Source: an uncultured bacterium
GTDB taxonomy: Bacteria > Bacillota_I > Bacilli_A > Acholeplasmatales > Anaeroplasmataceae
Assembly (NCBI GenBank): GCA_949291115.1
Contig: CASETY010000003.1
Location: 1-64,000 of the forward strand
Reading direction: 5' to 3'
Length of the DNA stretch: 64,000 bases
Part shown: positions 1 through 64,000 of the stretch, one piece after another
How positions within the stretch are numbered: the stretch's first letter is position 1
How the letters are laid out: every line of letters starts with the position of its first letter
Notes under the pieces: generated by a model
Told to the model about the DNA's origin: nothing
Databases searched by the model: none
Seen by the model: the letters and a program-made list of their open reading frames with translations, nothing else
Position numbers and translations under genes: made by a program

Positions 1-33
1 AATATAAAATCATATTTCAAATAAAATCTACCT

Positions 34-70
34 AAAAAAATAACAATCACCATCTAATATAGTGATTGTT
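34..70 (-). terminator. Rho-independent terminator after the small membrane protein gene
   Basis: A perfect 9-bp stem (42-50 with 62-70, AACAATCAC/GTGATTGTT) is followed on the minus strand by a run of seven U residues read from 40 down to 34. It lies 10 bases past the stop of the small gene at 80-277 and fits a simple intrinsic terminator for it. Confidence 0.8.
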
Positions 71-79
71 GATTCAAAA

Positions 80-277
80 TTATTTTTCTGCTTTTTTCTT
101 TTTAACGTCTTTAATATCTTTAATAAATAAAAGTAAAAGGCATATGAATAGTACGGTTGCGAAAATACCTGAAACACAAGCATTAGCGACTACATTATTA
201 TTAGGTAAGCTTAACCCTATAATGCTTGCAGCTGTCATTATTGTTGAAATAAATGTAAATGCATAAATTGTACGCAC
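80..277 (-). CDS. Small two-helix membrane protein, unknown function
   Basis: This 65-residue protein has two hydrophobic segments, roughly residues 5-25 and 32-53, and a lysine-rich cytoplasmic tail (KDIKDVKKKKAEK). I do not recognise a family. The start is GTG at 277: a very strong AGGAGG-type ribosome site sits about 8 bases upstream, whereas the ATG at 279 leads into a short dead frame. It has its own promoter (334-361) and terminator (34-70), so it is probably a real single-gene transcript. An opposite-strand ORF over 66-266 has no ribosome site and is treated as a shadow. Confidence 0.65.
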   Translation of the reverse strand: MRTIYAFTFISTIMTAASIIGLSLPNNNVVANACVSGIFATVLFICLLLLFIKDIKDVKKKKAEK

Positions 278-333
278 ATTAATCTCCTCCTTTCATGGCT
301 AAATAGATTAATAAAATTAATATTTACATCTAT

Positions 334-361
334 ATTATAGTCTCTTTAAAAAACTTTTCAA
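334..361 (-). promoter_or_regulatory. Sigma-A-type promoter for the small membrane protein
   Basis: On the minus strand TTGAAA (356-361) and TATAAT (334-339) are separated by 16 bases, upstream of the GTG start at 277. Confidence 0.6.
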
Positions 362-407
362 GTTTCTAGTAACTTTTTTATTTTTTTTGCTTAACAATAA
401 TTTGTAT

Positions 408-440
408 AAAAAATGGTCATTTTTTTACTAATGACCATTT
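408..440 (-). terminator. Terminator of the first pot operon
   Basis: A 10-bp stem AAATGGTCAT/ATGACCATTT (411-420 with 431-440) is followed on the minus strand by a U-rich tail, immediately after the stop of the potD-like gene at 445. It closes the five-gene minus-strand operon that starts near 5330. Confidence 0.8.
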
Positions 441-444
441 CATT

Positions 445-1554
445 CTAAATGTATTTAACTTTTGTATATTCAGATTCAATTAATTTATAAGTTTCATTAC
501 CTAAATCTTTATATACTTCCGCTTTATTTTTAGCTTCATTAACAATTAATACTGGGTTATAAGCTTCAATACTCGTAATATCTATATAATCTTCACTATT
601 AAATATGTAATCATAAACGGATTGTAAAGTTGGACAGTAACCAACAGCATCAGTATTAGTTAATGAATTATCGAAATCTAACATAAAATCGATAAACTTA
701 TAGGCTAAATCTTTTTCAGCGGAAGTTATTGGCATACAGATACCATCATAAAACACATTATTGGCTTTAGTTGGGGCATAGATACCATAACTTTCTAATT
801 TTGCATAATCTTCAGCTTCTAAATCTGAATAATAAGCATCAAAATAATCACCTGAATATACTAATGCGACATCGATATTACCAGCTGAAACACCTATTTT
901 TAAGTCATCTGTTCCCCAGTAGGTAAAGTTAGCGTCTTTAATTAAATTAAAGGCTGTTTTTATTTCTGTTTCATCTTTAGTATTTAAGCTATAACCTAAA
1001 TAAAGCTCTGCACAAGCTAAACTATCTCTTGAAGAATCATACATCGCTACGACTGAACCTTTTGGTAATAAGTCTTCAAAGAAAACCGCAAAGCCATGTT
1101 CTTTTACAATATCTTCAATTTCTGGATAGTTTTTAGTAGAATACATGATGCCAAGTGATCCCCAAAAATAAGGAACAAAATAGTCAATATATTCATTATT
1201 AGCGTTCATTAATTCTCTTAATTCTTCAACAAACATATCTTCTTGATAGTTTTCTAATTTAGAAAAATCTAATTTTTCTAGAAGATTATTATTGCGTAGT
1301 TTATGAATCATATAATCAGAAGGGATAGCTAAATCATAAGGGACTCTTCTATTTAAAATATCAGAGTACATTTGTTCATTAGATGTAACCGCAAGCTCAG
1401 TTACTATACAATCATTTTTTTCTTCAAAAGCTTCTATCAAATCATAAGAGATATAATCTTGCCAGTTTAAAATTATCAATTCTTTATAATATTTACAGCT
1501 TCCTAAGGTAAATATTATAACAACTAAACTAATTAAATAATAAATCTTTTTCAA
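445..1554 (-). CDS. potD: Spermidine/putrescine-binding lipoprotein PotD, copy 1
   Basis: Substrate-binding component of a polyamine ABC importer, predicted to be anchored outside the membrane. The 369-residue protein begins with a lipoprotein signal ending in the lipobox TLGSC (Cys20). The mature part shows the PotD pattern: LNWQDYI near the N terminus, YDLAIPSDYM around residue 88 and a central VSAGNIDVALVYSGD stretch. It is the last gene of operon 1, four bases after potC copy 1, with a terminator right behind. The paralogue at 5413-6591 is clearly related but not identical. Which polyamine each binds cannot be told from sequence. Confidence 0.9.
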   Translation of the reverse strand: MKKIYYLISLVVIIFTLGSCKYYKELIILNWQDYISYDLIEAFEEKNDCIVTELAVTSNEQMYSDILNRRVPYDLAIPSDYMIHKLRNNNLLEKLDFSKLENYQEDMFVEELRELMNANNEYIDYFVPYFWGSLGIMYSTKNYPEIEDIVKEHGFAVFFEDLLPKGSVVAMYDSSRDSLACAELYLGYSLNTKDETEIKTAFNLIKDANFTYWGTDDLKIGVSAGNIDVALVYSGDYFDAYYSDLEAEDYAKLESYGIYAPTKANNVFYDGICMPITSAEKDLAYKFIDFMLDFDNSLTNTDAVGYCPTLQSVYDYIFNSEDYIDITSIEAYNPVLIVNEAKNKAEVYKDLGNETYKLIESEYTKVKYI

Positions 1555-1558
1555 TTGC

Positions 1559-2365
1559 TTAACCTCTTTCTTTCTTTAATTTAATGATTTGATAGCCAAA
1601 TACTAAAATTAAAGTAATTAAGACTAAAAGCGTATTATAAGCACAAGCTTGATTCCAAAGACCATTTCTTAACGTTCTTAATGAGCTATATAACCAAGTT
1701 GAAAAGTTTTGTCTTTTACCAGTTACAAAGTAAGTAATAATAAAATCATCAATACTCATCGTAAAGGCAAGTAACCCACCGGTCATAACGCCTGTCTTAA
1801 TATTTGGTAAAATGGTCTTATAAACCGCTTTTTTAGGACTACAACCTAAATCTAACGCAGCTTCATAGACTGAATCTGATACTTCACTAACCTTTGGTAA
1901 AACACTTAAAATTACATATGGTAAAGAAAAGAAAACATGAGCAATTAAAGTGGTAATGGTTCCAAAGACATTACGACCTATTAAAATACCAATTGCTTGA
2001 AAGATTATTAATAAAAATACAGCCGTGACAATATCCGGATTTAAGACAGGAATATTATTTAACATAATAATTTTTTTCTTTAATTTATAACTTAAGCCAT
2101 TAATACCAAGGGCAAATATTACCCCTAAAATCATCGAAATAGCAGTTGAAAGTAAAGATATTTCTAAAGTGTAATAAATTGCGTTCATTAAGCTTCTACT
2201 ATTAAACATTTCTAAATACCAGTGAAATGTAAAACCTGGCATTGATAGACCAAAACGATCTGGGGAAAATGATGTTAACATTATTACTATTATTGGCAAC
2301 CAAGTAAATAGTAAAATAAGGGTTAAAAATGTCGCGATTGCGATTTTTAAAACTTTATTTTTCAT
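1559..2365 (-). CDS. potC: Polyamine ABC transporter permease PotC, copy 1
   Basis: Inner permease subunit of 268 residues with about six membrane helices. The permease EAA loop that contacts the ATPase is visible as EAALDLGCSPKKAVY followed by ILPNIKTG. The start overlaps the end of potB copy 1 by four bases, the classic coupled arrangement. Together with PotB it forms the heterodimeric channel for polyamine uptake energised by PotA. Length and motifs are normal for the family. Confidence 0.9.
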   Translation of the reverse strand: MKNKVLKIAIATFLTLILLFTWLPIIVIMLTSFSPDRFGLSMPGFTFHWYLEMFNSRSLMNAIYYTLEISLLSTAISMILGVIFALGINGLSYKLKKKIIMLNNIPVLNPDIVTAVFLLIIFQAIGILIGRNVFGTITTLIAHVFFSLPYVILSVLPKVSEVSDSVYEAALDLGCSPKKAVYKTILPNIKTGVMTGGLLAFTMSIDDFIITYFVTGKRQNFSTWLYSSLRTLRNGLWNQACAYNTLLVLITLILVFGYQIIKLKKERG

Positions 2366-3207
2366 AGTAACGTTTCCCCCTTTTCATCAATTTTACCAAT
2401 TAAAATAAGGCCCATAAAAATAATAATTATGATAATTAAACTCATTAGAGAACCAACGTTATATTGCGGACTAGAGCTCATAAATTGTCGTTCAATCAAT
2501 TGGCCAATCATTGAATAAGCAGGGTCACCATCTGTTACAATGGCTGGAATAGTAAAGCCCATCGCTGCTGGTAAGAAAACCATCGTAAAGCCACTAAATA
2601 CACCTTTTAAACTCATTGGGAATGTAATCTTAAAGAATGTTTTAACTGGGCCAGCTCCTAAGTCTTTACTAGCTTCTAATAAGGCTTTATCTTGTTTTTC
2701 TAAAACTGTGTAAATTGGAAAAATCATAAACGGCAAATAAACGATCGTCATAACAATAATAATTTTTAAGCTTTTATAATCCATTAAATTAATCGTAATG
2801 CCAAATACATTAGTTAAAAATGAATTTGGTTTAAATAGATTATTAATAGTTTGTACTCTTAATAATAGATTAGTCCACATTGGTAAGATAAATAAAAGTA
2901 ACAATAAATACTTGGCTCTATTTTGTATTCTACTTATGAAATACGCAACCGGATAACCGATTAAAAAAGTAAATAAAGTGGCTAGTAAACTATATCCTAA
3001 ACTTCTAAATAAAACTTGGAAAAAAGTCCAGGAAAAGACTGTTTGATATTGACTAAAACTTAAACTAAAATCTTTAAAATTAAAAGTATATGGTGAAAAT
3101 CCTTCTACATTAGAAAGGGAAAATATAAGCATTAAAAATAAAGGTATAATAATTAAAATAAATATCCAAACAAAATATGGAATAGCTAATTTTTTAAACT
3201 TAGTCAT
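2362..3207 (-). CDS. potB: Polyamine ABC transporter permease PotB, copy 1
   Basis: Membrane permease of 281 residues with a long first extracytoplasmic loop after helix 1 and an EAA loop EASKDLGAGPVKTFFKITFP. It overlaps the end of potA copy 1 by eight bases and the start of potC by four, so the genes are translationally coupled. Gene order A-B-C-D on one transcript and the sequence pattern identify it as PotB. Confidence 0.9.
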   Translation of the reverse strand: MTKFKKLAIPYFVWIFILIIIPLFLMLIFSLSNVEGFSPYTFNFKDFSLSFSQYQTVFSWTFFQVLFRSLGYSLLATLFTFLIGYPVAYFISRIQNRAKYLLLLLFILPMWTNLLLRVQTINNLFKPNSFLTNVFGITINLMDYKSLKIIIVMTIVYLPFMIFPIYTVLEKQDKALLEASKDLGAGPVKTFFKITFPMSLKGVFSGFTMVFLPAAMGFTIPAIVTDGDPAYSMIGQLIERQFMSSSPQYNVGSLMSLIIIIIIFMGLILIGKIDEKGETLL

Positions 3208-4735
3208 TTACTTTCATAAGATGGATATTAGATGGTTCGACATCTAAACCAATCTTATCTCCTTTTTTAAGTAAATCATATTTCTTTATCATAATGCTAA
3301 TATCACCAATTTTGGCAGTAATTTCAAAATGAATACCTTTAAAAATTACATTTTCAACGACACCAATTATCTTAGCTTTTTCCAGTGGAACAATATCAAA
3401 GTCTTCTGGTCTTATTACAACATCACATTTTTCACCAATTGTAAAATTATGGTCAACACATTTAAAATCTTGACCTAAAAATGTAACAATACCATTTTCT
3501 TTATATAAACCATCAAAAATATTAGTTTCACCAATAAATTTCGCCACAAAGCGATTTTTTGGCTCATTGTAAATATCTTCAGGTGTACCTATTTGACAAA
3601 TTTTACCTTGATTCATAACAACAATAGTATCGCTCATTGTCAAAGCTTCTTCTTGATCATGAGTTACAAATATAAAAGTAATACCTAGTCTTTTTTGCAT
3701 TTCTTTTAATTCATATTGCATAGCTTGTCTTAACTTTAAATCTAAGGCCGCAAGTGGTTCATCAAGTAATAAAATTCTTGGTTTATTAATAATAGCTCTT
3801 GCAATCGCCACACGCTGTTGCTGACCACCTGATAATTCATTTATCTTTCTATATTCATAACCTTCTAATTTTACTAGTTTTAAAGCTTGTAACACTTCTT
3901 CTTCGATTTGTTTTTTATTGCGCATTAAGCTTTTAGCTGATTTAATTTCTAAATTGCGATTATGAATAGCTTCTTTTCTTAATTTTTCTAATCTTTCTAA
4001 TTCTTCCCAAGTAGCTACTTTATTTAATTTTTTAATTTCATTTTCATATTTTTTATTTACTTGTTTTAAAGAAGCACCATTTTCGATTTCTTCATCAATT
4101 AATTGATGAATTTCTTTTAAACGTAATTTAGCACTTTTAACTTCATCATCTTTATTCCATTCAATATCAATTAATTCATCTAAATCGTTAATTATTTTTT
4201 CATATTTTGTCTCTACTTCATTTAATCTTTTTTCAATTAAATTATCTCTAGTTTCAATTACTTCTTCTTTGATTGTCTTTTTAATTTCTAAAAGTAACCC
4301 TTTAATTTCCTTTTTTCTTTCCGAAGTAGTTGTTTTATTATTTAATTCTTGTTGCAGCTTTTTTCTTTCATTTTCATATTTACGAGCGATAGTAGTTTTG
4401 ATGTCAGCAACTGTTCTATTAAAATTTCTAATCCCAAATGCCACATTATCAAAAACATTTAAGTGAGGAAATAAAGCATAACGCTGAAATACTGTATTAA
4501 TTGGTCTTTGATAAGCAGGAATATCATTAATCTTAACACCATCTAAGATAATATCGCCACTTGTTGGTTCTTCAAAGCCACCAATAATTCTTAAAGTTGT
4601 CGTTTTACCACAACCTGAAGGCCCTAATAAAGTTATAAATTCATTTTCATTAATATATAAATTTAAGTTATCAATAACTTTATTATCACCAAATGATTTA
4701 TTAATATTCTTTAATTCAATTAACTTTTTTGCCAT
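3200..4735 (-). CDS. potA: Polyamine ABC transporter ATPase PotA with a long charged insertion, copy 1
   Basis: ATP-hydrolysing subunit of the polyamine importer. Walker A GPSGCGKT lies near residues 39-46, the Q-loop region FQRYALFPH near 84-92, signature LSGGQQQR near 302, Walker B ILLLDEP just after 320, and a C-terminal TOBE-like regulatory domain follows. The helical subdomain between Q-loop and signature carries an insertion of about 170 residues (roughly 105-275) rich in Lys, Glu and Leu and likely coiled coil. The protein is therefore about 510 residues instead of about 350-380. Two ATGs are adjacent; the second (4735) is better spaced from AGAGGTG. Longer PotA proteins with an insert here are known in Mollicutes. 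Confidence 0.9.
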   Translation of the reverse strand: MAKKLIELKNINKSFGDNKVIDNLNLYINENEFITLLGPSGCGKTTTLRIIGGFEEPTSGDIILDGVKINDIPAYQRPINTVFQRYALFPHLNVFDNVAFGIRNFNRTVADIKTTIARKYENERKKLQQELNNKTTTSERKKEIKGLLLEIKKTIKEEVIETRDNLIEKRLNEVETKYEKIINDLDELIDIEWNKDDEVKSAKLRLKEIHQLIDEEIENGASLKQVNKKYENEIKKLNKVATWEELERLEKLRKEAIHNRNLEIKSAKSLMRNKKQIEEEVLQALKLVKLEGYEYRKINELSGGQQQRVAIARAIINKPRILLLDEPLAALDLKLRQAMQYELKEMQKRLGITFIFVTHDQEEALTMSDTIVVMNQGKICQIGTPEDIYNEPKNRFVAKFIGETNIFDGLYKENGIVTFLGQDFKCVDHNFTIGEKCDVVIRPEDFDIVPLEKAKIIGVVENVIFKGIHFEITAKIGDISIMIKKYDLLKKGDKIGLDVEPSNIHLMKVND

Positions 4736-4744
4736 CATACACCT

Positions 4745-5278
4745 CTAAAAATGGGGTGGCGTTGATATCATTATTATCTTGGCATATTCACTATCGTTTT
4801 CGATTAAATAAGTGTAATTTGCCGTAAAATAAAATGATTCGCCAGCCGATATTTTATATAATTTATTAGCTAAATATAAATTAATACTACCTTCTAATAA
4901 ATAACCATAAACATCTCCTTCAAAAGGGTCAAATAAATCCGTTTTACCACCTTTAAAGAGTTCTAAAAACATAGGTTCCATATTTTTGTTTTGAGCATTA
5001 CTAATAGGCCATAGTAAATTATAATTAGCTTCTTCTTTAATAAATATTTCATGTTTGTGATAAACCACTTTTTCTTCGATTGGATCATTACTGAAAAAGT
5101 CTTTAAAGCTAATTCCTAAAACATCTAAGATAATAGCTAAAGTTTGAATAGAAGGGTCAGTCTTATCATTTTCCAACTGGGATATATAACCTTTAGTTAA
5201 TTCACAACGATTAGCTAATTCTTCTTGAGTTAGTCCTAATTGAATCCGCTTTTCTTTAATTTTATAACCTATTTCCAT
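4745..5278 (-). CDS. XRE-family transcriptional regulator with C-terminal cupin (PuuR-like)
   Basis: This 177-residue protein has an N-terminal Cro/C1 helix-turn-helix (residues 1-60; LGLTQEELANRCELTKGYISQLE is its core) and a C-terminal cupin sensor domain (about 105-175). Proteins of this build, such as PuuR, commonly regulate polyamine genes and sense a small ligand in the cupin. It is the first gene of operon 1, six bases before potA, so it probably regulates its own operon. A dyad at 5302-5314 between promoter and start is a candidate operator. The ligand is inferred, not shown. Confidence 0.85.
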   Translation of the reverse strand: MEIGYKIKEKRIQLGLTQEELANRCELTKGYISQLENDKTDPSIQTLAIILDVLGISFKDFFSNDPIEEKVVYHKHEIFIKEEANYNLLWPISNAQNKNMEPMFLELFKGGKTDLFDPFEGDVYGYLLEGSINLYLANKLYKISAGESFYFTANYTYLIENDSEYAKIIMISTPPHF

Positions 5279-5301
5279 AGTATCACCTGTTTTCTAATTC
5301 T

Positions 5302-5314
5302 AAACTTAAAGTTT
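5302..5314. promoter_or_regulatory. Candidate operator dyad in the pot operon 1 leader
   Basis: AAACTTAAAGTTT is a perfect 13-base palindrome lying downstream of the -10 box (5334-5339) and upstream of the regulator start at 5278. Position and symmetry suit autoregulation by the XRE-cupin protein. Confidence 0.4.
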
Positions 5315-5333
5315 GAAATCTTTAAACATGTAT

Positions 5334-5361
5334 ATTATACTTATTTATTTGTTTATTGCAA
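5334..5361 (-). promoter_or_regulatory. Promoter of pot operon 1
   Basis: On the minus strand TTGCAA (5356-5361), a 16-base spacer and a consensus TATAAT (5334-5339), about 55 bases upstream of the XRE-cupin gene. Confidence 0.65.
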
Positions 5362-5381
5362 GCTTTTAAGAAAATTTAACT

Positions 5382-5415
5382 AAAAAAATAGCTTAAAGCT
5401 AAGTGCTTTAAGCTA
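5382..5415 (-). terminator. Terminator of pot operon 2
   Basis: An 11-bp stem (5389-5399 with 5405-5415, TAGCTTAAAGC/GCTTTAAGCTA) followed on the minus strand by seven U residues. It begins within the stop codon of the second potD gene and separates the two pot operons. Confidence 0.85.
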
Positions 5416-6591
5416 TACTTTAATATTATTATTAATAGTTATAATTTCATTTAAATATTCACGTGAGAAATTCTTTAAAACAGTACCTTTATAACGCTTA
5501 TTTCCATCTGTAATTATTGGATAATATGTACTAACTGCATAACTAAAATTAGTTAACCAGGTATCACTCGTATCAATACTATGATATTTAATAGGATCTG
5601 GTGTTTCCTTATTGACAATCATATTATAAGTTTCTAAAACAGGTGTACAATAGCCGACAACTGTCGCATTTAAATAAGCATTATCTTTATCTAAAAGAAA
5701 ATCAATAAATTTATAAGCTAAATCCTTATGACGTGCCTTTTTCGTAATTACTAAATTATCCATAAAAGCTATTGTTTCTTCAGGAATGACAATATCATAT
5801 TTTAAACTACTAACATCAGTTGTTTCTGTAAGTTCGGTATATAACATATCTAAAAAATCGCCAGTCCACATAAAAGCTAAATCTAAATTGCCAGAGGAAA
5901 CGGCTTTTTTAAGAGTATCCGTACCGTATTGGTCAAAAGAAGCATTTTTCATAACTTCTTCAAAGACTTTTAAATTATTTTCATTTTCCTCATTAACATT
6001 TAAATGCTTATAAAACATAGAAGCTGAATACGCATATCTAGGAGTATCGTACATGCCGGTTTGTAAATTTAGACCATCCGTATTTTTATTAAATAAATAT
6101 TCCCAAGGATTTTCTGAAGTTGTAATTTTTTCTTCTAAAGAAGGTATACGTTTATTATACATAAGCCCCCAAGTTCCCCAAAAATAAGGAACAAAATAAT
6201 TAGAAATACCAGGATTAGTCGCATTCATATCTCTAATAATATCTCTAACACCAGGTAAAAAATTACTTAAGTCAGCTTTATAATTAGTTAATTTAGAAAA
6301 GTCTAGTTCTTCTAACAAATTATTTTGAGCCATTTTTTCTACCATATAATCAGAAGGAACAACTATATCATAAACAGTTGTACCACTTTTAATTTTTGAA
6401 TAAAATAATTCATTAGAATCAGCTAAAGACATTACAACATCACAGTTATAAGTATCTTCAAATAAGGTAACTACCTCATCATTAATATATTCACCCCAGT
6501 TTAAAACTAAAAGCTTTTCTCTGCCAGAACAACTAGCTAAAGTGAATATTGATGCACCTAATAATAAACTAGTGATGAGCTTTCTTTTCAT
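5413..6591 (-). CDS. potD: Spermidine/putrescine-binding lipoprotein PotD, copy 2
   Basis: A 392-residue paralogue of the binding protein at 445-1554. The lipoprotein signal ends in TLASC (Cys21), followed by LVLNWGEYIND and VYDIVVPSDYMVEKM, both PotD hallmarks. The C-terminal half has the conserved AYKFIDFLLD segment. It overlaps the end of potC copy 2 by 23 bases and is the last gene of operon 2. The two binding proteins differ enough in the ligand-facing half that different polyamine preferences are possible. Confidence 0.9.
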   Translation of the reverse strand: MKRKLITSLLLGASIFTLASCSGREKLLVLNWGEYINDEVVTLFEDTYNCDVVMSLADSNELFYSKIKSGTTVYDIVVPSDYMVEKMAQNNLLEELDFSKLTNYKADLSNFLPGVRDIIRDMNATNPGISNYFVPYFWGTWGLMYNKRIPSLEEKITTSENPWEYLFNKNTDGLNLQTGMYDTPRYAYSASMFYKHLNVNEENENNLKVFEEVMKNASFDQYGTDTLKKAVSSGNLDLAFMWTGDFLDMLYTELTETTDVSSLKYDIVIPEETIAFMDNLVITKKARHKDLAYKFIDFLLDKDNAYLNATVVGYCTPVLETYNMIVNKETPDPIKYHSIDTSDTWLTNFSYAVSTYYPIITDGNKRYKGTVLKNFSREYLNEIITINNNIKV

Positions 6592-7435
6592 GATGCTTCC
6601 TACCTTTAATAATAGAATAAATTAAAACTAAAATAATAGATAATACTGTTAAGGTTGTAGAAAAGGCATAAACACCAGGGAATAAACTTCTTCTACCAAT
6701 TGATGAATAAATCCAAATTGACATATTGTCATAACCATTACCTGTAGTAAAATAAGAAACGGCAAAGTCTTCAAAACTAACTGTAAAGGCTAATAACATG
6801 CCACTAAAGATACCTGTTTTAATCGCTGGAATAATAACTTTAATTACACTCTTTAAAGGCTTAATCCCTAAATCATTAGCCGCATCCATCATATTAGGAT
6901 CCATTTCTTTAAGCTTTGGTAAAACACTTAAAACAATGTATGGCAATGTAAAGAAAACATGGGCAATTAAAAGAGTAGGGAACCCAAAGATATAAGGAAA
7001 TATCGGAATTAATACGCTAAATAAAAGCATTAAAGTTGTACCAGTTACAATATCTGCATTTAGAAGAGGAATATTATTTAAAAGAATGAATTTTTGTTTC
7101 TTTTTTCTTGGTAAATAGTAAATACCAACTGCAAATAAAGTTCCTAAAACAACCGAAATTAAGGTCGCTAAAGCAGAAACTGTAAAGGTATTAATAATAG
7201 ACTGCGTAAGTAAGCGATTAGAAAACATCGTTTGATACCATTCAAAAGTAAAGCCTGTAAATTCAGTTGTACTCCTACTTTCATTAAAGCTTTGTAGGGC
7301 AATGATAATTATAGAAGCATATAACATTAAAATGGTAAAAATAACTAAAATGATTCTAACAATTTTCCATGCAATTTTTAACCCAGTGCGTTTTTTGTAA
7401 CCATAATCTTCTAATTTCGCAACTTCATAGGTCAT
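6569..7435 (-). CDS. potC: Polyamine ABC transporter permease PotC, copy 2
   Basis: Permease of 288 residues, about six helices, with EAA loop DAANDLGIKPLKSVIKVIIP. It overlaps potB copy 2 by four bases and potD copy 2 by 23 bases. The N terminus carries an extra cytoplasmic stretch of about 20 residues before the first helix compared with copy 1. Confidence 0.9.
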   Translation of the reverse strand: MTYEVAKLEDYGYKKRTGLKIAWKIVRIILVIFTILMLYASIIIIALQSFNESRSTTEFTGFTFEWYQTMFSNRLLTQSIINTFTVSALATLISVVLGTLFAVGIYYLPRKKKQKFILLNNIPLLNADIVTGTTLMLLFSVLIPIFPYIFGFPTLLIAHVFFTLPYIVLSVLPKLKEMDPNMMDAANDLGIKPLKSVIKVIIPAIKTGIFSGMLLAFTVSFEDFAVSYFTTGNGYDNMSIWIYSSIGRRSLFPGVYAFSTTLTVLSIILVLIYSIIKGRKHHEKKAHH

Positions 7436-8301
7436 ACTAACATCTCTCCTTCCTTATCAAATTTATTAATTATAAGGATAGAGCCAATAATGATAATTAG
7501 AATAATTACCGCTAATATAGACCCGTAATTATAATTCATATTTGAAAAATCTTGTTCAATAATGTTACCAATTAATAAGATTTTGCCACCACCTAAAATC
7601 TTAGGAACCGCAAAGCCACTAAAACATGGTAAGAAAACCATAATTGAACCTGTTACCATTCCTTTAGTAGATAGTGGAAAAACAACTTTCCAAAACTTCT
7701 TAAAATCAGTCATACCTAAGTCTAAGGCGGCTTCTTCTAAAGATGGATCAATTTTTTCTAAAGCTGTATATATAGGTAAAATAACAAATGGTAAATAAGT
7801 AAATACTAAACCAATTAAAATAGCTATATCACTACCTAGTAAATCAGGACCTGTAATACCAAGTAAATTAGTAATCATATTATGTGGTTGCATAACATTA
7901 GATAAAGCTTCAATTCTAAGTAAAATATTAGTCCACATTGGTAAGATTAATAACAATAAAATTCCACCTTTAAATTTTATCTTTGATCTAAATAATGAAT
8001 ATGCAATTATGTAACCAAAAAATAAACAAATAACAGTTGTTAAAAAACTAAATTTAACACTATTATAAAAGGCTTTACCAATTGAAGGTTCAATTATATG
8101 TAAAAAGTTTTTAAAAGTAAAAGTCGCCCCATCTAAATCAATACCTTCCGTATTAACAAACATTAAACAAAAAAGTATTAACATCGGTAATAAAGCTAAA
8201 ACATATAACCAAACTAAATAAGGTGTTGAAAGACGCTCTAAATGATGAGTATGCGGAATATCAATTTCATTTAATTTTAATGATTTATGATTTTTTTGCA
8301 T
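7432..8301 (-). CDS. potB: Polyamine ABC transporter permease PotB, copy 2
   Basis: Permease with EAA loop EAALDLGMTDFKKFWKVVFP and a PotB-type first extracytoplasmic loop. I choose ATG at 8301 (protein starts MQKNHKSLKLNE, 289 residues), which has a GAAGG site upstream, rather than an in-frame TTG at 8325. Either way its start lies inside the end of potA copy 2, which stops at 8277. It pairs with PotC copy 2. Confidence 0.88.
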   Translation of the reverse strand: MQKNHKSLKLNEIDIPHTHHLERLSTPYLVWLYVLALLPMLILFCLMFVNTEGIDLDGATFTFKNFLHIIEPSIGKAFYNSVKFSFLTTVICLFFGYIIAYSLFRSKIKFKGGILLLLILPMWTNILLRIEALSNVMQPHNMITNLLGITGPDLLGSDIAILIGLVFTYLPFVILPIYTALEKIDPSLEEAALDLGMTDFKKFWKVVFPLSTKGMVTGSIMVFLPCFSGFAVPKILGGGKILLIGNIIEQDFSNMNYNYGSILAVIILIIIIGSILIINKFDKEGEMLV

Positions 8302-9446
8302 GTTCCGTCTACCTTCATTAAACAAATTTCATATGGGTCAACACTTAAGCCAACAGTATCGCCAACTTTTACATCTTCATATGTATGAATGACAAACTCA
8401 ATTCCTTTAATATCCGCACAAAGTTCATAATGAACACCTTTAAAGATAGATGATGTTACCATACCAGTGATTTTAGCTTTTTCTAATGGCACAACATCAA
8501 AATCTTCTGGTCTTATTACGACATCTACTTCTTCACCATCCGCAAATTCATAGTTCATGCACTCAAAATCAGTGTCTAAGAAACGGACTAAATCTTTTTT
8601 AACATAGACACCACGAACAATATTAGACTCACCAATAAAATTCGCTACAAAACGATTTTCTGGTTCATTATAAATATCTTTAGGTGAACCTAGTTGTTGA
8701 ATGATACCGCCATTCATAACCACTATACGATCACTCATTGTCATCGCTTCTTCTTGATCGTGAGTAACAAAGACGAACGTAATCCCTAAATCGCGTTGCA
8801 TTTCTTTTAATTCATATTGCATATTTTGTCTAAGTTTTAAATCTAAAGCTGCCATTGGTTCATCAAGTAATAAAATTTTTGGTTTTAAAATGATGGCTCT
8901 TGCAATCGCAATTCTTTGCATCTGACCACCACTCATTTGATTAACCTTACGTTCTTCATAACCAGCTAAATTTACTTGTTCTAAAGCATGCGTAACTGAT
9001 TTAACAATTTGGGCTTTTAGATACTTTCTAATGTGCCAAAATCTTACTTTTTTAATATTTGGCTTTTCTTTTTTAATTTCTTCTATGATGTGTTCTTTAC
9101 CACCATAAAAGTTAACCATGAATTTATAGCCTCTATTTTTAATTCCAAAAGCTATATTTTCAAATACATTTAAATGAGGAAATAACGCATAACGCTGAAA
9201 TACAGTATTGATTGGCCTAGCATACGCCGGTAAATCGTTAATTATTTTATTATTAACGATAATTTGGCCGCTATCGGGTTTCTCAAATCCAGCAATCATT
9301 CTTAAGGTTGTTGTTTTTCCACAACCAGAAGGACCTAATAATGTTACAAATTCATTTTCATATATCGTCAAATCGATATCATTTACAACGGTTACGTCAC
9401 CATAATTTTTAATGATATTATGTAACTCAATAAGTGCTTTTGCCAA
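8277..9446 (-). CDS. potA: Polyamine ABC transporter ATPase PotA, copy 2
   Basis: A 389-residue ATPase with Walker A GPSGCGKT near residue 38, Q-loop FQRYALFPH, signature MSGGQMQR, Walker B LLLDEP and H-loop FVTHDQEE, plus a C-terminal TOBE-like domain. It has a much shorter insert (about 45 residues, basic, around GYKFMVNFYGGKEH) at the same position where copy 1 carries about 170 residues. It is the first gene of operon 2 and sits behind a leader with a 20-bp palindrome (9463-9482). Confidence 0.92.
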   Translation of the reverse strand: MAKALIELHNIIKNYGDVTVVNDIDLTIYENEFVTLLGPSGCGKTTTLRMIAGFEKPDSGQIIVNNKIINDLPAYARPINTVFQRYALFPHLNVFENIAFGIKNRGYKFMVNFYGGKEHIIEEIKKEKPNIKKVRFWHIRKYLKAQIVKSVTHALEQVNLAGYEERKVNQMSGGQMQRIAIARAIILKPKILLLDEPMAALDLKLRQNMQYELKEMQRDLGITFVFVTHDQEEAMTMSDRIVVMNGGIIQQLGSPKDIYNEPENRFVANFIGESNIVRGVYVKKDLVRFLDTDFECMNYEFADGEEVDVVIRPEDFDVVPLEKAKITGMVTSSIFKGVHYELCADIKGIEFVIHTYEDVKVGDTVGLSVDPYEICLMKVDGTCKKIINH

Positions 9447-9462
9447 TTTACCAAAATACCCT

Positions 9463-9482
9463 AATTCATCTATAGATGAATT
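9463..9482. promoter_or_regulatory. Perfect 20-bp palindrome in the potA copy 2 leader
   Basis: AATTCATC, TATA, GATGAATT: a perfect inverted repeat between the promoter (9505-9532) and the potA start at 9446. In RNA it would form a hairpin directly before the only weak ribosome-binding sequence (AGGG, then GGTAA by the ATG), so it could act either as a protein operator or as a translational control element. Confidence 0.45.
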
Positions 9483-9504
9483 CCTTTCCTAAATAATATA
9501 ACTT

Positions 9505-9532
9505 ATTATACTTTTATTTTTTCTTATTACAA
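9505..9532 (-). promoter_or_regulatory. Promoter of pot operon 2
   Basis: On the minus strand TTGTAA (9527-9532), a 16-base spacer, TATAAT (9505-9510). Confidence 0.6.
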
Positions 9533-9554
9533 TACCTAAATTTAAATACTTTTA

Positions 9555-9566
9555 GAAAACGTTTTC
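9555..9566. promoter_or_regulatory. LacI/CcpA-type palindromic operator upstream of pot operon 2
   Basis: GAAAACGTTTTC is a perfect 12-base palindrome with the central CG typical of LacI-family sites. It lies about 23 bases upstream of the -35 box of operon 2. Similar motifs occur at 16316-16423, 30863-30875 and 62811-62825. Confidence 0.4.
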
Positions 9567-9627
9567 GTAAATTGAAAATAAGTTATAATTATCCCCTTAT
9601 AAAGCAATAAAATTTACTTTTAATTTT

Positions 9628-9658
9628 AAAAAAAGAACTAGCTAAAAAGCTAGTCCCT
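9628..9658 (-). terminator. Terminator of the uronate (kdu) operon
   Basis: A stem ACTAGCT/AGCTAGT (9637-9643 with 9648-9654) followed on the minus strand by a U run, 15 bases after the kduD stop. It closes the eight-gene operon. Confidence 0.8.
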
Positions 9659-9672
9659 TTTTAAAAAATAAA

Positions 9673-10473
9673 TTATTGAGGTTGCTTGCCAATATAAGCT
9701 AAGATACCGCCATCTACATATAAGATATGACCATTTACAAAGTTAGAAGCATCAGAAGCTAAGAACACAGCTGGTCCTTGTAAATCTTCTGCTTCACCCC
9801 AACGAGCTGCTGGAGTTTTTGATACGATGAATTGGTCAAATGGATGACGAGATCCATCAGGTTGTTTTTCACGTAATGGAGCTGTTTGTGGAGTAGCGAT
9901 GTAACCAGGGCCAATACCATTACATTGGATATTGAATTCACCATATTCAGAACAAATATTCTTAGTTAACATCTTTAAGCCACCTTTAGCAGCTGCGTAG
10001 GCAGAAACTGTTTCTCTACCTAATTCAGACATCATTGAGCAAATGTTAATAATTTTGCCATGTCCTTTTTTGATCATTGAAGGAATTACCGCTTTAGCAA
10101 CGATGAATGGACCAGTTAAATCAACATCGATAACTTGTCTCCATTGTTCAGCAGTCATATCACACATAGGGATACGTTTGATAATACCAGCGTTATTAAC
10201 TAAAATATCAATAACTCCCACTTCTTCTTCAATTTTCTTAACCATAGCGTCAACTTGATCAGCTTTAGTTACATCACATACATAACCATGAGCAGTGATG
10301 CCTTCTTTTTTATAAGCTTCTAAGCCTTTGTTTACTAAATCTTGATTAATATCGTTGAAAACAATAGTCGCACCAGCCTTGTGGAAAGCTTCAGCAATCG
10401 CAAAGCCAATACCATAAGAAGCGCCAGTCACTAAAGCAACTTTGCCTTCTAGACTAAAATCTTTCATTTCCAT
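9673..10473 (-). CDS. kduD: 2-dehydro-3-deoxy-D-gluconate 5-dehydrogenase KduD (SDR family)
   Basis: Short-chain dehydrogenase of 266 residues that reversibly reduces 2,5-diketo-3-deoxygluconate to KDG with NAD(P)H in unsaturated-uronate breakdown. Seen: Rossmann motif TGASYGIG, the NNAGI motif, catalytic Ser within ICSMMS and Tyr/Lys in YAAAK, and a C-terminal NGHILYVDGG. It closely resembles gluconate 5-dehydrogenases too, but linkage to kduI (15 bases upstream) and eda favours KduD. The AGGAG site is a long 12 bases before the ATG. Last gene of the operon. Confidence 0.9.
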   Translation of the reverse strand: MEMKDFSLEGKVALVTGASYGIGFAIAEAFHKAGATIVFNDINQDLVNKGLEAYKKEGITAHGYVCDVTKADQVDAMVKKIEEEVGVIDILVNNAGIIKRIPMCDMTAEQWRQVIDVDLTGPFIVAKAVIPSMIKKGHGKIINICSMMSELGRETVSAYAAAKGGLKMLTKNICSEYGEFNIQCNGIGPGYIATPQTAPLREKQPDGSRHPFDQFIVSKTPAARWGEAEDLQGPAVFLASDASNFVNGHILYVDGGILAYIGKQPQ

Positions 10474-10488
10474 TGTTTAAAATTTCTC

Positions 10489-11325
10489 CTATCTCAAATC
10501 TGTTGTTTCAATATTATCCATATCATCAAATTCTTGGTTTTCACCGCACATTGCCCAAATAAATGAGTAATTTGCTGTACCAACACCTGAATGAATAGAC
10601 CAACTTGGTGAAATTACCAACTCTTCATTACGCATTACAATATGACGTGTTTCTTGAGGTTCACCCATCATGTGGAAAACAACATTACCTTTAGGAATGT
10701 CAAAATAGAAATATACTTCCATTCTTCTTTCATGTGTGTGACTAGGCATAGTATTCCAGCCACTACCTTCTTCTAAACAAGTCATACCCATTGCAAGTTG
10801 GCATGATTTACATACATCTGGATGGATGTACTGATTAATAACACGTTTATTAAGTGTTTTAGCTTCGCCGCAAGGACGATGATTAGCTTTTTCAAAATCA
10901 ATATAATAAGTAGGATATGTCATGTGGGCAGGCGCAGATGCAATATAGAATTTAGCAGGATTCTTACTATCTATACTTTTAAATGAAACATCTTTAGTAC
11001 CTTTACCAACATATAAACCATCTTTTGATTTTACGTTATAAACTTGACCATCCAAAGTAACAACGCCGTCACCACCAATATTAATAATACCTAATTCTCT
11101 TCTTTCTAAGAAGTAATTAGCTCTTAATTCATCAGATGTTTCTAGTTTCAATTCTTTAGTAACTGGATAAACACCGCCAGCAATTATTCTATCTTGGTGT
11201 GAGTATACTAAGCTAATATCATCTTTAACAAAGACATGTTCAACTAAATAGTTTTCTCTTAACTCTTCAGTGTCGTAATACTTTGAATCATTTGGGTGAT
11301 TAGCATAACGAACTTCAAATTTCAT
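10489..11325 (-). CDS. kduI: 5-dehydro-4-deoxy-D-glucuronate isomerase KduI
   Basis: Cupin-fold isomerase converting 5-keto-4-deoxyuronate to 2,5-diketo-3-deoxygluconate. The metal site is visible as HTHERRMEVYF (two His and a Glu) with a further His in WSIHSGVG. Length of 278 residues is normal. I start at ATG 11325 (MKFEVRYANH), the usual KduI N terminus, rather than an in-frame GTG at 11337 that falls inside the ribosome site. It overlaps the preceding TIM-barrel gene by 11 bases. The product feeds KduD. Confidence 0.93.
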   Translation of the reverse strand: MKFEVRYANHPNDSKYYDTEELRENYLVEHVFVKDDISLVYSHQDRIIAGGVYPVTKELKLETSDELRANYFLERRELGIINIGGDGVVTLDGQVYNVKSKDGLYVGKGTKDVSFKSIDSKNPAKFYIASAPAHMTYPTYYIDFEKANHRPCGEAKTLNKRVINQYIHPDVCKSCQLAMGMTCLEEGSGWNTMPSHTHERRMEVYFYFDIPKGNVVFHMMGEPQETRHIVMRNEELVISPSWSIHSGVGTANYSFIWAMCGENQEFDDMDNIETTDLR

Positions 11326-12166
11326 TATTAATCTCACTTTCTACTTTTTTAATAAATTTATAACTAGATTCCATACCTTCTTTAGATATACCTTCAAATA
11401 TAAAGTAAGCGTCTTTAAAATTAGTAAGTAATTTTTTTAGTACAGTTTTATAATCAATAATACCTTCACCTAAATCTACTTTTACTAATTTATTATCAAC
11501 AACAATGAAATCTTTTAAATGAATAATTCTAACACGGTCTTTTAATGTTTCTATTGCTTCATCTAAAATTTCCATATAATTTTTATAATTTGAAATATCT
11601 AAATAATTATATAAATCTAAAGTAAAATATAAACCATCATAATTAATATCTTCATATAGTTTTCTTAATACTTTTGGACTATAACAAACATGACCATAGG
11701 CACCCTCTAAAGCCATCTTCGCATCATATTCCTTAGCATAAGAAGCTAATTCTTTAAAGACATCACGCATTTGGTTATAGCCTTCAATGGTTCTATTTTG
11801 GGGATGATAGATCCAAGGCTCGTCATTAAATGAACCAGTTTCACTGCCAACATATGAGGCTTTAAATAATGATTCATATTTTAAATAATTTTTAAAATTA
11901 TTAATGCCATTTGTTAGCTTTTCTTTATTAGAATGAACAGGATTAAAATAAGCACCTAGCATATAAATATCTAAGCCTTCATTTAAAAAAGCATCTCTAA
12001 TTTTAATAACTTTTTCATCATTTAATTCAGTAGGGATTTTACCTTCACCATTTAAGGCTTTTGCAACTACTAACTGTACACCATCAAAGCCAATTTGTTT
12101 AGCTTTTTTAGCTAAAGCAGTAGCTTCATCTCTACCTAAATCATGAACTCTTACACCTAATTTCAT
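11315..12166 (-). CDS. Sugar phosphate isomerase/epimerase-like TIM-barrel protein
   Basis: A 283-residue xylose-isomerase-like TIM barrel. Likely metal ligands are in order: Glu in MALEGAYGH, Asp in YFTLDLYNYLD, His in VRIIHLKDF and Glu in FIFEGISKEG. Such proteins isomerise or epimerise sugars or sugar acids. The exact substrate is unknown, but its place between an aldo-keto reductase and kduI suggests conversion of a uronate intermediate. It overlaps the upstream gene by four bases. Confidence 0.75.
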   Translation of the reverse strand: MKLGVRVHDLGRDEATALAKKAKQIGFDGVQLVVAKALNGEGKIPTELNDEKVIKIRDAFLNEGLDIYMLGAYFNPVHSNKEKLTNGINNFKNYLKYESLFKASYVGSETGSFNDEPWIYHPQNRTIEGYNQMRDVFKELASYAKEYDAKMALEGAYGHVCYSPKVLRKLYEDINYDGLYFTLDLYNYLDISNYKNYMEILDEAIETLKDRVRIIHLKDFIVVDNKLVKVDLGEGIIDYKTVLKKLLTNFKDAYFIFEGISKEGMESSYKFIKKVESEINNEI

Positions 12167-13002
12167 TCTTCATCACCTTTTACAAATGGACAATTATTAG
12201 GATCAGTATAGACCCTTTTCCCTAAATTTAGTTTATCAATCAATTTTATTTCTTCTTCATTTAAACTAAAATCAAAGACTTTAAAATTATCAATAATTCG
12301 ATTCTTAGTTACTGATTTAGGGATCATAACTACATTTCTTTCAATGCCATATCTAACAATAATATTAGCTACACTTTTATTATATTTTAGCGCAATTTTC
12401 TTTAAATTTTCATCTTCAAATACTAATCCTTTAGCAAAAGGACCATATGATTCTAAAACAATATCATGTTTCTTTAAATAATTTTCGAGATTTCTTTGAT
12501 TTAGATAGGGGTGTAATTCAACTTGATTAACCATTGGGATAACATCAATTGAATTGATTAAATGTTCTAAATGATGAATCTCAAAATTTGATACACCTAT
12601 CGCTTTAACTAAACCATCATTGTATAATTTAACAAAAGCTTGCCACGTCTCTAAATTTAAGTTGTAATTAGGACTTGGCCAATGTATTAAATATAAATCA
12701 ACATAATCTGTTTTTAATCTTTTTAAAGATTCTTTTAAGTTTCTAATTGCACTATTGTAGCCTAATTTAGCAGGATATAATTTAGTTGTAATAAAGATAT
12801 CTTTGCGATCAATTTTGCTATCAATAATAGCTTGACCAATTGATTCTTCATTTTGATAACCCTGAGCAGTATCAATATGACGATAGCCAGCCTTAAGGGC
12901 TTCTAAAGTAGCTTCATAGGCTTCATCACCATTTTCTGCTTTAAAAGTCCCTAGACCAACAATTGGCATTTTTACGCCATTTTTTAAAGTAACATATTTC
13001 AT
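12163..13002 (-). CDS. Aldo/keto reductase (2,5-diketogluconate reductase-like)
   Basis: NADPH-dependent reductase of 279 residues. The catalytic tetrad of the family is visible: Asp and Tyr in HIDTAQGYQNEE, Lys in TTKLYP, His in LIHWPSP. The cofactor region IPKSVTKNRI near residue 235 is also typical. In this operon it may reduce a keto-uronate or the open-chain aldehyde of a released sugar acid. The substrate is inferred from context only. Confidence 0.85.
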   Translation of the reverse strand: MKYVTLKNGVKMPIVGLGTFKAENGDEAYEATLEALKAGYRHIDTAQGYQNEESIGQAIIDSKIDRKDIFITTKLYPAKLGYNSAIRNLKESLKRLKTDYVDLYLIHWPSPNYNLNLETWQAFVKLYNDGLVKAIGVSNFEIHHLEHLINSIDVIPMVNQVELHPYLNQRNLENYLKKHDIVLESYGPFAKGLVFEDENLKKIALKYNKSVANIIVRYGIERNVVMIPKSVTKNRIIDNFKVFDFSLNEEEIKLIDKLNLGKRVYTDPNNCPFVKGDEE

Positions 13003-13023
13003 ATTGTTACCTAAAATAATAAA

Positions 13024-14049
13024 TTAACGTTGAACACGTCCTGAAGCGTCGCCACCAGCTAAACCTTCTACTTCACTAGCAGAAACTAAGTTGAAGTCAC
13101 CAGGAATAGTGTGTTTTAAAGCTGAAGCTGCAACAGCGAATTCTAAAGCTTTACCTTGATCAGTTGGATAAGTTAATAAACCATGAATTAAACCACCAGA
13201 GAATGAGTCACCACCACCTACACGGTCGATAATAGGATTAATATCATAACGTTTAGATTCATAGAATTCTTTACCATTATAAATTAATGCTTTCCAACCG
13301 TTGTGAGTAGCAGAGAATGATTCACGAAGTGTTGAAACAACGTATTTGAAGCCAAATTTTTCAGCCATTTCTTTGAAGATTGCTTTATAACCAGCAGCAT
13401 CTGTTTTACCACCAGTAACGTCAGCTTCTGGTTTGAAGCCTAAACATAATTCTGCATCTTCTTCATTACCAATACATACATCTACATATTGCATTAAAGG
13501 ACGCATAATAGAAATAGCTTTTTCACTTGTCCATAATTTTTTACGGAAGTTTAAGTCAACTGAAACTATAACGCCATGACGTTTAGCAGCTTCACAAGCT
13601 AATTTTGTTAATTCAGCAGCTTTATCAGAAATAGCTGGTGTGATACCTGACCAGTGGAACCAATCAGCACCTTCCATAATTTTATCAAAATCAAAATCTT
13701 TTGGATCAGCTTCTGCAATAGCTGAATTAGCACGGTCATAAATAACTTTAGAAGCACGCATTGAAGCGCCAGTTTCTAAATAGTAAATACCAACTCTATC
13801 GCCACCACGAGCAATATAATCAGTATGAACACCATATTTTCTTAATGCATTAACTGCACATTGACCAATTTCATGAGTAGGTAATTTAGTTACAAAGTAA
13901 GCGTCATGACCATAGTTAGCACAGCTTACTGCAACGTTTGCTTCCCCACCACCATAAACTACATCGAATGAATCAGATTGAACGAAACGAGAATTACCAG
14001 GTGTAGATAATCTCAACATAATTTCGCCTAATGTTACAACTTTTGCCAT
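13024..14049 (-). CDS. kdgK: 2-keto-3-deoxygluconate kinase (PfkB family), copy A
   Basis: Ribokinase-family kinase of 341 residues. The N-terminal PfkB motif GGGEANVAVS and the C-terminal motif DRVGGGDSFSGGL with the catalytic Asp are present. Closest pattern is KdgK, which phosphorylates KDG to KDPG for cleavage by Eda. Codon use is more biased and GC slightly higher than in neighbours, suggesting strong expression. A paralogue lies at 14539-15570. Confidence 0.88.
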   Translation of the reverse strand: MAKVVTLGEIMLRLSTPGNSRFVQSDSFDVVYGGGEANVAVSCANYGHDAYFVTKLPTHEIGQCAVNALRKYGVHTDYIARGGDRVGIYYLETGASMRASKVIYDRANSAIAEADPKDFDFDKIMEGADWFHWSGITPAISDKAAELTKLACEAAKRHGVIVSVDLNFRKKLWTSEKAISIMRPLMQYVDVCIGNEEDAELCLGFKPEADVTGGKTDAAGYKAIFKEMAEKFGFKYVVSTLRESFSATHNGWKALIYNGKEFYESKRYDINPIIDRVGGGDSFSGGLIHGLLTYPTDQGKALEFAVAASALKHTIPGDFNLVSASEVEGLAGGDASGRVQR

Positions 14050-14063
14050 TTTATAAATTCTCC

Positions 14064-14528
14064 TTATTTATCTAATCTAATTTTAATAACGGCTTTTTCG
14101 ATAGTTTTACCGTCAACATCTAATTTTGCTAAATGAATATCTTCTGGGAATACTAATGCAAATCCTTCTTCTAAGGTAATATAAATTTCTTTTTCAGCTT
14201 TATTAGCATATTTAGTTACATCTTTAACATCATTATATGGAGTAGTAACTTTTAAACCTGGATCAGTAATATCAGTATAACCAAATCCTTCTTTACCTTT
14301 TAAAACAATTTGCATATCTAAATAATTAGTATGTCCTTCAAAATAACATTCTTCTAGCGGTCTAGCGATATAGGTATCACGATTTACATAAACATCATCG
14401 CCATCAATTAAAGTTTTACCTTTTGGTAAACTTAATAAATCATTATTTAAAATGAAATCAATGGCAGTATCGATATTTTTACTTAAACCTTTATATCTAG
14501 CTACATCCTTTAATTTTCCAACAATCAT
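14064..14528 (-). CDS. YhcH/YjgK/YiaL family protein (DUF386)
   Basis: A 154-residue beta-sandwich protein of the YhcH family, normally found with sialic-acid, uronate or rare-sugar catabolism and proposed to act as a sugar anomerase or isomerase. Recognisable family segments are EGHTNYLDMQIVLKGKE in the middle and FALVFPEDIHLAKLD near the end, which contain the probable metal-binding His and acidic residues. It sits between the two kinases, so a role in presenting the correct anomer of the sugar acid is plausible. Confidence 0.85.
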   Translation of the reverse strand: MIVGKLKDVARYKGLSKNIDTAIDFILNNDLLSLPKGKTLIDGDDVYVNRDTYIARPLEECYFEGHTNYLDMQIVLKGKEGFGYTDITDPGLKVTTPYNDVKDVTKYANKAEKEIYITLEEGFALVFPEDIHLAKLDVDGKTIEKAVIKIRLDK

Positions 14529-14538
14529 TTTTATACCT

Positions 14539-15570
14539 CTATCTAACTACTTCTGCTGAGCCGTTTTTGTCCATAAACTCTAAAACATCTTCTTCATTGA
14601 AGATAGCTGCGTCGCCATAAATAGTATGTTTTAAAACACTTAAGTTTAAACCAAAATATACTGCAAAATTTGGATCGTCAAAATTTTGTAATAAACCATG
14701 AATTACCCCTGATGCAAAGGCATCACCACCACCAATACGATCAAAAATATTAAATCTAATTGGATTAGTTAATAACCAAGATAATTCATTATCACGATAT
14801 GAAAAATAATAACCAGCTAAACTGTTTTCAGTTGCTGAAAATACTACTCGATCAGTACCAAAAATATAACTTAAATTATATTTTTTAATCATCTTAGGGA
14901 AAACATTTTTCCTTTTAACTGATAAAGATTCATTTTCCATACCTTCATCAAGAGGAATTTCAAGTAATGTGTTAGCATCCCAAAAAGATGCGAAAACAAC
15001 ATCTACATATTGCATAATTTCTTGATAAACAGGTTTAGCTTCTTCAACTGTCCATAATCTTGCACGGTAGTTAAAGTCAAAACTTACTTTAACTCCCCTA
15101 CTCTTAGCTTCACTAACAGCTCTAAAAGCAACTTTTCTTACTCTTTCACCTAGTGCTAAAGTGATACCACTAATATGGAACCATGTAGCATCTTTAAACA
15201 CTTCATCCCAATCAAATTCAGCTTCCATAATTCTAGTGATAGCTGAATGTTTACGGTTATAAATAACTTTTGATGGTCGACCACCAAAGCCAGTTTCTAA
15301 AAAATAAATACCTAAGGTAGTTGAGCCCCTTACAATATAATCAGTATTTACCCCGTTGGCTTGTAAATGAGAAATGGCACCGTCACCTAATTGGTTAGGT
15401 GGAAGCTTACTCATGAAGTAGCAGTGATGACCAAGATGTGATAGAGCAACAGCAACATTGGCTTCTCCACCACCATAATTTACAATGAAAGAATGGGTTT
15501 GGTTAATTGTAGAATAATCTGGCGTTGACAAGCGTAACATTATTTCGCCAAAAGTAACAATTTTTTCCAT
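14539..15570 (-). CDS. PfkB-family sugar kinase, KDG-kinase paralogue, copy B
   Basis: A 343-residue paralogue of the neighbouring KdgK. N-terminal GGGEANVAVA and C-terminal DRIGGGDAFASGV with catalytic Asp are intact. The substrate-lid and central region (for example VFASFWDANTLL where copy A has VCIGNEEDAELCL) diverge strongly, so it may act on a different keto-deoxy sugar acid or a related intermediate. Both kinases being kept in one operon argues against simple redundancy. Assignment to KDG itself is uncertain. Confidence 0.8.
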   Translation of the reverse strand: MEKIVTFGEIMLRLSTPDYSTINQTHSFIVNYGGGEANVAVALSHLGHHCYFMSKLPPNQLGDGAISHLQANGVNTDYIVRGSTTLGIYFLETGFGGRPSKVIYNRKHSAITRIMEAEFDWDEVFKDATWFHISGITLALGERVRKVAFRAVSEAKSRGVKVSFDFNYRARLWTVEEAKPVYQEIMQYVDVVFASFWDANTLLEIPLDEGMENESLSVKRKNVFPKMIKKYNLSYIFGTDRVVFSATENSLAGYYFSYRDNELSWLLTNPIRFNIFDRIGGGDAFASGVIHGLLQNFDDPNFAVYFGLNLSVLKHTIYGDAAIFNEEDVLEFMDKNGSAEVVR

Positions 15571-15585
15571 CTTACCACCCTTTAA

Positions 15586-16236
15586 TTATTTTTTAGCACG
15601 AGCGTTTTTTACTGCCTCAACAAATTGTTTAGCTAATGCAGTAACGCCTTCATAGTCACCTTTCTTAGCAGGTGCAGTTAAACTAGAACCAGCACTTACA
15701 CAAACAACACCAGCTTTAATCCATTCAGGAATATTGTCTAAATCAACACCACCTGAAGGCATTAAATTAGCATAAGGAAGTGGACCCTTAACGTCTTTAA
15801 TAAATCTTGGGCCTAAAATATCACCTGGGAATACTTTAATAACATCACAACCTGCATCTAAAGCACGTTTAACTTCTAATACAGTTTGAGTGCCAGGTAC
15901 ATATGGAACTTGATAACGATTACATAATTTAGCTACTTCTTCATCGAAACATGGACTAACAATGAACATAGCTCCATTTAGAATTGCACTACGAGCTGTT
16001 TCAGTATCTAAAACAGTACCAGCACCAATTAAAACATTATCATTTCCTTGATAATTTTTAACAAGGTTAGAAATAATTTCGCCAGCGCCAGGAACAGTAT
16101 AAGTTACTTCAATCGCAGTAACGCCACCGTTGATGCAAGCTTCAGAAATTTTCATACCTTTTTCTGTGCTTTCAGCACGTACTACCGCAACAACACCAAT
16201 GTTGGCAATGCGGCTTAAAACGTCGAATTTCTTCAT
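15586..16236 (-). CDS. eda: KDPG/KHG aldolase Eda
   Basis: Class I aldolase of 216 residues cleaving 2-keto-3-deoxy-6-phosphogluconate to pyruvate and glyceraldehyde 3-phosphate. Seen: GVVAVVRAES at the N terminus, catalytic Glu in AIEVTYTV, Schiff-base Lys in DVIKVFPGD and PSGGVDLDNIPEW. First gene of the operon, behind a consensus promoter, and therefore probably the most highly transcribed. Confidence 0.93.
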   Translation of the reverse strand: MKKFDVLSRIANIGVVAVVRAESTEKGMKISEACINGGVTAIEVTYTVPGAGEIISNLVKNYQGNDNVLIGAGTVLDTETARSAILNGAMFIVSPCFDEEVAKLCNRYQVPYVPGTQTVLEVKRALDAGCDVIKVFPGDILGPRFIKDVKGPLPYANLMPSGGVDLDNIPEWIKAGVVCVSAGSSLTAPAKKGDYEGVTALAKQFVEAVKNARAKK

Positions 16237-16286
16237 TTTATTTACCTCGCATATTTATTTTTTAGATGAATAATTCATCACTTATT

Positions 16287-16315
16287 ATTATACTTTTTAT
16301 ACCTTTTATTGTCAA
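16287..16315 (-). promoter_or_regulatory. Consensus promoter of the eda-kdu operon
   Basis: On the minus strand TTGACA (16310-16315), 17-base spacer, TATAAT (16287-16292): a full consensus sigma-A promoter. Between it and the eda start lies a short inverted repeat GATGAAT/ATTCATC (16265-16279). A promoter this strong in a sugar operon implies repression. Confidence 0.85.
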
Positions 16316-16423
16316 TGTAAGCGATTTATTTTTTACTTGTTAACTACAGTAACGCTTTCATTTCAAAAAATCTCATTTTATCACTTAGTAAAACGCTTTC
16401 TATCTTTATGTAAACGCTTTACA
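16316..16423. promoter_or_regulatory. Cluster of four LacI/CcpA-type operator motifs between eda and the EIIC gene
   Basis: Four related words share an AACGCTTT/AAGCGATTT core. TGTAAGCGATTTA (16316-16328) abuts the eda -35 box. The others are AGTAACGCTTTCAT (about 16348-16361), AGTAAAACGCTTTCTA (16387-16402) and the near-palindrome TGTAAACGCTTTACA (16409-16423). Spacing suits control of both divergent promoters by a LacI-family regulator (KdgR-like or CcpA). No such regulator is encoded in the window. Confidence 0.6.
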
Positions 16424-16446
16424 TAGCATTTTTTAAATAAAAATAT

Positions 16447-16452
16447 TATAAT
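16447..16452 (+). promoter_or_regulatory. -10 box of the EIIC gene promoter
   Basis: TATAAT 34 bases upstream of the ATG at 16486. No good -35 is present at 17 bases; the operator TGTAAACGCTTTACA ends at 16423 where the -35 would be, so an activator or repressor may act there. Confidence 0.5.
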
Positions 16453-16485
16453 TTAATTAACTTTTTATTAAAGAGGTTAAAAATC

Positions 16486-17574
16486 ATGAATGAAGAATTA
16501 GAAATAACGAAAGAAAATAAATTTAAAAAATTTTTAAAAAGAAAAAATATCAACATTTCTTTAAAAGCCTACTTTATTGATGCGATGGGGGCAATGGCAT
16601 TAGGTTTGTTTGCTTCTTTATTAATCGGTACGATTTTAGATACAATTGGTGATTTATCTAAAGTTAGCTTTTTTAATGATATCGGTAACTTTGCAAGCTT
16701 GGCATCTGGTGCTGCGATGGCAGTAGCGATAGGGTATGCTTTAAAGGCTCCCGCTTTAGTATTATTTAGCTTAGTAGCGGTTGGCTATAGTGCCAACGAG
16801 CTTGGCGGGGCTGGGGGGCCGATTGCAGTCTTATTAATAGCTATAATTGCTTGTGAATTTGGTAAAGTTGTTTCTAAAGAAACCAAAGTTGATATTTTAG
16901 TTACACCTTTAGTTGTTATATTAATAGGTTGTTCATTGAGCTTTTTAATTGCCCCTGGTCTTGGTAATTTAGCTTCTTATTTAGGAGAATTAATTAATAA
17001 AGCTACTACTTTACAACCTATCTTAATGGGTATTATAGTCAGTGCTTTAGTTGGCATTGCCCTTACCTTACCTATTTCTTCTGCTGCGATTTGTGCCGCT
17101 TTAGGTTTAACGGGTTTAGCTGGCGGGGCTGCTTTAGCGGGTTGCTGCGCGCAAATGGTTGGTTTTGCAGTTATGTCCTTTAAAGCGAATAGATGGGCTG
17201 GTATTGTTTCTCAAGGTATTGGTACTTCCATGTTACAAATGCCTAATATAGTTAAAAAACCTGTAATATGGTTGCCAACTATCTTAGCCAGTATGATTAC
17301 AGGACCTATTGCGACTACCGTTTTTCAATTACAAATGAATGGTCCAGCAATTGCTTCAGGAATGGGTACTTGTGGTTTAGTCGGCCCTATTGGTGTAGTA
17401 ACTGGTTGGCTAAATGATATAAATAGTGGTCTAAAAGATTCTATTACTGCTTTAGATATTACTGGCTTAATTTTAGTAGTTTTAGTATTACCAATAATTT
17501 TAACTTTAATCTTCCATTTTATTTGTTTAAAACTCAAACTTTATACAAATGATGATTTAAAATTAAATCTTTAA
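16486..17574 (+). CDS. PTS EIIC-like sugar permease (EIIC_2 family)
   Basis: A polytopic membrane protein of 362 residues with about nine or ten helices and a charged N-terminal extension. It resembles the stand-alone EIIC_2 family (small-residue-rich helices, GPIAVLLIAIIACEFGK and GTCGLVGPIGVVTGW motifs). No EIIA, EIIB or EI gene is nearby, so either it borrows PTS partners or it transports without phosphorylation. It faces the uronate operon and shares its operator region, so uptake of KDG, a unsaturated uronate or an oligouronide is a reasonable inference. RBS AAAGAGG. Confidence 0.75.
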   Translation: MNEELEITKENKFKKFLKRKNINISLKAYFIDAMGAMALGLFASLLIGTILDTIGDLSKVSFFNDIGNFASLASGAAMAVAIGYALKAPALVLFSLVAVGYSANELGGAGGPIAVLLIAIIACEFGKVVSKETKVDILVTPLVVILIGCSLSFLIAPGLGNLASYLGELINKATTLQPILMGIIVSALVGIALTLPISSAAICAALGLTGLAGGAALAGCCAQMVGFAVMSFKANRWAGIVSQGIGTSMLQMPNIVKKPVIWLPTILASMITGPIATTVFQLQMNGPAIASGMGTCGLVGPIGVVTGWLNDINSGLKDSITALDITGLILVVLVLPIILTLIFHFICLKLKLYTNDDLKLNL

Positions 17575-17615
17575 AAAAATAGCTTAGTAATGCAAAAACA
17601 TACTAAGCTATTTTT
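17573..17615. terminator. Bidirectional terminator between EIIC and DUF1294 genes
   Basis: Stem TAGCTTAGTA/TACTAAGCTA (17580-17589 with 17601-17610) with an A run before and a T run after it, so it can stop transcription from either side of this convergent pair. Confidence 0.85.
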
Positions 17616-17901
17616 AATAAATGAAATATAAAATTAAAGCGTGTATGATAAGACTTATAAAACAAGTTAAAGGAAAATACCAATGCTTAGTTTTATGTCT
17701 TATTATAAAGATACCAAAAAAAGCACCAACACTACCACCTAATAAACTAGCTGATAACAAAGTTCTTTCTTTAATGCGCCATTTATTATGAATGGCTTTT
17801 TGTTTATCAATAAAATATAAAAAGAAAGTAATAACGGAAGCTAATAAAAAGTATGAAATAACTATAGAAAAGGCTAAATGTTCTTTGATAAATTCTAACA
17901 T
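17614..17901 (-). CDS. DUF1294 family membrane protein
   Basis: A 95-residue protein with three predicted helices. The DUF1294 signature is clear: FIDKQKAIHNKWRIKE, then LLGGSVGAFFG and RHKTKHWYF. Function is not known. It follows obgE by three bases and is probably co-transcribed. Confidence 0.8.
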   Translation of the reverse strand: MLEFIKEHLAFSIVISYFLLASVITFFLYFIDKQKAIHNKWRIKERTLLSASLLGGSVGAFFGIFIIRHKTKHWYFPLTCFISLIIHALILYFIY

Positions 17902-17904
17902 CTT

Positions 17905-19182
17905 CTAACCTATATATTCAAATTGATAATCATAAATTTTAACTGTATCACCATCAACAGCTCCCATTTCTCTAAGTTTATCATCAAGCCCTAAGAAACG
18001 AAGTTGTCTAGCAAAACGAATAATCGCCGCTTCCACATTAAAATCAGTCATTTGATAGATACGATATAAACCATCACCCTCTACTCTAAAGGTATGTTCA
18101 TCTTCTCTAATAATATTATATAATGGTTTATTTTCTTTTAATGAATAAACAGTTTCATCAGAAAAATCATCTTCTTCAAAAAGTGAAAAGCTAGGTGTAA
18201 CCTCCAATAAATGACTAATTTTATATACTAATTCACTTAAATTTTCTTTTTTGATTGCACTAATTGGAATAACATCTAAATTAACTTTTTTCTTAAAAGC
18301 TTCTAAATTTTCTTTTGCTCCTGGCATATCCATTTTATTGGCTACGATAATAACTGGTCTTTTACTTAAATTCATTTTATAATCTTTAAGTTCATTAGAA
18401 ATTACAACATAATCATTATAAGGATCACGACCTTCAGTTGATGCCATATCAATAACATGAACGATAACCTTACAACGTTCAATATGCTTTAAAAATTCTA
18501 AACCTAAGCCATAACCTAAATGCGCACCTTCTATAATACCAGGTAAATCAGCCATGACAAAACTTTTTCCCTCTCCTGCATCAACAACACCAAGATGAGG
18601 AACTAAAGTTGTAAAATGATAACTAGCAATTTTAGGTTTAGCATTACTTAAAACTGAAATAATTGTTGATTTACCAACTGATGGAAAACCCACTAAGCCA
18701 CAATCAGCCAAAACTTTTAATGAGCATCTTATATATCTAATTTGACCTGGTTCGCCTTTTTCTGAAAAATCAGGACAGCGATTATAACCTGTCGCAAAAG
18801 CCATATTACCACGACCACCACGACCACCACGACAAATTAAATACTCTTTTTTGTTTTCCGTAATATCGGCAATAACTAAATTTGTATCATCATCATAAAC
18901 AGTTGTGCCTAAAGGTACATGTATATATGTATTTTCAGCATTAGCTCCTGTCATACCTTTAGTTTGGCCACGTTCACCACTAAGGGCTTTTAATACTTTC
19001 TTAAATTTTAAGTCTAAAAGTGTAGATAAACCTTCATCACCCACAAAATAGATGTCGCCACCTTTACCACCAGACCCACCAAAAGGGCCTCCTTTTTCAA
19101 CTTTTAATTCATGACGATAAGATACGACCCCGTCGCCACCTTTACCACCATGTAATTCCATTTTGACTTCATCGATAAACAT
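17905..19182 (-). CDS. obgE: GTPase Obg/CgtA
   Basis: Essential large-subunit ribosome assembly and stringent-response GTPase, 425 residues. Domains in order: glycine-rich Obg fold (1-158, GGSGGKGGDIYFVG), G domain (P-loop GFPSVGKST near 165, switch DLPGIIEGAHLG, NKMD for guanine) and a C-terminal OCT domain (about 345-425). It follows L21-Prp-L27, as in many Firmicutes, but a hairpin terminator at 19207-19231 lies between, so it receives readthrough or has a weak own promoter. Confidence 0.97.
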   Translation of the reverse strand: MFIDEVKMELHGGKGGDGVVSYRHELKVEKGGPFGGSGGKGGDIYFVGDEGLSTLLDLKFKKVLKALSGERGQTKGMTGANAENTYIHVPLGTTVYDDDTNLVIADITENKKEYLICRGGRGGRGNMAFATGYNRCPDFSEKGEPGQIRYIRCSLKVLADCGLVGFPSVGKSTIISVLSNAKPKIASYHFTTLVPHLGVVDAGEGKSFVMADLPGIIEGAHLGYGLGLEFLKHIERCKVIVHVIDMASTEGRDPYNDYVVISNELKDYKMNLSKRPVIIVANKMDMPGAKENLEAFKKKVNLDVIPISAIKKENLSELVYKISHLLEVTPSFSLFEEDDFSDETVYSLKENKPLYNIIREDEHTFRVEGDGLYRIYQMTDFNVEAAIIRFARQLRFLGLDDKLREMGAVDGDTVKIYDYQFEYIG

Positions 19183-19206
19183 AAAATCACTTCCTTACTT
19201 TATGAA

Positions 19207-19231
19207 TAAAAAAACTAGGCTTACGCCTAGT
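19207..19231 (-). terminator. Terminator after rpmA
   Basis: Stem ACTAGGC/GCCTAGT (19214-19220 with 19225-19231) followed on the minus strand by a run of U residues. It separates the L21-Prp-L27 unit from obgE. Confidence 0.75.
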
Positions 19232-19237
19232 AATTGA

Positions 19238-19519
19238 TTAGTTTAATGCATAAACTGAAACTTGTTTTTTGTCGCGTCCTTTACGTTCAAATTTAACAAC
19301 GCCACTTACTTTAGCAAATAATGTATCATCGCCACCACGACCAACATTATTACCTGGGAATACTTTAGTACCTCTTTGACGATATAAAATTGAACCAGCA
19401 GTTACTACTTGACCATCTGACGCTTTAGCACCTAGACGTTTTGCTTCAGAATCACGGCCATTTTTAGTAGAACCAACACCTTTTTTAGATGCGAAAAGTT
19501 GAATATTAAACTTTAACAT
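19238..19519 (-). CDS. rpmA: 50S ribosomal protein L27 with cleavable N-terminal extension
   Basis: A 93-residue L27. The first residues are [10 protein letters not shown] followed by [15 protein letters not shown]: the extension ending in QLF/A is the Firmicutes type that Prp removes before L27 can act at the peptidyl-transferase centre. The rest matches L27 ([21 protein letters not shown]). It overlaps prp by seven bases. Confidence 0.97.
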
Positions 19520-19827
19520 AGTTCTCCTCCTATTACTAATTTGATATTTTTAGGATATTCTAAAGCTAAACTTTTTAATGAATATTCTAAATTTTTAGTA
19601 ATGTTAATTAAAAGTTCATCTAATTTATAAACTAATTTAAAGTCGCCTTCCTCCGATTTTAATTCGATGGGGTTGTAACCAAGCGTTAATAATAAATTAG
19701 CAGTATAAATACAAATGGTAGAAACACTTGCACAAACTATGTCATTGCCATAGTTAGCATAATTAGCATGTCCCTTAACTTCTAACTCACATAAATTGTC
19801 ATTATATAATAAATTAACTTTAATCAT
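19513..19827 (-). CDS. prp: Ribosomal-processing cysteine protease Prp
   Basis: Small cysteine protease of 104 residues (YsxB family) encoded between L21 and L27. The catalytic dyad is visible as His20 (GHANYANYG) and Cys32 (DIVCASVST), at the usual spacing. It cleaves the L27 N-terminal extension. Translationally coupled to rpmA and two bases after rplU. Confidence 0.95.
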
Positions 19828-19829
19828 AA

Positions 19830-20138
19830 TTAAGCATTAATAGCTTCAACAGTTAACTTAGTATATGCTTGACGATGACCTTTTTTAGTTCTTTCGTTCT
19901 TCTTTGGTGCATATTTGAAAACAATAATCTTTTTACCGCGACCTTGTTTTTCAACTTTAGCAGTAACAGTAGCTCCCTTAACATAAGGTTGACCTACTTT
20001 TAAAGAATCACCAGCAACTAATAAAACTTTATCGAATGTATAAGTAGAACCTTCTTCTACATTTAATTTTTCAACAAAGATTTGATCGCCTTGAGAAACT
20101 TTAAATTGTTTTCCACCTGTTTCAATAATTGCGTACAT
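19830..20138 (-). CDS. rplU: 50S ribosomal protein L21
   Basis: A 102-residue L21, starting [18 protein letters not shown], with basic [19 protein letters not shown] near the C terminus. First gene of the L21-Prp-L27 operon, with a GGAGG ribosome site and a structured leader upstream. Confidence 0.97.
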
Positions 20139-20219
20139 GTCGTTACCTCCTTAAACTAAGACTCACTATTAGGGTGACTATGCTTAAAAACCCTTTCTAT
20201 GTGGTTGCATGTTACAACG
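20139..20219 (-). ncRNA. L21 leader (ribosomal protein autoregulatory leader)
   Basis: The transcript between the promoter and the rplU start is about 80 bases and carries AACCACA, AAAGGGTTT, GTCACCC and AATAGTGAGTCT, the word order I know from the Firmicutes L21 leader. Strong conservation in front of rplU supports an RNA element that senses L21; the exact fold was not computed. Confidence 0.65.
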
Positions 20220-20224
20220 GATGT

Positions 20225-20253
20225 ATTCTACCTTATTTTCCCCGAAAAAGCAA
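20225..20253 (-). promoter_or_regulatory. Promoter of the rplU operon
   Basis: On the minus strand TTGCTT (20248-20253), 17-base spacer, TAGAAT (20225-20230). The -35 is also the 3' arm of the preceding gene's terminator stem. Confidence 0.75.
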
Positions 20254-20270
20254 GTCCTTTTTTGCTTATT
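20244..20270 (-). terminator. Short terminator after the DUF697-like gene
   Basis: On the minus strand AAGCAA, eight-base loop, TTGCTT, then UUUU. The stem is short (6 bp) so efficiency is uncertain. Its 3' arm is reused as the rplU -35 box. Confidence 0.45.
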
Positions 20271-21205
20271 TAAGCTAAATTTAAATCACCTTCGTCGTCC
20301 TTTTTCTTAGAAGTAAAGAATTTAACGATTTTCTTAGGGAAGAAAGTAATAGTATCAGCTAAAACTAATGGTAATAATTTAACTGCTTCTTTTAAAGCTT
20401 GTTTTCTAATATCTTCTTTAGTAACTACACTACCATCACTAAATAAATATCTTCTACATACACAACCTATTCTAATAGTCATTAAGGCATTAGCTATTCC
20501 TTGTAAAACAGATGAAAGTAATGGTTTTATAAAAGGAATCTCCCCTAAAACTTGCATCGTTGAATTAGGTAAGACATCTTCTAAACGCATGTTTTCTAAG
20601 CCTTCAGCTATTAAAGCTGTTGAAAAGACATTAACTGTTAATTTAGATAAATTCTTCATCGAAGGTCTAAAGCCACATTTTATAACTAATTGTTTAACCA
20701 TTTGTAGATTAACCGTAAAAACTGTTAACATATCAAATCTCGCACTTTGACAAATAGCCGTTGATATCATAACTACTTTAGCGTTTTTAATAATAATGCC
20801 ATTTAACTGTTTTTTTACAGTGTCTTGAAAAACAATTTGTAAGCTAATAAGTAATTCTTCTTTAGATTTATAAGTTGTTAAAGCTTTAGTTTGTTCTTCA
20901 TTTAAATCATTATTCTTAACAATATTTTTAGCTACTTGTTTATAGATTTGATAAACTTTTGGATCATTTTGATCTAAGGAAGTGGCTATTTTAAGTGAAG
21001 GAGAGGAAACAATTATCCTAATTGGGTTAACAATACCTAAAAATACAATAGCTACCACTAAAACATAAAATAAAATTTCTAAAACAACTGAAATATTTCT
21101 TAACTTTTCCCCCACATCAATTACAGATGAAAGTAAAATTAAGAAGAATAATATAAGTGAACAAATAGCTATTGAATACCAAATATATTTAGTTTTCTTT
21201 TCCAC
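20270..21205 (-). CDS. DUF697 (YcjF-like) membrane protein
   Basis: A 311-residue protein with two N-terminal helices (about 8-28 and 38-60) followed by a soluble region and a DUF697-type segment (about 140-240): ICQSARFDMLTVFTVNL, then KCGFRPSMKNLSKL. DUF697 proteins are often associated with GTPases or membrane stress, but function is not established. It ends in a lysine-rich tail. It overlaps the upstream gene by 17 bases, so the two are probably one unit. Confidence 0.65.
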   Translation of the reverse strand: MEKKTKYIWYSIAICSLILFFLILLSSVIDVGEKLRNISVVLEILFYVLVVAIVFLGIVNPIRIIVSSPSLKIATSLDQNDPKVYQIYKQVAKNIVKNNDLNEEQTKALTTYKSKEELLISLQIVFQDTVKKQLNGIIIKNAKVVMISTAICQSARFDMLTVFTVNLQMVKQLVIKCGFRPSMKNLSKLTVNVFSTALIAEGLENMRLEDVLPNSTMQVLGEIPFIKPLLSSVLQGIANALMTIRIGCVCRRYLFSDGSVVTKEDIRKQALKEAVKLLPLVLADTITFFPKKIVKFFTSKKKDDEGDLNLA

Positions 21206-21698
21206 CTTTATACCTCCTTCTCATTACAAAATAATAAATCACGATTAAAATCGCAATAATAAACCAAATCGAACCCATTACATAAAAGAATATTTTATTT
21301 AAAGCTTGTTCACCGCCTAAAATTGATAATAAGCCAATATATTTTAAAGAATCAAAAGCTAATTGATTATAAAAATGTTCACTAGTAACTAATCTTAAAG
21401 CTGGAACTAAACCAAGTAAAACGAAACAAGCTATATCAATTGCTAAATGGCGATAGAAATAACAAAAAGTAACCCCACAAACAATTCCTAAAATACCTTC
21501 TACTAAATTATAACTAAATTCTCTTTTCGTATCTAAATGGGGATTTAAAAAGACTAATTTAACTATTCCCATTAAGATAAAACCAAGACCGACAACTGGA
21601 AAATAAATACTTGCGATAATTGATGGTTTAGAAAAAATAAACACTAAGCCTAATATTACAAAAAATAAACTAACAAATAATATCTTTTTACTAGTCAA
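21189..21698 (-). CDS. Six-helix membrane protein, DUF308/HdeD-like
   Basis: A 169-residue protein made almost entirely of about six hydrophobic helices in a repeating pattern, with basic loops and a basic tail (RRRYKGGKEN). The layout resembles HdeD/DUF308 proteins, but I see no diagnostic motif. It is translationally coupled to the DUF697-like gene. Confidence 0.5.
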   Translation of the reverse strand: MTSKKILFVSLFFVILGLVFIFSKPSIIASIYFPVVGLGFILMGIVKLVFLNPHLDTKREFSYNLVEGILGIVCGVTFCYFYRHLAIDIACFVLLGLVPALRLVTSEHFYNQLAFDSLKYIGLLSILGGEQALNKIFFYVMGSIWFIIAILIVIYYFVMRRRYKGGKEN

Positions 21699-21738
21699 CT
21701 AAACCACCACCTTAAAAAATTATACCATAATTTTAAAA

Positions 21739-23094
21739 TTATTCATATTTTTTCTCGATATTTCTAACTCTTTTATATAACACAATGAATACAGCTAATT
21801 CGATAACCCAGGTAATTAACCAACTTAATGGATATGACAAATATAAATTAGCTAATCTAGTATCATAATTAAAGAAAGTTAAAATCCAAGTAATTCTAAA
21901 ACCAACAATACCTAAAATAGTTAAAATCATGGATGACGTTGAGTAACCAAGTCCTCTTAAAGCTCCTGATGTACAGTCCATAAAACCACAAATAAAATAA
22001 GTTAATAACATCCAAATTAATCTTTCTTTGGCATAGATAATAACATTAGGATCGTTATTATAAATAGATATAAAGAATTTAGGTAATAATAAGATTATGC
22101 CACCAAAAATTAAATTAGCTAAAAAAACATACAAATAAGAATACCATAAAACTTTAGGAGCATTTTTAACTTTACCAGCTCCTAAATTTTGACTAGTGAA
22201 GGTAATCGTTCCTTGATAAACTGCATTCATACCTGCATAAACAAAGTTTTCTAATGAGGAGGCAACCCCGTTACCAGCAATTGCATTTTCACCAAATAAA
22301 TTAATTTTTGATTGAATCATAACATTAGAAATACTAAATACTAAACTTTGAATACCAGCAGGAATCCCTATTTTAAAAATATCTTTTAAAATGCTAAAAT
22401 CAATTCTTAGTTTACGAAGTGATAAATGTAAAACATTAGTTGAACGCATTAAAGTAATTATTACTAATACAGCAGAAACAAATTCAGAAATAATAGTTCC
22501 TAAAGCAACACCGGCAACATCCATTTTAAAAACAATAACAAATAATAAATTAAAACAAACATTTAAAACACCAGCAATCGTTAAGAAAATAAGTGGTCTT
22601 TTCGTATCGCCAACTGCCCTTAATAAAGCCGCTCCAAAATTATAAATAATATTGAAAATAATACCACCCAAATAAATTTCTACATATAAAGAAGCTAAAT
22701 CTAACATATTTTCTGGTGTGTTCATCACTCTTAATAAAGGTGTTGCTAGACTAGCACCTAAAACACTTACAATTATACCAACAATTACCGATGATAAAAT
22801 GGCTGTATGAACGCATTTTTGACCTCTTTCATGATCTCTTGCCCCGTAAAATTTAGCCATAATAACACTCGCACCAGCACTAAAACCTAAAAAGAAATTC
22901 ACGAATAAAGAAACTAATGCAGATGTTGATGTAACAGCCGCCATCGCTTTCGTTGATGAAAATTGTCCTAAAACAATAATATCAAATGCATTATAAAGAA
23001 GTTGTAAAATACCAGTTAACATTAAAGGTACTGAATAAATAAGTAATTTTTTACCTATACTTCCTTCTGTCATATTCATTTCATAACTGCGCAT
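21739..23094 (-). CDS. MATE family efflux transporter
   Basis: Multidrug/toxin exporter of 451 residues with about 12 helices in two halves. Typical MATE features: start MNMTEGSIGKKLLIYSVP, LYNAFDIIVLGQ in helix 2 region and the inverted second half with NVMIQSKINLFG. Most such proteins couple export to sodium or protons. It has no obvious regulator next to it. Confidence 0.9.
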   Translation of the reverse strand: MRSYEMNMTEGSIGKKLLIYSVPLMLTGILQLLYNAFDIIVLGQFSSTKAMAAVTSTSALVSLFVNFFLGFSAGASVIMAKFYGARDHERGQKCVHTAILSSVIVGIIVSVLGASLATPLLRVMNTPENMLDLASLYVEIYLGGIIFNIIYNFGAALLRAVGDTKRPLIFLTIAGVLNVCFNLLFVIVFKMDVAGVALGTIISEFVSAVLVIITLMRSTNVLHLSLRKLRIDFSILKDIFKIGIPAGIQSLVFSISNVMIQSKINLFGENAIAGNGVASSLENFVYAGMNAVYQGTITFTSQNLGAGKVKNAPKVLWYSYLYVFLANLIFGGIILLLPKFFISIYNNDPNVIIYAKERLIWMLLTYFICGFMDCTSGALRGLGYSTSSMILTILGIVGFRITWILTFFNYDTRLANLYLSYPLSWLITWVIELAVFIVLYKRVRNIEKKYE

Positions 23095-23140
23095 TTTAAA
23101 ACCCCTTTTCTCTTACTGTCTTATTATACTACTACTTTTT

Positions 23141-23169
23141 AAAAAATAAAGTGGGTTTTACCCACTTTA
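23141..23169 (-). terminator. Terminator after the 80-residue membrane protein
   Basis: Perfect stem TAAAGTGGG/CCCACTTTA (23147-23155 with 23161-23169) with a minus-strand U run. The stop codon of the upstream gene lies within the stem. Confidence 0.85.
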
Positions 23170-23409
23170 CTTCTTCAATATATAATATTTTTTTTGATGT
23201 CTTTTAATAAACATTAAAATTATAACTATACCACTTAAAACTAAAGTTATTGCAAATAAAACAACAATTACAATTAAAGACGCATAAGAATGTTTTTGCA
23301 TTACATCATAATTAGCTAAGCAATAACTAGAATAAATAACTTCATATAACGAAAATAATAAAACTAAAATCATTATTATTAAATGAATTATAAACCGTTT
23401 ATTACCCAT
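23167..23409 (-). CDS. Small two-helix membrane protein
   Basis: About 80 residues, with helices near 8-28 and 42-70 and a basic C terminus (RHQKKYYILKK). ATG at 23409 (MGNKRFIIH) has the AAGGA site about seven bases away; the in-frame ATG at 23415 is too close to it. Not recognised. It has its own terminator. Confidence 0.6.
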   Translation of the reverse strand: MGNKRFIIHLIIMILVLLFSLYEVIYSSYCLANYDVMQKHSYASLIVIVVLFAITLVLSGIVIILMFIKRHQKKYYILKK

Positions 23410-23462
23410 AGACATTCCTTCTTTCTACTTTAATTATACAATTTAATCATTAAGTAGTAAAG

Positions 23463-26228
23463 TTACTTAAGTTTTTTTCTAATAATTACTGAACCTCTAG
23501 TAGTTTTTGTAATTTCATCATTTGTTTCTTCAATTTTAACATCATTATCATTTGTATTAAACAAATTTCTTTCTTCACTAACAATATTCATTTTAACTTC
23601 ATCTTTAGTTATAAAATCATCATTTAATACTTCTTTATTAGATTCTAAGATTTGATCTAAATCATCTAAGATATTATATTTAGGTTTGGTAACTTTTAAA
23701 GGCTTTTCATTCATAATTTCATCTTGGGTAAACAAAGATGTATCTTCTTCAATTAAATAATCACCAGAGACTATACTTGGTTCTTTAGAAGCTTTATGTA
23801 CTCTTAATTTTAATGGCTCTTGATATAAATCATTCAAATATGATTTACCTATTTCACTAACATTATATTTTAAATCAAATGCTTTAATTTCATCATTACC
23901 ATTTTTATACATAATATCAATAGTGACATCTTCTTTATATTGTAAAGAGTTAAGTGTCTCAACATCTTTAATATAAGTAGGATTACTCTTATTTTTCTTA
24001 ATAATTGTATTACCAGCTCTCGAACGACGAGTTAAAGGAATATCTTCTACTTTTATCCGTTTTATAGTTCCTTTATTAGTTAAAACTAAAATATCTTCTT
24101 CTCTATTAGTATATAAAGCCTTAACAACTTTATCATCACCTTTAAGACCAATTGACCTAATACCACCAGAATGGGTAGTATCTCTTAAAGGAACTTCAGT
24201 TTGACGGAAACGTAAGGCTTCTCCATTTTTAGTAGCTACTAATATTTCTAATGGATTATTAGTAATTGAAACAGAAGCTAAAGTTTCACCTTTATCTAAT
24301 TTCATCGCTCTTACTGATTTAGTATAGCGATTAATAATAAAGCTTTCTAACATCATTTGCTTAATTGAACCTTGGTTAGTTACTAATAAGACTTGTTTCA
24401 TTTCTTTAAAGTCTTCAATTGAAAATACTTCAATAATTTGTTCTTTCGGATCAATTTGAACTAAGTTATTAATGAAGGTACCAGCATCTTTCATTTTACA
24501 TTCTGGAACTTTATAAACTGGTAGGAAAATAAAATTACCCATATTTGTAAACATTAATAAAGTATTAATTGTATTAGTTTCTTCTTCATAAATAGTCGCA
24601 TCATTTTCTTTTAAGAAGTTATTTTTAGAAGCGTTATAAGATTTTAAACTTACACGTTTTAAATAACCCTCTTTAGAAATTGTAACTATTACTTGTTCTT
24701 TAGAAATTAAATCTTTATCATCAATAGTTAAGTCAGTTACATCATCAATAATTTTTGTACGACGTTCTACTTTAATTTGTTCGTTTACTTCACTTAATTC
24801 TTTTTTAATTACTTTAAGTAATTCTTTTTCACTGCTTAAAATCTTTTCATAAAGTTTAATCTTATTATTTAAGTCAACTTGTTCTTCTTTAAGTTGCATA
24901 ATGTCAGTATTAGATAAACGATATAGTTGCATCGTAATGATAGCTTCGGCTTGTAAATCAGTGAATTCAAAGTTTTTCATAATATTTTCTTTGGCATCGC
25001 TTCTATTTTTACTAGCTCTAATGGTTTTAATTACTTCATCTACGATATCAATCATCTTAATTAAGCCACAAACGATATGTTCACGTTTACGAGCTTTATT
25101 AAGTTCAAAATTAGTACGATTAGTATATACTTCTTTTTGATGATTTAAATAAGCATTTAAAATAGGAATAACACCTAAGCACATAGGACGACGATTACAA
25201 ATAGAAACCATATTATATTTATAGTTGATTTGTAAATCGGTGTTTTTAAATAAATAATTTAAAATTGCTTTTTCATTTGCATCTTTCTTTAAATCAAGAG
25301 CTATTCTTAAACCTTCTCTATCTGATTCATCTCTAACTTCTAGTAAATCAGGAATCTTATTTTCTCTTCTTAAAGTTTCAATTTTTTCAACTGTTTGACT
25401 CTTATTAGTATCATAAGGGATTTCATCAATAACAATTCTTTTTTGGTCTTTATTAAATTCTTCGATATGATAATTTGATCTAATAATAATTTTCCCATTA
25501 CCACTTAAGAAAGCTTCTTTAATACCTTCTTTACCTTCAACAGTTCCACCAGTTGGAAAATCAGGACCAGGCATAATTTCTAATAGTTCATCAATAGTCA
25601 TATTAGGATGATCAATTAAATAAATAGTAGCCGCTAAAACCTCATTAATATTATGAGGAGGAATATTAGTAGCGTAACCAGATGAAATACCTGTTGAACC
25701 ATTTACTAATAAATTAGGAAATTTGGCTGGCAAGATAGTTGGTTCCATTTCTTCTTCATCGAAGTTAGGAATGAATGGAACTGTATCTTTATCAATATCT
25801 TTTAATAAGAAACTAGCATTTTTGCTTAAACGCGCTTCCGTATAACGCATAGCGGCTGGTCCATCACCATCAATTGAGCCATTATTACCATGCATATCAA
25901 TTAAGATTAAACCCATTTTCCAATCTTGACTCATTCTCACCATAGCTTCATAAATTGAAGAGTCACCATGTGGGTGATACTTACCCATTACTTCCCCACA
26001 TATTTTAGCTGATTTTTTATATGTAGATTGGTGGGTTATTCCTAGACTATTCATCGCATATAAAATACGACGTTGTACAGGTTTTAAGCCATCCCTAATA
26101 TCAGGAATCGCTCTTTCTTGAATAATGTATTTAGAATAGCGACCAAAACGGTCACCAACTGCTTCTTCAAGATTCATTTGGGTGAAATGTTCATTCATAA
26201 ATATATCTAATGCTTTTTTAATAGCCAT
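23463..26228 (-). CDS. parC: DNA topoisomerase IV subunit A ParC
   Basis: A 921-residue type II topoisomerase subunit that decatenates chromosomes. The catalytic Tyr is Tyr129 in AAMRYTEARL. The quinolone region reads HPHGDSSIYEA with Ser90 and Glu94, the sensitive residues. C-terminal beta-propeller repeats follow (about 500-750), and then an acidic and charged tail of roughly 170 residues that is longer than usual. ParC rather than GyrA because of its coupling to ParE (two bases) and the lack of a clear GyrA box. Confidence 0.95.
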   Translation of the reverse strand: MAIKKALDIFMNEHFTQMNLEEAVGDRFGRYSKYIIQERAIPDIRDGLKPVQRRILYAMNSLGITHQSTYKKSAKICGEVMGKYHPHGDSSIYEAMVRMSQDWKMGLILIDMHGNNGSIDGDGPAAMRYTEARLSKNASFLLKDIDKDTVPFIPNFDEEEMEPTILPAKFPNLLVNGSTGISSGYATNIPPHNINEVLAATIYLIDHPNMTIDELLEIMPGPDFPTGGTVEGKEGIKEAFLSGNGKIIIRSNYHIEEFNKDQKRIVIDEIPYDTNKSQTVEKIETLRRENKIPDLLEVRDESDREGLRIALDLKKDANEKAILNYLFKNTDLQINYKYNMVSICNRRPMCLGVIPILNAYLNHQKEVYTNRTNFELNKARKREHIVCGLIKMIDIVDEVIKTIRASKNRSDAKENIMKNFEFTDLQAEAIITMQLYRLSNTDIMQLKEEQVDLNNKIKLYEKILSSEKELLKVIKKELSEVNEQIKVERRTKIIDDVTDLTIDDKDLISKEQVIVTISKEGYLKRVSLKSYNASKNNFLKENDATIYEEETNTINTLLMFTNMGNFIFLPVYKVPECKMKDAGTFINNLVQIDPKEQIIEVFSIEDFKEMKQVLLVTNQGSIKQMMLESFIINRYTKSVRAMKLDKGETLASVSITNNPLEILVATKNGEALRFRQTEVPLRDTTHSGGIRSIGLKGDDKVVKALYTNREEDILVLTNKGTIKRIKVEDIPLTRRSRAGNTIIKKNKSNPTYIKDVETLNSLQYKEDVTIDIMYKNGNDEIKAFDLKYNVSEIGKSYLNDLYQEPLKLRVHKASKEPSIVSGDYLIEEDTSLFTQDEIMNEKPLKVTKPKYNILDDLDQILESNKEVLNDDFITKDEVKMNIVSEERNLFNTNDNDVKIEETNDEITKTTRGSVIIRKKLK

Positions 26229-26230
26229 AA

Positions 26231-28144
26231 TTATTCTCCCATCTCATCTTCCAAGGTAAATGAAACATTACTTTCTAACCAATTACGACGTCTAGATGCA
26301 TCATCACCCATTAAAATATCAATTTGCTTTTCGGCATCAGCTTCATCTTCAATTCTAACTTGAATTAAATTACGAGTTAAAGGATTCATGGTTGTATCCC
26401 ATAATTGGTCAGCATTCATTTCACCAAGACCTTTATAACGTTGAACAATAGTGTTTTGTGGTGCATCTTTTAAAATGTTTTCTTTTTCTTCATTAGTCCA
26501 AGCATAAACAATCTCTTCTTTTTTACCTCTTTTAGTTATCTTAAATAAAGGTGGTAAGGCTACATAAACTCTACCATCTTCAATTAAAGGACGCATATAT
26601 CTAAAGAAGAAAGTAAGTAATAATACTTGAATATGGGCACCATCATCATCCGCATCGGTCATGATAATAATCTTTTTATAATTACATTTCTTTAAATCAA
26701 AACGTTCACCATAATCTGCACCAATAGTATAAATCATTGTGGCTATTTCCTGATTCTTTAAAGCTTGGTCCTGAGCCGTTTTTTCAATATTTAAAATTTT
26801 ACCTCGTAGTGGTAAAATAGCTTGAAATTTACGATCACGACCTTTTTTAGCTGAACCACCAGCTGAATCACCTTCGACTAAAAATAATTCATTGATTTCT
26901 TTATTCTTTTCACCGGCTGGTGATAATTTACCTGATAAATTAATATCTTGTTTATCTTTTTTGTCTAGACGAGCTTGGTTACGAGCTTTTCTCGCTGCCA
27001 TTCTTGCATTATATTCAACAACTGCTTTATCAACTATTGTTTTTGTAATATCTGGATTATTACTTAAATATTTCATTAAAGCGTCGTAACAAATATTATC
27101 AACGGCCGTCTTTGCAAAAGGCGTACCTAATTTGCCTTTAGTTTGCCCTTCAAATTCTAGAATTGATTCTTCAATTCTCACTGAAACAATGGCAGTTAAG
27201 CCACTTCTTAAATCAGAGCCTTCTAAATTAGGATCTTTTTCCTTTAATAAATTAAATTTGCGGGCAAAATCGTTAAAAGCACGCGTTAATGCTAATTTAA
27301 AACCAAGTTCATGCGTACCACCATCACGAGTATGAACATTATTGACAAAAGAAATTATTTTTTCATCATAAGTATCAACAAACTGCATCGCAATTTCTAC
27401 TTGAACTTTATCTAAGGTACCATCAAAATCCCACACTTTATGTAATGGTTTTTTATTTTGATCTAGCATTTCAACATATTCGCTAATGCCACGTTCATAG
27501 ATAAAGGTCTCTTGTTTATTAGTTCTTTTGTCAATTAAATTCATCTTCAAATTTTTAATTAAAAAGGCATTTTCTTGAAGACGTTCTTTAATTTTATTGT
27601 AATCAAAAATAGTTGTTGTAAATAAAGTAGAATCAGGAATAAATTTAACAGTTGTACCTGTTCTTTTTGTATCACCTAAAACTTCTAATTTAGAAATCTT
27701 TTTACCACCATTTTGGAAAGTCATTTTGTGAATCTTACCATCACGATAACTTATAACTTCCATATAACTTGATAACGCATTTACAACCGAACCACCTACA
27801 CCATGTAAACCACCTGATGTTTTATAACCACCATCACCAAATTTACCACCGGCATGTAAGATAGTATATATTACTTCTAAAGTGTTTTTACCACTTTTAT
27901 GAATACCACAAGGAACCCCACGACCATTATCCATTACGGTAATAGAACCATCATTACCAATAATAACCGTAATTTCCTTACCATAACCAGCTAAAGCTTC
28001 ATCAATAGCATTATCAACTATTTCCCATACTAAATGATGAAGACCTCTTTCATCAGTAGAACCAATGTACATACCTGGTCTTTTACGAACAGCTTCTAAC
28101 CCTTCTAAGATAGTTATGGACTGTTCATTATATTCTTTTTGCAC
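26231..28144 (-). CDS. parE: DNA topoisomerase IV subunit B ParE
   Basis: ATPase subunit of 637 residues. GHKL ATP site VDNAIDEALAGYG and GGLHGVGGSVVNALS, TOPRIM motifs EGDSAGGSAKKGRD and MTDADDDGAHIQ. The sequence after it (VLLLTFFFRYMRPLIE) and VYAWTNEE match ParE rather than GyrB. Start is GTG with an AGTGGTGAT site. Forms topoisomerase IV with ParC directly downstream. Confidence 0.95.
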   Translation of the reverse strand: MQKEYNEQSITILEGLEAVRKRPGMYIGSTDERGLHHLVWEIVDNAIDEALAGYGKEITVIIGNDGSITVMDNGRGVPCGIHKSGKNTLEVIYTILHAGGKFGDGGYKTSGGLHGVGGSVVNALSSYMEVISYRDGKIHKMTFQNGGKKISKLEVLGDTKRTGTTVKFIPDSTLFTTTIFDYNKIKERLQENAFLIKNLKMNLIDKRTNKQETFIYERGISEYVEMLDQNKKPLHKVWDFDGTLDKVQVEIAMQFVDTYDEKIISFVNNVHTRDGGTHELGFKLALTRAFNDFARKFNLLKEKDPNLEGSDLRSGLTAIVSVRIEESILEFEGQTKGKLGTPFAKTAVDNICYDALMKYLSNNPDITKTIVDKAVVEYNARMAARKARNQARLDKKDKQDINLSGKLSPAGEKNKEINELFLVEGDSAGGSAKKGRDRKFQAILPLRGKILNIEKTAQDQALKNQEIATMIYTIGADYGERFDLKKCNYKKIIIMTDADDDGAHIQVLLLTFFFRYMRPLIEDGRVYVALPPLFKITKRGKKEEIVYAWTNEEKENILKDAPQNTIVQRYKGLGEMNADQLWDTTMNPLTRNLIQVRIEDEADAEKQIDILMGDDASRRRNWLESNVSFTLEDEMGE

Positions 28145-28168
28145 ATTATCACCACTTCTATAACTTAA

Positions 28169-28187
28169 TAAAAGGCCATCTTGGCCT
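28169..28187 (-). other. Hairpin at the 5' end of the parE transcript
   Basis: AGGCCA, three-base loop, TGGCCT followed by UUUU on the minus strand, starting about ten bases after the -10 box (28198-28203). It may be a stabilising 5' stem-loop or an early attenuator; there is no upstream minus-strand gene it could terminate. Confidence 0.4.
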
Positions 28188-28239
28188 CGTTTTTATAATT
28201 ATAACATTTTTTTTAATTGCATAAAAGGCTAAAAATATT

Positions 28240-28268
28240 TTGACTTATATAAATTGAAAGTGTAAAAT
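28240..28268 (+). promoter_or_regulatory. Promoter of plsY
   Basis: TTGACT (28240-28245), 17-base spacer, TAAAAT (28263-28268), 20 bases upstream of the plsY start. Confidence 0.7.
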
Positions 28269-28288
28269 CGTAGGTGAGGTGGAAATAA

Positions 28289-28996
28289 ATGTTTTTAGAT
28301 GTGTTAAGCGCTAATCAAATAGTAATTACTATTTTATTTTTAATTTTATCTTATTTAATAGGCTCAATTCCTTTTGGCTTAATCTTTGGTAAACTAATTT
28401 GTAAAACAGATATTAGAAAATTTGGTTCTAAAAATATCGGTTCTACAAATGCGATAAGAGTCCTTGGTAAAAAAGTAGGCTTTTTAGTCTTCTTCTTTGA
28501 TGTTTTTAAAGGTATGGTTATAATATTATTAATTAGAAATATTTTAGAACCACTAAATATCTTTACATCACCAATCGACTATCTATTTTATGGTATTACA
28601 GCTATCTTAGGTCATGTCTTTTCAATTTATCTTAACTTTAAAGGTGGTAAAGCCGTTGCGACTTCTTTAGGAGTTGTCTTAGTTCTTACTCCTGTCCCAG
28701 CCATTTTATGTTTAATTGCCTTCGGTATTATTCTTTATACTACTGGTTATGTAAGTCTAGCATCAACAGGCGCTACCGTTACCGTTATTGTAAGTGCTTG
28801 GATTTTACATTTTTGTGGTTTAGATCCAAATCTTGGCTTCTTTGAGTTCTTAGTTGGTAAACCTACACTTTTAGTATGTTCTTTATACAGTGTTATGGCT
28901 TTATTAATTATCTTTAAACACATTAAAAATTATAAAAGAATTATAAATGGCACTGAAAATAACTTTAAGAAAAAGAAAAAATTAAACAATGCTTAA
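28289..28996 (+). CDS. plsY: Glycerol-3-phosphate acyltransferase PlsY
   Basis: Integral membrane acyltransferase using acyl-phosphate to make lysophosphatidate, first step of phospholipid synthesis. 235 residues, with the three PlsY motifs: GSIPFGLIFG, FGSKNIGSTNAIRVLG and FKGGKAVATSLGV. A C-terminal basic tail extends it beyond the usual 200 residues. Divergent from parE, an arrangement seen in many Firmicutes where plsY neighbours parEC. Confidence 0.95.
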   Translation: MFLDVLSANQIVITILFLILSYLIGSIPFGLIFGKLICKTDIRKFGSKNIGSTNAIRVLGKKVGFLVFFFDVFKGMVIILLIRNILEPLNIFTSPIDYLFYGITAILGHVFSIYLNFKGGKAVATSLGVVLVLTPVPAILCLIAFGIILYTTGYVSLASTGATVTVIVSAWILHFCGLDPNLGFFEFLVGKPTLLVCSLYSVMALLIIFKHIKNYKRIINGTENNFKKKKKLNNA

Positions 28997-29034
28997 TAAA
29001 AATTCCCTTAGTCAAAAAACTAAGGGAATTTGTT
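28996..29034. terminator. Bidirectional terminator between plsY and yneF
   Basis: Perfect 10-bp stem AATTCCCTTA/TAAGGGAATT (29001-29010 with 29021-29030) with A/T runs on both sides, between two convergent genes. Confidence 0.85.
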
Positions 29035-29249
29035 TATTTATTTTCTTCCATTTGGCGCATAACAGCTCTAACTTGTTTTTCAGAAGGAGTTCTGCCCATT
29101 TGCGCCATCATAGCTCTAATCATTTTTTCATTAATTGGTGGATGTTTCTTTAAATATCTTTGGAAGAAAAATCTAGATAAGAAAAATCCAATAATTAAAC
29201 CGATTAATAAACAACCAATACCGATTATTAATCCGCCCCACCATGGCAT
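29034..29249 (-). CDS. YneF family (UPF0154) small membrane protein
   Basis: A 71-residue protein: one N-terminal helix followed by HPPINEKMIRAMMAQMGRTPSE, the UPF0154/YneF signature. Function unknown. I use ATG at 29249 (MPWWGG), nine bases from the GGAG site; the GTG at 29255 is only about three bases from it. Confidence 0.9.
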   Translation of the reverse strand: MPWWGGLIIGIGCLLIGLIIGFFLSRFFFQRYLKKHPPINEKMIRAMMAQMGRTPSEKQVRAVMRQMEENK

Positions 29250-29342
29250 AATCACTCACTCCTTTAACAAAATTAATTTTACTTTATTTTTATAGTCGAT
29301 GCAAGCTTAATTAAATTATTTTCAATAATTTTTCACTCTTTA

Positions 29343-29371
29343 TAGACTTTAAACCTAGAAAATGCTATAAT
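29343..29371 (+). promoter_or_regulatory. Promoter of the ferredoxin gene
   Basis: TAGACT (29343-29348), 17-base spacer, TATAAT (29366-29371), followed by an AAGGAGG ribosome site. Confidence 0.7.
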
Positions 29372-29399
29372 AAAGTCATCATACAAGGAGGATTTGAAC

Positions 29400-29570
29400 A
29401 TGCCAAGAAAAGTAACAGATGCTTGTATTCAATGTGGTGCTTGCATTTCTGAATGCCCAGTTTCAGCTATTACTGAAGGCGAAACTCAATCAGAAATCAA
29501 CGCTGATGTTTGTATTGATTGTGGCGCATGTGAAGCTGTTTGCCCAGTTTCAGCTATCGAAGCTGAATAA
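29400..29570 (+). CDS. 2[4Fe-4S] ferredoxin, 56 residues
   Basis: Low-potential electron carrier of clostridial type. Two clusters are coordinated by the patterns CIQCGACISECP and CIDCGACEAVCP, each Cys-x2-Cys-x2-Cys-x3-Cys-Pro, with 17 residues between the motifs. It starts MPRKVTDA behind an AAGGAGG site and stops with TAA before a strong terminator. A longer ORF overlapping it in another frame (29419-29613) is a shadow. It is the likely electron source for fermentation enzymes or for the flavodiiron protein encoded convergently. Confidence 0.95.
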   Translation: MPRKVTDACIQCGACISECPVSAITEGETQSEINADVCIDCGACEAVCPVSAIEAE

Positions 29571-29574
29571 TAAT

Positions 29575-29608
29575 AAAAAATTCCCTCATTTCGAGGGATT
29601 TTTTTTAT
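29575..29608 (+). terminator. Terminator of the ferredoxin gene
   Basis: A TCCCTC/GAGGGA stem (29582-29595 region) followed by eight T residues; the A run on its other side lets it also serve the convergent flavodiiron gene. Confidence 0.8.
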
Positions 29609-30798
29609 TTTAAAATGCTTTCGGCAATTAAAGAGGCTAAACCTTTAACATCTAAAGAAGTATCTTCTTTTAAAGCAGATTTAATACTTACTTTCGTTTT
29701 AATAATGTTAATATCTTTTAATTTATTTAATTCTTCTTCTAATAAGGAATTAGCTCTTGGTGCCCAAGTTGAATTTTCAACTAAAGCAAAAGTCTTATTC
29801 TTAACATCTAATACTTGCATTTGATCTACTAAGGCTTTAATTCTTGGATATAAATTAGCGTTATAAGTAGGACTTAAAAAGACAATATGACTAACTCTAA
29901 ATATTTCACCTATTAAATAAGTTTCATCAACATTAGAAACATCGTAACATTTAATATTTTTTAGACCCTTATTAGCTAATTCGTCAGCTAATAACATCGC
30001 CGCTTTTTCTGTATTACCATACATAGAAGCATAAATTAATATAACTTCTTTAGCTTCAGCTTCATAAGTTGCCCATTTAACATACTTATCTATTAAAAGA
30101 TTAAAATCTTTACGCCATAAATAAGAATGAAGTGGACAAATCATTTTAATATCTAAGTCTTTAATCTTTAAATAAGCATTTACTACTTGTTTACCATATT
30201 TACCAACAATATTAGTATAATAACGTCTAGCCTCCATAAAATAAGTAGGATCATCTACTTCATCATAAAATAAGTTACCGCTTAAAGCCCCAAATGAACC
30301 AAAGGCATCTGCACTAAATAAAGTTTTAAAATTCTTATCATAAGTAAACATTACTTCTGGCCAGTGTACAAAAGGTGCCGTAATAAAAGTTAATTCATGT
30401 TTACCTAGATTAATCGTATCATTTTCTTTAACAATAATCGTAATATCATTAAAATTATAGTCAAAAAATTGATTTAATAATTTTAAAACATAAGCATTAG
30501 TAACTATCTTAACATCTTTAAATTCTTTTACTACTTCTAAAATAGAAGCCGCATGGTCTGGTTCCATATGATTAACAATTAAATAATCTAATTTCTTACC
30601 ATTTAAAGCTACTTTAACATCACTAATAAATTCTCTTACCACGCTAAAATCAACTGTATCTAATAAACAAGTTTTATTATCAACAATTAAATAAGAATTG
30701 TAAGAAACGCCAAAATTTAAAGGAATATAATTTTCAAATAATTTAATTTTACGATCACTATAACCTACATAATATAATTCATCACCAATATAACGCAT
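29605..30798 (-). CDS. Flavodiiron protein (A-type flavoprotein, FprA-like)
   Basis: Oxygen- and/or NO-reducing enzyme that protects anaerobes. N-terminal metallo-beta-lactamase domain (about 1-250) with di-iron ligands in VNHMEPDHAAS, FVHWPEVMF, SADAFGSFG and CPLHSYLW; C-terminal flavodoxin domain (about 255-397) starting ILIYASMYGNTEKAA for FMN. I start at ATG 30798 (MRYIGDELYYVG), eight bases from GAGAGG, giving 397 residues. No rubredoxin fusion. A CcpA-like motif (30863-30875) lies upstream. Confidence 0.93.
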   Translation of the reverse strand: MRYIGDELYYVGYSDRKIKLFENYIPLNFGVSYNSYLIVDNKTCLLDTVDFSVVREFISDVKVALNGKKLDYLIVNHMEPDHAASILEVVKEFKDVKIVTNAYVLKLLNQFFDYNFNDITIIVKENDTINLGKHELTFITAPFVHWPEVMFTYDKNFKTLFSADAFGSFGALSGNLFYDEVDDPTYFMEARRYYTNIVGKYGKQVVNAYLKIKDLDIKMICPLHSYLWRKDFNLLIDKYVKWATYEAEAKEVILIYASMYGNTEKAAMLLADELANKGLKNIKCYDVSNVDETYLIGEIFRVSHIVFLSPTYNANLYPRIKALVDQMQVLDVKNKTFALVENSTWAPRANSLLEEELNKLKDINIIKTKVSIKSALKEDTSLDVKGLASLIAESILK

Positions 30799-30862
30799 AT
30801 ACATACCTCTCATTTAAACCTAATTATATTTAAATTAATTCATTTTACAAATAATTAAACTT

Positions 30863-30875
30863 TGAAAACGTTTTA
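30863..30875. promoter_or_regulatory. CcpA/LacI-like motif upstream of the flavodiiron gene
   Basis: TGAAAACGTTTTA, with the same GAAAACGTTTT core as the site at 9555-9566, in the 77-base gap between the M28 peptidase stop and the flavodiiron start. Confidence 0.35.
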
Positions 30876-32087
30876 TTATCTACCGTAATATTTATTAATA
30901 TCTTCTTTAACTTTATCAGGAATTATTTTATTAAAAGGATAAACCTTTGAACTATTTAATTTTTGATAAAATTGATAAATAAAGTTTACTGTATTTAAAA
31001 ATTTATCTTCTGATAAAAATCTACCATCATCTTTATTAGAATGAATCATACAACCATTTTGGTAAGCTAACCTAGCAAAAGAAATACTAGGTACACCGCT
31101 ATCTGCAAAAGGTGTTGAATCAGATGAATAAACACCAACATCAACTTTAATTGGGAAAGCCACTTCTTTAGCTAAATGTAAAAGATAATATTTAATCTCT
31201 TCATGACCAGTTACACAAGCATAATCATAACCTAGTAAACAAGCAGTCATATCAACATTAATATTTAATAAATAATTAGGTAATAGTTCTTTATGTTTAT
31301 TAGTATATTCCTTACTACCAAGTAAGCCTCTTTCTTCACTACCACAAAAAATAAACTTAATTGTATAATAAGGATCTTTAATCATCTTTGCTAATTCTAA
31401 GATAGTGGCACTACCAGTTGCATTATCATAGATGCCTTTTGAATTAATAACACTATCATAATGCGCACTAAAACAAATAATCTTATCACTTTTACCTTTA
31501 ATAGTACCAACTACATTATGACTATTTAAACTAACATCTTCTAATTTTAAAGTTAAATGGCATTTATTAGTCTTTAAGGCGGCAATTTCTTCTAAAGTTC
31601 TAACGCTTATTTGAAAACAAGCAACCTTACCAAATTTTAAATGCCTTTCTCTTAAATAAGAATGATCTAATAAACATTTATCCTCTTCATCATATAAAGA
31701 ACCTGCATAATTACTTACACAAATTAAAGCTAAAGGCTTCTTTTTAAGTACTTCTTCATATACTTTATAAGTTAAGCGAAATGTTAAAAATAAAGCCTTA
31801 TTTTCACAATCTAAATATTCTAAATGTTCTAAACTATCAACAATATAATATTCTAATTCTTCATCAATTTCTTGACTTAAATGATGCCCTTTAACTTGAT
31901 AATTTATACCGTTAATAGTTAATTTTTCTTCTTTTATTACACTATCATTAATCGTAAATTCTTCAATTACTGGTTCTAAATTCAATTCATTTAAATGGTT
32001 ATAAATAGTTAAGGCTGCTTGATATTCTTCTTTAGAACCACCTAATCTTTCATAGCCAATTTCATTAATTAATTTAAAATAACTCAT
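30876..32087 (-). CDS. M28 family zinc aminopeptidase
   Basis: Predicted cytoplasmic metallo-aminopeptidase of 403 residues without signal peptide. The co-catalytic zinc ligands are visible: His and Asp in FSAHYDSV, Asp in GIYDNATGSA, the Glu pair in CGSEERGLLG, Asp in NVDMTA and the last His in MIHSNKDD. An inserted PA-like region precedes the catalytic domain (about 60-190). Substrate unknown. It follows radC by four bases, at the end of the valS-folC-radC run. Confidence 0.88.
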   Translation of the reverse strand: MSYFKLINEIGYERLGGSKEEYQAALTIYNHLNELNLEPVIEEFTINDSVIKEEKLTINGINYQVKGHHLSQEIDEELEYYIVDSLEHLEYLDCENKALFLTFRLTYKVYEEVLKKKPLALICVSNYAGSLYDEEDKCLLDHSYLRERHLKFGKVACFQISVRTLEEIAALKTNKCHLTLKLEDVSLNSHNVVGTIKGKSDKIICFSAHYDSVINSKGIYDNATGSATILELAKMIKDPYYTIKFIFCGSEERGLLGSKEYTNKHKELLPNYLLNINVDMTACLLGYDYACVTGHEEIKYYLLHLAKEVAFPIKVDVGVYSSDSTPFADSGVPSISFARLAYQNGCMIHSNKDDGRFLSEDKFLNTVNFIYQFYQKLNSSKVYPFNKIIPDKVKEDINKYYGR

Positions 32088-32091
32088 ACAT

Positions 32092-32766
32092 TCACCTATT
32101 TTCTAGTAATTTATTTTCTTCAAATGAAAAATAATTATTTTTACCAACAATTAAATGATCAATTAATAAATAACCTAAGTCATTCATTAATCTTTTAATT
32201 TCTAAAGTCGTTTTGATATCACTTCTAGAAGGACTAACCTTACCAGAAGGATGATTATGACAAATTACAAAAGCATATGCCTTATATCTAACAAAACATT
32301 CAATTAATTGTTTTAAAGTAAAATTAACTTGGAAATTAGTTCCTTCTCCAAGCTTTATCTTTTTAATTAATGACAAGTGATTATCTAATAATAAAACATA
32401 AAATATTTCTTTATCTAGATATAGATAATCAGCTTGCATATACTTAAAAATAGTTTCCGGATTATCAAAATTAAGTTCTGTTTGACTTCTAATTAAAGCT
32501 CTTCTTGCTAGTTCAAACGACGCAATTATTTTAGAAGCTTTGCTTTGTTTTATACCAGGAATTTTCGCTAATTCTTCATAGCTAATATTAATTAATTCAT
32601 TTAAAGAATATTTTTTTAAAATCATGTTAGCTAAATCTAAAGCTGAATATTTTTTAGTTCCACTATTAATTAAAATAGCTAATATTTCAATATCACTTAA
32701 AGAAGTTCTACCTTCTCTAATTAATCTTTCTCTTGGTTTGTCATAATCTCTTAAATCTTTAATCAT
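32092..32766 (-). CDS. radC: RadC family JAMM-domain protein
   Basis: About 224 residues, N-terminal helix-hairpin-helix region (LSDIEILAILINSGTK, IPGIKQSKASKI) and a C-terminal JAB/MPN domain with the metal motif HNHPSGKVSPSRSD. Historically called DNA repair protein RadC; the true role is not settled. ATG at 32766 has AGGTGA seven bases upstream; the in-frame GTG at 32775 overlaps that site. Confidence 0.93.
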   Translation of the reverse strand: MIKDLRDYDKPRERLIREGRTSLSDIEILAILINSGTKKYSALDLANMILKKYSLNELINISYEELAKIPGIKQSKASKIIASFELARRALIRSQTELNFDNPETIFKYMQADYLYLDKEIFYVLLLDNHLSLIKKIKLGEGTNFQVNFTLKQLIECFVRYKAYAFVICHNHPSGKVSPSRSDIKTTLEIKRLMNDLGYLLIDHLIVGKNNYFSFEENKLLENR

Positions 32767-32807
32767 TATTATCACCTATCTAATATATAGACAGATTATT
32801 AAAATAA

Positions 32808-34034
32808 TTAAAGATAAAGTTTACGAACTAGAGAAATAAAATGTAAAGAGCCAACAACTAATTTAGGCAAATTAGTTTGATATTTTAAGGCTTCTTTATA
32901 ATAATTGATAACTACATTATCTTTATTAGTATAATTTTTAAATAAATTTGGATCTTCACTTCTTAAATCAGGGAAAGTTGTAAAGATATAAAAAGATGTG
33001 ACTCTATCCAATTCTTTTAACATTAAATCATAACGTTTATCTTTTAAAGCCGAAAAGATAACACATAAATTAGTTAAGCCTAATTTTTCTAAATTAATGA
33101 CTAATTCTTTAATCGCTGAAACATTATGACCACCATCTAAAATTAAATTATCATTAATAATTTCAAAACGACCTGGCCATTTTAAATCTTTTAAATAATT
33201 AGTTACTTCTTTTAAATCAATATTAACAAATTGTTTTAAAGCATTTAAAGCTAAAACTAAATTATAAGCTTGATAATTACCAATTAAAGGCGTCTTGATT
33301 AAAGTATCTTCATATAAAAAACTAGTTCCTGTTAAATCTAATTTAATATCTTTAATATATTCTTTATTTAAAGTAATTAAATTAGCTTTATTAATAATAC
33401 TACTTTCTTTTATAACCTCATAATATTCATTGTCGTAGTAACAAATAAAAGGCTTATTTGTTTTCATAATCCCTGCTTTTTGATAAGCTATTTCTTTTAA
33501 AGTATTACCTAAAACATTCATATGATCAAAACCAACTGATGTTAAAACTTGACAATCTGTATTTAAAAAATTGGTCGCATCTAAAAGGCCACCAAGACCA
33601 CATTCAATTACGGCATAATCTAAATTCTTATCTTTAAAATAAACTAACATAATTAAAACAACAATTTCAAAAAATGGCACAATATCGTCATTTTTTGATT
33701 CATATTCTTTAACTACATTATATAAATTATTAATTGTTAATAATAATTCACTATCACTAATAGCTTCATCATTTATCATAATTCTTTCATTAAAATTAAC
33801 GATATAAGGCGAGGTAAATAACCCCACCTTATAACCTAATTTTTCTAAGATTGTTTCTAAATAGATAGCAGTTGAACCTTTACCATTAGTACCTGTTATA
33901 TGAATTATTTTATAGTTAGGATTTATAACATCCAATTCTTTAGCTAAGGCTTTTATTCTTGATAAATCTTTTCTTCTTTCTTTTCTTTTAATATTTTCAA
34001 GCCAATATAAGGCATCTTTAATATTTGAAAACAT
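32808..34034 (-). CDS. folC: Folylpolyglutamate synthase/dihydrofolate synthase FolC
   Basis: Mur-ligase-like enzyme of 408 residues adding glutamate to folates. P-loop HITGTNGKGST near residue 45, the LGGLLDATN motif near 150, and LDGGHNVSA in the C-terminal domain. It shares one base with the valS stop, a common valS-folC arrangement in Firmicutes. Confidence 0.95.
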   Translation of the reverse strand: MFSNIKDALYWLENIKRKERRKDLSRIKALAKELDVINPNYKIIHITGTNGKGSTAIYLETILEKLGYKVGLFTSPYIVNFNERIMINDEAISDSELLLTINNLYNVVKEYESKNDDIVPFFEIVVLIMLVYFKDKNLDYAVIECGLGGLLDATNFLNTDCQVLTSVGFDHMNVLGNTLKEIAYQKAGIMKTNKPFICYYDNEYYEVIKESSIINKANLITLNKEYIKDIKLDLTGTSFLYEDTLIKTPLIGNYQAYNLVLALNALKQFVNIDLKEVTNYLKDLKWPGRFEIINDNLILDGGHNVSAIKELVINLEKLGLTNLCVIFSALKDKRYDLMLKELDRVTSFYIFTTFPDLRSEDPNLFKNYTNKDNVVINYYKEALKYQTNLPKLVVGSLHFISLVRKLYL

Positions 34035-36628
34035 TAGTTAACACCTAGTTTAATTAAATGAGCTTTAACATCTTCATATTGTTTTAAATAGTTTTTATAT
34101 TTTTCTTTCTCAACATCAACTTTTTCTTTAGGAGCTTTACTCATAAATTTTTCATTATTAAGTAAACCTTCACTTCTTCTAATTTCATTTTCTAAGGTTT
34201 TAAGTTGGCTATTTAAACTATTTATAACTTCTTCTTCGCTAATTAAATCAGATTTTAAAATATAAACATTAATGTCTTTTAAAGTATATAAAGCATATTC
34301 TTCTTTTTCTTCTAAATTATTAGTAAATACTAATTTTTTAGCTTTTGTAAATCTAATAATATATGGCATTAATTTTCTAAATTCATTAATATAATTAGTT
34401 TCACCTTCAATTACTAAATCAATTGGTAAATTAGGTGATTTTTTAGCTTCAGCTTTTTTATTTCTAACCGTAGAAATTAAATCATTTAAAGAAGTTACAT
34501 ATTTTTCTTCTTGTATAAAATTATATTCTTCTTTAACTTCTGGCCAAGAACTAATCATAATTGATTCTTCTTTATGAGGTAATAATTGATAAATTTCTTC
34601 AGTAATAAAAGGAATAATTGGATGAAGCATTTTAATAATAGCCATTAAGACATAATATAAAACACTCTTAGTACTATCTTTATAAGCTTCTTCATCTTGT
34701 AAAACAACCTTTGCATATTCTACATAGTGACTTGCAAATTCTTCCCAAACAAAGTTATATAAAGCTTTAGCACCTTCACTAAATTCATATTTATCAAAAT
34801 TATAATTAACATTTTTAATAACTTCATTTAGTTTAGTTAAGATATATTTATCAATCATATTTAATTTAGTTACATCAATTTCTAATACTTCATCATCTAA
34901 ATTAAGCATTACGAAGCGACAAATATTCCAAATCTTATTTAAATAATTCCAAGCAGATTCAACTTTTGTAATGTCAAAAGTTAAATCTAAACCAGGTGCA
35001 CTATTTGTATTTAAGAAATAACGAAGGGCATCACAACCATATTTTTCAATAACATCGAATGGGTCAACCCCGTTACCTAAAGATTTACTCATTTTACGAC
35101 CTTTTTCATCACGAATTAAGCCATGAATTAAAATATCTTTAAAAGGAGCTTTACCAGTAAATTCTATCCCTTGGAATAACATTCTTGATACCCAGAAGAA
35201 AATAATATCATAACCAGTTACTAAAGCACTAGTTGGATAATATCTTTCATATAAGTCAGTATTTTCTGGCCAACCTAAAGTCGCAAATGGCCATAAAGCA
35301 CTACTAAACCAAGTATCTAAAACATCTTCATCTTGAATGTATCCTTCACCTGGACAAGTTTCACTAACAACAACTTCATCACCTTTATACCAAGCAGGAA
35401 TGCGGTGTCCCCACCATAATTGACGGCTTACACACCAGTCATTAATATTAGTTAACCATCTAACTAATACTTGTTTATAACGTTTAGGAATAAATTCATA
35501 TTCTTTATTATCTAATACTTGTTTTGCTAAAACATCCATCTTAACAAACCATTGTTTAGATAAACGTGGTTCAACAATAACATGAGTTCTTTCACTATGA
35601 CCAACACTATGCATAATTTCTTCTATTTTTACTAAATCACCACTAGCTTTTAAATCTTCAACTAAAGCTTTACGACATACAAAACGATCCATTCCTTGAT
35701 ATTTTAAAGCCATTTCATTCATCGTGCCATCTTCATTCATACAAAGTGGCATATTTAAATGATGACGTAAGCCAACTTCAAAGTCATTAGGATCATGAGC
35801 AGGAGTTACTTTTACAACCCCAGTTCCAAATTCTTTATCAACATAGCTATCAGCGATAACTTTAATTTTTGTATTAGTTGTTGGAATATAAACTTCTTTA
35901 TCTATAAAAGCTTTAAAACGTTCGTCATCAGGATGAACCATTAGAGCTTGGTCCGCAAACATTGTTTCAGGGCGAGTAGTCGCAACTACTAAATAGCCAC
36001 TATTATCAACTAAATGATATTTAATATAATAGAAAGCCCCTTTTGTGTCTATATGTTCAACTTCAATATTTGATAAAGCCGTCTTCGCTTCACAATCCCA
36101 GTTGATAATTCTTTCGCCACGGTATAAATAGCCTTTATTATATAAAGAAATAAAGACATGATTAACCGCTTTTTTCATACCATCATCTAATGTAAAACGT
36201 TCTTTAGAATAATCTAAAGATAAACCTAAAGCTTTCCATTGTTCATGAATAGTTTTTGCATATTCATCTTTCCATTTATAAGCCTCTTTTAAGAAAGCTT
36301 CTCTACCAATATCATAACGACTGATACCTTGTTCCTTCAATTTTTGGTCAACTTTCGCTTGAGTCGCAATCCCTGCATGGTCACAACCAGGTAACCATAA
36401 GGTATCATAACCTTGCATTCTTTTTCTTCTAATTAACATATCTTGAATAGTTGTATCCCAAGCATGACCTAAATGAAGTTTACCAGTAACATTAGGTGGA
36501 GGTAAAACAACAGTAAATGGTTCTTTTGTTTTATCGCCTGCTTCAAAATATTTACCCTTTAACCAAAAATCATATTTACCTGTTTCTACTTTTTTAGGAT
36601 CATATTTAATATCAATATTAATACTCAT
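34034..36628 (-). CDS. valS: Valyl-tRNA synthetase
   Basis: Class I synthetase of 864 residues. Catalytic HIGH motif as PPPNVTGKLHLGHAWD near residue 45, KMSKS as GRKMSKSLGNGVDP near 520, the CP1 editing domain in between (TTRPETMFADQA), and a C-terminal coiled coil (last 65 residues). It is preceded by a GNAT gene that overlaps its start by 11 bases, and the pair is controlled by a valine T-box at 37174-37405. Confidence 0.97.
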   Translation of the reverse strand: MSINIDIKYDPKKVETGKYDFWLKGKYFEAGDKTKEPFTVVLPPPNVTGKLHLGHAWDTTIQDMLIRRKRMQGYDTLWLPGCDHAGIATQAKVDQKLKEQGISRYDIGREAFLKEAYKWKDEYAKTIHEQWKALGLSLDYSKERFTLDDGMKKAVNHVFISLYNKGYLYRGERIINWDCEAKTALSNIEVEHIDTKGAFYYIKYHLVDNSGYLVVATTRPETMFADQALMVHPDDERFKAFIDKEVYIPTTNTKIKVIADSYVDKEFGTGVVKVTPAHDPNDFEVGLRHHLNMPLCMNEDGTMNEMALKYQGMDRFVCRKALVEDLKASGDLVKIEEIMHSVGHSERTHVIVEPRLSKQWFVKMDVLAKQVLDNKEYEFIPKRYKQVLVRWLTNINDWCVSRQLWWGHRIPAWYKGDEVVVSETCPGEGYIQDEDVLDTWFSSALWPFATLGWPENTDLYERYYPTSALVTGYDIIFFWVSRMLFQGIEFTGKAPFKDILIHGLIRDEKGRKMSKSLGNGVDPFDVIEKYGCDALRYFLNTNSAPGLDLTFDITKVESAWNYLNKIWNICRFVMLNLDDEVLEIDVTKLNMIDKYILTKLNEVIKNVNYNFDKYEFSEGAKALYNFVWEEFASHYVEYAKVVLQDEEAYKDSTKSVLYYVLMAIIKMLHPIIPFITEEIYQLLPHKEESIMISSWPEVKEEYNFIQEEKYVTSLNDLISTVRNKKAEAKKSPNLPIDLVIEGETNYINEFRKLMPYIIRFTKAKKLVFTNNLEEKEEYALYTLKDINVYILKSDLISEEEVINSLNSQLKTLENEIRRSEGLLNNEKFMSKAPKEKVDVEKEKYKNYLKQYEDVKAHLIKLGVN

Positions 36629-37157
36629 AATTTAACTCCTTATATTCTTTTTCTGATAATGAATAATATAATAAATCATAGGTTATATCGCGATCTTTAT
36701 AGCCAAAGTCTTTAATTAACCCGATGTATTTAAACCCTATTTTTTCAATTAATTTTTTACTCCTAAGATTAGTTGGCTCACAACCTATTTCAATGTACAA
36801 AGCTTTTTTTATCTTAAAAGCATAAGCAAGTAATAATAAAATAGCTTCTTTACCATAGCCTTTTCCCCAGGCTTCTTTTTTTAAAGAAATGCCGATGGTA
36901 TAACAGTCTTTAATTTGTCTAATTGATTTATTATAAAGATTAATTGTTCCTAAGAACTCTTTATCTTTATTTAAAATTGTATAAGTTTCACCCTTATAAA
37001 TTAAACCCATCATTACATTGTGACAAACTTCAATTGAGGGAATAACTTTAAAACCAGCTAGTCTTGCGACTTCACTATCACTTTGATATTTATAATAATC
37101 GTTAATGTCATCATAAACTAACGATCTAACATCTATATTATGGCCTGTTAAATACAA
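36618..37157 (-). CDS. GNAT-family N-acetyltransferase between the valine T-box and valS
   Basis: RimJ/RimL-like acetyltransferase of 179 residues (acetyl-CoA site in KEAWGKGYGKEAILLLL, then EIGCEPTNLRSKKLIEKIGF). The start is TTG with GGAAGTGA about eight bases upstream; no ATG is available. It is the first gene after the T-box terminator and overlaps valS by 11 bases, so it is induced by valine starvation together with ValS. The target (protein, metabolite or aminoacyl group) is unknown. Confidence 0.85.
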   Translation of the reverse strand: MYLTGHNIDVRSLVYDDINDYYKYQSDSEVARLAGFKVIPSIEVCHNVMMGLIYKGETYTILNKDKEFLGTINLYNKSIRQIKDCYTIGISLKKEAWGKGYGKEAILLLLAYAFKIKKALYIEIGCEPTNLRSKKLIEKIGFKYIGLIKDFGYKDRDITYDLLYYSLSEKEYKELNYEY

Positions 37158-37173
37158 TTTATCACTTCCTAAT

Positions 37174-37405
37174 AAAAAAAGTCCTTAAGATAAAAATCCT
37201 AAGGACGAATTAACCGTGGTACCACCTTAATTCTAGAAAAATTCTAGCACTCATTATGACTTTAACGCAGCCAAACGTCTTAAACTACTATAATTTCATC
37301 TAAAATCTAAGAGACTACCTTCATTTTAGAATAATTAGTGTTTTCACCAGCCACACTATCGCTAGAAGTTGTTCTAAAATTACTCCTTCTCTTTACGAAA
37401 ATACG
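37174..37405 (-). ncRNA. T-box riboswitch, valine-responsive
   Basis: Leader RNA that reads uncharged tRNA and prevents termination. Visible in order on the minus strand: stem I with base AAGAGA/TCTCTT and the upper helix ATTTTAGAA/TTCTAAAAT, specifier loop GAAG-GTA-G with the valine codon GTA at 37316-37318, the T-box AAGGTGGTACCACGG whose TGGT pairs with the ACCA end of an uncharged tRNA, and a terminator GTCCTTAGG/CTTAAGGAC with U run. The antiterminator is formed by the T-box bulge. Confidence 0.95.
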
Positions 37406-37410
37406 GCTAT

Positions 37411-37439
37411 ATTTTAATAAATAATTATTAATTTGTCAA
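37411..37439 (-). promoter_or_regulatory. Promoter of the T-box-GNAT-valS operon
   Basis: TTGACA (37434-37439), 17-base spacer, TAAAAT (37411-37416) on the minus strand, directly after the stop of the ABC permease gene. Confidence 0.8.
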
Positions 37440-37441
37440 CA

Positions 37442-40153
37442 CTATTCAAGGGCTTTAAGTGAAGAAACCATGTCAATTTTCTTATAATAAGGAATAAAAC
37501 ATAAATCAACAATAATCGCAAAACCTAAAGTCATTAATATTGAAAAGATATAACTTTGCCAAGTTATATAACGACCACCCATAATTGAGGTTGTATCAAT
37601 TACTCCAGCGATAAATTTATGAAGTAAGAAACCAAGGCCAATACCAAGACCCATACCAATAATAGTTAATATGAAAGTTTCTCTAGCTATATAACCATGA
37701 CATTCAATCGTTGAATAACCAAGCACTCTTAAAGTTGCCAGTTCTCTAATTCTTTCATTAATATTAATATTCATTAAATTAAAGATAACAATGAAAGCTA
37801 ATAAAGCCGCAAAGACAATAACCACAACTACTATTAAACTCATATTATCAATTAATGTTTGATAAGATGATTTCATACTAGATAAGAAAGTTACTGATGA
37901 TATTTCGTAATTACGAACTAAACTATCTTGTAATTCTCTTTCTGCTAAATCATCTAGATCACCAGTTTTTAATAAATAAGCATTTTTAGTATAACTATCA
38001 AAATTTGCACTACCAATAATTAAATAATTATCTACATAATTTTCCATAATGTTAGTTATTACATAATCATTACCATGATAATTAATCGTATCACCAATAT
38101 CATAATCTAATTCATTAGCTAATTGTAAAGATACAACTACATCATTATTTGTAAAGCTATATTCTTTTTGTTTATCATCATAAAAATTAATATAATCATT
38201 AATATTTTCATCACTAATAATTACTTTCGTACTATAATCATCATAATTAACTGTTTCAATTCTAATATCTAAACTAGAAATTAATTTATCATTATTTAAC
38301 TTTGTAATTGGCCCATCAGCATAAGCAATCGCATTATAATTAATGATATTATTAAATTCACGATTAGAAACTGCATTAATAGAATCATTAATACCAAACG
38401 CCACTAATACTAAGGCCATACAACCACCTACCCCAATAAGCATGGTGATTAAATTGGTTTTATAACGAATCATATTACGAACAGTTGATTTATATTTAAA
38501 ACTTAAACGTTTCCAAATAAAAGTAATATATTCTAAAAATACTCTCTTACCAGGTTTAGGAGCTTTAGGTGTCATTAATCTAGCTGGACTTTCCCTTAAG
38601 CTTTGACTTAAAGTGATTAAAATAGCTAAAATAACTAATAAAATCATACCTAAAACCGCTATTGTTATGATTAAAGTATTATAATTATAAACTAAAGGTG
38701 GTAAGAAACAAGTAGTAATATAAGCTTCATAAATAACTAAAGGAATTAAGGCAATACCAAGAGCTATACCAAGTAAACTACCTAGGGCAGCCGCTAAAAT
38801 ACCATATACTAAATATCTAGCACTAACCATAAACTTACTATAACCAATACCACGCATCGTACCAATGACAGCACGTTCTTCAAAAATCAACCTTCTTAAA
38901 GAAGTCAAAGTTACTAAAGAGGTAATAACAATAAAGAATATTGGGAAGATATTCGCAACTGTTTGAACTTTATCAACATAATTATCAAACATACCAAAAC
39001 CTTCACTCATCGTAAACGGTAAATAATAAAGTTTATTACCTAGTTCACTAATACTTTCATCTAAAGTAGCTAAATTTTCATCAATTTGTTCATTTAAAGT
39101 TGTTTTAGCTTCTTCTAACTTTGTTAAACCAGCCTTAAATTCTTCATTTTTTTCAATATTAGATATTAACATCTCACTAGTAATAAATGAAGGTAATAAT
39201 TCATCTAAGGTATCATTTAAATAAGCATCTTTAATTTCTTCTGAAGTTACATCAGGATTAAACATTGTTAAAGCTTCTTTTAAAGCACTAACATACATAT
39301 TTATTCTATTATTTTCAATTACTTCTAAATTTTCTTCTCTTATATCTTCAATTTCACTTTTTAAAGAAGCAACATTATTATTAAAATTGTCTTCATGCAA
39401 TTTCGCAAAACTGCTATTTTCAATATATTCGACAATATCATCTATTTTAGAACTATTACCATTTTGAAATAAATTACCTTCCATTGGATAATATAAATAA
39501 ATGTTTGTATAATCCATTAACATTTTTGTTTCTTCATCTAAGGCACTATATGGTAAATAAACAATCATTTCTAAAGCGCCACTAGTTTGACCAGTCGCAT
39601 TATAACGTTCTTTCATTAAATACCAAGGGTTAGAAACAATACCAGAAACCTTATAATTTTTACCATCAATGGTAATAGTATCACAAATAGCCATTGAAGT
39701 TATATAATTTCCACTTACTTCAACTACTACTTCTCCTTCATCAGGATAAGTTTTTCCACTCACAAAATCGTAAATGTCTTGATTTTCATGTCTCTTTTCA
39801 TAAATTAAACGAGCTAATTTAGAAGAACCTTGAGCACTAATCATTTGATCAATTTCAAATGTTCCTCTAATATTAGAAGTATCATATTCACTACCTTTTA
39901 ATACTTCTTTTAAAGAAGTAATATCTTCTTCTAAAAACCCATTTTCACTTCTTAAATAAACTTCTGAAACTTTATTGTCAATTAAACGATTAGATTCCGT
40001 AATCATTAAATCGGGAGCTACTGAAAACAAACCTACTAAAAAGCCAATACCTAACATTACAATTAAACTAATAGTAATAAAACGAGAAAAATTACTTTTG
40101 ATTAATCTAAATAAAGACTTAAGGTATGTTTTAATCCCCAAACCTTTTTTCAT
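37442..40153 (-). CDS. FtsX/MacB-type ABC transporter permease, 903 residues
   Basis: Large permease with an N-terminal helix (about 20-42), an extracytoplasmic domain of about 350 residues including an acidic helical stretch (about 230-370), three helices of an FtsX domain (about 395-520), a second extracytoplasmic domain and a C-terminal FtsX domain (about 770-895; INERIRELATLRVLGYS is its coupling loop). Such proteins work mechanically with a LolD-like ATPase to move lipids or peptides or to resist antimicrobial peptides. No sensor kinase is nearby. Partner ATPase is three bases upstream. Confidence 0.88.
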   Translation of the reverse strand: MKKGLGIKTYLKSLFRLIKSNFSRFITISLIVMLGIGFLVGLFSVAPDLMITESNRLIDNKVSEVYLRSENGFLEEDITSLKEVLKGSEYDTSNIRGTFEIDQMISAQGSSKLARLIYEKRHENQDIYDFVSGKTYPDEGEVVVEVSGNYITSMAICDTITIDGKNYKVSGIVSNPWYLMKERYNATGQTSGALEMIVYLPYSALDEETKMLMDYTNIYLYYPMEGNLFQNGNSSKIDDIVEYIENSSFAKLHEDNFNNNVASLKSEIEDIREENLEVIENNRINMYVSALKEALTMFNPDVTSEEIKDAYLNDTLDELLPSFITSEMLISNIEKNEEFKAGLTKLEEAKTTLNEQIDENLATLDESISELGNKLYYLPFTMSEGFGMFDNYVDKVQTVANIFPIFFIVITSLVTLTSLRRLIFEERAVIGTMRGIGYSKFMVSARYLVYGILAAALGSLLGIALGIALIPLVIYEAYITTCFLPPLVYNYNTLIITIAVLGMILLVILAILITLSQSLRESPARLMTPKAPKPGKRVFLEYITFIWKRLSFKYKSTVRNMIRYKTNLITMLIGVGGCMALVLVAFGINDSINAVSNREFNNIINYNAIAYADGPITKLNNDKLISSLDIRIETVNYDDYSTKVIISDENINDYINFYDDKQKEYSFTNNDVVVSLQLANELDYDIGDTINYHGNDYVITNIMENYVDNYLIIGSANFDSYTKNAYLLKTGDLDDLAERELQDSLVRNYEISSVTFLSSMKSSYQTLIDNMSLIVVVVIVFAALLAFIVIFNLMNININERIRELATLRVLGYSTIECHGYIARETFILTIIGMGLGIGLGFLLHKFIAGVIDTTSIMGGRYITWQSYIFSILMTLGFAIIVDLCFIPYYKKIDMVSSLKALE

Positions 40154-40156
40154 AAA

Positions 40157-40858
40157 CTACCACTCAATTTCGGTAATATCAAGCGGGTTTTCATTAACAT
40201 AATTATCAACCACTTGCCCGTTTTTAAGTGTTATAACTTTATCAGCCATTTTCGTAATCGCTTGGTTATGGGTAATTACAATTACTGTTTTATTCTTTTC
40301 TTTACATAAGTCATGTAATAATTTTAAGATTTTTTTGCCAGTTAAATAATCTAAGGCACCTGTTGGTTCATCACAAAGTAAAACCTTAGCATTTTTAGCT
40401 ACCGCTCTGGCAATCGAAACACGTTGTTGTTCACCACCTGATAACTGCGCAGGAAAATGATTAGCTCGATCATTTAGTTCAACATCTGCTAAAACATCTT
40501 TGGAATCAAGTGGTGATTTAGAAAGTTCTTTAGCAATTTCTACATTTTCTAAAGCAGTTAAATTAGGCATTAAATTATAAAACTGAAAAACAAAACCAAC
40601 ATCATAACGACGATACTTAGTTAATTCTTTTTCATTCATTTTACTAACATTTTTGCCATCAACAATGACGTCACCTTCGTCACATTTTTCCATACCACCT
40701 AAAATATTTAAAATGGTAGATTTGCCGGCCCCACTAGGCCCCACAATCACCGCAAATTCGCCTTCTTCAATTTTAAATGATATGTCATTGTTCGCAACAA
40801 TAACTTCATCACCTGATTTGTAACGTTTAAATTCATGGATAAATTCTACAAAGCTCAT
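40157..40858 (-). CDS. MacB/LolD-type ABC transporter ATPase
   Basis: ATPase of 233 residues with Walker [10 protein letters not shown], signature LSGGEQQRV, Walker [13 protein letters not shown] and H-loop VITHN. I start at ATG 40858 (MSFVEFIHE), directly after a GGAGGAATATA site; an in-frame ATG at 40873 is inside that site. A -10 TATAAT lies at 40912-40917. Coupled to the FtsX-like permease downstream. Confidence 0.93.
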
Positions 40859-40995
40859 AATATATTCCTCCATTTTTAAGATTACAAAATTATAGTTCTC
40901 TTCCTAATTAAATTATATCACTTCTTACCTAAATGCAATAGTGGGTTTTGACATTTTTTTAAATATTTTGATAAGTTTACTTTACATTTAGATAA

Positions 40996-41026
40996 AGAAA
41001 AAACAGTGAACATAAATTCACTGTTT
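40996..41026 (-). terminator. Terminator of mscL
   Basis: Perfect stem AAACAGTGAA/TTCACTGTTT (41001-41010 with 41017-41026) followed on the minus strand by a U run. Confidence 0.85.
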
Positions 41027-41032
41027 CCTAAA

Positions 41033-41518
41033 TTACTTATCTTCTTTTTTTAAAGAATCTCTGATTTCTCTTAATAATAAAACTTCTTCAGAAGGTTTAA
41101 CTTCTGGAGCTGGAGCTGGTTTTTCTTCTTTCTTAGCTAAAGCTTTACGTTTATTATTTAAAAAAGTAAATACTCTTAAAATAGTAAATAAAATTAAAGC
41201 AATCATGAAGAAGTTAATAACTGCGTTAACTAAAATACCCCAGTTAATAACATTTACAACATCAGCATCGTAAGTTACACCCCAGTAAGAGATTGTATTA
41301 GCAGTTTCATCTGTAGCTAAAGCTTTATCTGGATTTAAAACAGTTACTAAACCATCTAAACCAGCTGGAACAGCCATTGTAACAATTGGCATTAAAATGT
41401 TGTTAACGATTGCATTTACAATTGCTGTAAAAGCAGTAGCGATTACAACACCGACAGCCATATCAATTACGTTGCCTCTTGCTATAAACTTTTTGAAATC
41501 TTGCCAAAAATTTTTCAT
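41033..41518 (-). CDS. mscL: Large-conductance mechanosensitive channel MscL
   Basis: Osmotic safety-valve channel of 161 residues. N-terminal amphipathic segment MKNFWQDFKKFIARGNVID, pore helix MAVGVVIATAFTAIVNAIVN, a periplasmic loop of about 45 residues that is longer than in E. coli, second helix and a charged cytoplasmic tail ending KEEVLLLREIRDSLKKE-like. ATG 41518 is preferred over an in-frame TTG at 41536 because AAAGGA lies between them. Confidence 0.93.
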   Translation of the reverse strand: MKNFWQDFKKFIARGNVIDMAVGVVIATAFTAIVNAIVNNILMPIVTMAVPAGLDGLVTVLNPDKALATDETANTISYWGVTYDADVVNVINWGILVNAVINFFMIALILFTILRVFTFLNNKRKALAKKEEKPAPAPEVKPSEEVLLLREIRDSLKKEDK

Positions 41519-41550
41519 AAACTTTTTTCCTTTCAATACTTGTCGGTGTT

Positions 41551-41579
41551 ATCTTAGCACTAAAATACTAATTTATCAA
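41551..41579 (-). promoter_or_regulatory. Promoter of mscL
   Basis: TTGATA (41574-41579), 17-base spacer, TAAGAT (41551-41556) on the minus strand. A weak GAAAACGATTTT motif lies just upstream (about 41589-41602). Confidence 0.6.
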
Positions 41580-41602
41580 TATAATTAGTGAAAACGATTT
41601 TT

Positions 41603-42109
41603 TTATTCATAAATTCCTTTTAATTTAATGACTTTAACATCATTTTGTAACTCACAAAGCTTAATATCACAAGTTTTATGATAAAGCATATCATCTAAAT
41701 ATCTTAATTTAATATATAAATCCTTACCAACAGTATAATAGGATGAATATTCAGGAATAATTATACATTCTAATTCACTTAAAAAGCCATCTGCCAATAA
41801 AAAATTATTTATCTTATTATCACTAATATACATGGCAAGTGGATGACCATCTCCTAAATATAAAACTTTAGGCTTAGCAAAATTAGAACAAAGTCTAGCA
41901 TTTAAATAAAAATCATCAGCATTATTATTATCAGGTGGACAAGCTGCAGTTGCATAATATACATTTTCGGTAAACTTAATAATTTGTGGGCATTCAACAA
42001 TATATATATCACAATTATTAAATAATGGATAAATAACCTCTTCTTCTTTCTTAGAAAATGGCATTAAGCATAATGGTATTATTAATAAAATTAAAGCTAG
42101 TAATTTTAT
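41603..42109 (-). CDS. Small secreted or membrane-tethered protein with an apparent ATA start
   Basis: From ATG 42064 the protein has 153 residues and no signal. The same frame continues upstream for 15 codons to ATA at 42107-42109, directly after an in-frame TAA. Those codons encode KLLALILLIIPLCL, a typical signal peptide core after the initiator and Lys, and an AAGGGGTG ribosome site sits about eight bases before the ATA. So the evident start is ATA, or an ATG mutated to ATA. The mature part has four or more Cys and many aromatic residues; I recognise no family. Confidence 0.55.
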   Translation of the reverse strand: MKLLALILLIIPLCLMPFSKKEEEVIYPLFNNCDIYIVECPQIIKFTENVYYATAACPPDNNNADDFYLNARLCSNFAKPKVLYLGDGHPLAMYISDNKINNFLLADGFLSELECIIIPEYSSYYTVGKDLYIKLRYLDDMLYHKTCDIKLCELQNDVKVIKLKGIYE

Positions 42110-42124
42110 TTAATTTTCACCCCT

Positions 42125-42343
42125 TTAAATAAAGAAATACATTATTACAAATATTAATAAATTAGCTACTAAGATTAAAATACCAAATAACTTTGTATAT
42201 ATTACTATTTTTTCACTAGGTTCTTCATTAATATTAGTATTATCTTTTCTATTAAAATAAGTATTAGCTTTATTAGTCCCCTTAGTTACATTATATGGAT
42301 AAGTAGCTATTAATGAAGCTATATTAGCAAATCTTAACTTAAT
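42125..42343 (-). CDS. Unrecognised 72-codon frame without a standard start codon, one C-terminal membrane helix
   Basis: Between stops at 42344 and 42125 the minus strand encodes a protein-like frame: a KLRFANIASLIATYPYNVT start region, a polar middle (TNKANTYFNRKD) and a hydrophobic C-terminal helix of about 20 residues. No ATG, GTG or TTG is usefully placed at its beginning; ATT follows the upstream stop. Its stop codon abuts the ribosome site of the ATA-start gene, so the two look like an operon. It may be a truncated remnant whose 5' end was lost next to the T-box. Confidence 0.35.
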   Translation of the reverse strand: MKLRFANIASLIATYPYNVTKGTNKANTYFNRKDNTNINEEPSEKIVIYTKLFGILILVANLLIFVIMYFFI

Positions 42344-42361
42344 TTAAGTTTATTTCTCTTA

Positions 42362-42390
42362 TTGACAAATTAAGATAAATTTACTATCAT
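42362..42390 (+). promoter_or_regulatory. Promoter of the T-box-aroF-pheA operon
   Basis: TTGACA (42362-42367), 17-base spacer, TATCAT (42385-42390). Confidence 0.75.
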
Positions 42391-42396
42391 TAAAGA

Positions 42397-42612
42397 AACA
42401 TTATGAAAAGAAACGTGGTTACTAAATTACTATTTAGAAAGCTCATGGTTAGTGAAAATGAGTTAGTAAAGGTAATGAATTCTTCTTTAAATGGTTAACT
42501 GATATGTAGGTTTTACCGGGTAAGTCCGTTATCACTTTAATGAGTGCTAGAATAATTTCTAGAATAAAGGTGGTACCACGTCTATGCGTCCTTTTTATAA
42601 GGACGTTTTTTT
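42397..42612 (+). ncRNA. T-box riboswitch for aromatic amino acid genes, probably phenylalanine-responsive
   Basis: A stem I (base AAAG/CTTT, helix GTTAC/GTAAT), a specifier loop GAATTCTT with TTC (Phe) at 42480-42482 directly after GAA, the T-box AAAGGTGGTACCACG (42567-42580), and the terminator CGTCCTT/AAGGACG with T run (to 42612). In the valine T-box of this window the codon is offset by one base from GAA, which would give TCT here, so the Phe reading rests mainly on the downstream pheA gene. Confidence 0.9.
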
Positions 42613-42633
42613 ATTATACAAGGGGGTTTAATT

Positions 42634-43647
42634 ATGATTATCGTATTAAAACAACAAGCTAAAAAAGATGATATTACAAGAATAACTGAGGAAGTTAAAA
42701 AATTAGGGTTAAAAACTAGTGTTGTTACTGGTAGTGAACAAACAATTATTGGTTTAATTGGTGATACTACCATTATTGATCCTAAAAAATTTGAGGTTGA
42801 TGAAGCAGTTGATCATGTAATGAGAGTCTCTGAACCTTATAAATTAGCTAATAGAGAATTCCATCCTTTAGATACCATTGTTGATGTAAACGGGGTCAAA
42901 ATAGGTGGAGGAAATATTTGCTACATTGCTGGACCTTGTTCAGTTGAAAATAAAGACCAAATTTTAGAGGTCGCAAGGGCGGTTAAAAAAAGTGGTGCTA
43001 ATATTCTAAGAGGGGGCGCTTTTAAGCCTCGTACTAGTCCTTATGCTTTCCAAGGTATGGGGGAAGATGCCTTAAATTTATTATTAGAAGCCAAAAAAGA
43101 AACAGGGTTACCAATTTGTACAGAATTAATGGATGCTGAATACATACCTCTATTCAATGAAAAGGTTGATTTAGTTCAAATAGGCGCTCGTAATATGCAA
43201 AACTATAGCTTGCTTAAAAAGGTAGGTAGTGAAATTAAAAAACCTGTTTTATTAAAAAGGGGACTTTCTTCTACTTATGAAGAATGGATTATGGCTGCTG
43301 AATATATTATGGCTAATGGCAATCCTAATGTTATTTTATGTGAAAGAGGCATACGTACTTTTGAAACTTATACAAGAAACACCTTAGACTTACAAGCTAT
43401 TCCTGTTTTAAAACGTTTAACACATTTACCGATAATTATTGATCCTAGTCATGCTGGTGGTAAATGGTGGTTAGTTGAGAGTATGTCAAAAGCTAGTCTA
43501 GTAGCCGGGGCCGATGGTTTAATGATTGAAGTCCATAACGATCCTGAAAAGGCTTTATCTGATGGTCCGCAATCGCTAAGACCAGACAAATATGATATTT
43601 TGATGCAAGATTTGAAAAAATTAGAAAGTATTATCCATCATGAATAA
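42634..43647 (+). CDS. aroF: 3-deoxy-7-phosphoheptulonate (DAHP) synthase, class I beta with N-terminal regulatory domain
   Basis: First enzyme of the shikimate pathway, condensing PEP and erythrose 4-phosphate. Residues 1-70 form the ferredoxin-like regulatory domain seen in Thermotoga-type DAHP synthases; the KDO8P/DAHP barrel follows, with YIAGPCSVE, GGAFKPRTSPYAFQG, QIGARNMQN and DPSHAGGKWW. Feedback control by Tyr or Phe through the first domain is expected. Start has an AGGGGG site. It overlaps pheA by eight bases. Confidence 0.95.
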   Translation: MIIVLKQQAKKDDITRITEEVKKLGLKTSVVTGSEQTIIGLIGDTTIIDPKKFEVDEAVDHVMRVSEPYKLANREFHPLDTIVDVNGVKIGGGNICYIAGPCSVENKDQILEVARAVKKSGANILRGGAFKPRTSPYAFQGMGEDALNLLLEAKKETGLPICTELMDAEYIPLFNEKVDLVQIGARNMQNYSLLKKVGSEIKKPVLLKRGLSSTYEEWIMAAEYIMANGNPNVILCERGIRTFETYTRNTLDLQAIPVLKRLTHLPIIIDPSHAGGKWWLVESMSKASLVAGADGLMIEVHNDPEKALSDGPQSLRPDKYDILMQDLKKLESIIHHE

Positions 43648-44446
43648 ATTAAAAATAGCTTATTTAGGGGTAGAAGGGGCTTTTAGTTATGAAGCCGCCA
43701 CTACTTTATATCCAAATGCCACTTATTTTAATTATGGTAGTTTCAAAAGTATCTTTAAAGCTTTAGAAAATAAGGAAGTTGATTATGGAATTATTCCTAT
43801 CGAAAATACTTCTACTGGTATTATTAATGATAATTATGATTTTTTAAGAGAATATAATTTTTATATAGTTAAAGAATTAAGTTTGAAAATAAAACAAAAT
43901 CTCTTAGGAATTAAAGGTGCTAAATTAGAGGATATTTTAGAAATCTATTCTCATATTGAAGCTATTAAACAATCTAAAGAATTTTTAGATAATAATCACA
44001 TTAAAGCTAATTTATTTAATAATACAGCTACTAGTGCTAAATATATAAAGTCATTAAATAATAAAAATATTGGCGCTATAGCTTCTTTAAGTTGTGCTAA
44101 ATTATATGATTTAGAAATTTTAAAAGAAAATATTAATAGTAATGATTGTAATGAAACAAGATTTGTTTCAATTAGTAATAAATTAGAATATAATGATGAT
44201 TCTTCTACTATTAGTGTTATTTTTAACTTAGAACATAAGTGTGGTACTTTATATAATATTTTAAAAATTTTTAATGATTACAAATTAAATATGACGAGAA
44301 TTGAATCTAGACCAATAAAAAATAAACCTTATGAGTATTATTTTTATATTGATTTTAATGGTAATTTAAATAACTTAATGGTTAAGGAAGCTTTAACTAA
44401 AATAAACAATATTTCCCTTAATTTAAGGATTTTAGGAAATTATTAA
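43640..44446 (+). CDS. pheA: Prephenate dehydratase PheA with ACT domain
   Basis: Converts prephenate to phenylpyruvate for Phe synthesis. 268 residues: catalytic region 1-180 (YLGVEGAFSYEAA, IIPIENTSTGIIND, NNTATSAKY with the catalytic Thr, NETRFVSI) and a C-terminal ACT domain (about 190-265) with the Phe-binding ESRP motif. No chorismate mutase domain. The only other aromatic gene here is aroF; the rest of the pathway must lie elsewhere. Confidence 0.95.
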   Translation: MNKLKIAYLGVEGAFSYEAATTLYPNATYFNYGSFKSIFKALENKEVDYGIIPIENTSTGIINDNYDFLREYNFYIVKELSLKIKQNLLGIKGAKLEDILEIYSHIEAIKQSKEFLDNNHIKANLFNNTATSAKYIKSLNNKNIGAIASLSCAKLYDLEILKENINSNDCNETRFVSISNKLEYNDDSSTISVIFNLEHKCGTLYNILKIFNDYKLNMTRIESRPIKNKPYEYYFYIDFNGNLNNLMVKEALTKINNISLNLRILGNY

Positions 44447-44447
44447 A

Positions 44448-44470
44448 AAGAGGTGAAAGCTTCTTTTTTT
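44448..44470 (+). terminator. Weak terminator after pheA
   Basis: A short stem AAGAGG/CTTCTT with one G-U pair and a tail of seven T. It ends the T-box-aroF-pheA unit just before the promoter of the ABC pair. Confidence 0.5.
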
Positions 44471-44486
44471 ATCGACTTAAATCTAG

Positions 44487-44492
44487 TATAAT
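44487..44492 (+). promoter_or_regulatory. -10 box of the ABC exporter pair
   Basis: TATAAT 23 bases upstream of the GTG start at 44515. No convincing -35 at the standard distance; the region upstream is the T tail of the pheA terminator. Confidence 0.45.
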
Positions 44493-44514
44493 ATGATGGT
44501 TGGAAGGTGATAAT

Positions 44515-46332
44515 GTGAAAAAAAGTATAAATTTATGGCGATGGAGTAAAAAATATCTATTCTTAGTAATATTTATTATTGTCTTAAACTTTGTTTTACA
44601 ATATTTATATTCATATATCGCCATCTTAGTTGAACTAGCTACTTCTGTTTTAGGGAATGAAAATAGTTCAGTTAATTTACCATCTTTTTTAATTGATTTC
44701 TTTTTATCTTTTGAAAAACCATTAACTATCATTTTAGTAATAGGAATATCGATGGTTTTATTACAATTATTTAGATCAATTTTAAGATTTTTAGATGGTT
44801 ATTTAAGAGCTTACGGAACTGAACATATTGGTTATGATATGCGAACTAAAATCTATAACCATGTTTTAGATTTACCATATACTTATCATAATAATTTAGA
44901 TATTGGTGATTTAATTCAAAGATCAACTTCTGATATTGATACATCATCTTCTTTTATTTGTTCACAGTTTCCAGAATTAATTTCGATTTTTATTACAATT
45001 TCTATTGGTGCTTATCAAGTTGGCCAAATAAATTTAATTTTAATGGGAGTTAGCTTAATTTCTTTACCACTTCTTGGTATTTCTTCAATTTTTTGGTTTA
45101 ACTACATTAATAAAAAGTTTACACAAATTGAAGAAAAAGAGGCTGTTGTGACGACAGTTGTCCAAGAAAACATCAATTCATCACGAGTTGTTAGAGCTTT
45201 TTCTAATGAGGCTTATGAACTTAAGAAAATGAAAAAAGCTAATGATGAATATTATAATAAATTATATAGCTTATACATTAGAGAACCTATTTTCTGGGGT
45301 TTTACAGATTTCGTTGCGACATTCCAATATGCTTTAACTATTGCGGTTGCGATTTATTTAGCTTATAAAGGTTTAGTCACTACTTCTGATATAACTGCTT
45401 GTCTACTTCTTCTGGGTATGGTTATTTGGCCAATTAGAGGGCTTGGTCGTATTATTTCTAATTATGGTAAAGCAATAGTAGCCGCTAACCGTATTGAAGA
45501 GGTTTTAAAAGAAGCTAGTGAATATGAAAATAATGGTTCATTAACGCCAGAAATTACCGGTTCTATTAAATTTCGTAATGTAAGTTTTAAATTTAATGAC
45601 ACTAATGATGAATTGCTTAAAAATATTAGTTTTGATATTAATAAAGGTGATGTAATAGCGATTGTTGGTAAGACTGGTTCTGGTAAGTCAACTATTTGTA
45701 ATTTATTAACGCGTTTCTTAGATTATAATGAAGGTACTATTTATTTAGATGAAACACCTATTACAAATATTGATAAACATTATTTAAGAAAAAATATTAA
45801 AATGATCTTACAAGATCCATTCTTATTTTCTAATAATGTCTTAGAAAATGTAAGAATCACTGATAATAATTTAAGTAAAGAAGAGGTTAGAAAAGCTTGT
45901 AGTATCGCTTCTATTGATAGTGAAATTATGAACTTTAAAGAAGGCTATGAAACGATTGTTGGGGAAAAGGGTACTACTTTATCAGGTGGTCAAAAACAGC
46001 GTATTGCGATTGCACGAATGCTAGTTTCTAAAGCACCAATTCTAATCTTTGATGATTCTTTATCAGCTTTAGATACAAAAACTGATTATTTAATTAGAAA
46101 AGCTTTAAAACGTAATAATAATAAACAAACCATGATTATTATTACTCATCGTATTACTACTGCTAAAGAAGCTGATAAGATATTAGTTTTAAATGAAGGT
46201 AAGATTGAAGCTTATGCTTCTCATAATGAACTTTTAAATATTTCACCTTTATATAAAGAATTGTGGCAAATTCAAGGTGAATTAGAAGATGAATTTAAAG
46301 ATGTAGTTAAAGGTGGTGAGGTTAATGTATGA
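44515..46332 (+). CDS. Heterodimeric ABC exporter subunit with degenerate Walker B
   Basis: Half-transporter of about 605 residues: six helices (1-320) and an ATPase domain. Walker A GKTGSGKST, intact signature LSGGQKQR, but Walker B ends LIFDDSLSALD, with Asp where the catalytic Glu should be. Start is GTG 44515 behind GGAAGGTGA; the TTG at 44500 lies inside that site. It stops with TGA and overlaps the second subunit by eight bases. With it, it forms an exporter of BmrC/D or TM287/288 type; substrate unknown, drug or lipid. Confidence 0.9.
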   Translation: MKKSINLWRWSKKYLFLVIFIIVLNFVLQYLYSYIAILVELATSVLGNENSSVNLPSFLIDFFLSFEKPLTIILVIGISMVLLQLFRSILRFLDGYLRAYGTEHIGYDMRTKIYNHVLDLPYTYHNNLDIGDLIQRSTSDIDTSSSFICSQFPELISIFITISIGAYQVGQINLILMGVSLISLPLLGISSIFWFNYINKKFTQIEEKEAVVTTVVQENINSSRVVRAFSNEAYELKKMKKANDEYYNKLYSLYIREPIFWGFTDFVATFQYALTIAVAIYLAYKGLVTTSDITACLLLLGMVIWPIRGLGRIISNYGKAIVAANRIEEVLKEASEYENNGSLTPEITGSIKFRNVSFKFNDTNDELLKNISFDINKGDVIAIVGKTGSGKSTICNLLTRFLDYNEGTIYLDETPITNIDKHYLRKNIKMILQDPFLFSNNVLENVRITDNNLSKEEVRKACSIASIDSEIMNFKEGYETIVGEKGTTLSGGQKQRIAIARMLVSKAPILIFDDSLSALDTKTDYLIRKALKRNNNKQTMIIITHRITTAKEADKILVLNEGKIEAYASHNELLNISPLYKELWQIQGELEDEFKDVVKGGEVNV

Positions 46333-48151
46333 AGATTTTGAAGAAGTTGATTATTCTAATAAAAATGTCAAACCTTGGAAAAAGATTATAAGTATTGTTT
46401 TAAGAGATAAAAAGAATGTTATTTTATTAGTTAGTTCTGTTTTAATGTTAGCTATTGCTGATTTAACATATCCACTTTTAAATCAATATGCTTTAGAAAC
46501 TTTTATTGAAAAACAAATCTTTGATAACGCTATACCTTTTATTATCTTTTATGTCATTTTTGCAATTTTATATGGGGTTATCGTCGCTTTGTTTATTCTA
46601 GCTGCTAATAAAATTGAAATAAAAGTAGCTTATCAACTGCGAGAAGAAAGTTTTAGGAAATTACAAGAATTATCATTTAGCTACTTTGATACGACTGCTC
46701 AAGGTTGGATTATGGCAAGAGTTACTGCTGATTCAAGGAAATTATCAATTATCTTATCTTGGGGATTTATTGACTTTTTCTGGGGTTTCTTATCAATGGT
46801 TGGTATTTTAATTATTTTATTAATTAAAAACATTAAATTAGCTTTAATTATTGTAGCGATACTACCTCTTCTTCTTGGCTTCGCTTTAATTATGCAAAAG
46901 GTAATATTAAAGCATTACCGTAGTGCTAGAAAAATAAATTCTGAAATTACAGGAGCTTATAATGAAGGCTTTTTAGGAGCTAAAACGATTAAAAGTTTAG
47001 TTATTGAAGATAAATCAATTATGAATTTTGAAAAGAAAGCTCGTCGTTATCGTAAAAGTGCCTTAAAAGCGGCATGTTTTAGTTCTTTATTTGGCCCTGT
47101 TATCTTTATCATTGGTTATATTGGGGTTGCTTCTACATTATATGTTGGTGGTATCATGGTTTTAGGAACTACTTTATTAGTTTCAGAATTATATTTATTC
47201 GTTGAATATACGATTAAGTTCTTTGATCCTGTTATATCAATTTCCCGTGTTTTAGGTGATTTCCAACAAGCGCAAGCTTCCGCTGAAAGAATTGTTTCTT
47301 TAATTGAAGAAACACCAGAAATCGTTGATTCAGATGAAGTTATTCAAAAATATGGTACTGTTTTTGAACCAAAAAGAGAAAATTTTGAACCTTTAATTGG
47401 TGATGTTGAATTTAAAGATGTTAATTTTAAATATAAAACTGGCCAAAAGGTTTTAACTAACTTTAATTTAAAAGTTAAAGCTGGTTCAAATGTGGCTTTA
47501 GTTGGCCATACTGGTTCTGGAAAGTCTACCATAGTTAACTTAATTTGCCGTTTTTATGAACCAACAGATGGTGAAATATTAATCGATGGTAGAAATTATA
47601 AAGAAAGGTCAATTACTTGGTTACATGATAATTTAGGTTATGTTTTACAAACACCGCAATTGTTTAGTGGTACTATTTTTGAAAACATTACTTATGGCAA
47701 ATTAGACGCTACCCTAGAGGAAGTTAAACAAGTTTGTAAAATGATTCAAGCTGATACTTTTATTGAAAAACTAGAAAATAAATATGATACATTTATTGGT
47801 GAAGGTGGCTCTAAATTATCACTTGGGGAAAAACAATTAATTTCCTTTGCTAGAGCTCTAATTAGAGACCCAAAAATTCTAATCTTAGATGAAGCAACTT
47901 CTTCTATTGATACAAAAACGGAAACTCTTATTCAAGATGCCATCAATGTGGCCTTAAAAGGTCGTACTTGTTTCATGATAGCTCACCGTTTATCAACAGT
48001 TGTCAATGCAGATTTAATTTTAGTTATGAAAGATGGTAAAATTATCGAAAGTGGTAAGCATCACGAACTTCTTTTAAAGAAAGGCTATTATTTTGAATTA
48101 TATAAAACACAGTTTGAACAAGAAGCTTTAAATAAAGTTTTAAGTGCATAA
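46325..48151 (+). CDS. Heterodimeric ABC exporter subunit with intact catalytic Glu
   Basis: Half-transporter of about 608 residues. Walker A GHTGSGKST, Walker B ILILDEATSSID with catalytic Glu, but a degenerate signature LSLGEKQL instead of LSGGQ. Together with the partner's defects this gives one consensus and one degenerate ATP site. Start ATG 46325 has a GGTGAGG site; the GTG at 46313 is inside it. Stop TAA is followed by a hairpin. Confidence 0.92.
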   Translation: MYEDFEEVDYSNKNVKPWKKIISIVLRDKKNVILLVSSVLMLAIADLTYPLLNQYALETFIEKQIFDNAIPFIIFYVIFAILYGVIVALFILAANKIEIKVAYQLREESFRKLQELSFSYFDTTAQGWIMARVTADSRKLSIILSWGFIDFFWGFLSMVGILIILLIKNIKLALIIVAILPLLLGFALIMQKVILKHYRSARKINSEITGAYNEGFLGAKTIKSLVIEDKSIMNFEKKARRYRKSALKAACFSSLFGPVIFIIGYIGVASTLYVGGIMVLGTTLLVSELYLFVEYTIKFFDPVISISRVLGDFQQAQASAERIVSLIEETPEIVDSDEVIQKYGTVFEPKRENFEPLIGDVEFKDVNFKYKTGQKVLTNFNLKVKAGSNVALVGHTGSGKSTIVNLICRFYEPTDGEILIDGRNYKERSITWLHDNLGYVLQTPQLFSGTIFENITYGKLDATLEEVKQVCKMIQADTFIEKLENKYDTFIGEGGSKLSLGEKQLISFARALIRDPKILILDEATSSIDTKTETLIQDAINVALKGRTCFMIAHRLSTVVNADLILVMKDGKIIESGKHHELLLKKGYYFELYKTQFEQEALNKVLSA

Positions 48152-48173
48152 AAAAGACTGCCTAAAGGCAGTC
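48150..48173 (-). terminator. Terminator for the lipoprotein operon, also behind the ABC pair
   Basis: Stem GACTGCC/GGCAGTC (48156-48162 with 48167-48173). The U run is on the minus strand, so it terminates the minus-strand lipoprotein gene ending at 48200; on the plus strand it would be a weak terminator without U run. Confidence 0.75.
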
Positions 48174-48199
48174 ATAAGGTTTATCATTAATACACCTTT

Positions 48200-49894
48200 T
48201 TATTTTTCAATTTCGATGACATTTTTTGCTAAATTAATTCTAAAGAATATTGAATTAGTCCCATAATCTACTTCAAACACATAGATGTTTTCATTTAAGC
48301 CAGTATATATTTGATATTTAACATCGACATTATAATAACTTACATCATCAGCTAAGTTTAAAGTGTAACTTAACACTTTATCTTTACTAAAACTAGATAT
48401 AACATCAACATATATTTTTAAATTAGAACTATCATAACTAACTTTTACATAGGAACTAACACTACTTAAATAAGATTCATAAATAGCATTAAGTGTATTT
48501 AATTTAATTGTACTTAATTTTTCTAAATTATCATCTTTAACCTCTAAGATGTCAAATTCATTATCATTATTTCTAATTATATAAGCATTATCATAGGTCG
48601 AATCATAATAAAGATTTCCTTTTGAAAAAGGCGCTAATTGCATACCTTTACTAGAAAAAATAGTTGAATAATTATTATTATATACAATAAAGACATCATA
48701 TTTATCTAAATAGGTTACTTCATAAGAACTAAAGTTATTAACTAATTTAAATTCTTCATCAAATAATAAACTATTACTAACACTATAATAATAACCACTC
48801 TTTAATTTAATAATGTTACTAAATGAAAAATCACCAAGTTCTAAAACAATTTTTAAATTATTATTTAATAATACATTAGTAGCTTCTTCTAATGTTTTAT
48901 CATCTCTTATTTTAACTACATTAGCACTAACATATTTATAGTCATTACTTAAATCACCACTATTAATTATATAATCTAAGTTTATTTCTTTTAATTCACC
49001 TTTTAAGAAATTAAAAGTATAACTATGTAAATTAAATTTAACACCATTTTCTGAATAAGCATAATCAGTTGCATCTTCTGGTAATTCTACTTTTTCTTGA
49101 ATTAAATATCCTTCTTTAATCATTATCTTAGTGGTATTAGTGGCATTTAAAATGCTAGGTAAGATATAAGTAACTTTAATTTTATTATTTTCATCTAAAA
49201 TTGCCACTAATGATTTATTATCTAAATAAACTAATTTATAGTCTTCTAAACCGTATGAATCTAATTCATATTCATATGAATAATTATTATTAGGTTCATA
49301 GCTATCTAATTCTTCAATAACTGTTCTATTAGTTAAACTTTCATATTTAACTCTAAGTTTTTTGCTAGTTGCAAAATTACCAACTGTATAGGCAATAACA
49401 AGTTCATTTTCTTCTACTCCTTTACATGAAATAATATTAATCATATCATGTGAAGATGTTAAAACTCCGTTCGCATCCGCAATGACTGAATAATTATCAT
49501 TTTGAAATACTACTAAAAAACCACCTAAATTATTAGTGTAGAAATCTAGATGTAAATCACCATTATAATAATCACTATAAGTGTAATTACCCTTAGTATC
49601 AATTAATTTATCTGTTAAAACGGAATAAAAGCTTAAAACGTCAGTTTCTAAATTTCTAAAAGCTTTTACTTTATTAGCTGAATCACCCATAAGGATAATT
49701 TCTGCATATGCTTCATTTTTTAGCATATTATTAATTGTAGTATTCGGTAAAGCTATTACTTCACCATTAATTTCTTCTTCTTTTACTTTACTAAAACTGT
49801 CAATATAATCAGCAATTTCAGGTTTACTATTTCCACATGAAGCCATACTAAATATTAATAATAATGAACTAATAAATAACAATAATTTTTTCAT
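48200..49894 (-). CDS. Lipoprotein of unknown function, 564 residues
   Basis: Signal peptide with lipobox SMASC (Cys20) followed by a mature domain rich in Tyr, Asn, Ser and Asp with many short beta-like repeats, such as YDSTYDNAYIIRNNDNEF. The pattern suggests a beta-propeller or similar repeat fold, but I see no catalytic motif and recognise no family. It follows the bile-salt-hydrolase-like gene by three bases and ends the operon. Confidence 0.75.
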   Translation of the reverse strand: MKKLLLFISSLLLIFSMASCGNSKPEIADYIDSFSKVKEEEINGEVIALPNTTINNMLKNEAYAEIILMGDSANKVKAFRNLETDVLSFYSVLTDKLIDTKGNYTYSDYYNGDLHLDFYTNNLGGFLVVFQNDNYSVIADANGVLTSSHDMINIISCKGVEENELVIAYTVGNFATSKKLRVKYESLTNRTVIEELDSYEPNNNYSYEYELDSYGLEDYKLVYLDNKSLVAILDENNKIKVTYILPSILNATNTTKIMIKEGYLIQEKVELPEDATDYAYSENGVKFNLHSYTFNFLKGELKEINLDYIINSGDLSNDYKYVSANVVKIRDDKTLEEATNVLLNNNLKIVLELGDFSFSNIIKLKSGYYYSVSNSLLFDEEFKLVNNFSSYEVTYLDKYDVFIVYNNNYSTIFSSKGMQLAPFSKGNLYYDSTYDNAYIIRNNDNEFDILEVKDDNLEKLSTIKLNTLNAIYESYLSSVSSYVKVSYDSSNLKIYVDVISSFSKDKVLSYTLNLADDVSYYNVDVKYQIYTGLNENIYVFEVDYGTNSIFFRINLAKNVIEIEK

Positions 49895-49897
49895 TTT

Positions 49898-50923
49898 TTA
49901 TAACACCTCTTTATATTCTGGTTTAAAGTTAAACTCTAAATAATAATTTTCTTTTAATTTATTGCCATTTAAATGATAAATCATTTGATTACGATAGGTC
50001 TTTAAATAAATTTCAAAATTAGTTAGATCATAAACTACACTATAAATAGTATAATCATAATCACCAATTTCTTTATCTAAACTACTTTGATCACTTTTAT
50101 TAGTTACTTTTACTAAACCATAAGGAAAAGAAACATTGGCAAGCATATTAAATAAATAATTAGGATTTTCTTTTTCATTAGCACTTAAAAGTCCATATTT
50201 CTTTAAAAAAGCTAAACGAATAAAACGACTTGGACTACTAAAATCACCAGGTAACCCTCTTAAGCCATTACCTGAATATGATTGCTTGATTGAAACATCC
50301 ATAAATTTAGTTTCTTCAATATCTAAATTATTTAAATTTAGATAATTAGCTAAATTTTCTAAATGATAATTATAAGTAGGACTATTAGTTAAAATACCAA
50401 GTTCATTTAAATAAGTTTTTAGATCATCTTTAGTTGGTTCAATAACAACACTACTGCCACTTTTATCAGCAAAAATAAAATGTAAATTAGCTATTGTACC
50501 TAATAGTGGTTTATTTAATAAAGTAAGTCCTTTTATAAAACTTAGTACTTCTTTACAGTCCTTACAATTAGCTAAAATGTGACTAACAAAATAAGGCGGC
50601 ATAACGCCTTTAGTGTTTTCTTTTACCACTTCTTCATATTTAGCATTTTCTCTAAAATAAAGCTGCGCTCCAGCTAAGCCTTCTTCATTAATGCCATCAT
50701 ATAAAGCTATATTAGGTAATAAAGCATTAGTACCAATTCCTAATATATTATATTTAGTGATACTTTTAGTATTTTCATCTAAGTTGTTTTCATATTTAGA
50801 ACCTATTGTATAATAAATACTACCTTTAGGAATAAATAAAATTCCACTATTAACTAATCGATTAAAATCTAGATTTCTACCACAATAAGTATTATCATTT
50901 TTAACTGTTATAAAACTACACAT
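49898..50923 (-). CDS. Choloylglycine hydrolase family protein, likely bile salt hydrolase
   Basis: N-terminal-nucleophile amidase of 341 residues, cytoplasmic (no signal). After Met removal Cys2 is the nucleophile. Conserved active-site positions are all present: Arg16 and Asp19 in GRNLDF, Asn79 in GINEEGLAG, Asn180 in LTNSPTYNYHLENL and Arg233 in GLPGDFSSPSRFIR. The last motif is typical of Gram-positive bile salt hydrolases rather than penicillin V acylases, though the two overlap. Fits a gut bacterium deconjugating bile acids. Confidence 0.85.
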   Translation of the reverse strand: MCSFITVKNDNTYCGRNLDFNRLVNSGILFIPKGSIYYTIGSKYENNLDENTKSITKYNILGIGTNALLPNIALYDGINEEGLAGAQLYFRENAKYEEVVKENTKGVMPPYFVSHILANCKDCKEVLSFIKGLTLLNKPLLGTIANLHFIFADKSGSSVVIEPTKDDLKTYLNELGILTNSPTYNYHLENLANYLNLNNLDIEETKFMDVSIKQSYSGNGLRGLPGDFSSPSRFIRLAFLKKYGLLSANEKENPNYLFNMLANVSFPYGLVKVTNKSDQSSLDKEIGDYDYTIYSVVYDLTNFEIYLKTYRNQMIYHLNGNKLKENYYLEFNFKPEYKEVL

Positions 50924-50937
50924 CTTAACATCCCCTT

Positions 50938-51457
50938 TTAATAACAGTATTCTTTTAAAGCTTCTTTTTCAACTTTTTTAACAAATTCATCTTTTCCATC
51001 ACAATATGCTTCAATATCATAAGGATATAATTTAGCTAATTTTTTTTTTTAGTTTGCCATATTCTTTAGCTACATCTTCATGTTTAATTAAATATTCTTT
51101 AAAAGCTAAATGTCTTGTAATATTATATTTATCATCTTTTTGAAAAATATGAATCTGATGAGTTCTATTAGTACCTCCCTTCCTTAAATATCTTCTACCT
51201 TTAATACCAAATTCACCTAAATATTCATAACCTATTTTTATAAATTCAGCTTTTTTTGAATCAACATCACTAAGTTCATTAACAACAATCATAATATCAA
51301 TGATTGGCTTAGATTTTAAATTCTTAATAGCAGTTGAACCAATATGATAAATATCTACTAAATTAGTCTTAAGAATTGGTAAAATTAATTCTTTTTCTTT
51401 TTCATACATTAAAGGATAATTTTCATTATATTCTTTAACGATGACATGTTGGGGCAT
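50938..51457 (-). pseudogene. GrpB/UPF0157 family protein, frameshifted in a run of 11 A
   Basis: The intact frame (51457 down to 51032) encodes 141 residues of the GrpB nucleotidyltransferase-like family (HIGSTAIKNLKSKPIIDIMI). It ends right after a homopolymer of 11 A (minus strand, 51040-51050). In the -1 frame the protein continues LAKLYPYDIEAYCDGKDEF and so on to a stop at 50938, exactly the usual GrpB C terminus. Ten A would restore a 172-residue protein. This may be decay, slippage-based switching or a sequencing error. Confidence 0.8.
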
Positions 51458-51535
51458 AAGACCACCTCGTTATTTTATTTATGAATGTTTCTTTATTAAA
51501 TTGTAACATATATTAACCATATTTGAAAGCAAAAT

Positions 51536-51589
51536 AAAAACCTCTCTTGTTATATAGCTAAAATTTAGCTATTACGAAAGGAGGTTTTA
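51536..51589 (-). terminator. Long imperfect hairpin after the AlbA_2 fragment
   Basis: Outer arms AAAACCTC/GAGGTTTT and a perfect inner palindrome TAGCTAAA-A-TTTAGCTA (51555-51571), with U-rich sequence after it on the minus strand. It probably ends the short gene at 51610; its size also fits a small repeat element. Confidence 0.5.
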
Positions 51590-51609
51590 TTTCTCAAAAT
51601 GAGATGGAA

Positions 51610-51813
51610 TTATATAATAAGTCCACCAATAATAATATCTCTAATTTCCCTCATTGTTTTATCGACATTAGAACCACCTAAAACATCACCATTGTCGTCT
51701 ACACCAATATAAATAATTTCATTTCTAGTATTAAGAAAAACAACGACTTCTTTTGCAAAGTCTTTAGTCAATGTTCTTTTAAGTTCTATACTTTCAGATT
51801 CTTGAAATTTCAT
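51610..51813 (-). pseudogene. AlbA_2 (Schlafen-type) domain fragment
   Basis: A 67-residue frame with good ribosome site AGGTGG. It matches the start of AlbA_2 domain proteins (ESIELKRTLTKDFAKEV, then FLNTRNEIIYIGVDDNGDV). Full proteins run to several hundred residues; here the frame stops soon after the domain begins and the downstream sequence is a hairpin. Probably a truncated remnant of a putative transcriptional regulator or helicase-related gene. Confidence 0.7.
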
Positions 51814-51892
51814 TATTTACCACCTGCTTTCCTAACTAGATTTATTATAACTAAAAACCGCCTATTCTTCTATATTTTAAGTGCTTAAATTT

Positions 51893-51925
51893 AAGAAGTC
51901 TCCTTTTATATTAAAGAGACTTCTT
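51893..51925. terminator. Hairpin after the InlB-repeat lipoprotein gene
   Basis: Perfect 10-bp stem AAGAAGTCTC/GAGACTTCTT (51893-51902 with 51916-51925). The U tract after it is poor on both strands, so termination is likely but not certain. Confidence 0.55.
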
Positions 51926-51936
51926 ACTATTATTAT

Positions 51937-54183
51937 TTAATTATTATTAGTTAAATCACTATATTTAACGCCAATATATTCTTCTATTATTTCGTGAGTA
52001 ATTAATTCTTTATTTGTTTCAAATGAAGGAATATATAAGTCATAATATTCAATTAAGAAATCAACATTATCAGTTATATTCTTGTTAAGTGAAATAGTAA
52101 CATTATTTTCTTCTTTTATATCTGTTATTAAATCATCATAACAATCTTCTTGAACAAATAACATTGGAATTTTAACTTCAATTACTTCATATTCATTAGT
52201 TTCTTCATCTAAATAATAGAAATATTGACTACGCATTTCAATATCATAACGACGTGAAAGCATTCCTTTTTTCGACACAAATTGTTTACTACTATTATTA
52301 ACATAAATAGTATCATTATTTAAATCATTATCTTCACTACTGCCTTCGATAACTTTAATACTATTTATACCTTCTATATCGCTTAAATTAAACCATAATG
52401 TGTCATAGTTAATTATAGAAAGTTTTTCGTTTACTTCATAACCAATCAATTTACCAGTTGTCACATCATACATTTCAACAATAGTTCCAGTAAAACCAAT
52501 CATGCCAGATGCTTTATTACCAACAGTAATTAGTCTATCATGTGTGATGTAAAAATCTGCACAACTACTTTTAATTGTTGCGTCATCACCAACTGTCAAA
52601 TATTCATAAATATGGCCACTAACTAATCCAGCAGTGTTAGAAATATCAAAATAAGCTTCACCAATGCCTAAAAATTTATAAGCAAATGTAAATTTATTTT
52701 TAGCTATACTATAAGCAAGAGCATTGGCGTCACCTATCTGAATACGACCATCTACTACATTTTCTAAAATATCGTAGCTAATCATAACTTCTATGTTTTG
52801 TTTGCCTAATAATGGTATATTAGTAGTAAATCCTAATACATAGAATAATGTGTTATCAACTAGATTAATAGTCACATCATAAGTACCATATTTAAAATCA
52901 TAACTTGCGGTATCACTAGGATTACTATCAATATAGTTTTGGAAAGCAGTAATGCTTGCTGATGTAACTGTATCAAGGGTCGTTAATACATTAAAGAATA
53001 CTTTACTTTGGTTTAAGTTAGAAATAACCATATTCCATTGTTCACCAAAACCACCATAATTAATTGAACTTACATCAACAAAGTTAGTAAAATCATAATT
53101 AACATCTTCTAAATTTACTAAATTTGCTTCATAACCTGGTTGCAATGTTTTTGGAATATAACTATATGGATTAACCTTAATCATACTAACAAGTGATTTT
53201 AAATATTCAACAACGTTAACTTTAGGATTAAATTTAGCATATAATACTAAATTACTGTTAACTTTAGTTTTAAAATCAAATTCTACTTCTTTTTCTTCAT
53301 CAATACACCAACAAATAAAATTATAACCTTCTAATTTAGGTGCTTCTGGTTCAACTACTAAACCACCTGCTTCAATGATTTGACTATTAATAGGGTTGCA
53401 TCCTTCTGGTAAAACAAAGCTAACTGTATAAGTTTTAGGGTCTTCTTCAATAACTTCATTCCATTTAGCAAATAATGTTAAATTAGTTGTAACAGCTGAT
53501 TCGAAATTATAACGAGTTGTTAAAGCTACATCTGTATACCAACCACCAAATGTATAACCATCTCTAGTTGGATCGCCAGGTTTGGTAACTTTAGCACCTT
53601 CATCAACAGTTTGACTAGCAACTGCACTACCGCCATTAGAATTGAAAGTAACTGTTACTTTAGTTGCAGCTTCTTCAACTTTTTCCCATTTTGCGTATAA
53701 TGTTAAGTTACCAGTTACAACTGTCTTAAAATCATACTCTTTAGTTAAAGCAGAATCAGTATACCAACCTTTAAATGTATAACCATCTCTAGTTGGGTTA
53801 GTAGGTTTGGCAACAGTTTTGCCATTTTCTACTTCTTGTGCCTTAACTTCACTACCACCATTAGAGTTGAATGTAACGGTATATGTTTCGTCTTCAACTT
53901 CTTTTGCTATTTTGTCAAATACAGCTACATATTTTTGGTCTTTATCAACTTTATATAAGTCTGGAGACCACTTTTCAAATCGATAATAATAATCATCATC
54001 TTCAGCTTTTGTTGGAGTAGAGCCATTATATTCAGGCATTGTTCCTTCTTCAACATTATTGTCAGTTTCTATAATTTTGCCTTCTACTTCCCAAGTAATA
54101 GTATAAGTATTTGTTTTATCACCAACACAAGCTACTAAGATTATAAGCAATCCTAGTATTAAAAAACTAAAAACTTTTTTCAT
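51937..54183 (-). CDS. Surface lipoprotein with InlB-type (Flg_new) beta-repeats, 748 residues
   Basis: Lipobox LVACVG near residue 20, then four InlB-B/Flg_new repeats (about 28-330). Two are nearly identical: TFNSNGGS near the start, PTRDGYTFKGWYTD or FGGWYTD in the middle, and NLTLYAKW at the end. Repeat one and four are more divergent. Residues 335-748 form a distinct domain of unknown function. Such proteins are typically cell-surface and attachment related. Four bases of coding gap separate it from the DUF304-like gene upstream. Confidence 0.88.
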   Translation of the reverse strand: MKKVFSFLILGLLIILVACVGDKTNTYTITWEVEGKIIETDNNVEEGTMPEYNGSTPTKAEDDDYYYRFEKWSPDLYKVDKDQKYVAVFDKIAKEVEDETYTVTFNSNGGSEVKAQEVENGKTVAKPTNPTRDGYTFKGWYTDSALTKEYDFKTVVTGNLTLYAKWEKVEEAATKVTVTFNSNGGSAVASQTVDEGAKVTKPGDPTRDGYTFGGWYTDVALTTRYNFESAVTTNLTLFAKWNEVIEEDPKTYTVSFVLPEGCNPINSQIIEAGGLVVEPEAPKLEGYNFICWCIDEEKEVEFDFKTKVNSNLVLYAKFNPKVNVVEYLKSLVSMIKVNPYSYIPKTLQPGYEANLVNLEDVNYDFTNFVDVSSINYGGFGEQWNMVISNLNQSKVFFNVLTTLDTVTSASITAFQNYIDSNPSDTASYDFKYGTYDVTINLVDNTLFYVLGFTTNIPLLGKQNIEVMISYDILENVVDGRIQIGDANALAYSIAKNKFTFAYKFLGIGEAYFDISNTAGLVSGHIYEYLTVGDDATIKSSCADFYITHDRLITVGNKASGMIGFTGTIVEMYDVTTGKLIGYEVNEKLSIINYDTLWFNLSDIEGINSIKVIEGSSEDNDLNNDTIYVNNSSKQFVSKKGMLSRRYDIEMRSQYFYYLDEETNEYEVIEVKIPMLFVQEDCYDDLITDIKEENNVTISLNKNITDNVDFLIEYYDLYIPSFETNKELITHEIIEEYIGVKYSDLTNNN

Positions 54184-54198
54184 GTTAATATCTTTTTG

Positions 54199-54597
54199 TT
54201 AGTCAGTAATAACTTGTTTAACATCTGAATCTTTAACTATTTTCTTCTTTAAGAAACTAGCTAAAGCTTGTGGGTTTTTAACACCTTCAAACACTAAATC
54301 ACTATGTTTACCAACAGTATTTAAGCGAACATCACCATAATTAAATATACTACCTACCATAGTTTGTTCAACACTAACACCTAAAATACCAGTTAATACT
54401 GATGATCTTTCACTTTTATTAATAACACCTTTATGCCATACAACTTTATCATCTGTAATTACAAGCCTATCATAAGTAACCGCTGCGCAGTAACAAATCC
54501 AAATAATTAATGGTATTATTAACCAAAAAAATAAAATAGCTAATAATGCCCAGCCTTTTGCCTTACCTATAGCACTAAATCCTGTTTCATATTTCAT
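54199..54597 (-). CDS. Bacterial PH-domain (DUF304/YdbT-like) membrane protein
   Basis: About 132 residues: a helical hairpin (about 14-38) followed by a PH-like beta domain, with YDRLVITDDKVVWHKGVINK and NYGDVRLNT typical of bPH_2 proteins. Start ATG 54597 is right after GGAGGAAAATAAT; the in-frame GTG at 54612 is part of the ribosome site. Function unknown, located at the membrane. Confidence 0.85.
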   Translation of the reverse strand: MKYETGFSAIGKAKGWALLAILFFWLIIPLIIWICYCAAVTYDRLVITDDKVVWHKGVINKSERSSVLTGILGVSVEQTMVGSIFNYGDVRLNTVGKHSDLVFEGVKNPQALASFLKKKIVKDSDVKQVITD

Positions 54598-54639
54598 ATT
54601 ATTTTCCTCCACATTTAATTCATGAGAAAAGCTTTAAAC

Positions 54640-54866
54640 TTATTTTTTTAACAAATCTTTAACTACATCTACTTTTAATAAATTACTTATTAACTCTAAA
54701 GTCGATAATTTATCAATACCGTTTTTTAAATATCTTCTTACGGTTCTTGGATCAACATCCATAATATTAGCTAGTTCTTCTTGAGTAATATTCTTATCTT
54801 TAAGTATTTTTTTAAATTACTACTAGCTTGTTTTGCTAAATCATTCAATCTAAAGCACATCCTCAT
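54640..54866 (-). pseudogene. Helix-turn-helix (XRE-like) gene, frameshifted in a run of A
   Basis: From ATG 54866 (or 54860) the frame reads LNDLAKQASSNLKK and then breaks at a run of seven A (54807-54813). One extra A would continue into ILKDKNITQEELANIMDVD and PRTVRRYLKNGIDKL, a clear Cro/C1 HTH, with stop at 54640. Without the shift neither half makes a working protein. It may be an antitoxin or phage-type regulator remnant. This gap of about 340 bases holds nothing else. Confidence 0.7.
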
Positions 54867-54956
54867 TTAATACTAATGTAAACCATTTTATAAAAAAATA
54901 ATAGGGCAATAATTGCCCTATTAGCCTTCTATAATATGATTCAGTATTAATAAACA

Positions 54957-55330
54957 TTAAATGTATTTTATCATTTTATAATTATTCAAACCTATACCAT
55001 CACGATAAACTGTTTGTTCATTTAGAATTTCATATCCTCTTTTTAAGAAAAAGTCTTTAGCTGTAATTGAAGCATCAACAGTAATGTCTTTATTTATATA
55101 TCCTTCTAATTTATTACATATAATGGTAGCAACACCCTTGTTTTGATAATTAGGATCTACATATAACATATTTAAATAACCATCACTAATATCACCAAAG
55201 CCGATAGTCTTTCCATCCATACTAGCAATTAAAGAATAATGAGATTCAAATATTTTAATTTATTTTTCTTTATTAGCTCCTTTAGCCAAACTTCTATTTG
55301 CTTTTCATTATAATCTTTCTTACAAGTAAT
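54957..55330 (-). pseudogene. GNAT acetyltransferase remnant 2 (YafP-like), 5' part lost and frame broken
   Basis: The open part (55220 down to 54957, 87 residues, MDGKTIGFGDISDGYLNMLY, NKGVATIICNKLEGY, SITAKDFFLKRGYE) is the C-terminal two thirds of a YafP-like acetyltransferase. The missing upstream piece DYNEKQIEVW is present but in the frame of the previous gene; one extra G after TGG would give VWAKGANKEK and continue, after an in-frame TAA, into IKIFESHYSLIAS. So a deletion, a one-base loss and a stop codon separate the parts. Confidence 0.75.
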
Positions 55331-55753
55331 TTTAATTTGATAAGGATTACCTTGTTCATCCAAATCTTCTCTTTTATAATCATAAAAACCATGTTTTAAA
55401 TAAAATTTATGTGCTTCTTTATTTTCTTCATTAACAACTACTTCATTAATATTATAATTTTTAAATGCATAATCTAATAATTTACTTCCACTATCTTTAC
55501 CTCTTAAATTATTATCAACAAATAACATTTCTAGTTTAGTATTATTAGCACCTATAAAACCAAGAGGATTATCTTTTTCATAACAGACTATTAAGTTAAA
55601 AACTAGCTTAATAGCTATTGGTACATATTGTTTAACATTATTAATTTCTTCTTCACTTAAGAAAATATGGCTACCTTTCTCTGATCTATGCCATAGATTA
55701 ACTAGTTAATTTATTAAGTTTATATTTTTGTCTACAATATGTTTAATCTGCAT
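55229..55753 (-). pseudogene. GNAT acetyltransferase remnant 1, nonsense codon near the start
   Basis: From ATG 55753 a single frame encodes MQIKHIVDKN, then TAA at 55706-55708 (codon 16), and then continues LVNLWHRSEKGSHIFLSEEE and a full acetyltransferase core (MLFVDNNLRGKDSGSKLLDYAF, EAHKFYLKHGFYDYKRED). A GAA to TAA change would explain it. The 3' end (after NPYQIK) runs directly into a piece of the second acetyltransferase, pointing to a deletion between two neighbouring genes. Confidence 0.8.
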
Positions 55754-55820
55754 AATAACAAGCCTTATTTTCTAAAAATATTAGTCAATTTATACATTTA
55801 TATATTGACATTAACATAAA

Positions 55821-55871
55821 AAAAGTCTGAATACTCGTTATGAGCTTCAGACTTTAGTTTCTAATTTGTGG
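55821..55871. repeat. 51-bp direct repeat, distal copy (duplicate of the tRNA-Leu 3' flank)
   Basis: Identical over 51 bases to 57895-57945. It contains the hairpin AGTCTGAA/TTCAGACT, which is the terminator of tRNA-Leu in the other copy, and ends (on the minus strand begins) with the CCA of the tRNA end. No tRNA body adjoins this copy. It may be an attachment site left by integration at the tRNA 3' end, or the rest of a lost tandem tRNA. Confidence 0.9.
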
Positions 55872-56138
55872 CTAAATATACCCATTGTGATGCACTTGCG
55901 ACCCCTATTTCAAGATGCAACCCCTACATAAGGTGTTTATTACTATAGCCTCACTTACCTATATTGTTATAAAAAGTTTTTAGTGCAAAATCACGTGCTA
56001 AAAATTTGTAGAAGGTAGAATGTTTAGTCATTTATGCTCAATCAATGTTAAATTACAGCCAAATTTTATTAAAGAGCCATTTAATTTTCTTCGTTTTTCT
56101 CTTTGTCTTTTGCCTGCTTTTGGCGGCTTAATCCGTTG
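55872..56138. other. Gene-free stretch between the distal repeat and the lipoprotein stop
   Basis: No convincing ORF or RNA gene. On the minus strand two similar words follow each other, TAGGGGTTGCATCTTGAA and TAGGGGTCGCAAGTGCATCA (about 55890-55935), unlike the AT-rich surroundings. Minus-strand translation past the lipoprotein stop gives another 25-30 basic residues before the next stop, which may be a former C terminus. Confidence 0.4.
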
Positions 56139-57464
56139 TTACCGTATGCCATTTTCTGACGTATCGGCTTTTAGAAGTACGTCCGTAAATTTGCCGCGTT
56201 TTGCGGCACTTATAACTTTGTATTTGTCCGCGTTTAAGTTTTCTATCAGTTTTGTATCATCATTGTCGGTTAGCGCTTCTTGAATTATTATGGCAATTTC
56301 TTCATAGCCGTTCTCTGCTAAATTCATAACCACTATTCGTCTTGCCTTCCCTAATGTTGTATCTTCCGTAGATTCATCATCTCTTATAATAAATGAGCGG
56401 GTATTCCTGCCAACTGCTAAGATAATGCCGTCATTCGCAAGTTTCTCATTGACCGCATTTAACAATCTTTTTCGCATCTCCTGTATTGTAGGGTTATAAC
56501 CAAAAGCATATTCAGTAAAATATTTGGCGCCGTTGACATAAGGAGTTCCTCTGTCGAATGCTTCGTCAAGTTTTGCGGCGTCAGGGTTTTCGGTTAACAA
56601 ATCCTGTAAAGTTATTTCCGTTTTAGGTTCAACGCAAGCTATTCTGTAAAGCATCGAAATTATTGCGTTATCGTAGAAGAAATGTAGTTTTATGCAATCG
56701 ATAATACCATTTTTATCGCTATCAACGACTTCCCATTGTTCGATTTGAACGCTATTTATATTGTATTTGCCAACTGTATTATATAGCATATCTTCGAGCA
56801 AATGGTCGTTCAAGGTTTTAACGACGACTGCCTGATACTTCTCGTTACCCTCTTGCATAAGTTCATTCAACGTAGTAGGGAGAGTCTCTTCGGGTATAGC
56901 CCTATAACCGCACACGCAAACGCCGTCCGCATTATACGAATGTTCCGCTTTCCCGCTTATCTCATCGCTATGTTCACAGGTAGCTTCATGCCAATGATAC
57001 GTTTCATTTGTTGTCCATTCTTCAGAGTAGCTATGTCCAGTAGCGTCGATTGGTTCAGTCCTTGTAGTTTCACACACTGTACAGGTATAAGTTTTTACAC
57101 CTGGTTCTAGGCAAGTTGCTGGAGTGGTAATTTTACCATCATCCCAACTATGTCCTGTAGCATTAATAGTTTCAGTTTTTGTTGCATCACAGGTAGTGCA
57201 GGTATAAGTCATTACACCATCAGTTTCGCATCCTTCAGGGGTAGTAACTTCACCACTATCCCATGTATGTTCAGCATAACTATCTCTTTCACCGCTATGC
57301 TCACAAGTAGCTGCGTGCCAGTGATGAGTGTCATCTGATGTCCATTCCTCAGCAAAAGTATGAGTGTGTGCTTCTTCTTGAGGACCACATGAAGTAAGAG
57401 TCACTGAGGACACTACACCAGCGAATATTCCAAGGGTAACTAATATTTTACTTACTAATCTCAT
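56139..57464 (-). CDS. Lipoprotein with Cys/His/Trp-rich repeats and a compositionally distinct C-terminal domain
   Basis: About 441 residues. Lipobox TLTSC after MRLVSKILVTLGIFAG. Residues 30-185 hold two kinds of repeats: HWHAATCEHSGE and HWHEATCEHSDE blocks, and YTCTTCDATKTE or YTCTVCETTRTE followed by ATGHSW, a type common in surface proteins of gut Firmicutes. The C-terminal half (about 200-441) is a different domain with no recognised motif, encoded with more GCG, CCG and TCC codons. ATG 57464 follows AAAGGAGA; an in-frame TTG at 57485 is in front of that site. It lies between the 51-bp repeats. Confidence 0.82.
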   Translation of the reverse strand: MRLVSKILVTLGIFAGVVSSVTLTSCGPQEEAHTHTFAEEWTSDDTHHWHAATCEHSGERDSYAEHTWDSGEVTTPEGCETDGVMTYTCTTCDATKTETINATGHSWDDGKITTPATCLEPGVKTYTCTVCETTRTEPIDATGHSYSEEWTTNETYHWHEATCEHSDEISGKAEHSYNADGVCVCGYRAIPEETLPTTLNELMQEGNEKYQAVVVKTLNDHLLEDMLYNTVGKYNINSVQIEQWEVVDSDKNGIIDCIKLHFFYDNAIISMLYRIACVEPKTEITLQDLLTENPDAAKLDEAFDRGTPYVNGAKYFTEYAFGYNPTIQEMRKRLLNAVNEKLANDGIILAVGRNTRSFIIRDDESTEDTTLGKARRIVVMNLAENGYEEIAIIIQEALTDNDDTKLIENLNADKYKVISAAKRGKFTDVLLKADTSENGIR

Positions 57465-57525
57465 ATCGATTGTCTCCTTTTTCAATAGTTTTTTATACGA
57501 TATAAATTGTTGTTTGATCTCTTCC

Positions 57526-57756
57526 TTAGTATGAGTGGTACACTACACTAGTATGCAGTATCTTCCTACCTAAATTATATCTTGCCATTATCAAAATTGT
57601 CTTAATCCTTAAGCGTAGTATAGCATAAAAGCTAGTTTTTATCGACCCTTCTTGTTCATTTTTCTCAAATAGCGTCTCATCTTTTTCCCCACCACTCCCC
57701 CTTCTACTAGCTGGTAAGCCTAATATAACAGAGAAAAGTTCGCACTGAGAAAGCAT
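57526..57756 (-). other. G-rich leader region with a doubtful 76-codon ORF
   Basis: The minus strand has an open frame of 76 codons (MLSQCELFSVILGLPAS and so on) without a good ribosome site. It spans a purine/G-rich block GGGGGAGTGGTGGGG (about 57690-57704), unusual for this genome, and a promoter inside its 3' half (57617-57645). An upstream TTGAGG-16-TATACT pair near 57785-57815 could start a longer transcript. I regard the region as a leader or transferred noncoding segment rather than a gene. Confidence 0.35.
57617..57645 (-). promoter_or_regulatory. Promoter of the island lipoprotein
   Basis: TCGATA (57640-57645), 17-base spacer, TATACT (57617-57622) on the minus strand, giving a leader of about 145 bases that includes an inverted repeat near 57530-57555 (TAGTGTAGTG with CACTCATACTA). 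Confidence 0.6.
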
Positions 57757-57894
57757 TTTCTTTCACGGTATTCTCTAAATTTTTTTAGTATAATCAAACA
57801 TATGGTCACCTCAAATGGTTATCAGTATTTCAACATCAACTAGGTTTAATTTCGATATTTTCATAGAACTTTTACAGGATTTTTTCTCAAAAAG

Positions 57895-57945
57895 AAAAGT
57901 CTGAATACTCGTTATGAGCTTCAGACTTTAGTTTCTAATTTGTGG
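57895..57945. repeat. 51-bp direct repeat, tRNA-proximal copy (tRNA-Leu CCA end plus terminator)
   Basis: Same 51 bases as 55821-55871. Here it begins, on the minus strand, with the encoded CCA of tRNA-Leu and contains the AGTCTGAA/TTCAGACT hairpin followed by UUUU, the natural terminator of the tRNA gene. Confidence 0.9.
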
Positions 57946-58029
57946 TGCCGGTGGTGGGACTCGAACCCACACACCCTCGCGGATAACAGATTTTGAGTCT
58001 GTCTCGTCTACCAATTCCGACACACCGGC
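57943..58029 (-). tRNA. tRNA-Leu (anticodon CAA)
   Basis: Type II tRNA with a long variable arm. Acceptor arms GCCGGTG/CACCGGC, discriminator A and an encoded CCA (57943-57945). Anticodon loop CTCAAAA gives anticodon CAA, reading UUG. T arm GGTTCGAGTCC is standard. Promoter at 58054-58082. Confidence 0.97.
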
Positions 58030-58034
58030 ATGTA

Positions 58035-58064
58035 GATGGTAATCACAATGTAAATATTACCATC
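58035..58064 (+). terminator. Hairpin in the tRNA-Leu 5' flank
   Basis: Perfect 9-bp stem GATGGTAAT/ATTACCATC (58035-58043 with 58056-58064) followed on the plus strand by TTTTT. It overlaps the -10 of the tRNA promoter. Orientation would stop plus-strand transcripts, though no plus-strand gene precedes it; on the minus strand it may also help end the glycosyltransferase transcript. Confidence 0.4.
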
Positions 58065-58082
58065 TTTTTATCGATTTTACAA
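58054..58082 (-). promoter_or_regulatory. Promoter of tRNA-Leu
   Basis: TTGTAA (58077-58082), 17-base spacer, TAATAT (58054-58059) on the minus strand, 25 bases before the tRNA. Confidence 0.6.
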
Positions 58083-58085
58083 GTT

Positions 58086-59288
58086 TTAATTGTGTGTTAT
58101 GAACTTAATATTATTTCTATCTTTATTTTTAATAGCTTCTTGATAGATTTCAAGCATTTTTAAGGCGTAATTTTCTTTTGAATAGTCTTTAACTGATTCA
58201 TAAGTTTTATTTTTTAAGCTTTTAATGATGGTAGTATCATTAATGATTAGTTTAAGTTTATTAACTAAATCATTGTGACCATCATAATAATAACCATTCA
58301 TTCCTTCTTTTAAAAGGCCATCTAAGGCTTCATCTTTTTGAACTAAGATAGGTGTCCCACAAGCTAAAGATTCTAAATAGGTAAGGCCCTGGGTTTCCGT
58401 AACGGAAGCGTTTAAAAAACAATCACCCATTTCATAATAAGGAGTTAGTTCTTCCCATTTCACAAAACCTAGAAACTTTACATCTTCATCTGTTAAATTA
58501 AGTTCATCACATTTTTTAAGTAGACCTTCTTTACTAGGTCCATCACCAACAATTAAAAAGACGGTGTTTTCATTTTTAACTTTAGCATAGGCATCTAATA
58601 ATAAATTAATCGATTTTTCTTCTGATAGTCTACCTATATAAATAAATATTAGTTTATTGTTTATATTTAGTTTTTGTTTTAATTTAATTAGTTCTTCTTC
58701 ACTTTGTTTATTATTTAATAGTGTTTCAAAGTCAATACCTGTTGGTACTACTCTAACATCACCATTAATATAATAATTATTTATTTTAGCTAATACTTTA
58801 CGTGTAGGTACTATTTTAATTATTGCTTGTTTATTGATTGGTTTAATTAATATTTTAGCTAAAGAAGCTAAAAATGGTTTATGAAAATAGGTATCTATCG
58901 TTTTTGATATATATTGAAGATAATCTTCATATAGAGTATGCAGTGTATAAACACATGGTATTTTATATTTCTTAGAGGCTAAAACAGCCATTTTAGCCAT
59001 TGAAAATTCAGTTTCAATATGAATAACATCTAATTTATATTTTTTTACTGTTTTTAGTTTTGTTCTTACAAGGTATGCTAATTTATAAGATTTTAAGCCT
59101 TTAAATGGCAATTTTAAGCCTTTAAATCTAATAACATTAGAAGCGTCTATAACTTCTTCATCGGTATCATTAGTAAAGATAAAAACTTCGTGACCTAATT
59201 TAATTAATTCATGTTCCAAGGTATAAATAGATGTAACAACCCCACTAATCAGTGGTTTGTACGCATCTGTAAAGATCCCGATTCTCAT
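58086..59288 (-). CDS. GT4 glycosyltransferase, diacylglycerol glucosyltransferase-like
   Basis: A 400-residue GT-B enzyme. N-terminal MRIGIFTDAYKPLISGVVTS is very close to the start of 1,2-diacylglycerol 3-glucosyltransferases (alMGS type), and the donor site carries the EX7E motif ETQGLTYLE with CGTPI after it. Predicted to add a hexose to diacylglycerol at the inner membrane face, making glycolipid or a lipoteichoic-acid anchor. AAAGGAGAG ribosome site. Its start lies inside the end of the UPF0104 gene. Confidence 0.85.
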   Translation of the reverse strand: MRIGIFTDAYKPLISGVVTSIYTLEHELIKLGHEVFIFTNDTDEEVIDASNVIRFKGLKLPFKGLKSYKLAYLVRTKLKTVKKYKLDVIHIETEFSMAKMAVLASKKYKIPCVYTLHTLYEDYLQYISKTIDTYFHKPFLASLAKILIKPINKQAIIKIVPTRKVLAKINNYYINGDVRVVPTGIDFETLLNNKQSEEELIKLKQKLNINNKLIFIYIGRLSEEKSINLLLDAYAKVKNENTVFLIVGDGPSKEGLLKKCDELNLTDEDVKFLGFVKWEELTPYYEMGDCFLNASVTETQGLTYLESLACGTPILVQKDEALDGLLKEGMNGYYYDGHNDLVNKLKLIINDTTIIKSLKNKTYESVKDYSKENYALKMLEIYQEAIKNKDRNNIKFITHN

Positions 59289-60306
59289 TTTTATCTCTCC
59301 TTTGCAACAATAGATACATTATAAAACCATATAACATAACTAAATAGTAAGTTGAAAAACGCCAAATCAGCATTAAACTAAGTGATAAATCCGTCGAAAT
59401 AGAAAGTGATTGGAAAATGGTTGAAAAAGCGAACTCCGCTCCGCCTGACGAACCAGGTGTCGGTAACCACACAACCATCGTTAAGGCAAAACAAGTCATT
59501 GATACTACATAGAATATATTTTCATAACCTATATCAATATGTAGGGCTTTTAACCCATAAAAAGGAATGGCATAAAAGATTAATAAAGCTATTATTTTAA
59601 TAATAGTAGTTAGAATTATATTTTTATAATTCTTACCCATTTCTTTAAAAGCTTTTTGAACTTCTTCAACATATAAATCAACGTTAGGAATAAATTTTTC
59701 TAGTTTTTTAAATAACCGAAATTTAGTTAAAAAAGTTATAAATTTATGAATAATTATTCCTGTTTTTTTAGATAAAGCAATGGCTAAAAGTAATAACAAA
59801 ATTAAGAAATTAATAATAAAACCTATTAATGTTATATATATTATACCACTTATTTCTTCTTTGATGCGATTAAAATAAAAGGCTAAAGCGAAAATTGAAA
59901 ATACATTAATTACAACTTGATAAATTATAAAATTAATCATTAAAATAGACGTGCCTTCGCTAAGCTTTACTCCTTTTTGTTTTAAGGCATAAGCTTGATA
60001 AGGTTGACCACCACTTGAAAAGGGGGTTATACCATTAAAAAAGAGCTCTGTTGCGCTAATTTTATAGCAATCTGTTAGTTTCATAAAGCCTTCTTTTTTC
60101 TTAATAATTAAAGCTAAAGACAACGGCCATAAAATAACATATACTAACGTTAATAAGATAACTATTAATATATATTTATAATCAGCATTTAATATTGTAT
60201 TCGTGATATTTTTAATATCACCAATCGAAAATATAATAATGAAAACTACTACTATTAATGATATTAATAATATTAGGTTTCTAATTAAAGTCTTTTTACT
60301 TTTCAT
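59245..60306 (-). CDS. UPF0104/lysylphosphatidylglycerol-synthase-type membrane protein (flippase-like)
   Basis: A 353-residue protein with eight or so helices of the MprF/AglD N-terminal domain type (GITPFSSGGQPYQAYAL and PTPGSSGGAEFAFS are family motifs). It lacks the aminoacyl-transfer domain, so a lipid-translocating or substrate-handling role is likelier. It overlaps the glycosyltransferase gene by 44 bases in another frame; its last dozen residues are an out-of-frame reading of that start. Together with the transferase it may make and flip a glycolipid. Confidence 0.85.
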   Translation of the reverse strand: MKSKKTLIRNLILLISLIVVVFIIIFSIGDIKNITNTILNADYKYILIVILLTLVYVILWPLSLALIIKKKEGFMKLTDCYKISATELFFNGITPFSSGGQPYQAYALKQKGVKLSEGTSILMINFIIYQVVINVFSIFALAFYFNRIKEEISGIIYITLIGFIINFLILLLLLAIALSKKTGIIIHKFITFLTKFRLFKKLEKFIPNVDLYVEEVQKAFKEMGKNYKNIILTTIIKIIALLIFYAIPFYGLKALHIDIGYENIFYVVSMTCFALTMVVWLPTPGSSGGAEFAFSTIFQSLSISTDLSLSLMLIWRFSTYYLVMLYGFIMYLLLQRRDKNENRDLYRCVQTTD

Positions 60307-60308
60307 GA

Positions 60309-61994
60309 TTACATTTCATTTAAATAATCAATACCAAGTAAACGAAGACCTTCATTGATAACAATTCTAATTGCTTTAATTAAAGCAAAGTTAGCGTTAC
60401 GTACTTTATCATCACTTACATTTAATTTATATAATGAATATAATTTATTAAATGATTGTGCTAAATTTAATAAATATTTAGCGATATAGCTTGGCGCATT
60501 ATCTAAACAAGCTTTTTCAATTGTATTTGTAAAGTTGCTTAATTGTTTAATAATATCAAAATAATCATCATTATCATAAACAGTTTCATCTAAATTATTA
60601 AGGTCTAATTCTTGATTCTTTAAAATAGAAGCGATTCTTACGCTACTATATTGTAAATATGGACCTGTTTGACCTTCAAATTTAACACAACTATTTAAAT
60701 CAAATTCAATATTTAATTCGCGATGGTTCTTTAAATCGTTGAATAAAACAGCGGCTACCCCTACTTTAGTAGCTACATCTTCTTTATTAGCTAAGTTAGG
60801 GTTCTTTAAATTAATTTGTTCCAAGGCTAAATTAATCGCTTTTTCTAAGACATCATATAATTTAGTAACGCCACCTTGTCTTGTGGACATCTTTTTACCA
60901 TTTACTAAATATAAGCCAAAACCAACATGATATACTTCATCTTTAAAATCGTAGCCCATTAATTCAATAATCTTTTTAAGTTGTTCGAAATGTAGTTTTT
61001 GTTCATTACCAACAACATATAATATTTTATCAAAATTTAAAACTTTTTTACGATATAATAAGGCCGCTAAATCACGAGTCATATAAAGTGAACCACCATC
61101 TTTTCTTTTAATTAAGGCTGGTGGCATATCATCACCTAAATTAACAATTAAAGCACCATCATCTAAATAAGCTAATTTTTTAGCCATTAGTTCATCAACA
61201 ACTGGATCCATTTTATCATTATAGAAAGCTTCACCTTTATAAGAATCAAAGTCTACTTTTAAAAGTTTATAGATTTGTTCTGATTCTTTTAAAGATTCAT
61301 CTTTAATATATTCCCATAATTTTAAATATTCTGGATCTTTTAATTCACATTTTCTAAATGCTTCTCTCGCTTCATCTTCTAATTCGGGTTTATTTTTGGC
61401 TTCTTCATGGAATTTAACATATAATTTTGTCAATTCATTAATTGGGTCTTCTTTAACTTTTTCTTTATCAGCCCATAAGTTATAAGCCACAATCATTTTA
61501 CCAAACTGAGTTCCCCAGTCACCTAAATAATTAATGGCATATGTTTTATAACCACATTTTTGGTTGATTAATTTTAGTGAATTACCAATAATAGTTGATC
61601 TTAAATGGCCAATTGAAAAACTTTTAGCGATGTTAGGTGAAGAATAATCTAGGGCTGTTAGTTTATTTTCTCCCATTTTACTTTCACCATAATGACTATC
61701 TTTATCTAAAACTTCTTTTATAATATTAAATGCTAAGTCTTCTTTATTTAATTTTAAATTAATGAAACCACCAACATTACTAATTTCTTTAATAACTTTA
61801 AAATTATTTTGTAATAATTCTTTTACTTCATTTACTACATCATTTAATGGTCTTTTTAAAGTTTTAACAATTGGAAAAACTGGTACAGATAAGTCACCCA
61901 TTTTCTTATCTTTTGGTTCTTCTACTATTAAATTAATACCTTCATATTTATTATCTAAAAAATCTTTAATATTTTTTTTAATTTGATTAATCAT
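60309..61994 (-). CDS. argS: Arginyl-tRNA synthetase
   Basis: Class I synthetase of 561 residues. Add-1 type N-terminal domain (1-90), HIGH-like motif SSPNIAKSFSIGHLRST near 115, KMSK-like GKKMSTRQGG near 360, and a C-terminal DALR anticodon-binding domain (QTGPYLQYSSVRI onward). It precedes the UPF0104 gene by two bases, so the glycolipid genes may be co-transcribed with it. Confidence 0.96.
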   Translation of the reverse strand: MINQIKKNIKDFLDNKYEGINLIVEEPKDKKMGDLSVPVFPIVKTLKRPLNDVVNEVKELLQNNFKVIKEISNVGGFINLKLNKEDLAFNIIKEVLDKDSHYGESKMGENKLTALDYSSPNIAKSFSIGHLRSTIIGNSLKLINQKCGYKTYAINYLGDWGTQFGKMIVAYNLWADKEKVKEDPINELTKLYVKFHEEAKNKPELEDEAREAFRKCELKDPEYLKLWEYIKDESLKESEQIYKLLKVDFDSYKGEAFYNDKMDPVVDELMAKKLAYLDDGALIVNLGDDMPPALIKRKDGGSLYMTRDLAALLYRKKVLNFDKILYVVGNEQKLHFEQLKKIIELMGYDFKDEVYHVGFGLYLVNGKKMSTRQGGVTKLYDVLEKAINLALEQINLKNPNLANKEDVATKVGVAAVLFNDLKNHRELNIEFDLNSCVKFEGQTGPYLQYSSVRIASILKNQELDLNNLDETVYDNDDYFDIIKQLSNFTNTIEKACLDNAPSYIAKYLLNLAQSFNKLYSLYKLNVSDDKVRNANFALIKAIRIVINEGLRLLGIDYLNEM

Positions 61995-62014
61995 AAAATA
62001 CCTCTATAACCTAA

Positions 62015-62044
62015 TAAAAGGAAGATGTCTAAATCTTCCTTTTA
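62015..62044 (-). terminator. Terminator after the membrane-anchored thioredoxin-like gene
   Basis: Perfect 11-bp stem AAAAGGAAGAT/ATCTTCCTTTT (62016-62026 with 62033-62043); on the minus strand the stem is followed by a short U/A tail. It lies between that gene and argS. Confidence 0.7.
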
Positions 62045-62052
62045 ATTTTATT

Positions 62053-62625
62053 TTATTGATTTAATGAAACTCTTAAATCGCCCATAGCTTTAAAAACAAT
62101 TTGTTCAAAAGAAATGTCTTCATAATCCGCTGAATCAATAGTTAAAACGCCATCTTTATAATACCAGAAACTTGGAATAGTTAATAAATCAACGTCACCT
62201 AAGCTATGATTTCTTTCTTCTAATTCACGAACGAAGTCAGTTGCTTGTTTATCTTCATCTGACATTTGGTTAATTTCAGTTGCGTCTAACCAATATACAG
62301 TGTCAAAATTATAACGATTAGCGTAAGTTTCTACCGTTTGAATATTAGTTACTGCATCATCAGTATCTGGTGTTGCATAGAATACAAAGAAATCTTTACC
62401 ATCTTGCATCAATGATTTAATTTTATCTTCACTAATTTCTTCAATAACTGTTTCATCTGTTAAAGAAGCAGCTTGCCATCTAGATTTTAATTTATCTAAT
62501 TTAGTAGGTAGGGCAAGAATAATTGTAACAGCGACAATTACTAAAATACCTACAATTAAAAAGATTAATTCTTTTGTCCATTTAAATTTAAATTTAGCTT
62601 TTCTAATTCCTGTTCTTACTGCCAT
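62053..62625 (-). CDS. Membrane-anchored thioredoxin-fold-like protein lacking CxxC
   Basis: 190 residues with a basic N terminus, one helix (about 18-42) and an extracytoplasmic domain. The domain has thioredoxin-like order: FFVFYATPDTDDAV where thioredoxins have the CxxC loop, then TVYWLDATE and TIPSFWYYKDG, which resembles the cis-Pro strand. There is no Cys at all in the protein, so redox activity is unlikely. Possibly a chaperone or sensor. It has its own promoter and terminator. Confidence 0.65.
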   Translation of the reverse strand: MAVRTGIRKAKFKFKWTKELIFLIVGILVIVAVTIILALPTKLDKLKSRWQAASLTDETVIEEISEDKIKSLMQDGKDFFVFYATPDTDDAVTNIQTVETYANRYNFDTVYWLDATEINQMSDEDKQATDFVRELEERNHSLGDVDLLTIPSFWYYKDGVLTIDSADYEDISFEQIVFKAMGDLRVSLNQ

Positions 62626-62667
62626 ATATATAAATCTCCTTCAAGAATTATTTCGATTTGCTTTGTT

Positions 62668-62696
62668 ATTATACCATTATTAAGTGGCTATTACAA
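62668..62696 (-). promoter_or_regulatory. Promoter of the thioredoxin-like gene
   Basis: TTGTAA (62691-62696), 17-base spacer, TATAAT (62668-62673) on the minus strand, followed by an AAGGAGAT ribosome site. Confidence 0.7.
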
Positions 62697-62791
62697 CAAA
62701 AATTATTAGTTTTTTTGTGTTTTAAAAACACCGCTTATATTAATGATATTTTAAAACAACTAAGTTATATTTTTAAATAAAATATTCGGTT

Positions 62792-62825
62792 TTTTCACAA
62801 TTAAAGTGTTGTGAAAACGCTTTAG
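62792..62825 (+). promoter_or_regulatory. Operator-like sites over the glgA promoter
   Basis: A perfect 9-bp inverted repeat TTTTCACAA (62792-62800) and TTGTGAAAA (62809-62817) with an eight-base gap overlaps the -35 box. A CcpA-type motif GTGAAAACGCTTTAG (62811-62825) shares its right half and lies in the promoter spacer. Both positions suit repression. Confidence 0.5.
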
Positions 62826-62837
62826 TTGGTGTATAAT
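62809..62837 (+). promoter_or_regulatory. Promoter of glgA
   Basis: TTGTGA (62809-62814), 17-base spacer, TATAAT (62832-62837), 25 bases upstream of the start. Confidence 0.7.
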
Positions 62838-62862
62838 GGACAAGAAGAGAAAGGGTGGAAAA

Positions 62863-64000
62863 ATGAAAGTATTAATTTGTGCAAGCGAAGGTTCACCTTA
62901 CATTAAAACTGGTGGTTTAGCCGATGTTATTGGTGCTTTACCAATTGCCCTTAAAAAAGAAGGTGTCGATGTAAGAGTTATGCTCCCTTATTATCAAAAA
63001 ATTAAGGAAAAAGTAAACGCTACTTACATTGGCTATTGTTACGTTCGTATTTCAGATCGTAATGAATATGTTGGGGTTTTTCACCAAAAAGCAGGCGATA
63101 TCGACTACTACTTTTTAGATAGTGAACGCTACTTTGGTAGACCAGGTTTATATGGCTATGGTGATGATGGCGAACGTTTTAGTTATTTTGATTTCGCTGT
63201 TTTAGAAGCTTTAAAAGTAATTAATTTTATGCCAGATATTTTACATTTAAATGACTGGCAAACGGGTTTAATTCCTTATATCTTAAAAAATAACTACAAT
63301 TATTACGAAGAATATCGACGTATTAAAACTGTTTATAGTATTCATAACATTAAATATCAAGGAATTTTCCCTAAAGATTTAATGTCAATCTTATTTATGC
63401 CATATTCTTCTTCTTTAGAATTTAACAATTGTATTAATTTCATGAAATGTGCTATTGTTGAATCTAACATCATTACAACCGTTAGCCCTACTTATAAATG
63501 GGAAGTATTAACTGGTGAATATGGTGAAGGCCTAGAATATATGCTAGAACTTAGAAAATATGATTTCTATGGCATTATAAATGGTATTGATGATGAAAAA
63601 TATAATCCGGCAACAGATCCAAACATCTTCTGCCATTATGATTCTAAGAATATGGAAGAAGGTAAACTAGAAAACAAGAAAGGTTTATTAAAGGAATTTG
63701 GTCTTCCTTATAAAGATGTACCTGTATTTGGTTTAGTTTCTCGTTTAGTAGATCAAAAAGGTATTGATATTTTAATGCCAATTTTAGAACATGTAATTAA
63801 TAATACAGAAGCTTACTTCATTTTAATGGGCAGTGGCGATAAAGTATATGAAGATTATTTCCGTTATATGGAATCTAAATATCCAGACCGTTTTAAATCT
63901 TATGTTGGTTATAGTGATAATGTAGCCCAAAAGATTTATGCTGGTTCTGATATTTTCTTAATGCCATCTAAATTTGAACCATGTGGTTTAGGTCAGATGA
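62863..64000 (+). CDS. glgA: Glycogen synthase GlgA, 3' end outside the window
   Basis: GT5 ADP-glucose starch/glycogen synthase; the first 379 residues are present and the frame is open to the window edge. Seen: KTGGLADVIGALP binding ADP-glucose, HLNDWQTGLIPY, YSIHNIKYQG, VSRLVDQKGIDI in the C-terminal domain and PSKFEPCGLGQM at the end. Start ATG 62863 has a GGGTGG ribosome site. Control by carbon catabolite repression is suggested by the sites over its promoter. Other glg genes, if present, lie downstream. Confidence 0.95.
   Translation, partial: MKVLICASEGSPYIKTGGLADVIGALPIALKKEGVDVRVMLPYYQKIKEKVNATYIGYCYVRISDRNEYVGVFHQKAGDIDYYFLDSERYFGRPGLYGYGDDGERFSYFDFAVLEALKVINFMPDILHLNDWQTGLIPYILKNNYNYYEEYRRIKTVYSIHNIKYQGIFPKDLMSILFMPYSSSLEFNNCINFMKCAIVESNIITTVSPTYKWEVLTGEYGEGLEYMLELRKYDFYGIINGIDDEKYNPATDPNIFCHYDSKNMEEGKLENKKGLLKEFGLPYKDVPVFGLVSRLVDQKGIDILMPILEHVINNTEAYFILMGSGDKVYEDYFRYMESKYPDRFKSYVGYSDNVAQKIYAGSDIFLMPSKFEPCGLGQM

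Follow-up and report, generated by a model that had tools for sequence, protein, structure and literature searches.

We propose that positions 55821–57945 of the window (the whole 64-kb stretch of DNA that was analysed) are probably what is left of a cassette, now immobile, that had inserted at the 3' end of a tRNA-Leu(CAA) gene, and that the family to which this cassette belongs is moved by serine recombinases. The family is apparently widespread in gut bacteria and so far undescribed. The preliminary description of the segment had seen in it what a minimal mobile element would leave at a tRNA 3' end, and the comparison with other genomes, nearly all of which are metagenome assemblies, bears this out: the ends of the segment recur in the genus and beyond, empty sites exist, and the cargo was recently transferred.

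The target gene, tRNA-Leu(CAA), was located at 57943–58029 on the minus strand by ARAGORN and Rfam, its CCA occupying 57943–57945. A 51-bp sequence running from this CCA to the T tract of the tRNA terminator is present in two copies on the minus strand, R1 next to the tRNA (57895–57945) and R2 at the distal end (55821–55871). As the preliminary description stated, the two form a direct repeat identical over all 51 bp that begins at the CCA end and covers the terminator. No other same-strand repeat of at least 30 bp exists in the 64-kb window, which excludes chance, and no third copy was found in the 1.13-Mb genome. With two genomic copies only, the repeat is not a generic terminator scattered widely, the situation named beforehand as speaking against an element. 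A transposon target-site duplication is likewise ruled out, the flanks being different in intact relatives. Scattering does occur among other terminator types of the cassette family, the reason being that they make up the left halves of elements. The suggestion of an attachment core made up of the 51-bp repeat did not hold, since the left and right terminators differ in the intact relatives L205, L198 and G003, where tRNA and right end share the CCA only. R2 is the displaced native 3' flank of the tRNA-Leu gene and constitutes the chromosomal half of attR. The flank formed by R1 is of the native type, lacking a TGATAC motif at +17, and tRNA and R1 together have, judging from their sequence, the form of an intact attB.

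On the minus strand, the tRNA is followed by R1, a left inner end (from 57892 downwards), a broken regulator gene and a lipoprotein gene, then by the left arm region in a displaced copy, the last codons of an AP2/HNH gene, two G-rich repeats, the motif GCATCA-N17-CA and R2. Both end regions match other loci of the genus, and the matches stop at 57892–57893 on the left and at 55869 on the right. The left inner end, segment a (57847–57892; TTTTTGAGAAAAAATCC..., a promoter region), is conserved in the family. Of the XRE-type regulator gene conserved in the element, the start is present at 57775–57801 (MFDYTKKI-stop), here a pseudogene with a stop after eight codons; the gene is intact in L205 and G006:C13. 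Segment b (55962–56067), which copies the arm region at the left end of the family and matches G002:C18 at 80%, is displaced and now lies to the right of the cargo. It is followed by the last codons (AATATAGGTAA, 55955–55965) of the AP2/HNH-type gene that occupies the right end in relatives, and by two 10-bp AGGGGTYGCA repeats (AGGGGTTGCA/AGGGGTCGCA) placed 19 bp apart at 55897–55925, which belong to the conserved right end. These repeats are the G-rich "leader" noticed earlier; the G-rich stretch is real, but it lies behind the lipoprotein gene on that gene's strand. The element half of attR, GCATCA-N17-CA, spans 55869–55893 with the core CA at 55869–55870, and the right attachment site is intact. 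The expected left site, CA-N17-TGATAC with its arms, is missing from the window, and R1 stands in its place. R1 and the left end meet within ACTTTT, a stretch also found in the final arm repeat of relatives, and this suggests a deletion. As the left half-site and arms are lost and a native-type R1 adjoins the tRNA, the remnant should no longer be able to excise by the route proposed below. Beside R2, window positions 54957–55528 hold two fragments of a GNAT acetyltransferase gene, broken by frameshift or stop, and a GNAT-like fragment seems to be present in the L198 cassette too. A large lipoprotein with Listeria-Bacteroides (InlB-like) repeats is encoded at 51937–54183.

The cargo is a lipoprotein gene (56139–57464, minus strand) whose product has a signal peptide with Cys and HxW/CxxC repeats; no family assignment was obtained above the cut-off in Pfam, nor any in PHROGs or NCBIfam. 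Its GC content of 40.5% ranks first among 627 windows of equal size (mean 28.5%, s.d. 3.4), in line with the GC richness reported earlier, and a recount of positions 56161–56220 gave 43.3% for the roughly 43% first noted. The absence of an integrase between the repeats was also confirmed for the enclosed segment. The lipoprotein has its closest relatives in two congeneric species. Over 966 nt, its gene is 91% identical in DNA to one on G003:C23; the core gene beside the tRNA, for a glycosyltransferase, reaches a protein identity of just 56% with G003, a difference that marks the gene as horizontally acquired and, at the level of sequence comparison, the cargo as recently moved between species.

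The preliminary description had proposed looking for an empty site in related genomes, and two were found: in G002:C1 and G006:C4, tRNA-Leu(CAA) and its terminator lead directly to a UmuC-type gene. The locus holds other insertions in G004 and G003, the latter apparently a prophage split over contigs C46 and C20. In G007 a tyrosine recombinase pseudogene lies at the probable tRNA-Leu(CAA) locus. The tRNA-Glu(CTC) gene of G001 is occupied, with a tyrosine recombinase 160 bp away and terminator copies that are 95% alike over about 100 bp; this island is apparently nested or composite and divided between two contigs. The same island (L148, G001:C3:1-4000; L096, G001:C1:1-10000) also contains an HsdR-type gene.

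Scanning the genome collection with a 24-base right-end pattern retrieved 25 other contigs, from metagenome-assembled genomes labelled Bacilli, Acholeplasmatales and Clostridia, and none among the viral contigs. The right end consists of GGGGTYGCA repeats followed by GCATCA-N17-CA. Conservation reaches the CA in 24 of the 25 contigs, as CCA or TCA, and each base as far as the final A carries about 2 bits of information, those beyond it at most 0.8. The flanks beyond fall into 17 unrelated types, most with a terminator-like hairpin, and similar cassettes stand before different flanks (L198, L200 and L212; L208 and L213). A complete cassette of 3.2 kb, L205, lies at a tRNA-Glu(TTC) gene and carries no recombinase. 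According to gene names read from translations, it comprises, in this order behind the tRNA, a terminator, three 20-bp arm repeats, an XRE regulator, methyltransferase-like and DUF262/HNH-like genes, GGGGTYGCA repeats and the right end. The window's own genome has a second right end of the family (G000:C10:47035-47112; L101, near 17036-17113); it has the tail of an AP2 gene, its flank is unrelated, and the contig stops short of the left end. A Cys-rich/AP2 protein (HNH endonuclease in PHROGs) is conserved at the right end (L097:6397-6995, L211, L113:9321-9770), and the last codons of its gene persist even where cassettes have lost the gene. At the left ends of L304–L309, at many tRNAs of relatives in the order, the position taken in the genus by the arm repeats is occupied, beside the terminator, by another repeat type of roughly 20 bp (TACACGATTACA...).

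On the tRNA side, TGATAC occurs at exactly +17 after the CCA in nearly all island tRNAs and in none of 11 other tRNA flanks, a comparison that is partly circular because similarity searches supplied most of the island flanks. The right-end scan and the class-wide scans are independent of that search. TGATAC stands at exactly +17 in 12 of the 24 flanks behind right ends, spread over five independent types of flank, a result that none of 2000 shuffles attained; a share of one half is what tandem insertions would be expected to give. The right end carries GCATCA or GTATCA at a distance mirroring TGATAC, and the joined ends read GTATCA-N17-CA-N17-TGATAC, an imperfect palindrome of about 48 bp centred on CA. 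A tRNA-like pattern, TTCRA-N15-CCA-N17-TGATAC, was found in 145 of the 395 genomes of the class; its N19 shifted control was found in 23 of 395, mostly outside tRNAs. The palindromic junction itself occurs in 73 of 395 genomes, with about 100 precise junctions against a single hit for the reversed control. Six junctions, one with GTATTA, lie in tandem over 23 kb in G075 (G075:C7:284769-307910; L332–L333), separated by metal-transporting ATPases, ArsR-type regulators and insertion sequences as read by eye from translations, and three in tandem in G034. The G075 array also contains a fragment of a serine recombinase. A tmRNA gene 3' end with a CCA-N17-TGATAC flank was seen in L305 (G089:C1 near 856139). 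That TGATAC is a mere terminator stem is made less plausible by the mirrored GTATCA half and the CA core; the TGATAC half overlaps the terminator stem, and part of its conservation could reflect terminator function.

In six islands, the tRNA and the right end have only CCA or ACCA in common (3–4 nt), with 2–7 matches in the 20 nt before the CCA. The base that precedes CA is variable, which points to CA as the likely core. Tyrosine integrases require a longer common overlap, serine integrases two bases; sharing only the CCA therefore argues against a tyrosine integrase. An identical core of 2–3 bp between the partner sites and an attP-like palindrome of about 50 bp around it are both as expected of large serine integrases. 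Candidates for such an enzyme are found on G003:C20, which sits in the tRNA-Leu(CAA) locus with umuC downstream and carries head, tape-measure and tail genes: two large serine recombinases of 431 and 525 aa, 1.7 kb before a right end, each with Resolvase, Recombinase and zinc ribbon Pfam domains above the cut-off. For both, CcrB is the nearest NCBIfam model, with scores of 143 and 120 bits where the cut-off is 900. The second of them recurs before a right end in L195 (89% identity over 162 aa), and a 49% homologue lies 274 nt from a junction in G070. The window's own genome has no close homologue of the pair. Most homologues in the order (55–60% identical) are followed by other genes with no right end nearby, so that the link between recombinase and ends rests on three loci and homology alone does not predict the site. 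From this association we infer that a Ccr-like serine recombinase pair likely acts on these ends.

Insertion at the tRNA-Leu(CAA) 3' end would most likely have taken place at the CA of the CCA. Members of the family carry at their right end (GGGGTYGCA)n followed by GCATCA/GTATCA-N17-CA, and at their left end CA-N17-TGATAC within a terminator that substitutes for the displaced one and so keeps the tRNA gene functional. A circle joining both ends would generate the palindromic attP of about 48 bp with its CA core. The Ccr-like pair encoded by some members, such as the prophage, would most likely recombine this attP with the tRNA 3' half, and would most likely move the integrase-free cassettes in trans. 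Repeated insertion at one tRNA would then build tandem arrays.

The identity of R1 and R2 is not predicted by this cassette model. R1 could possibly derive from a nested tyrosine-integrase element with a terminator in its attP, as apparently at the G001 tRNA-Glu, from illegitimate recombination with incoming empty-site DNA, or from an earlier second tRNA-Leu copy. Extending the first of these to the whole segment, as an ordinary tyrosine-integrase tRNA island with CCA and terminator in attP and the 51-bp repeat as identity block, seems unlikely to us. The R1/R2 identity from the CCA to the T tract, the similar 95% flank repeat and nearby tyrosine recombinase in G001, the recombinase pseudogene in G007, and repeats of about 20 bp at both ends that look like arm sites all fit such an island; yet the differing terminators of L205, L198 and G003 do not, the right end repeats nothing of the tRNA beyond a CCA too short for a 6–8 bp overlap, and the search near the right ends yielded serine recombinases but no tyrosine recombinase. 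As the source of the extra copy R1, a tyrosine-integrase island may be the explanation.

Somewhat less likely still is the entry of the cassette into a second, tandem tRNA-Leu(CAA), that copy and the left end being later deleted to leave tRNA-R1, the right end and R2. This history accounts exactly for R1 being equal to R2, and the ACTTTT joint, which recurs in the final arm repeat of relatives, fits the deletion, but all relatives examined have a single tRNA-Leu(CAA) at the locus and the segment holds no tRNA remnant; it concerns the origin of R1 only and leaves the cassette itself unaffected. We consider it very improbable that no mobile element is involved and that tRNA terminators with TGATAC stems spread by gene conversion, the segment being a local rearrangement. 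TGATAC does belong to terminator stems, and the terminators of several tRNAs are alike; against this stand a GTATCA right half and CA core conserved with no terminator role, the excess of precise junctions over the control, similar cassettes at different sites and flanks, and the transfer of cargo between species.

The serine-recombinase cassettes proposed here resemble several known systems. The staphylococcal cassette chromosome (SCC), with CcrA/CcrB or CcrC, works similarly at rlmH. The likeness lies in the sizes of the paired recombinases, in CcrB as their nearest NCBIfam model, in restriction-modification and metal transport cargo and in composite arrays; the present family differs from SCC in having recombinase scores far under the Ccr cut-offs and no ccrAB or ccrC genes, and in targeting tRNA 3' ends instead of the rlmH 3' end. 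Integron cassette arrays also have tandem cassettes with a conserved recombination site between them; the present family is set apart by the double-strand palindrome with its CA core and the serine recombinases proposed here. The ssrA islands of Dehalococcoides, in a study that also discusses SCC, form tandem arrays with the serine recombinases DsiA/DsiB, and islands lacking this module are attributed to accretion (PMC3146451). They share with the present family the recombinase pair, a tRNA-like 3' target, the arrays and the module-less islands, but use the single target ssrA, with insertion in the T-loop and a 20-bp repeat (PMC3146451), whereas our cassettes target the CCA of many different tRNAs, and that of one tmRNA, with CA as the likely core, and bring their own left-end terminator. 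Like the tyrosine-integrase tRNA islands of the Islander type (PMC4383910), they keep the tRNA functional and mark their far end by the displaced 3' flank; unlike these (PMC4383910), they have no tRNA fragment at the far end beyond the CCA (3–4 nt). A tyrosine integrase gene is absent from the window segment, L205 and L198, and one is present at the G001 tRNA-Glu. We found no description of the present family in the open literature, to which the search was confined.

On balance, and with only somewhat more confidence than doubt, we favour a class-wide reading in which gut Bacilli harbour cassette arrays anchored at tRNA and tmRNA genes, where Ccr-like pairs of prophages and other elements would target the CCA of many tRNAs and move integrase-free cassettes in trans, each cassette bringing its own terminator and a cargo of restriction systems, metal transporters or surface proteins. 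Mobile DNA classically lands at tRNA genes, and according to a reference database (PMC4383910) tyrosine integrases alone are known to do so. If our reading is correct, tRNA genes would for the first time be known as targets of a serine integrase family, and a serine system that reads the CCA region alone would have many tRNA genes of each cell within reach. As an integration tool, it may work without long target identity and keep the tRNA functional, and it would explain defence and metal-transport islands of uncultured gut Bacilli that integrase-based island finders have missed.
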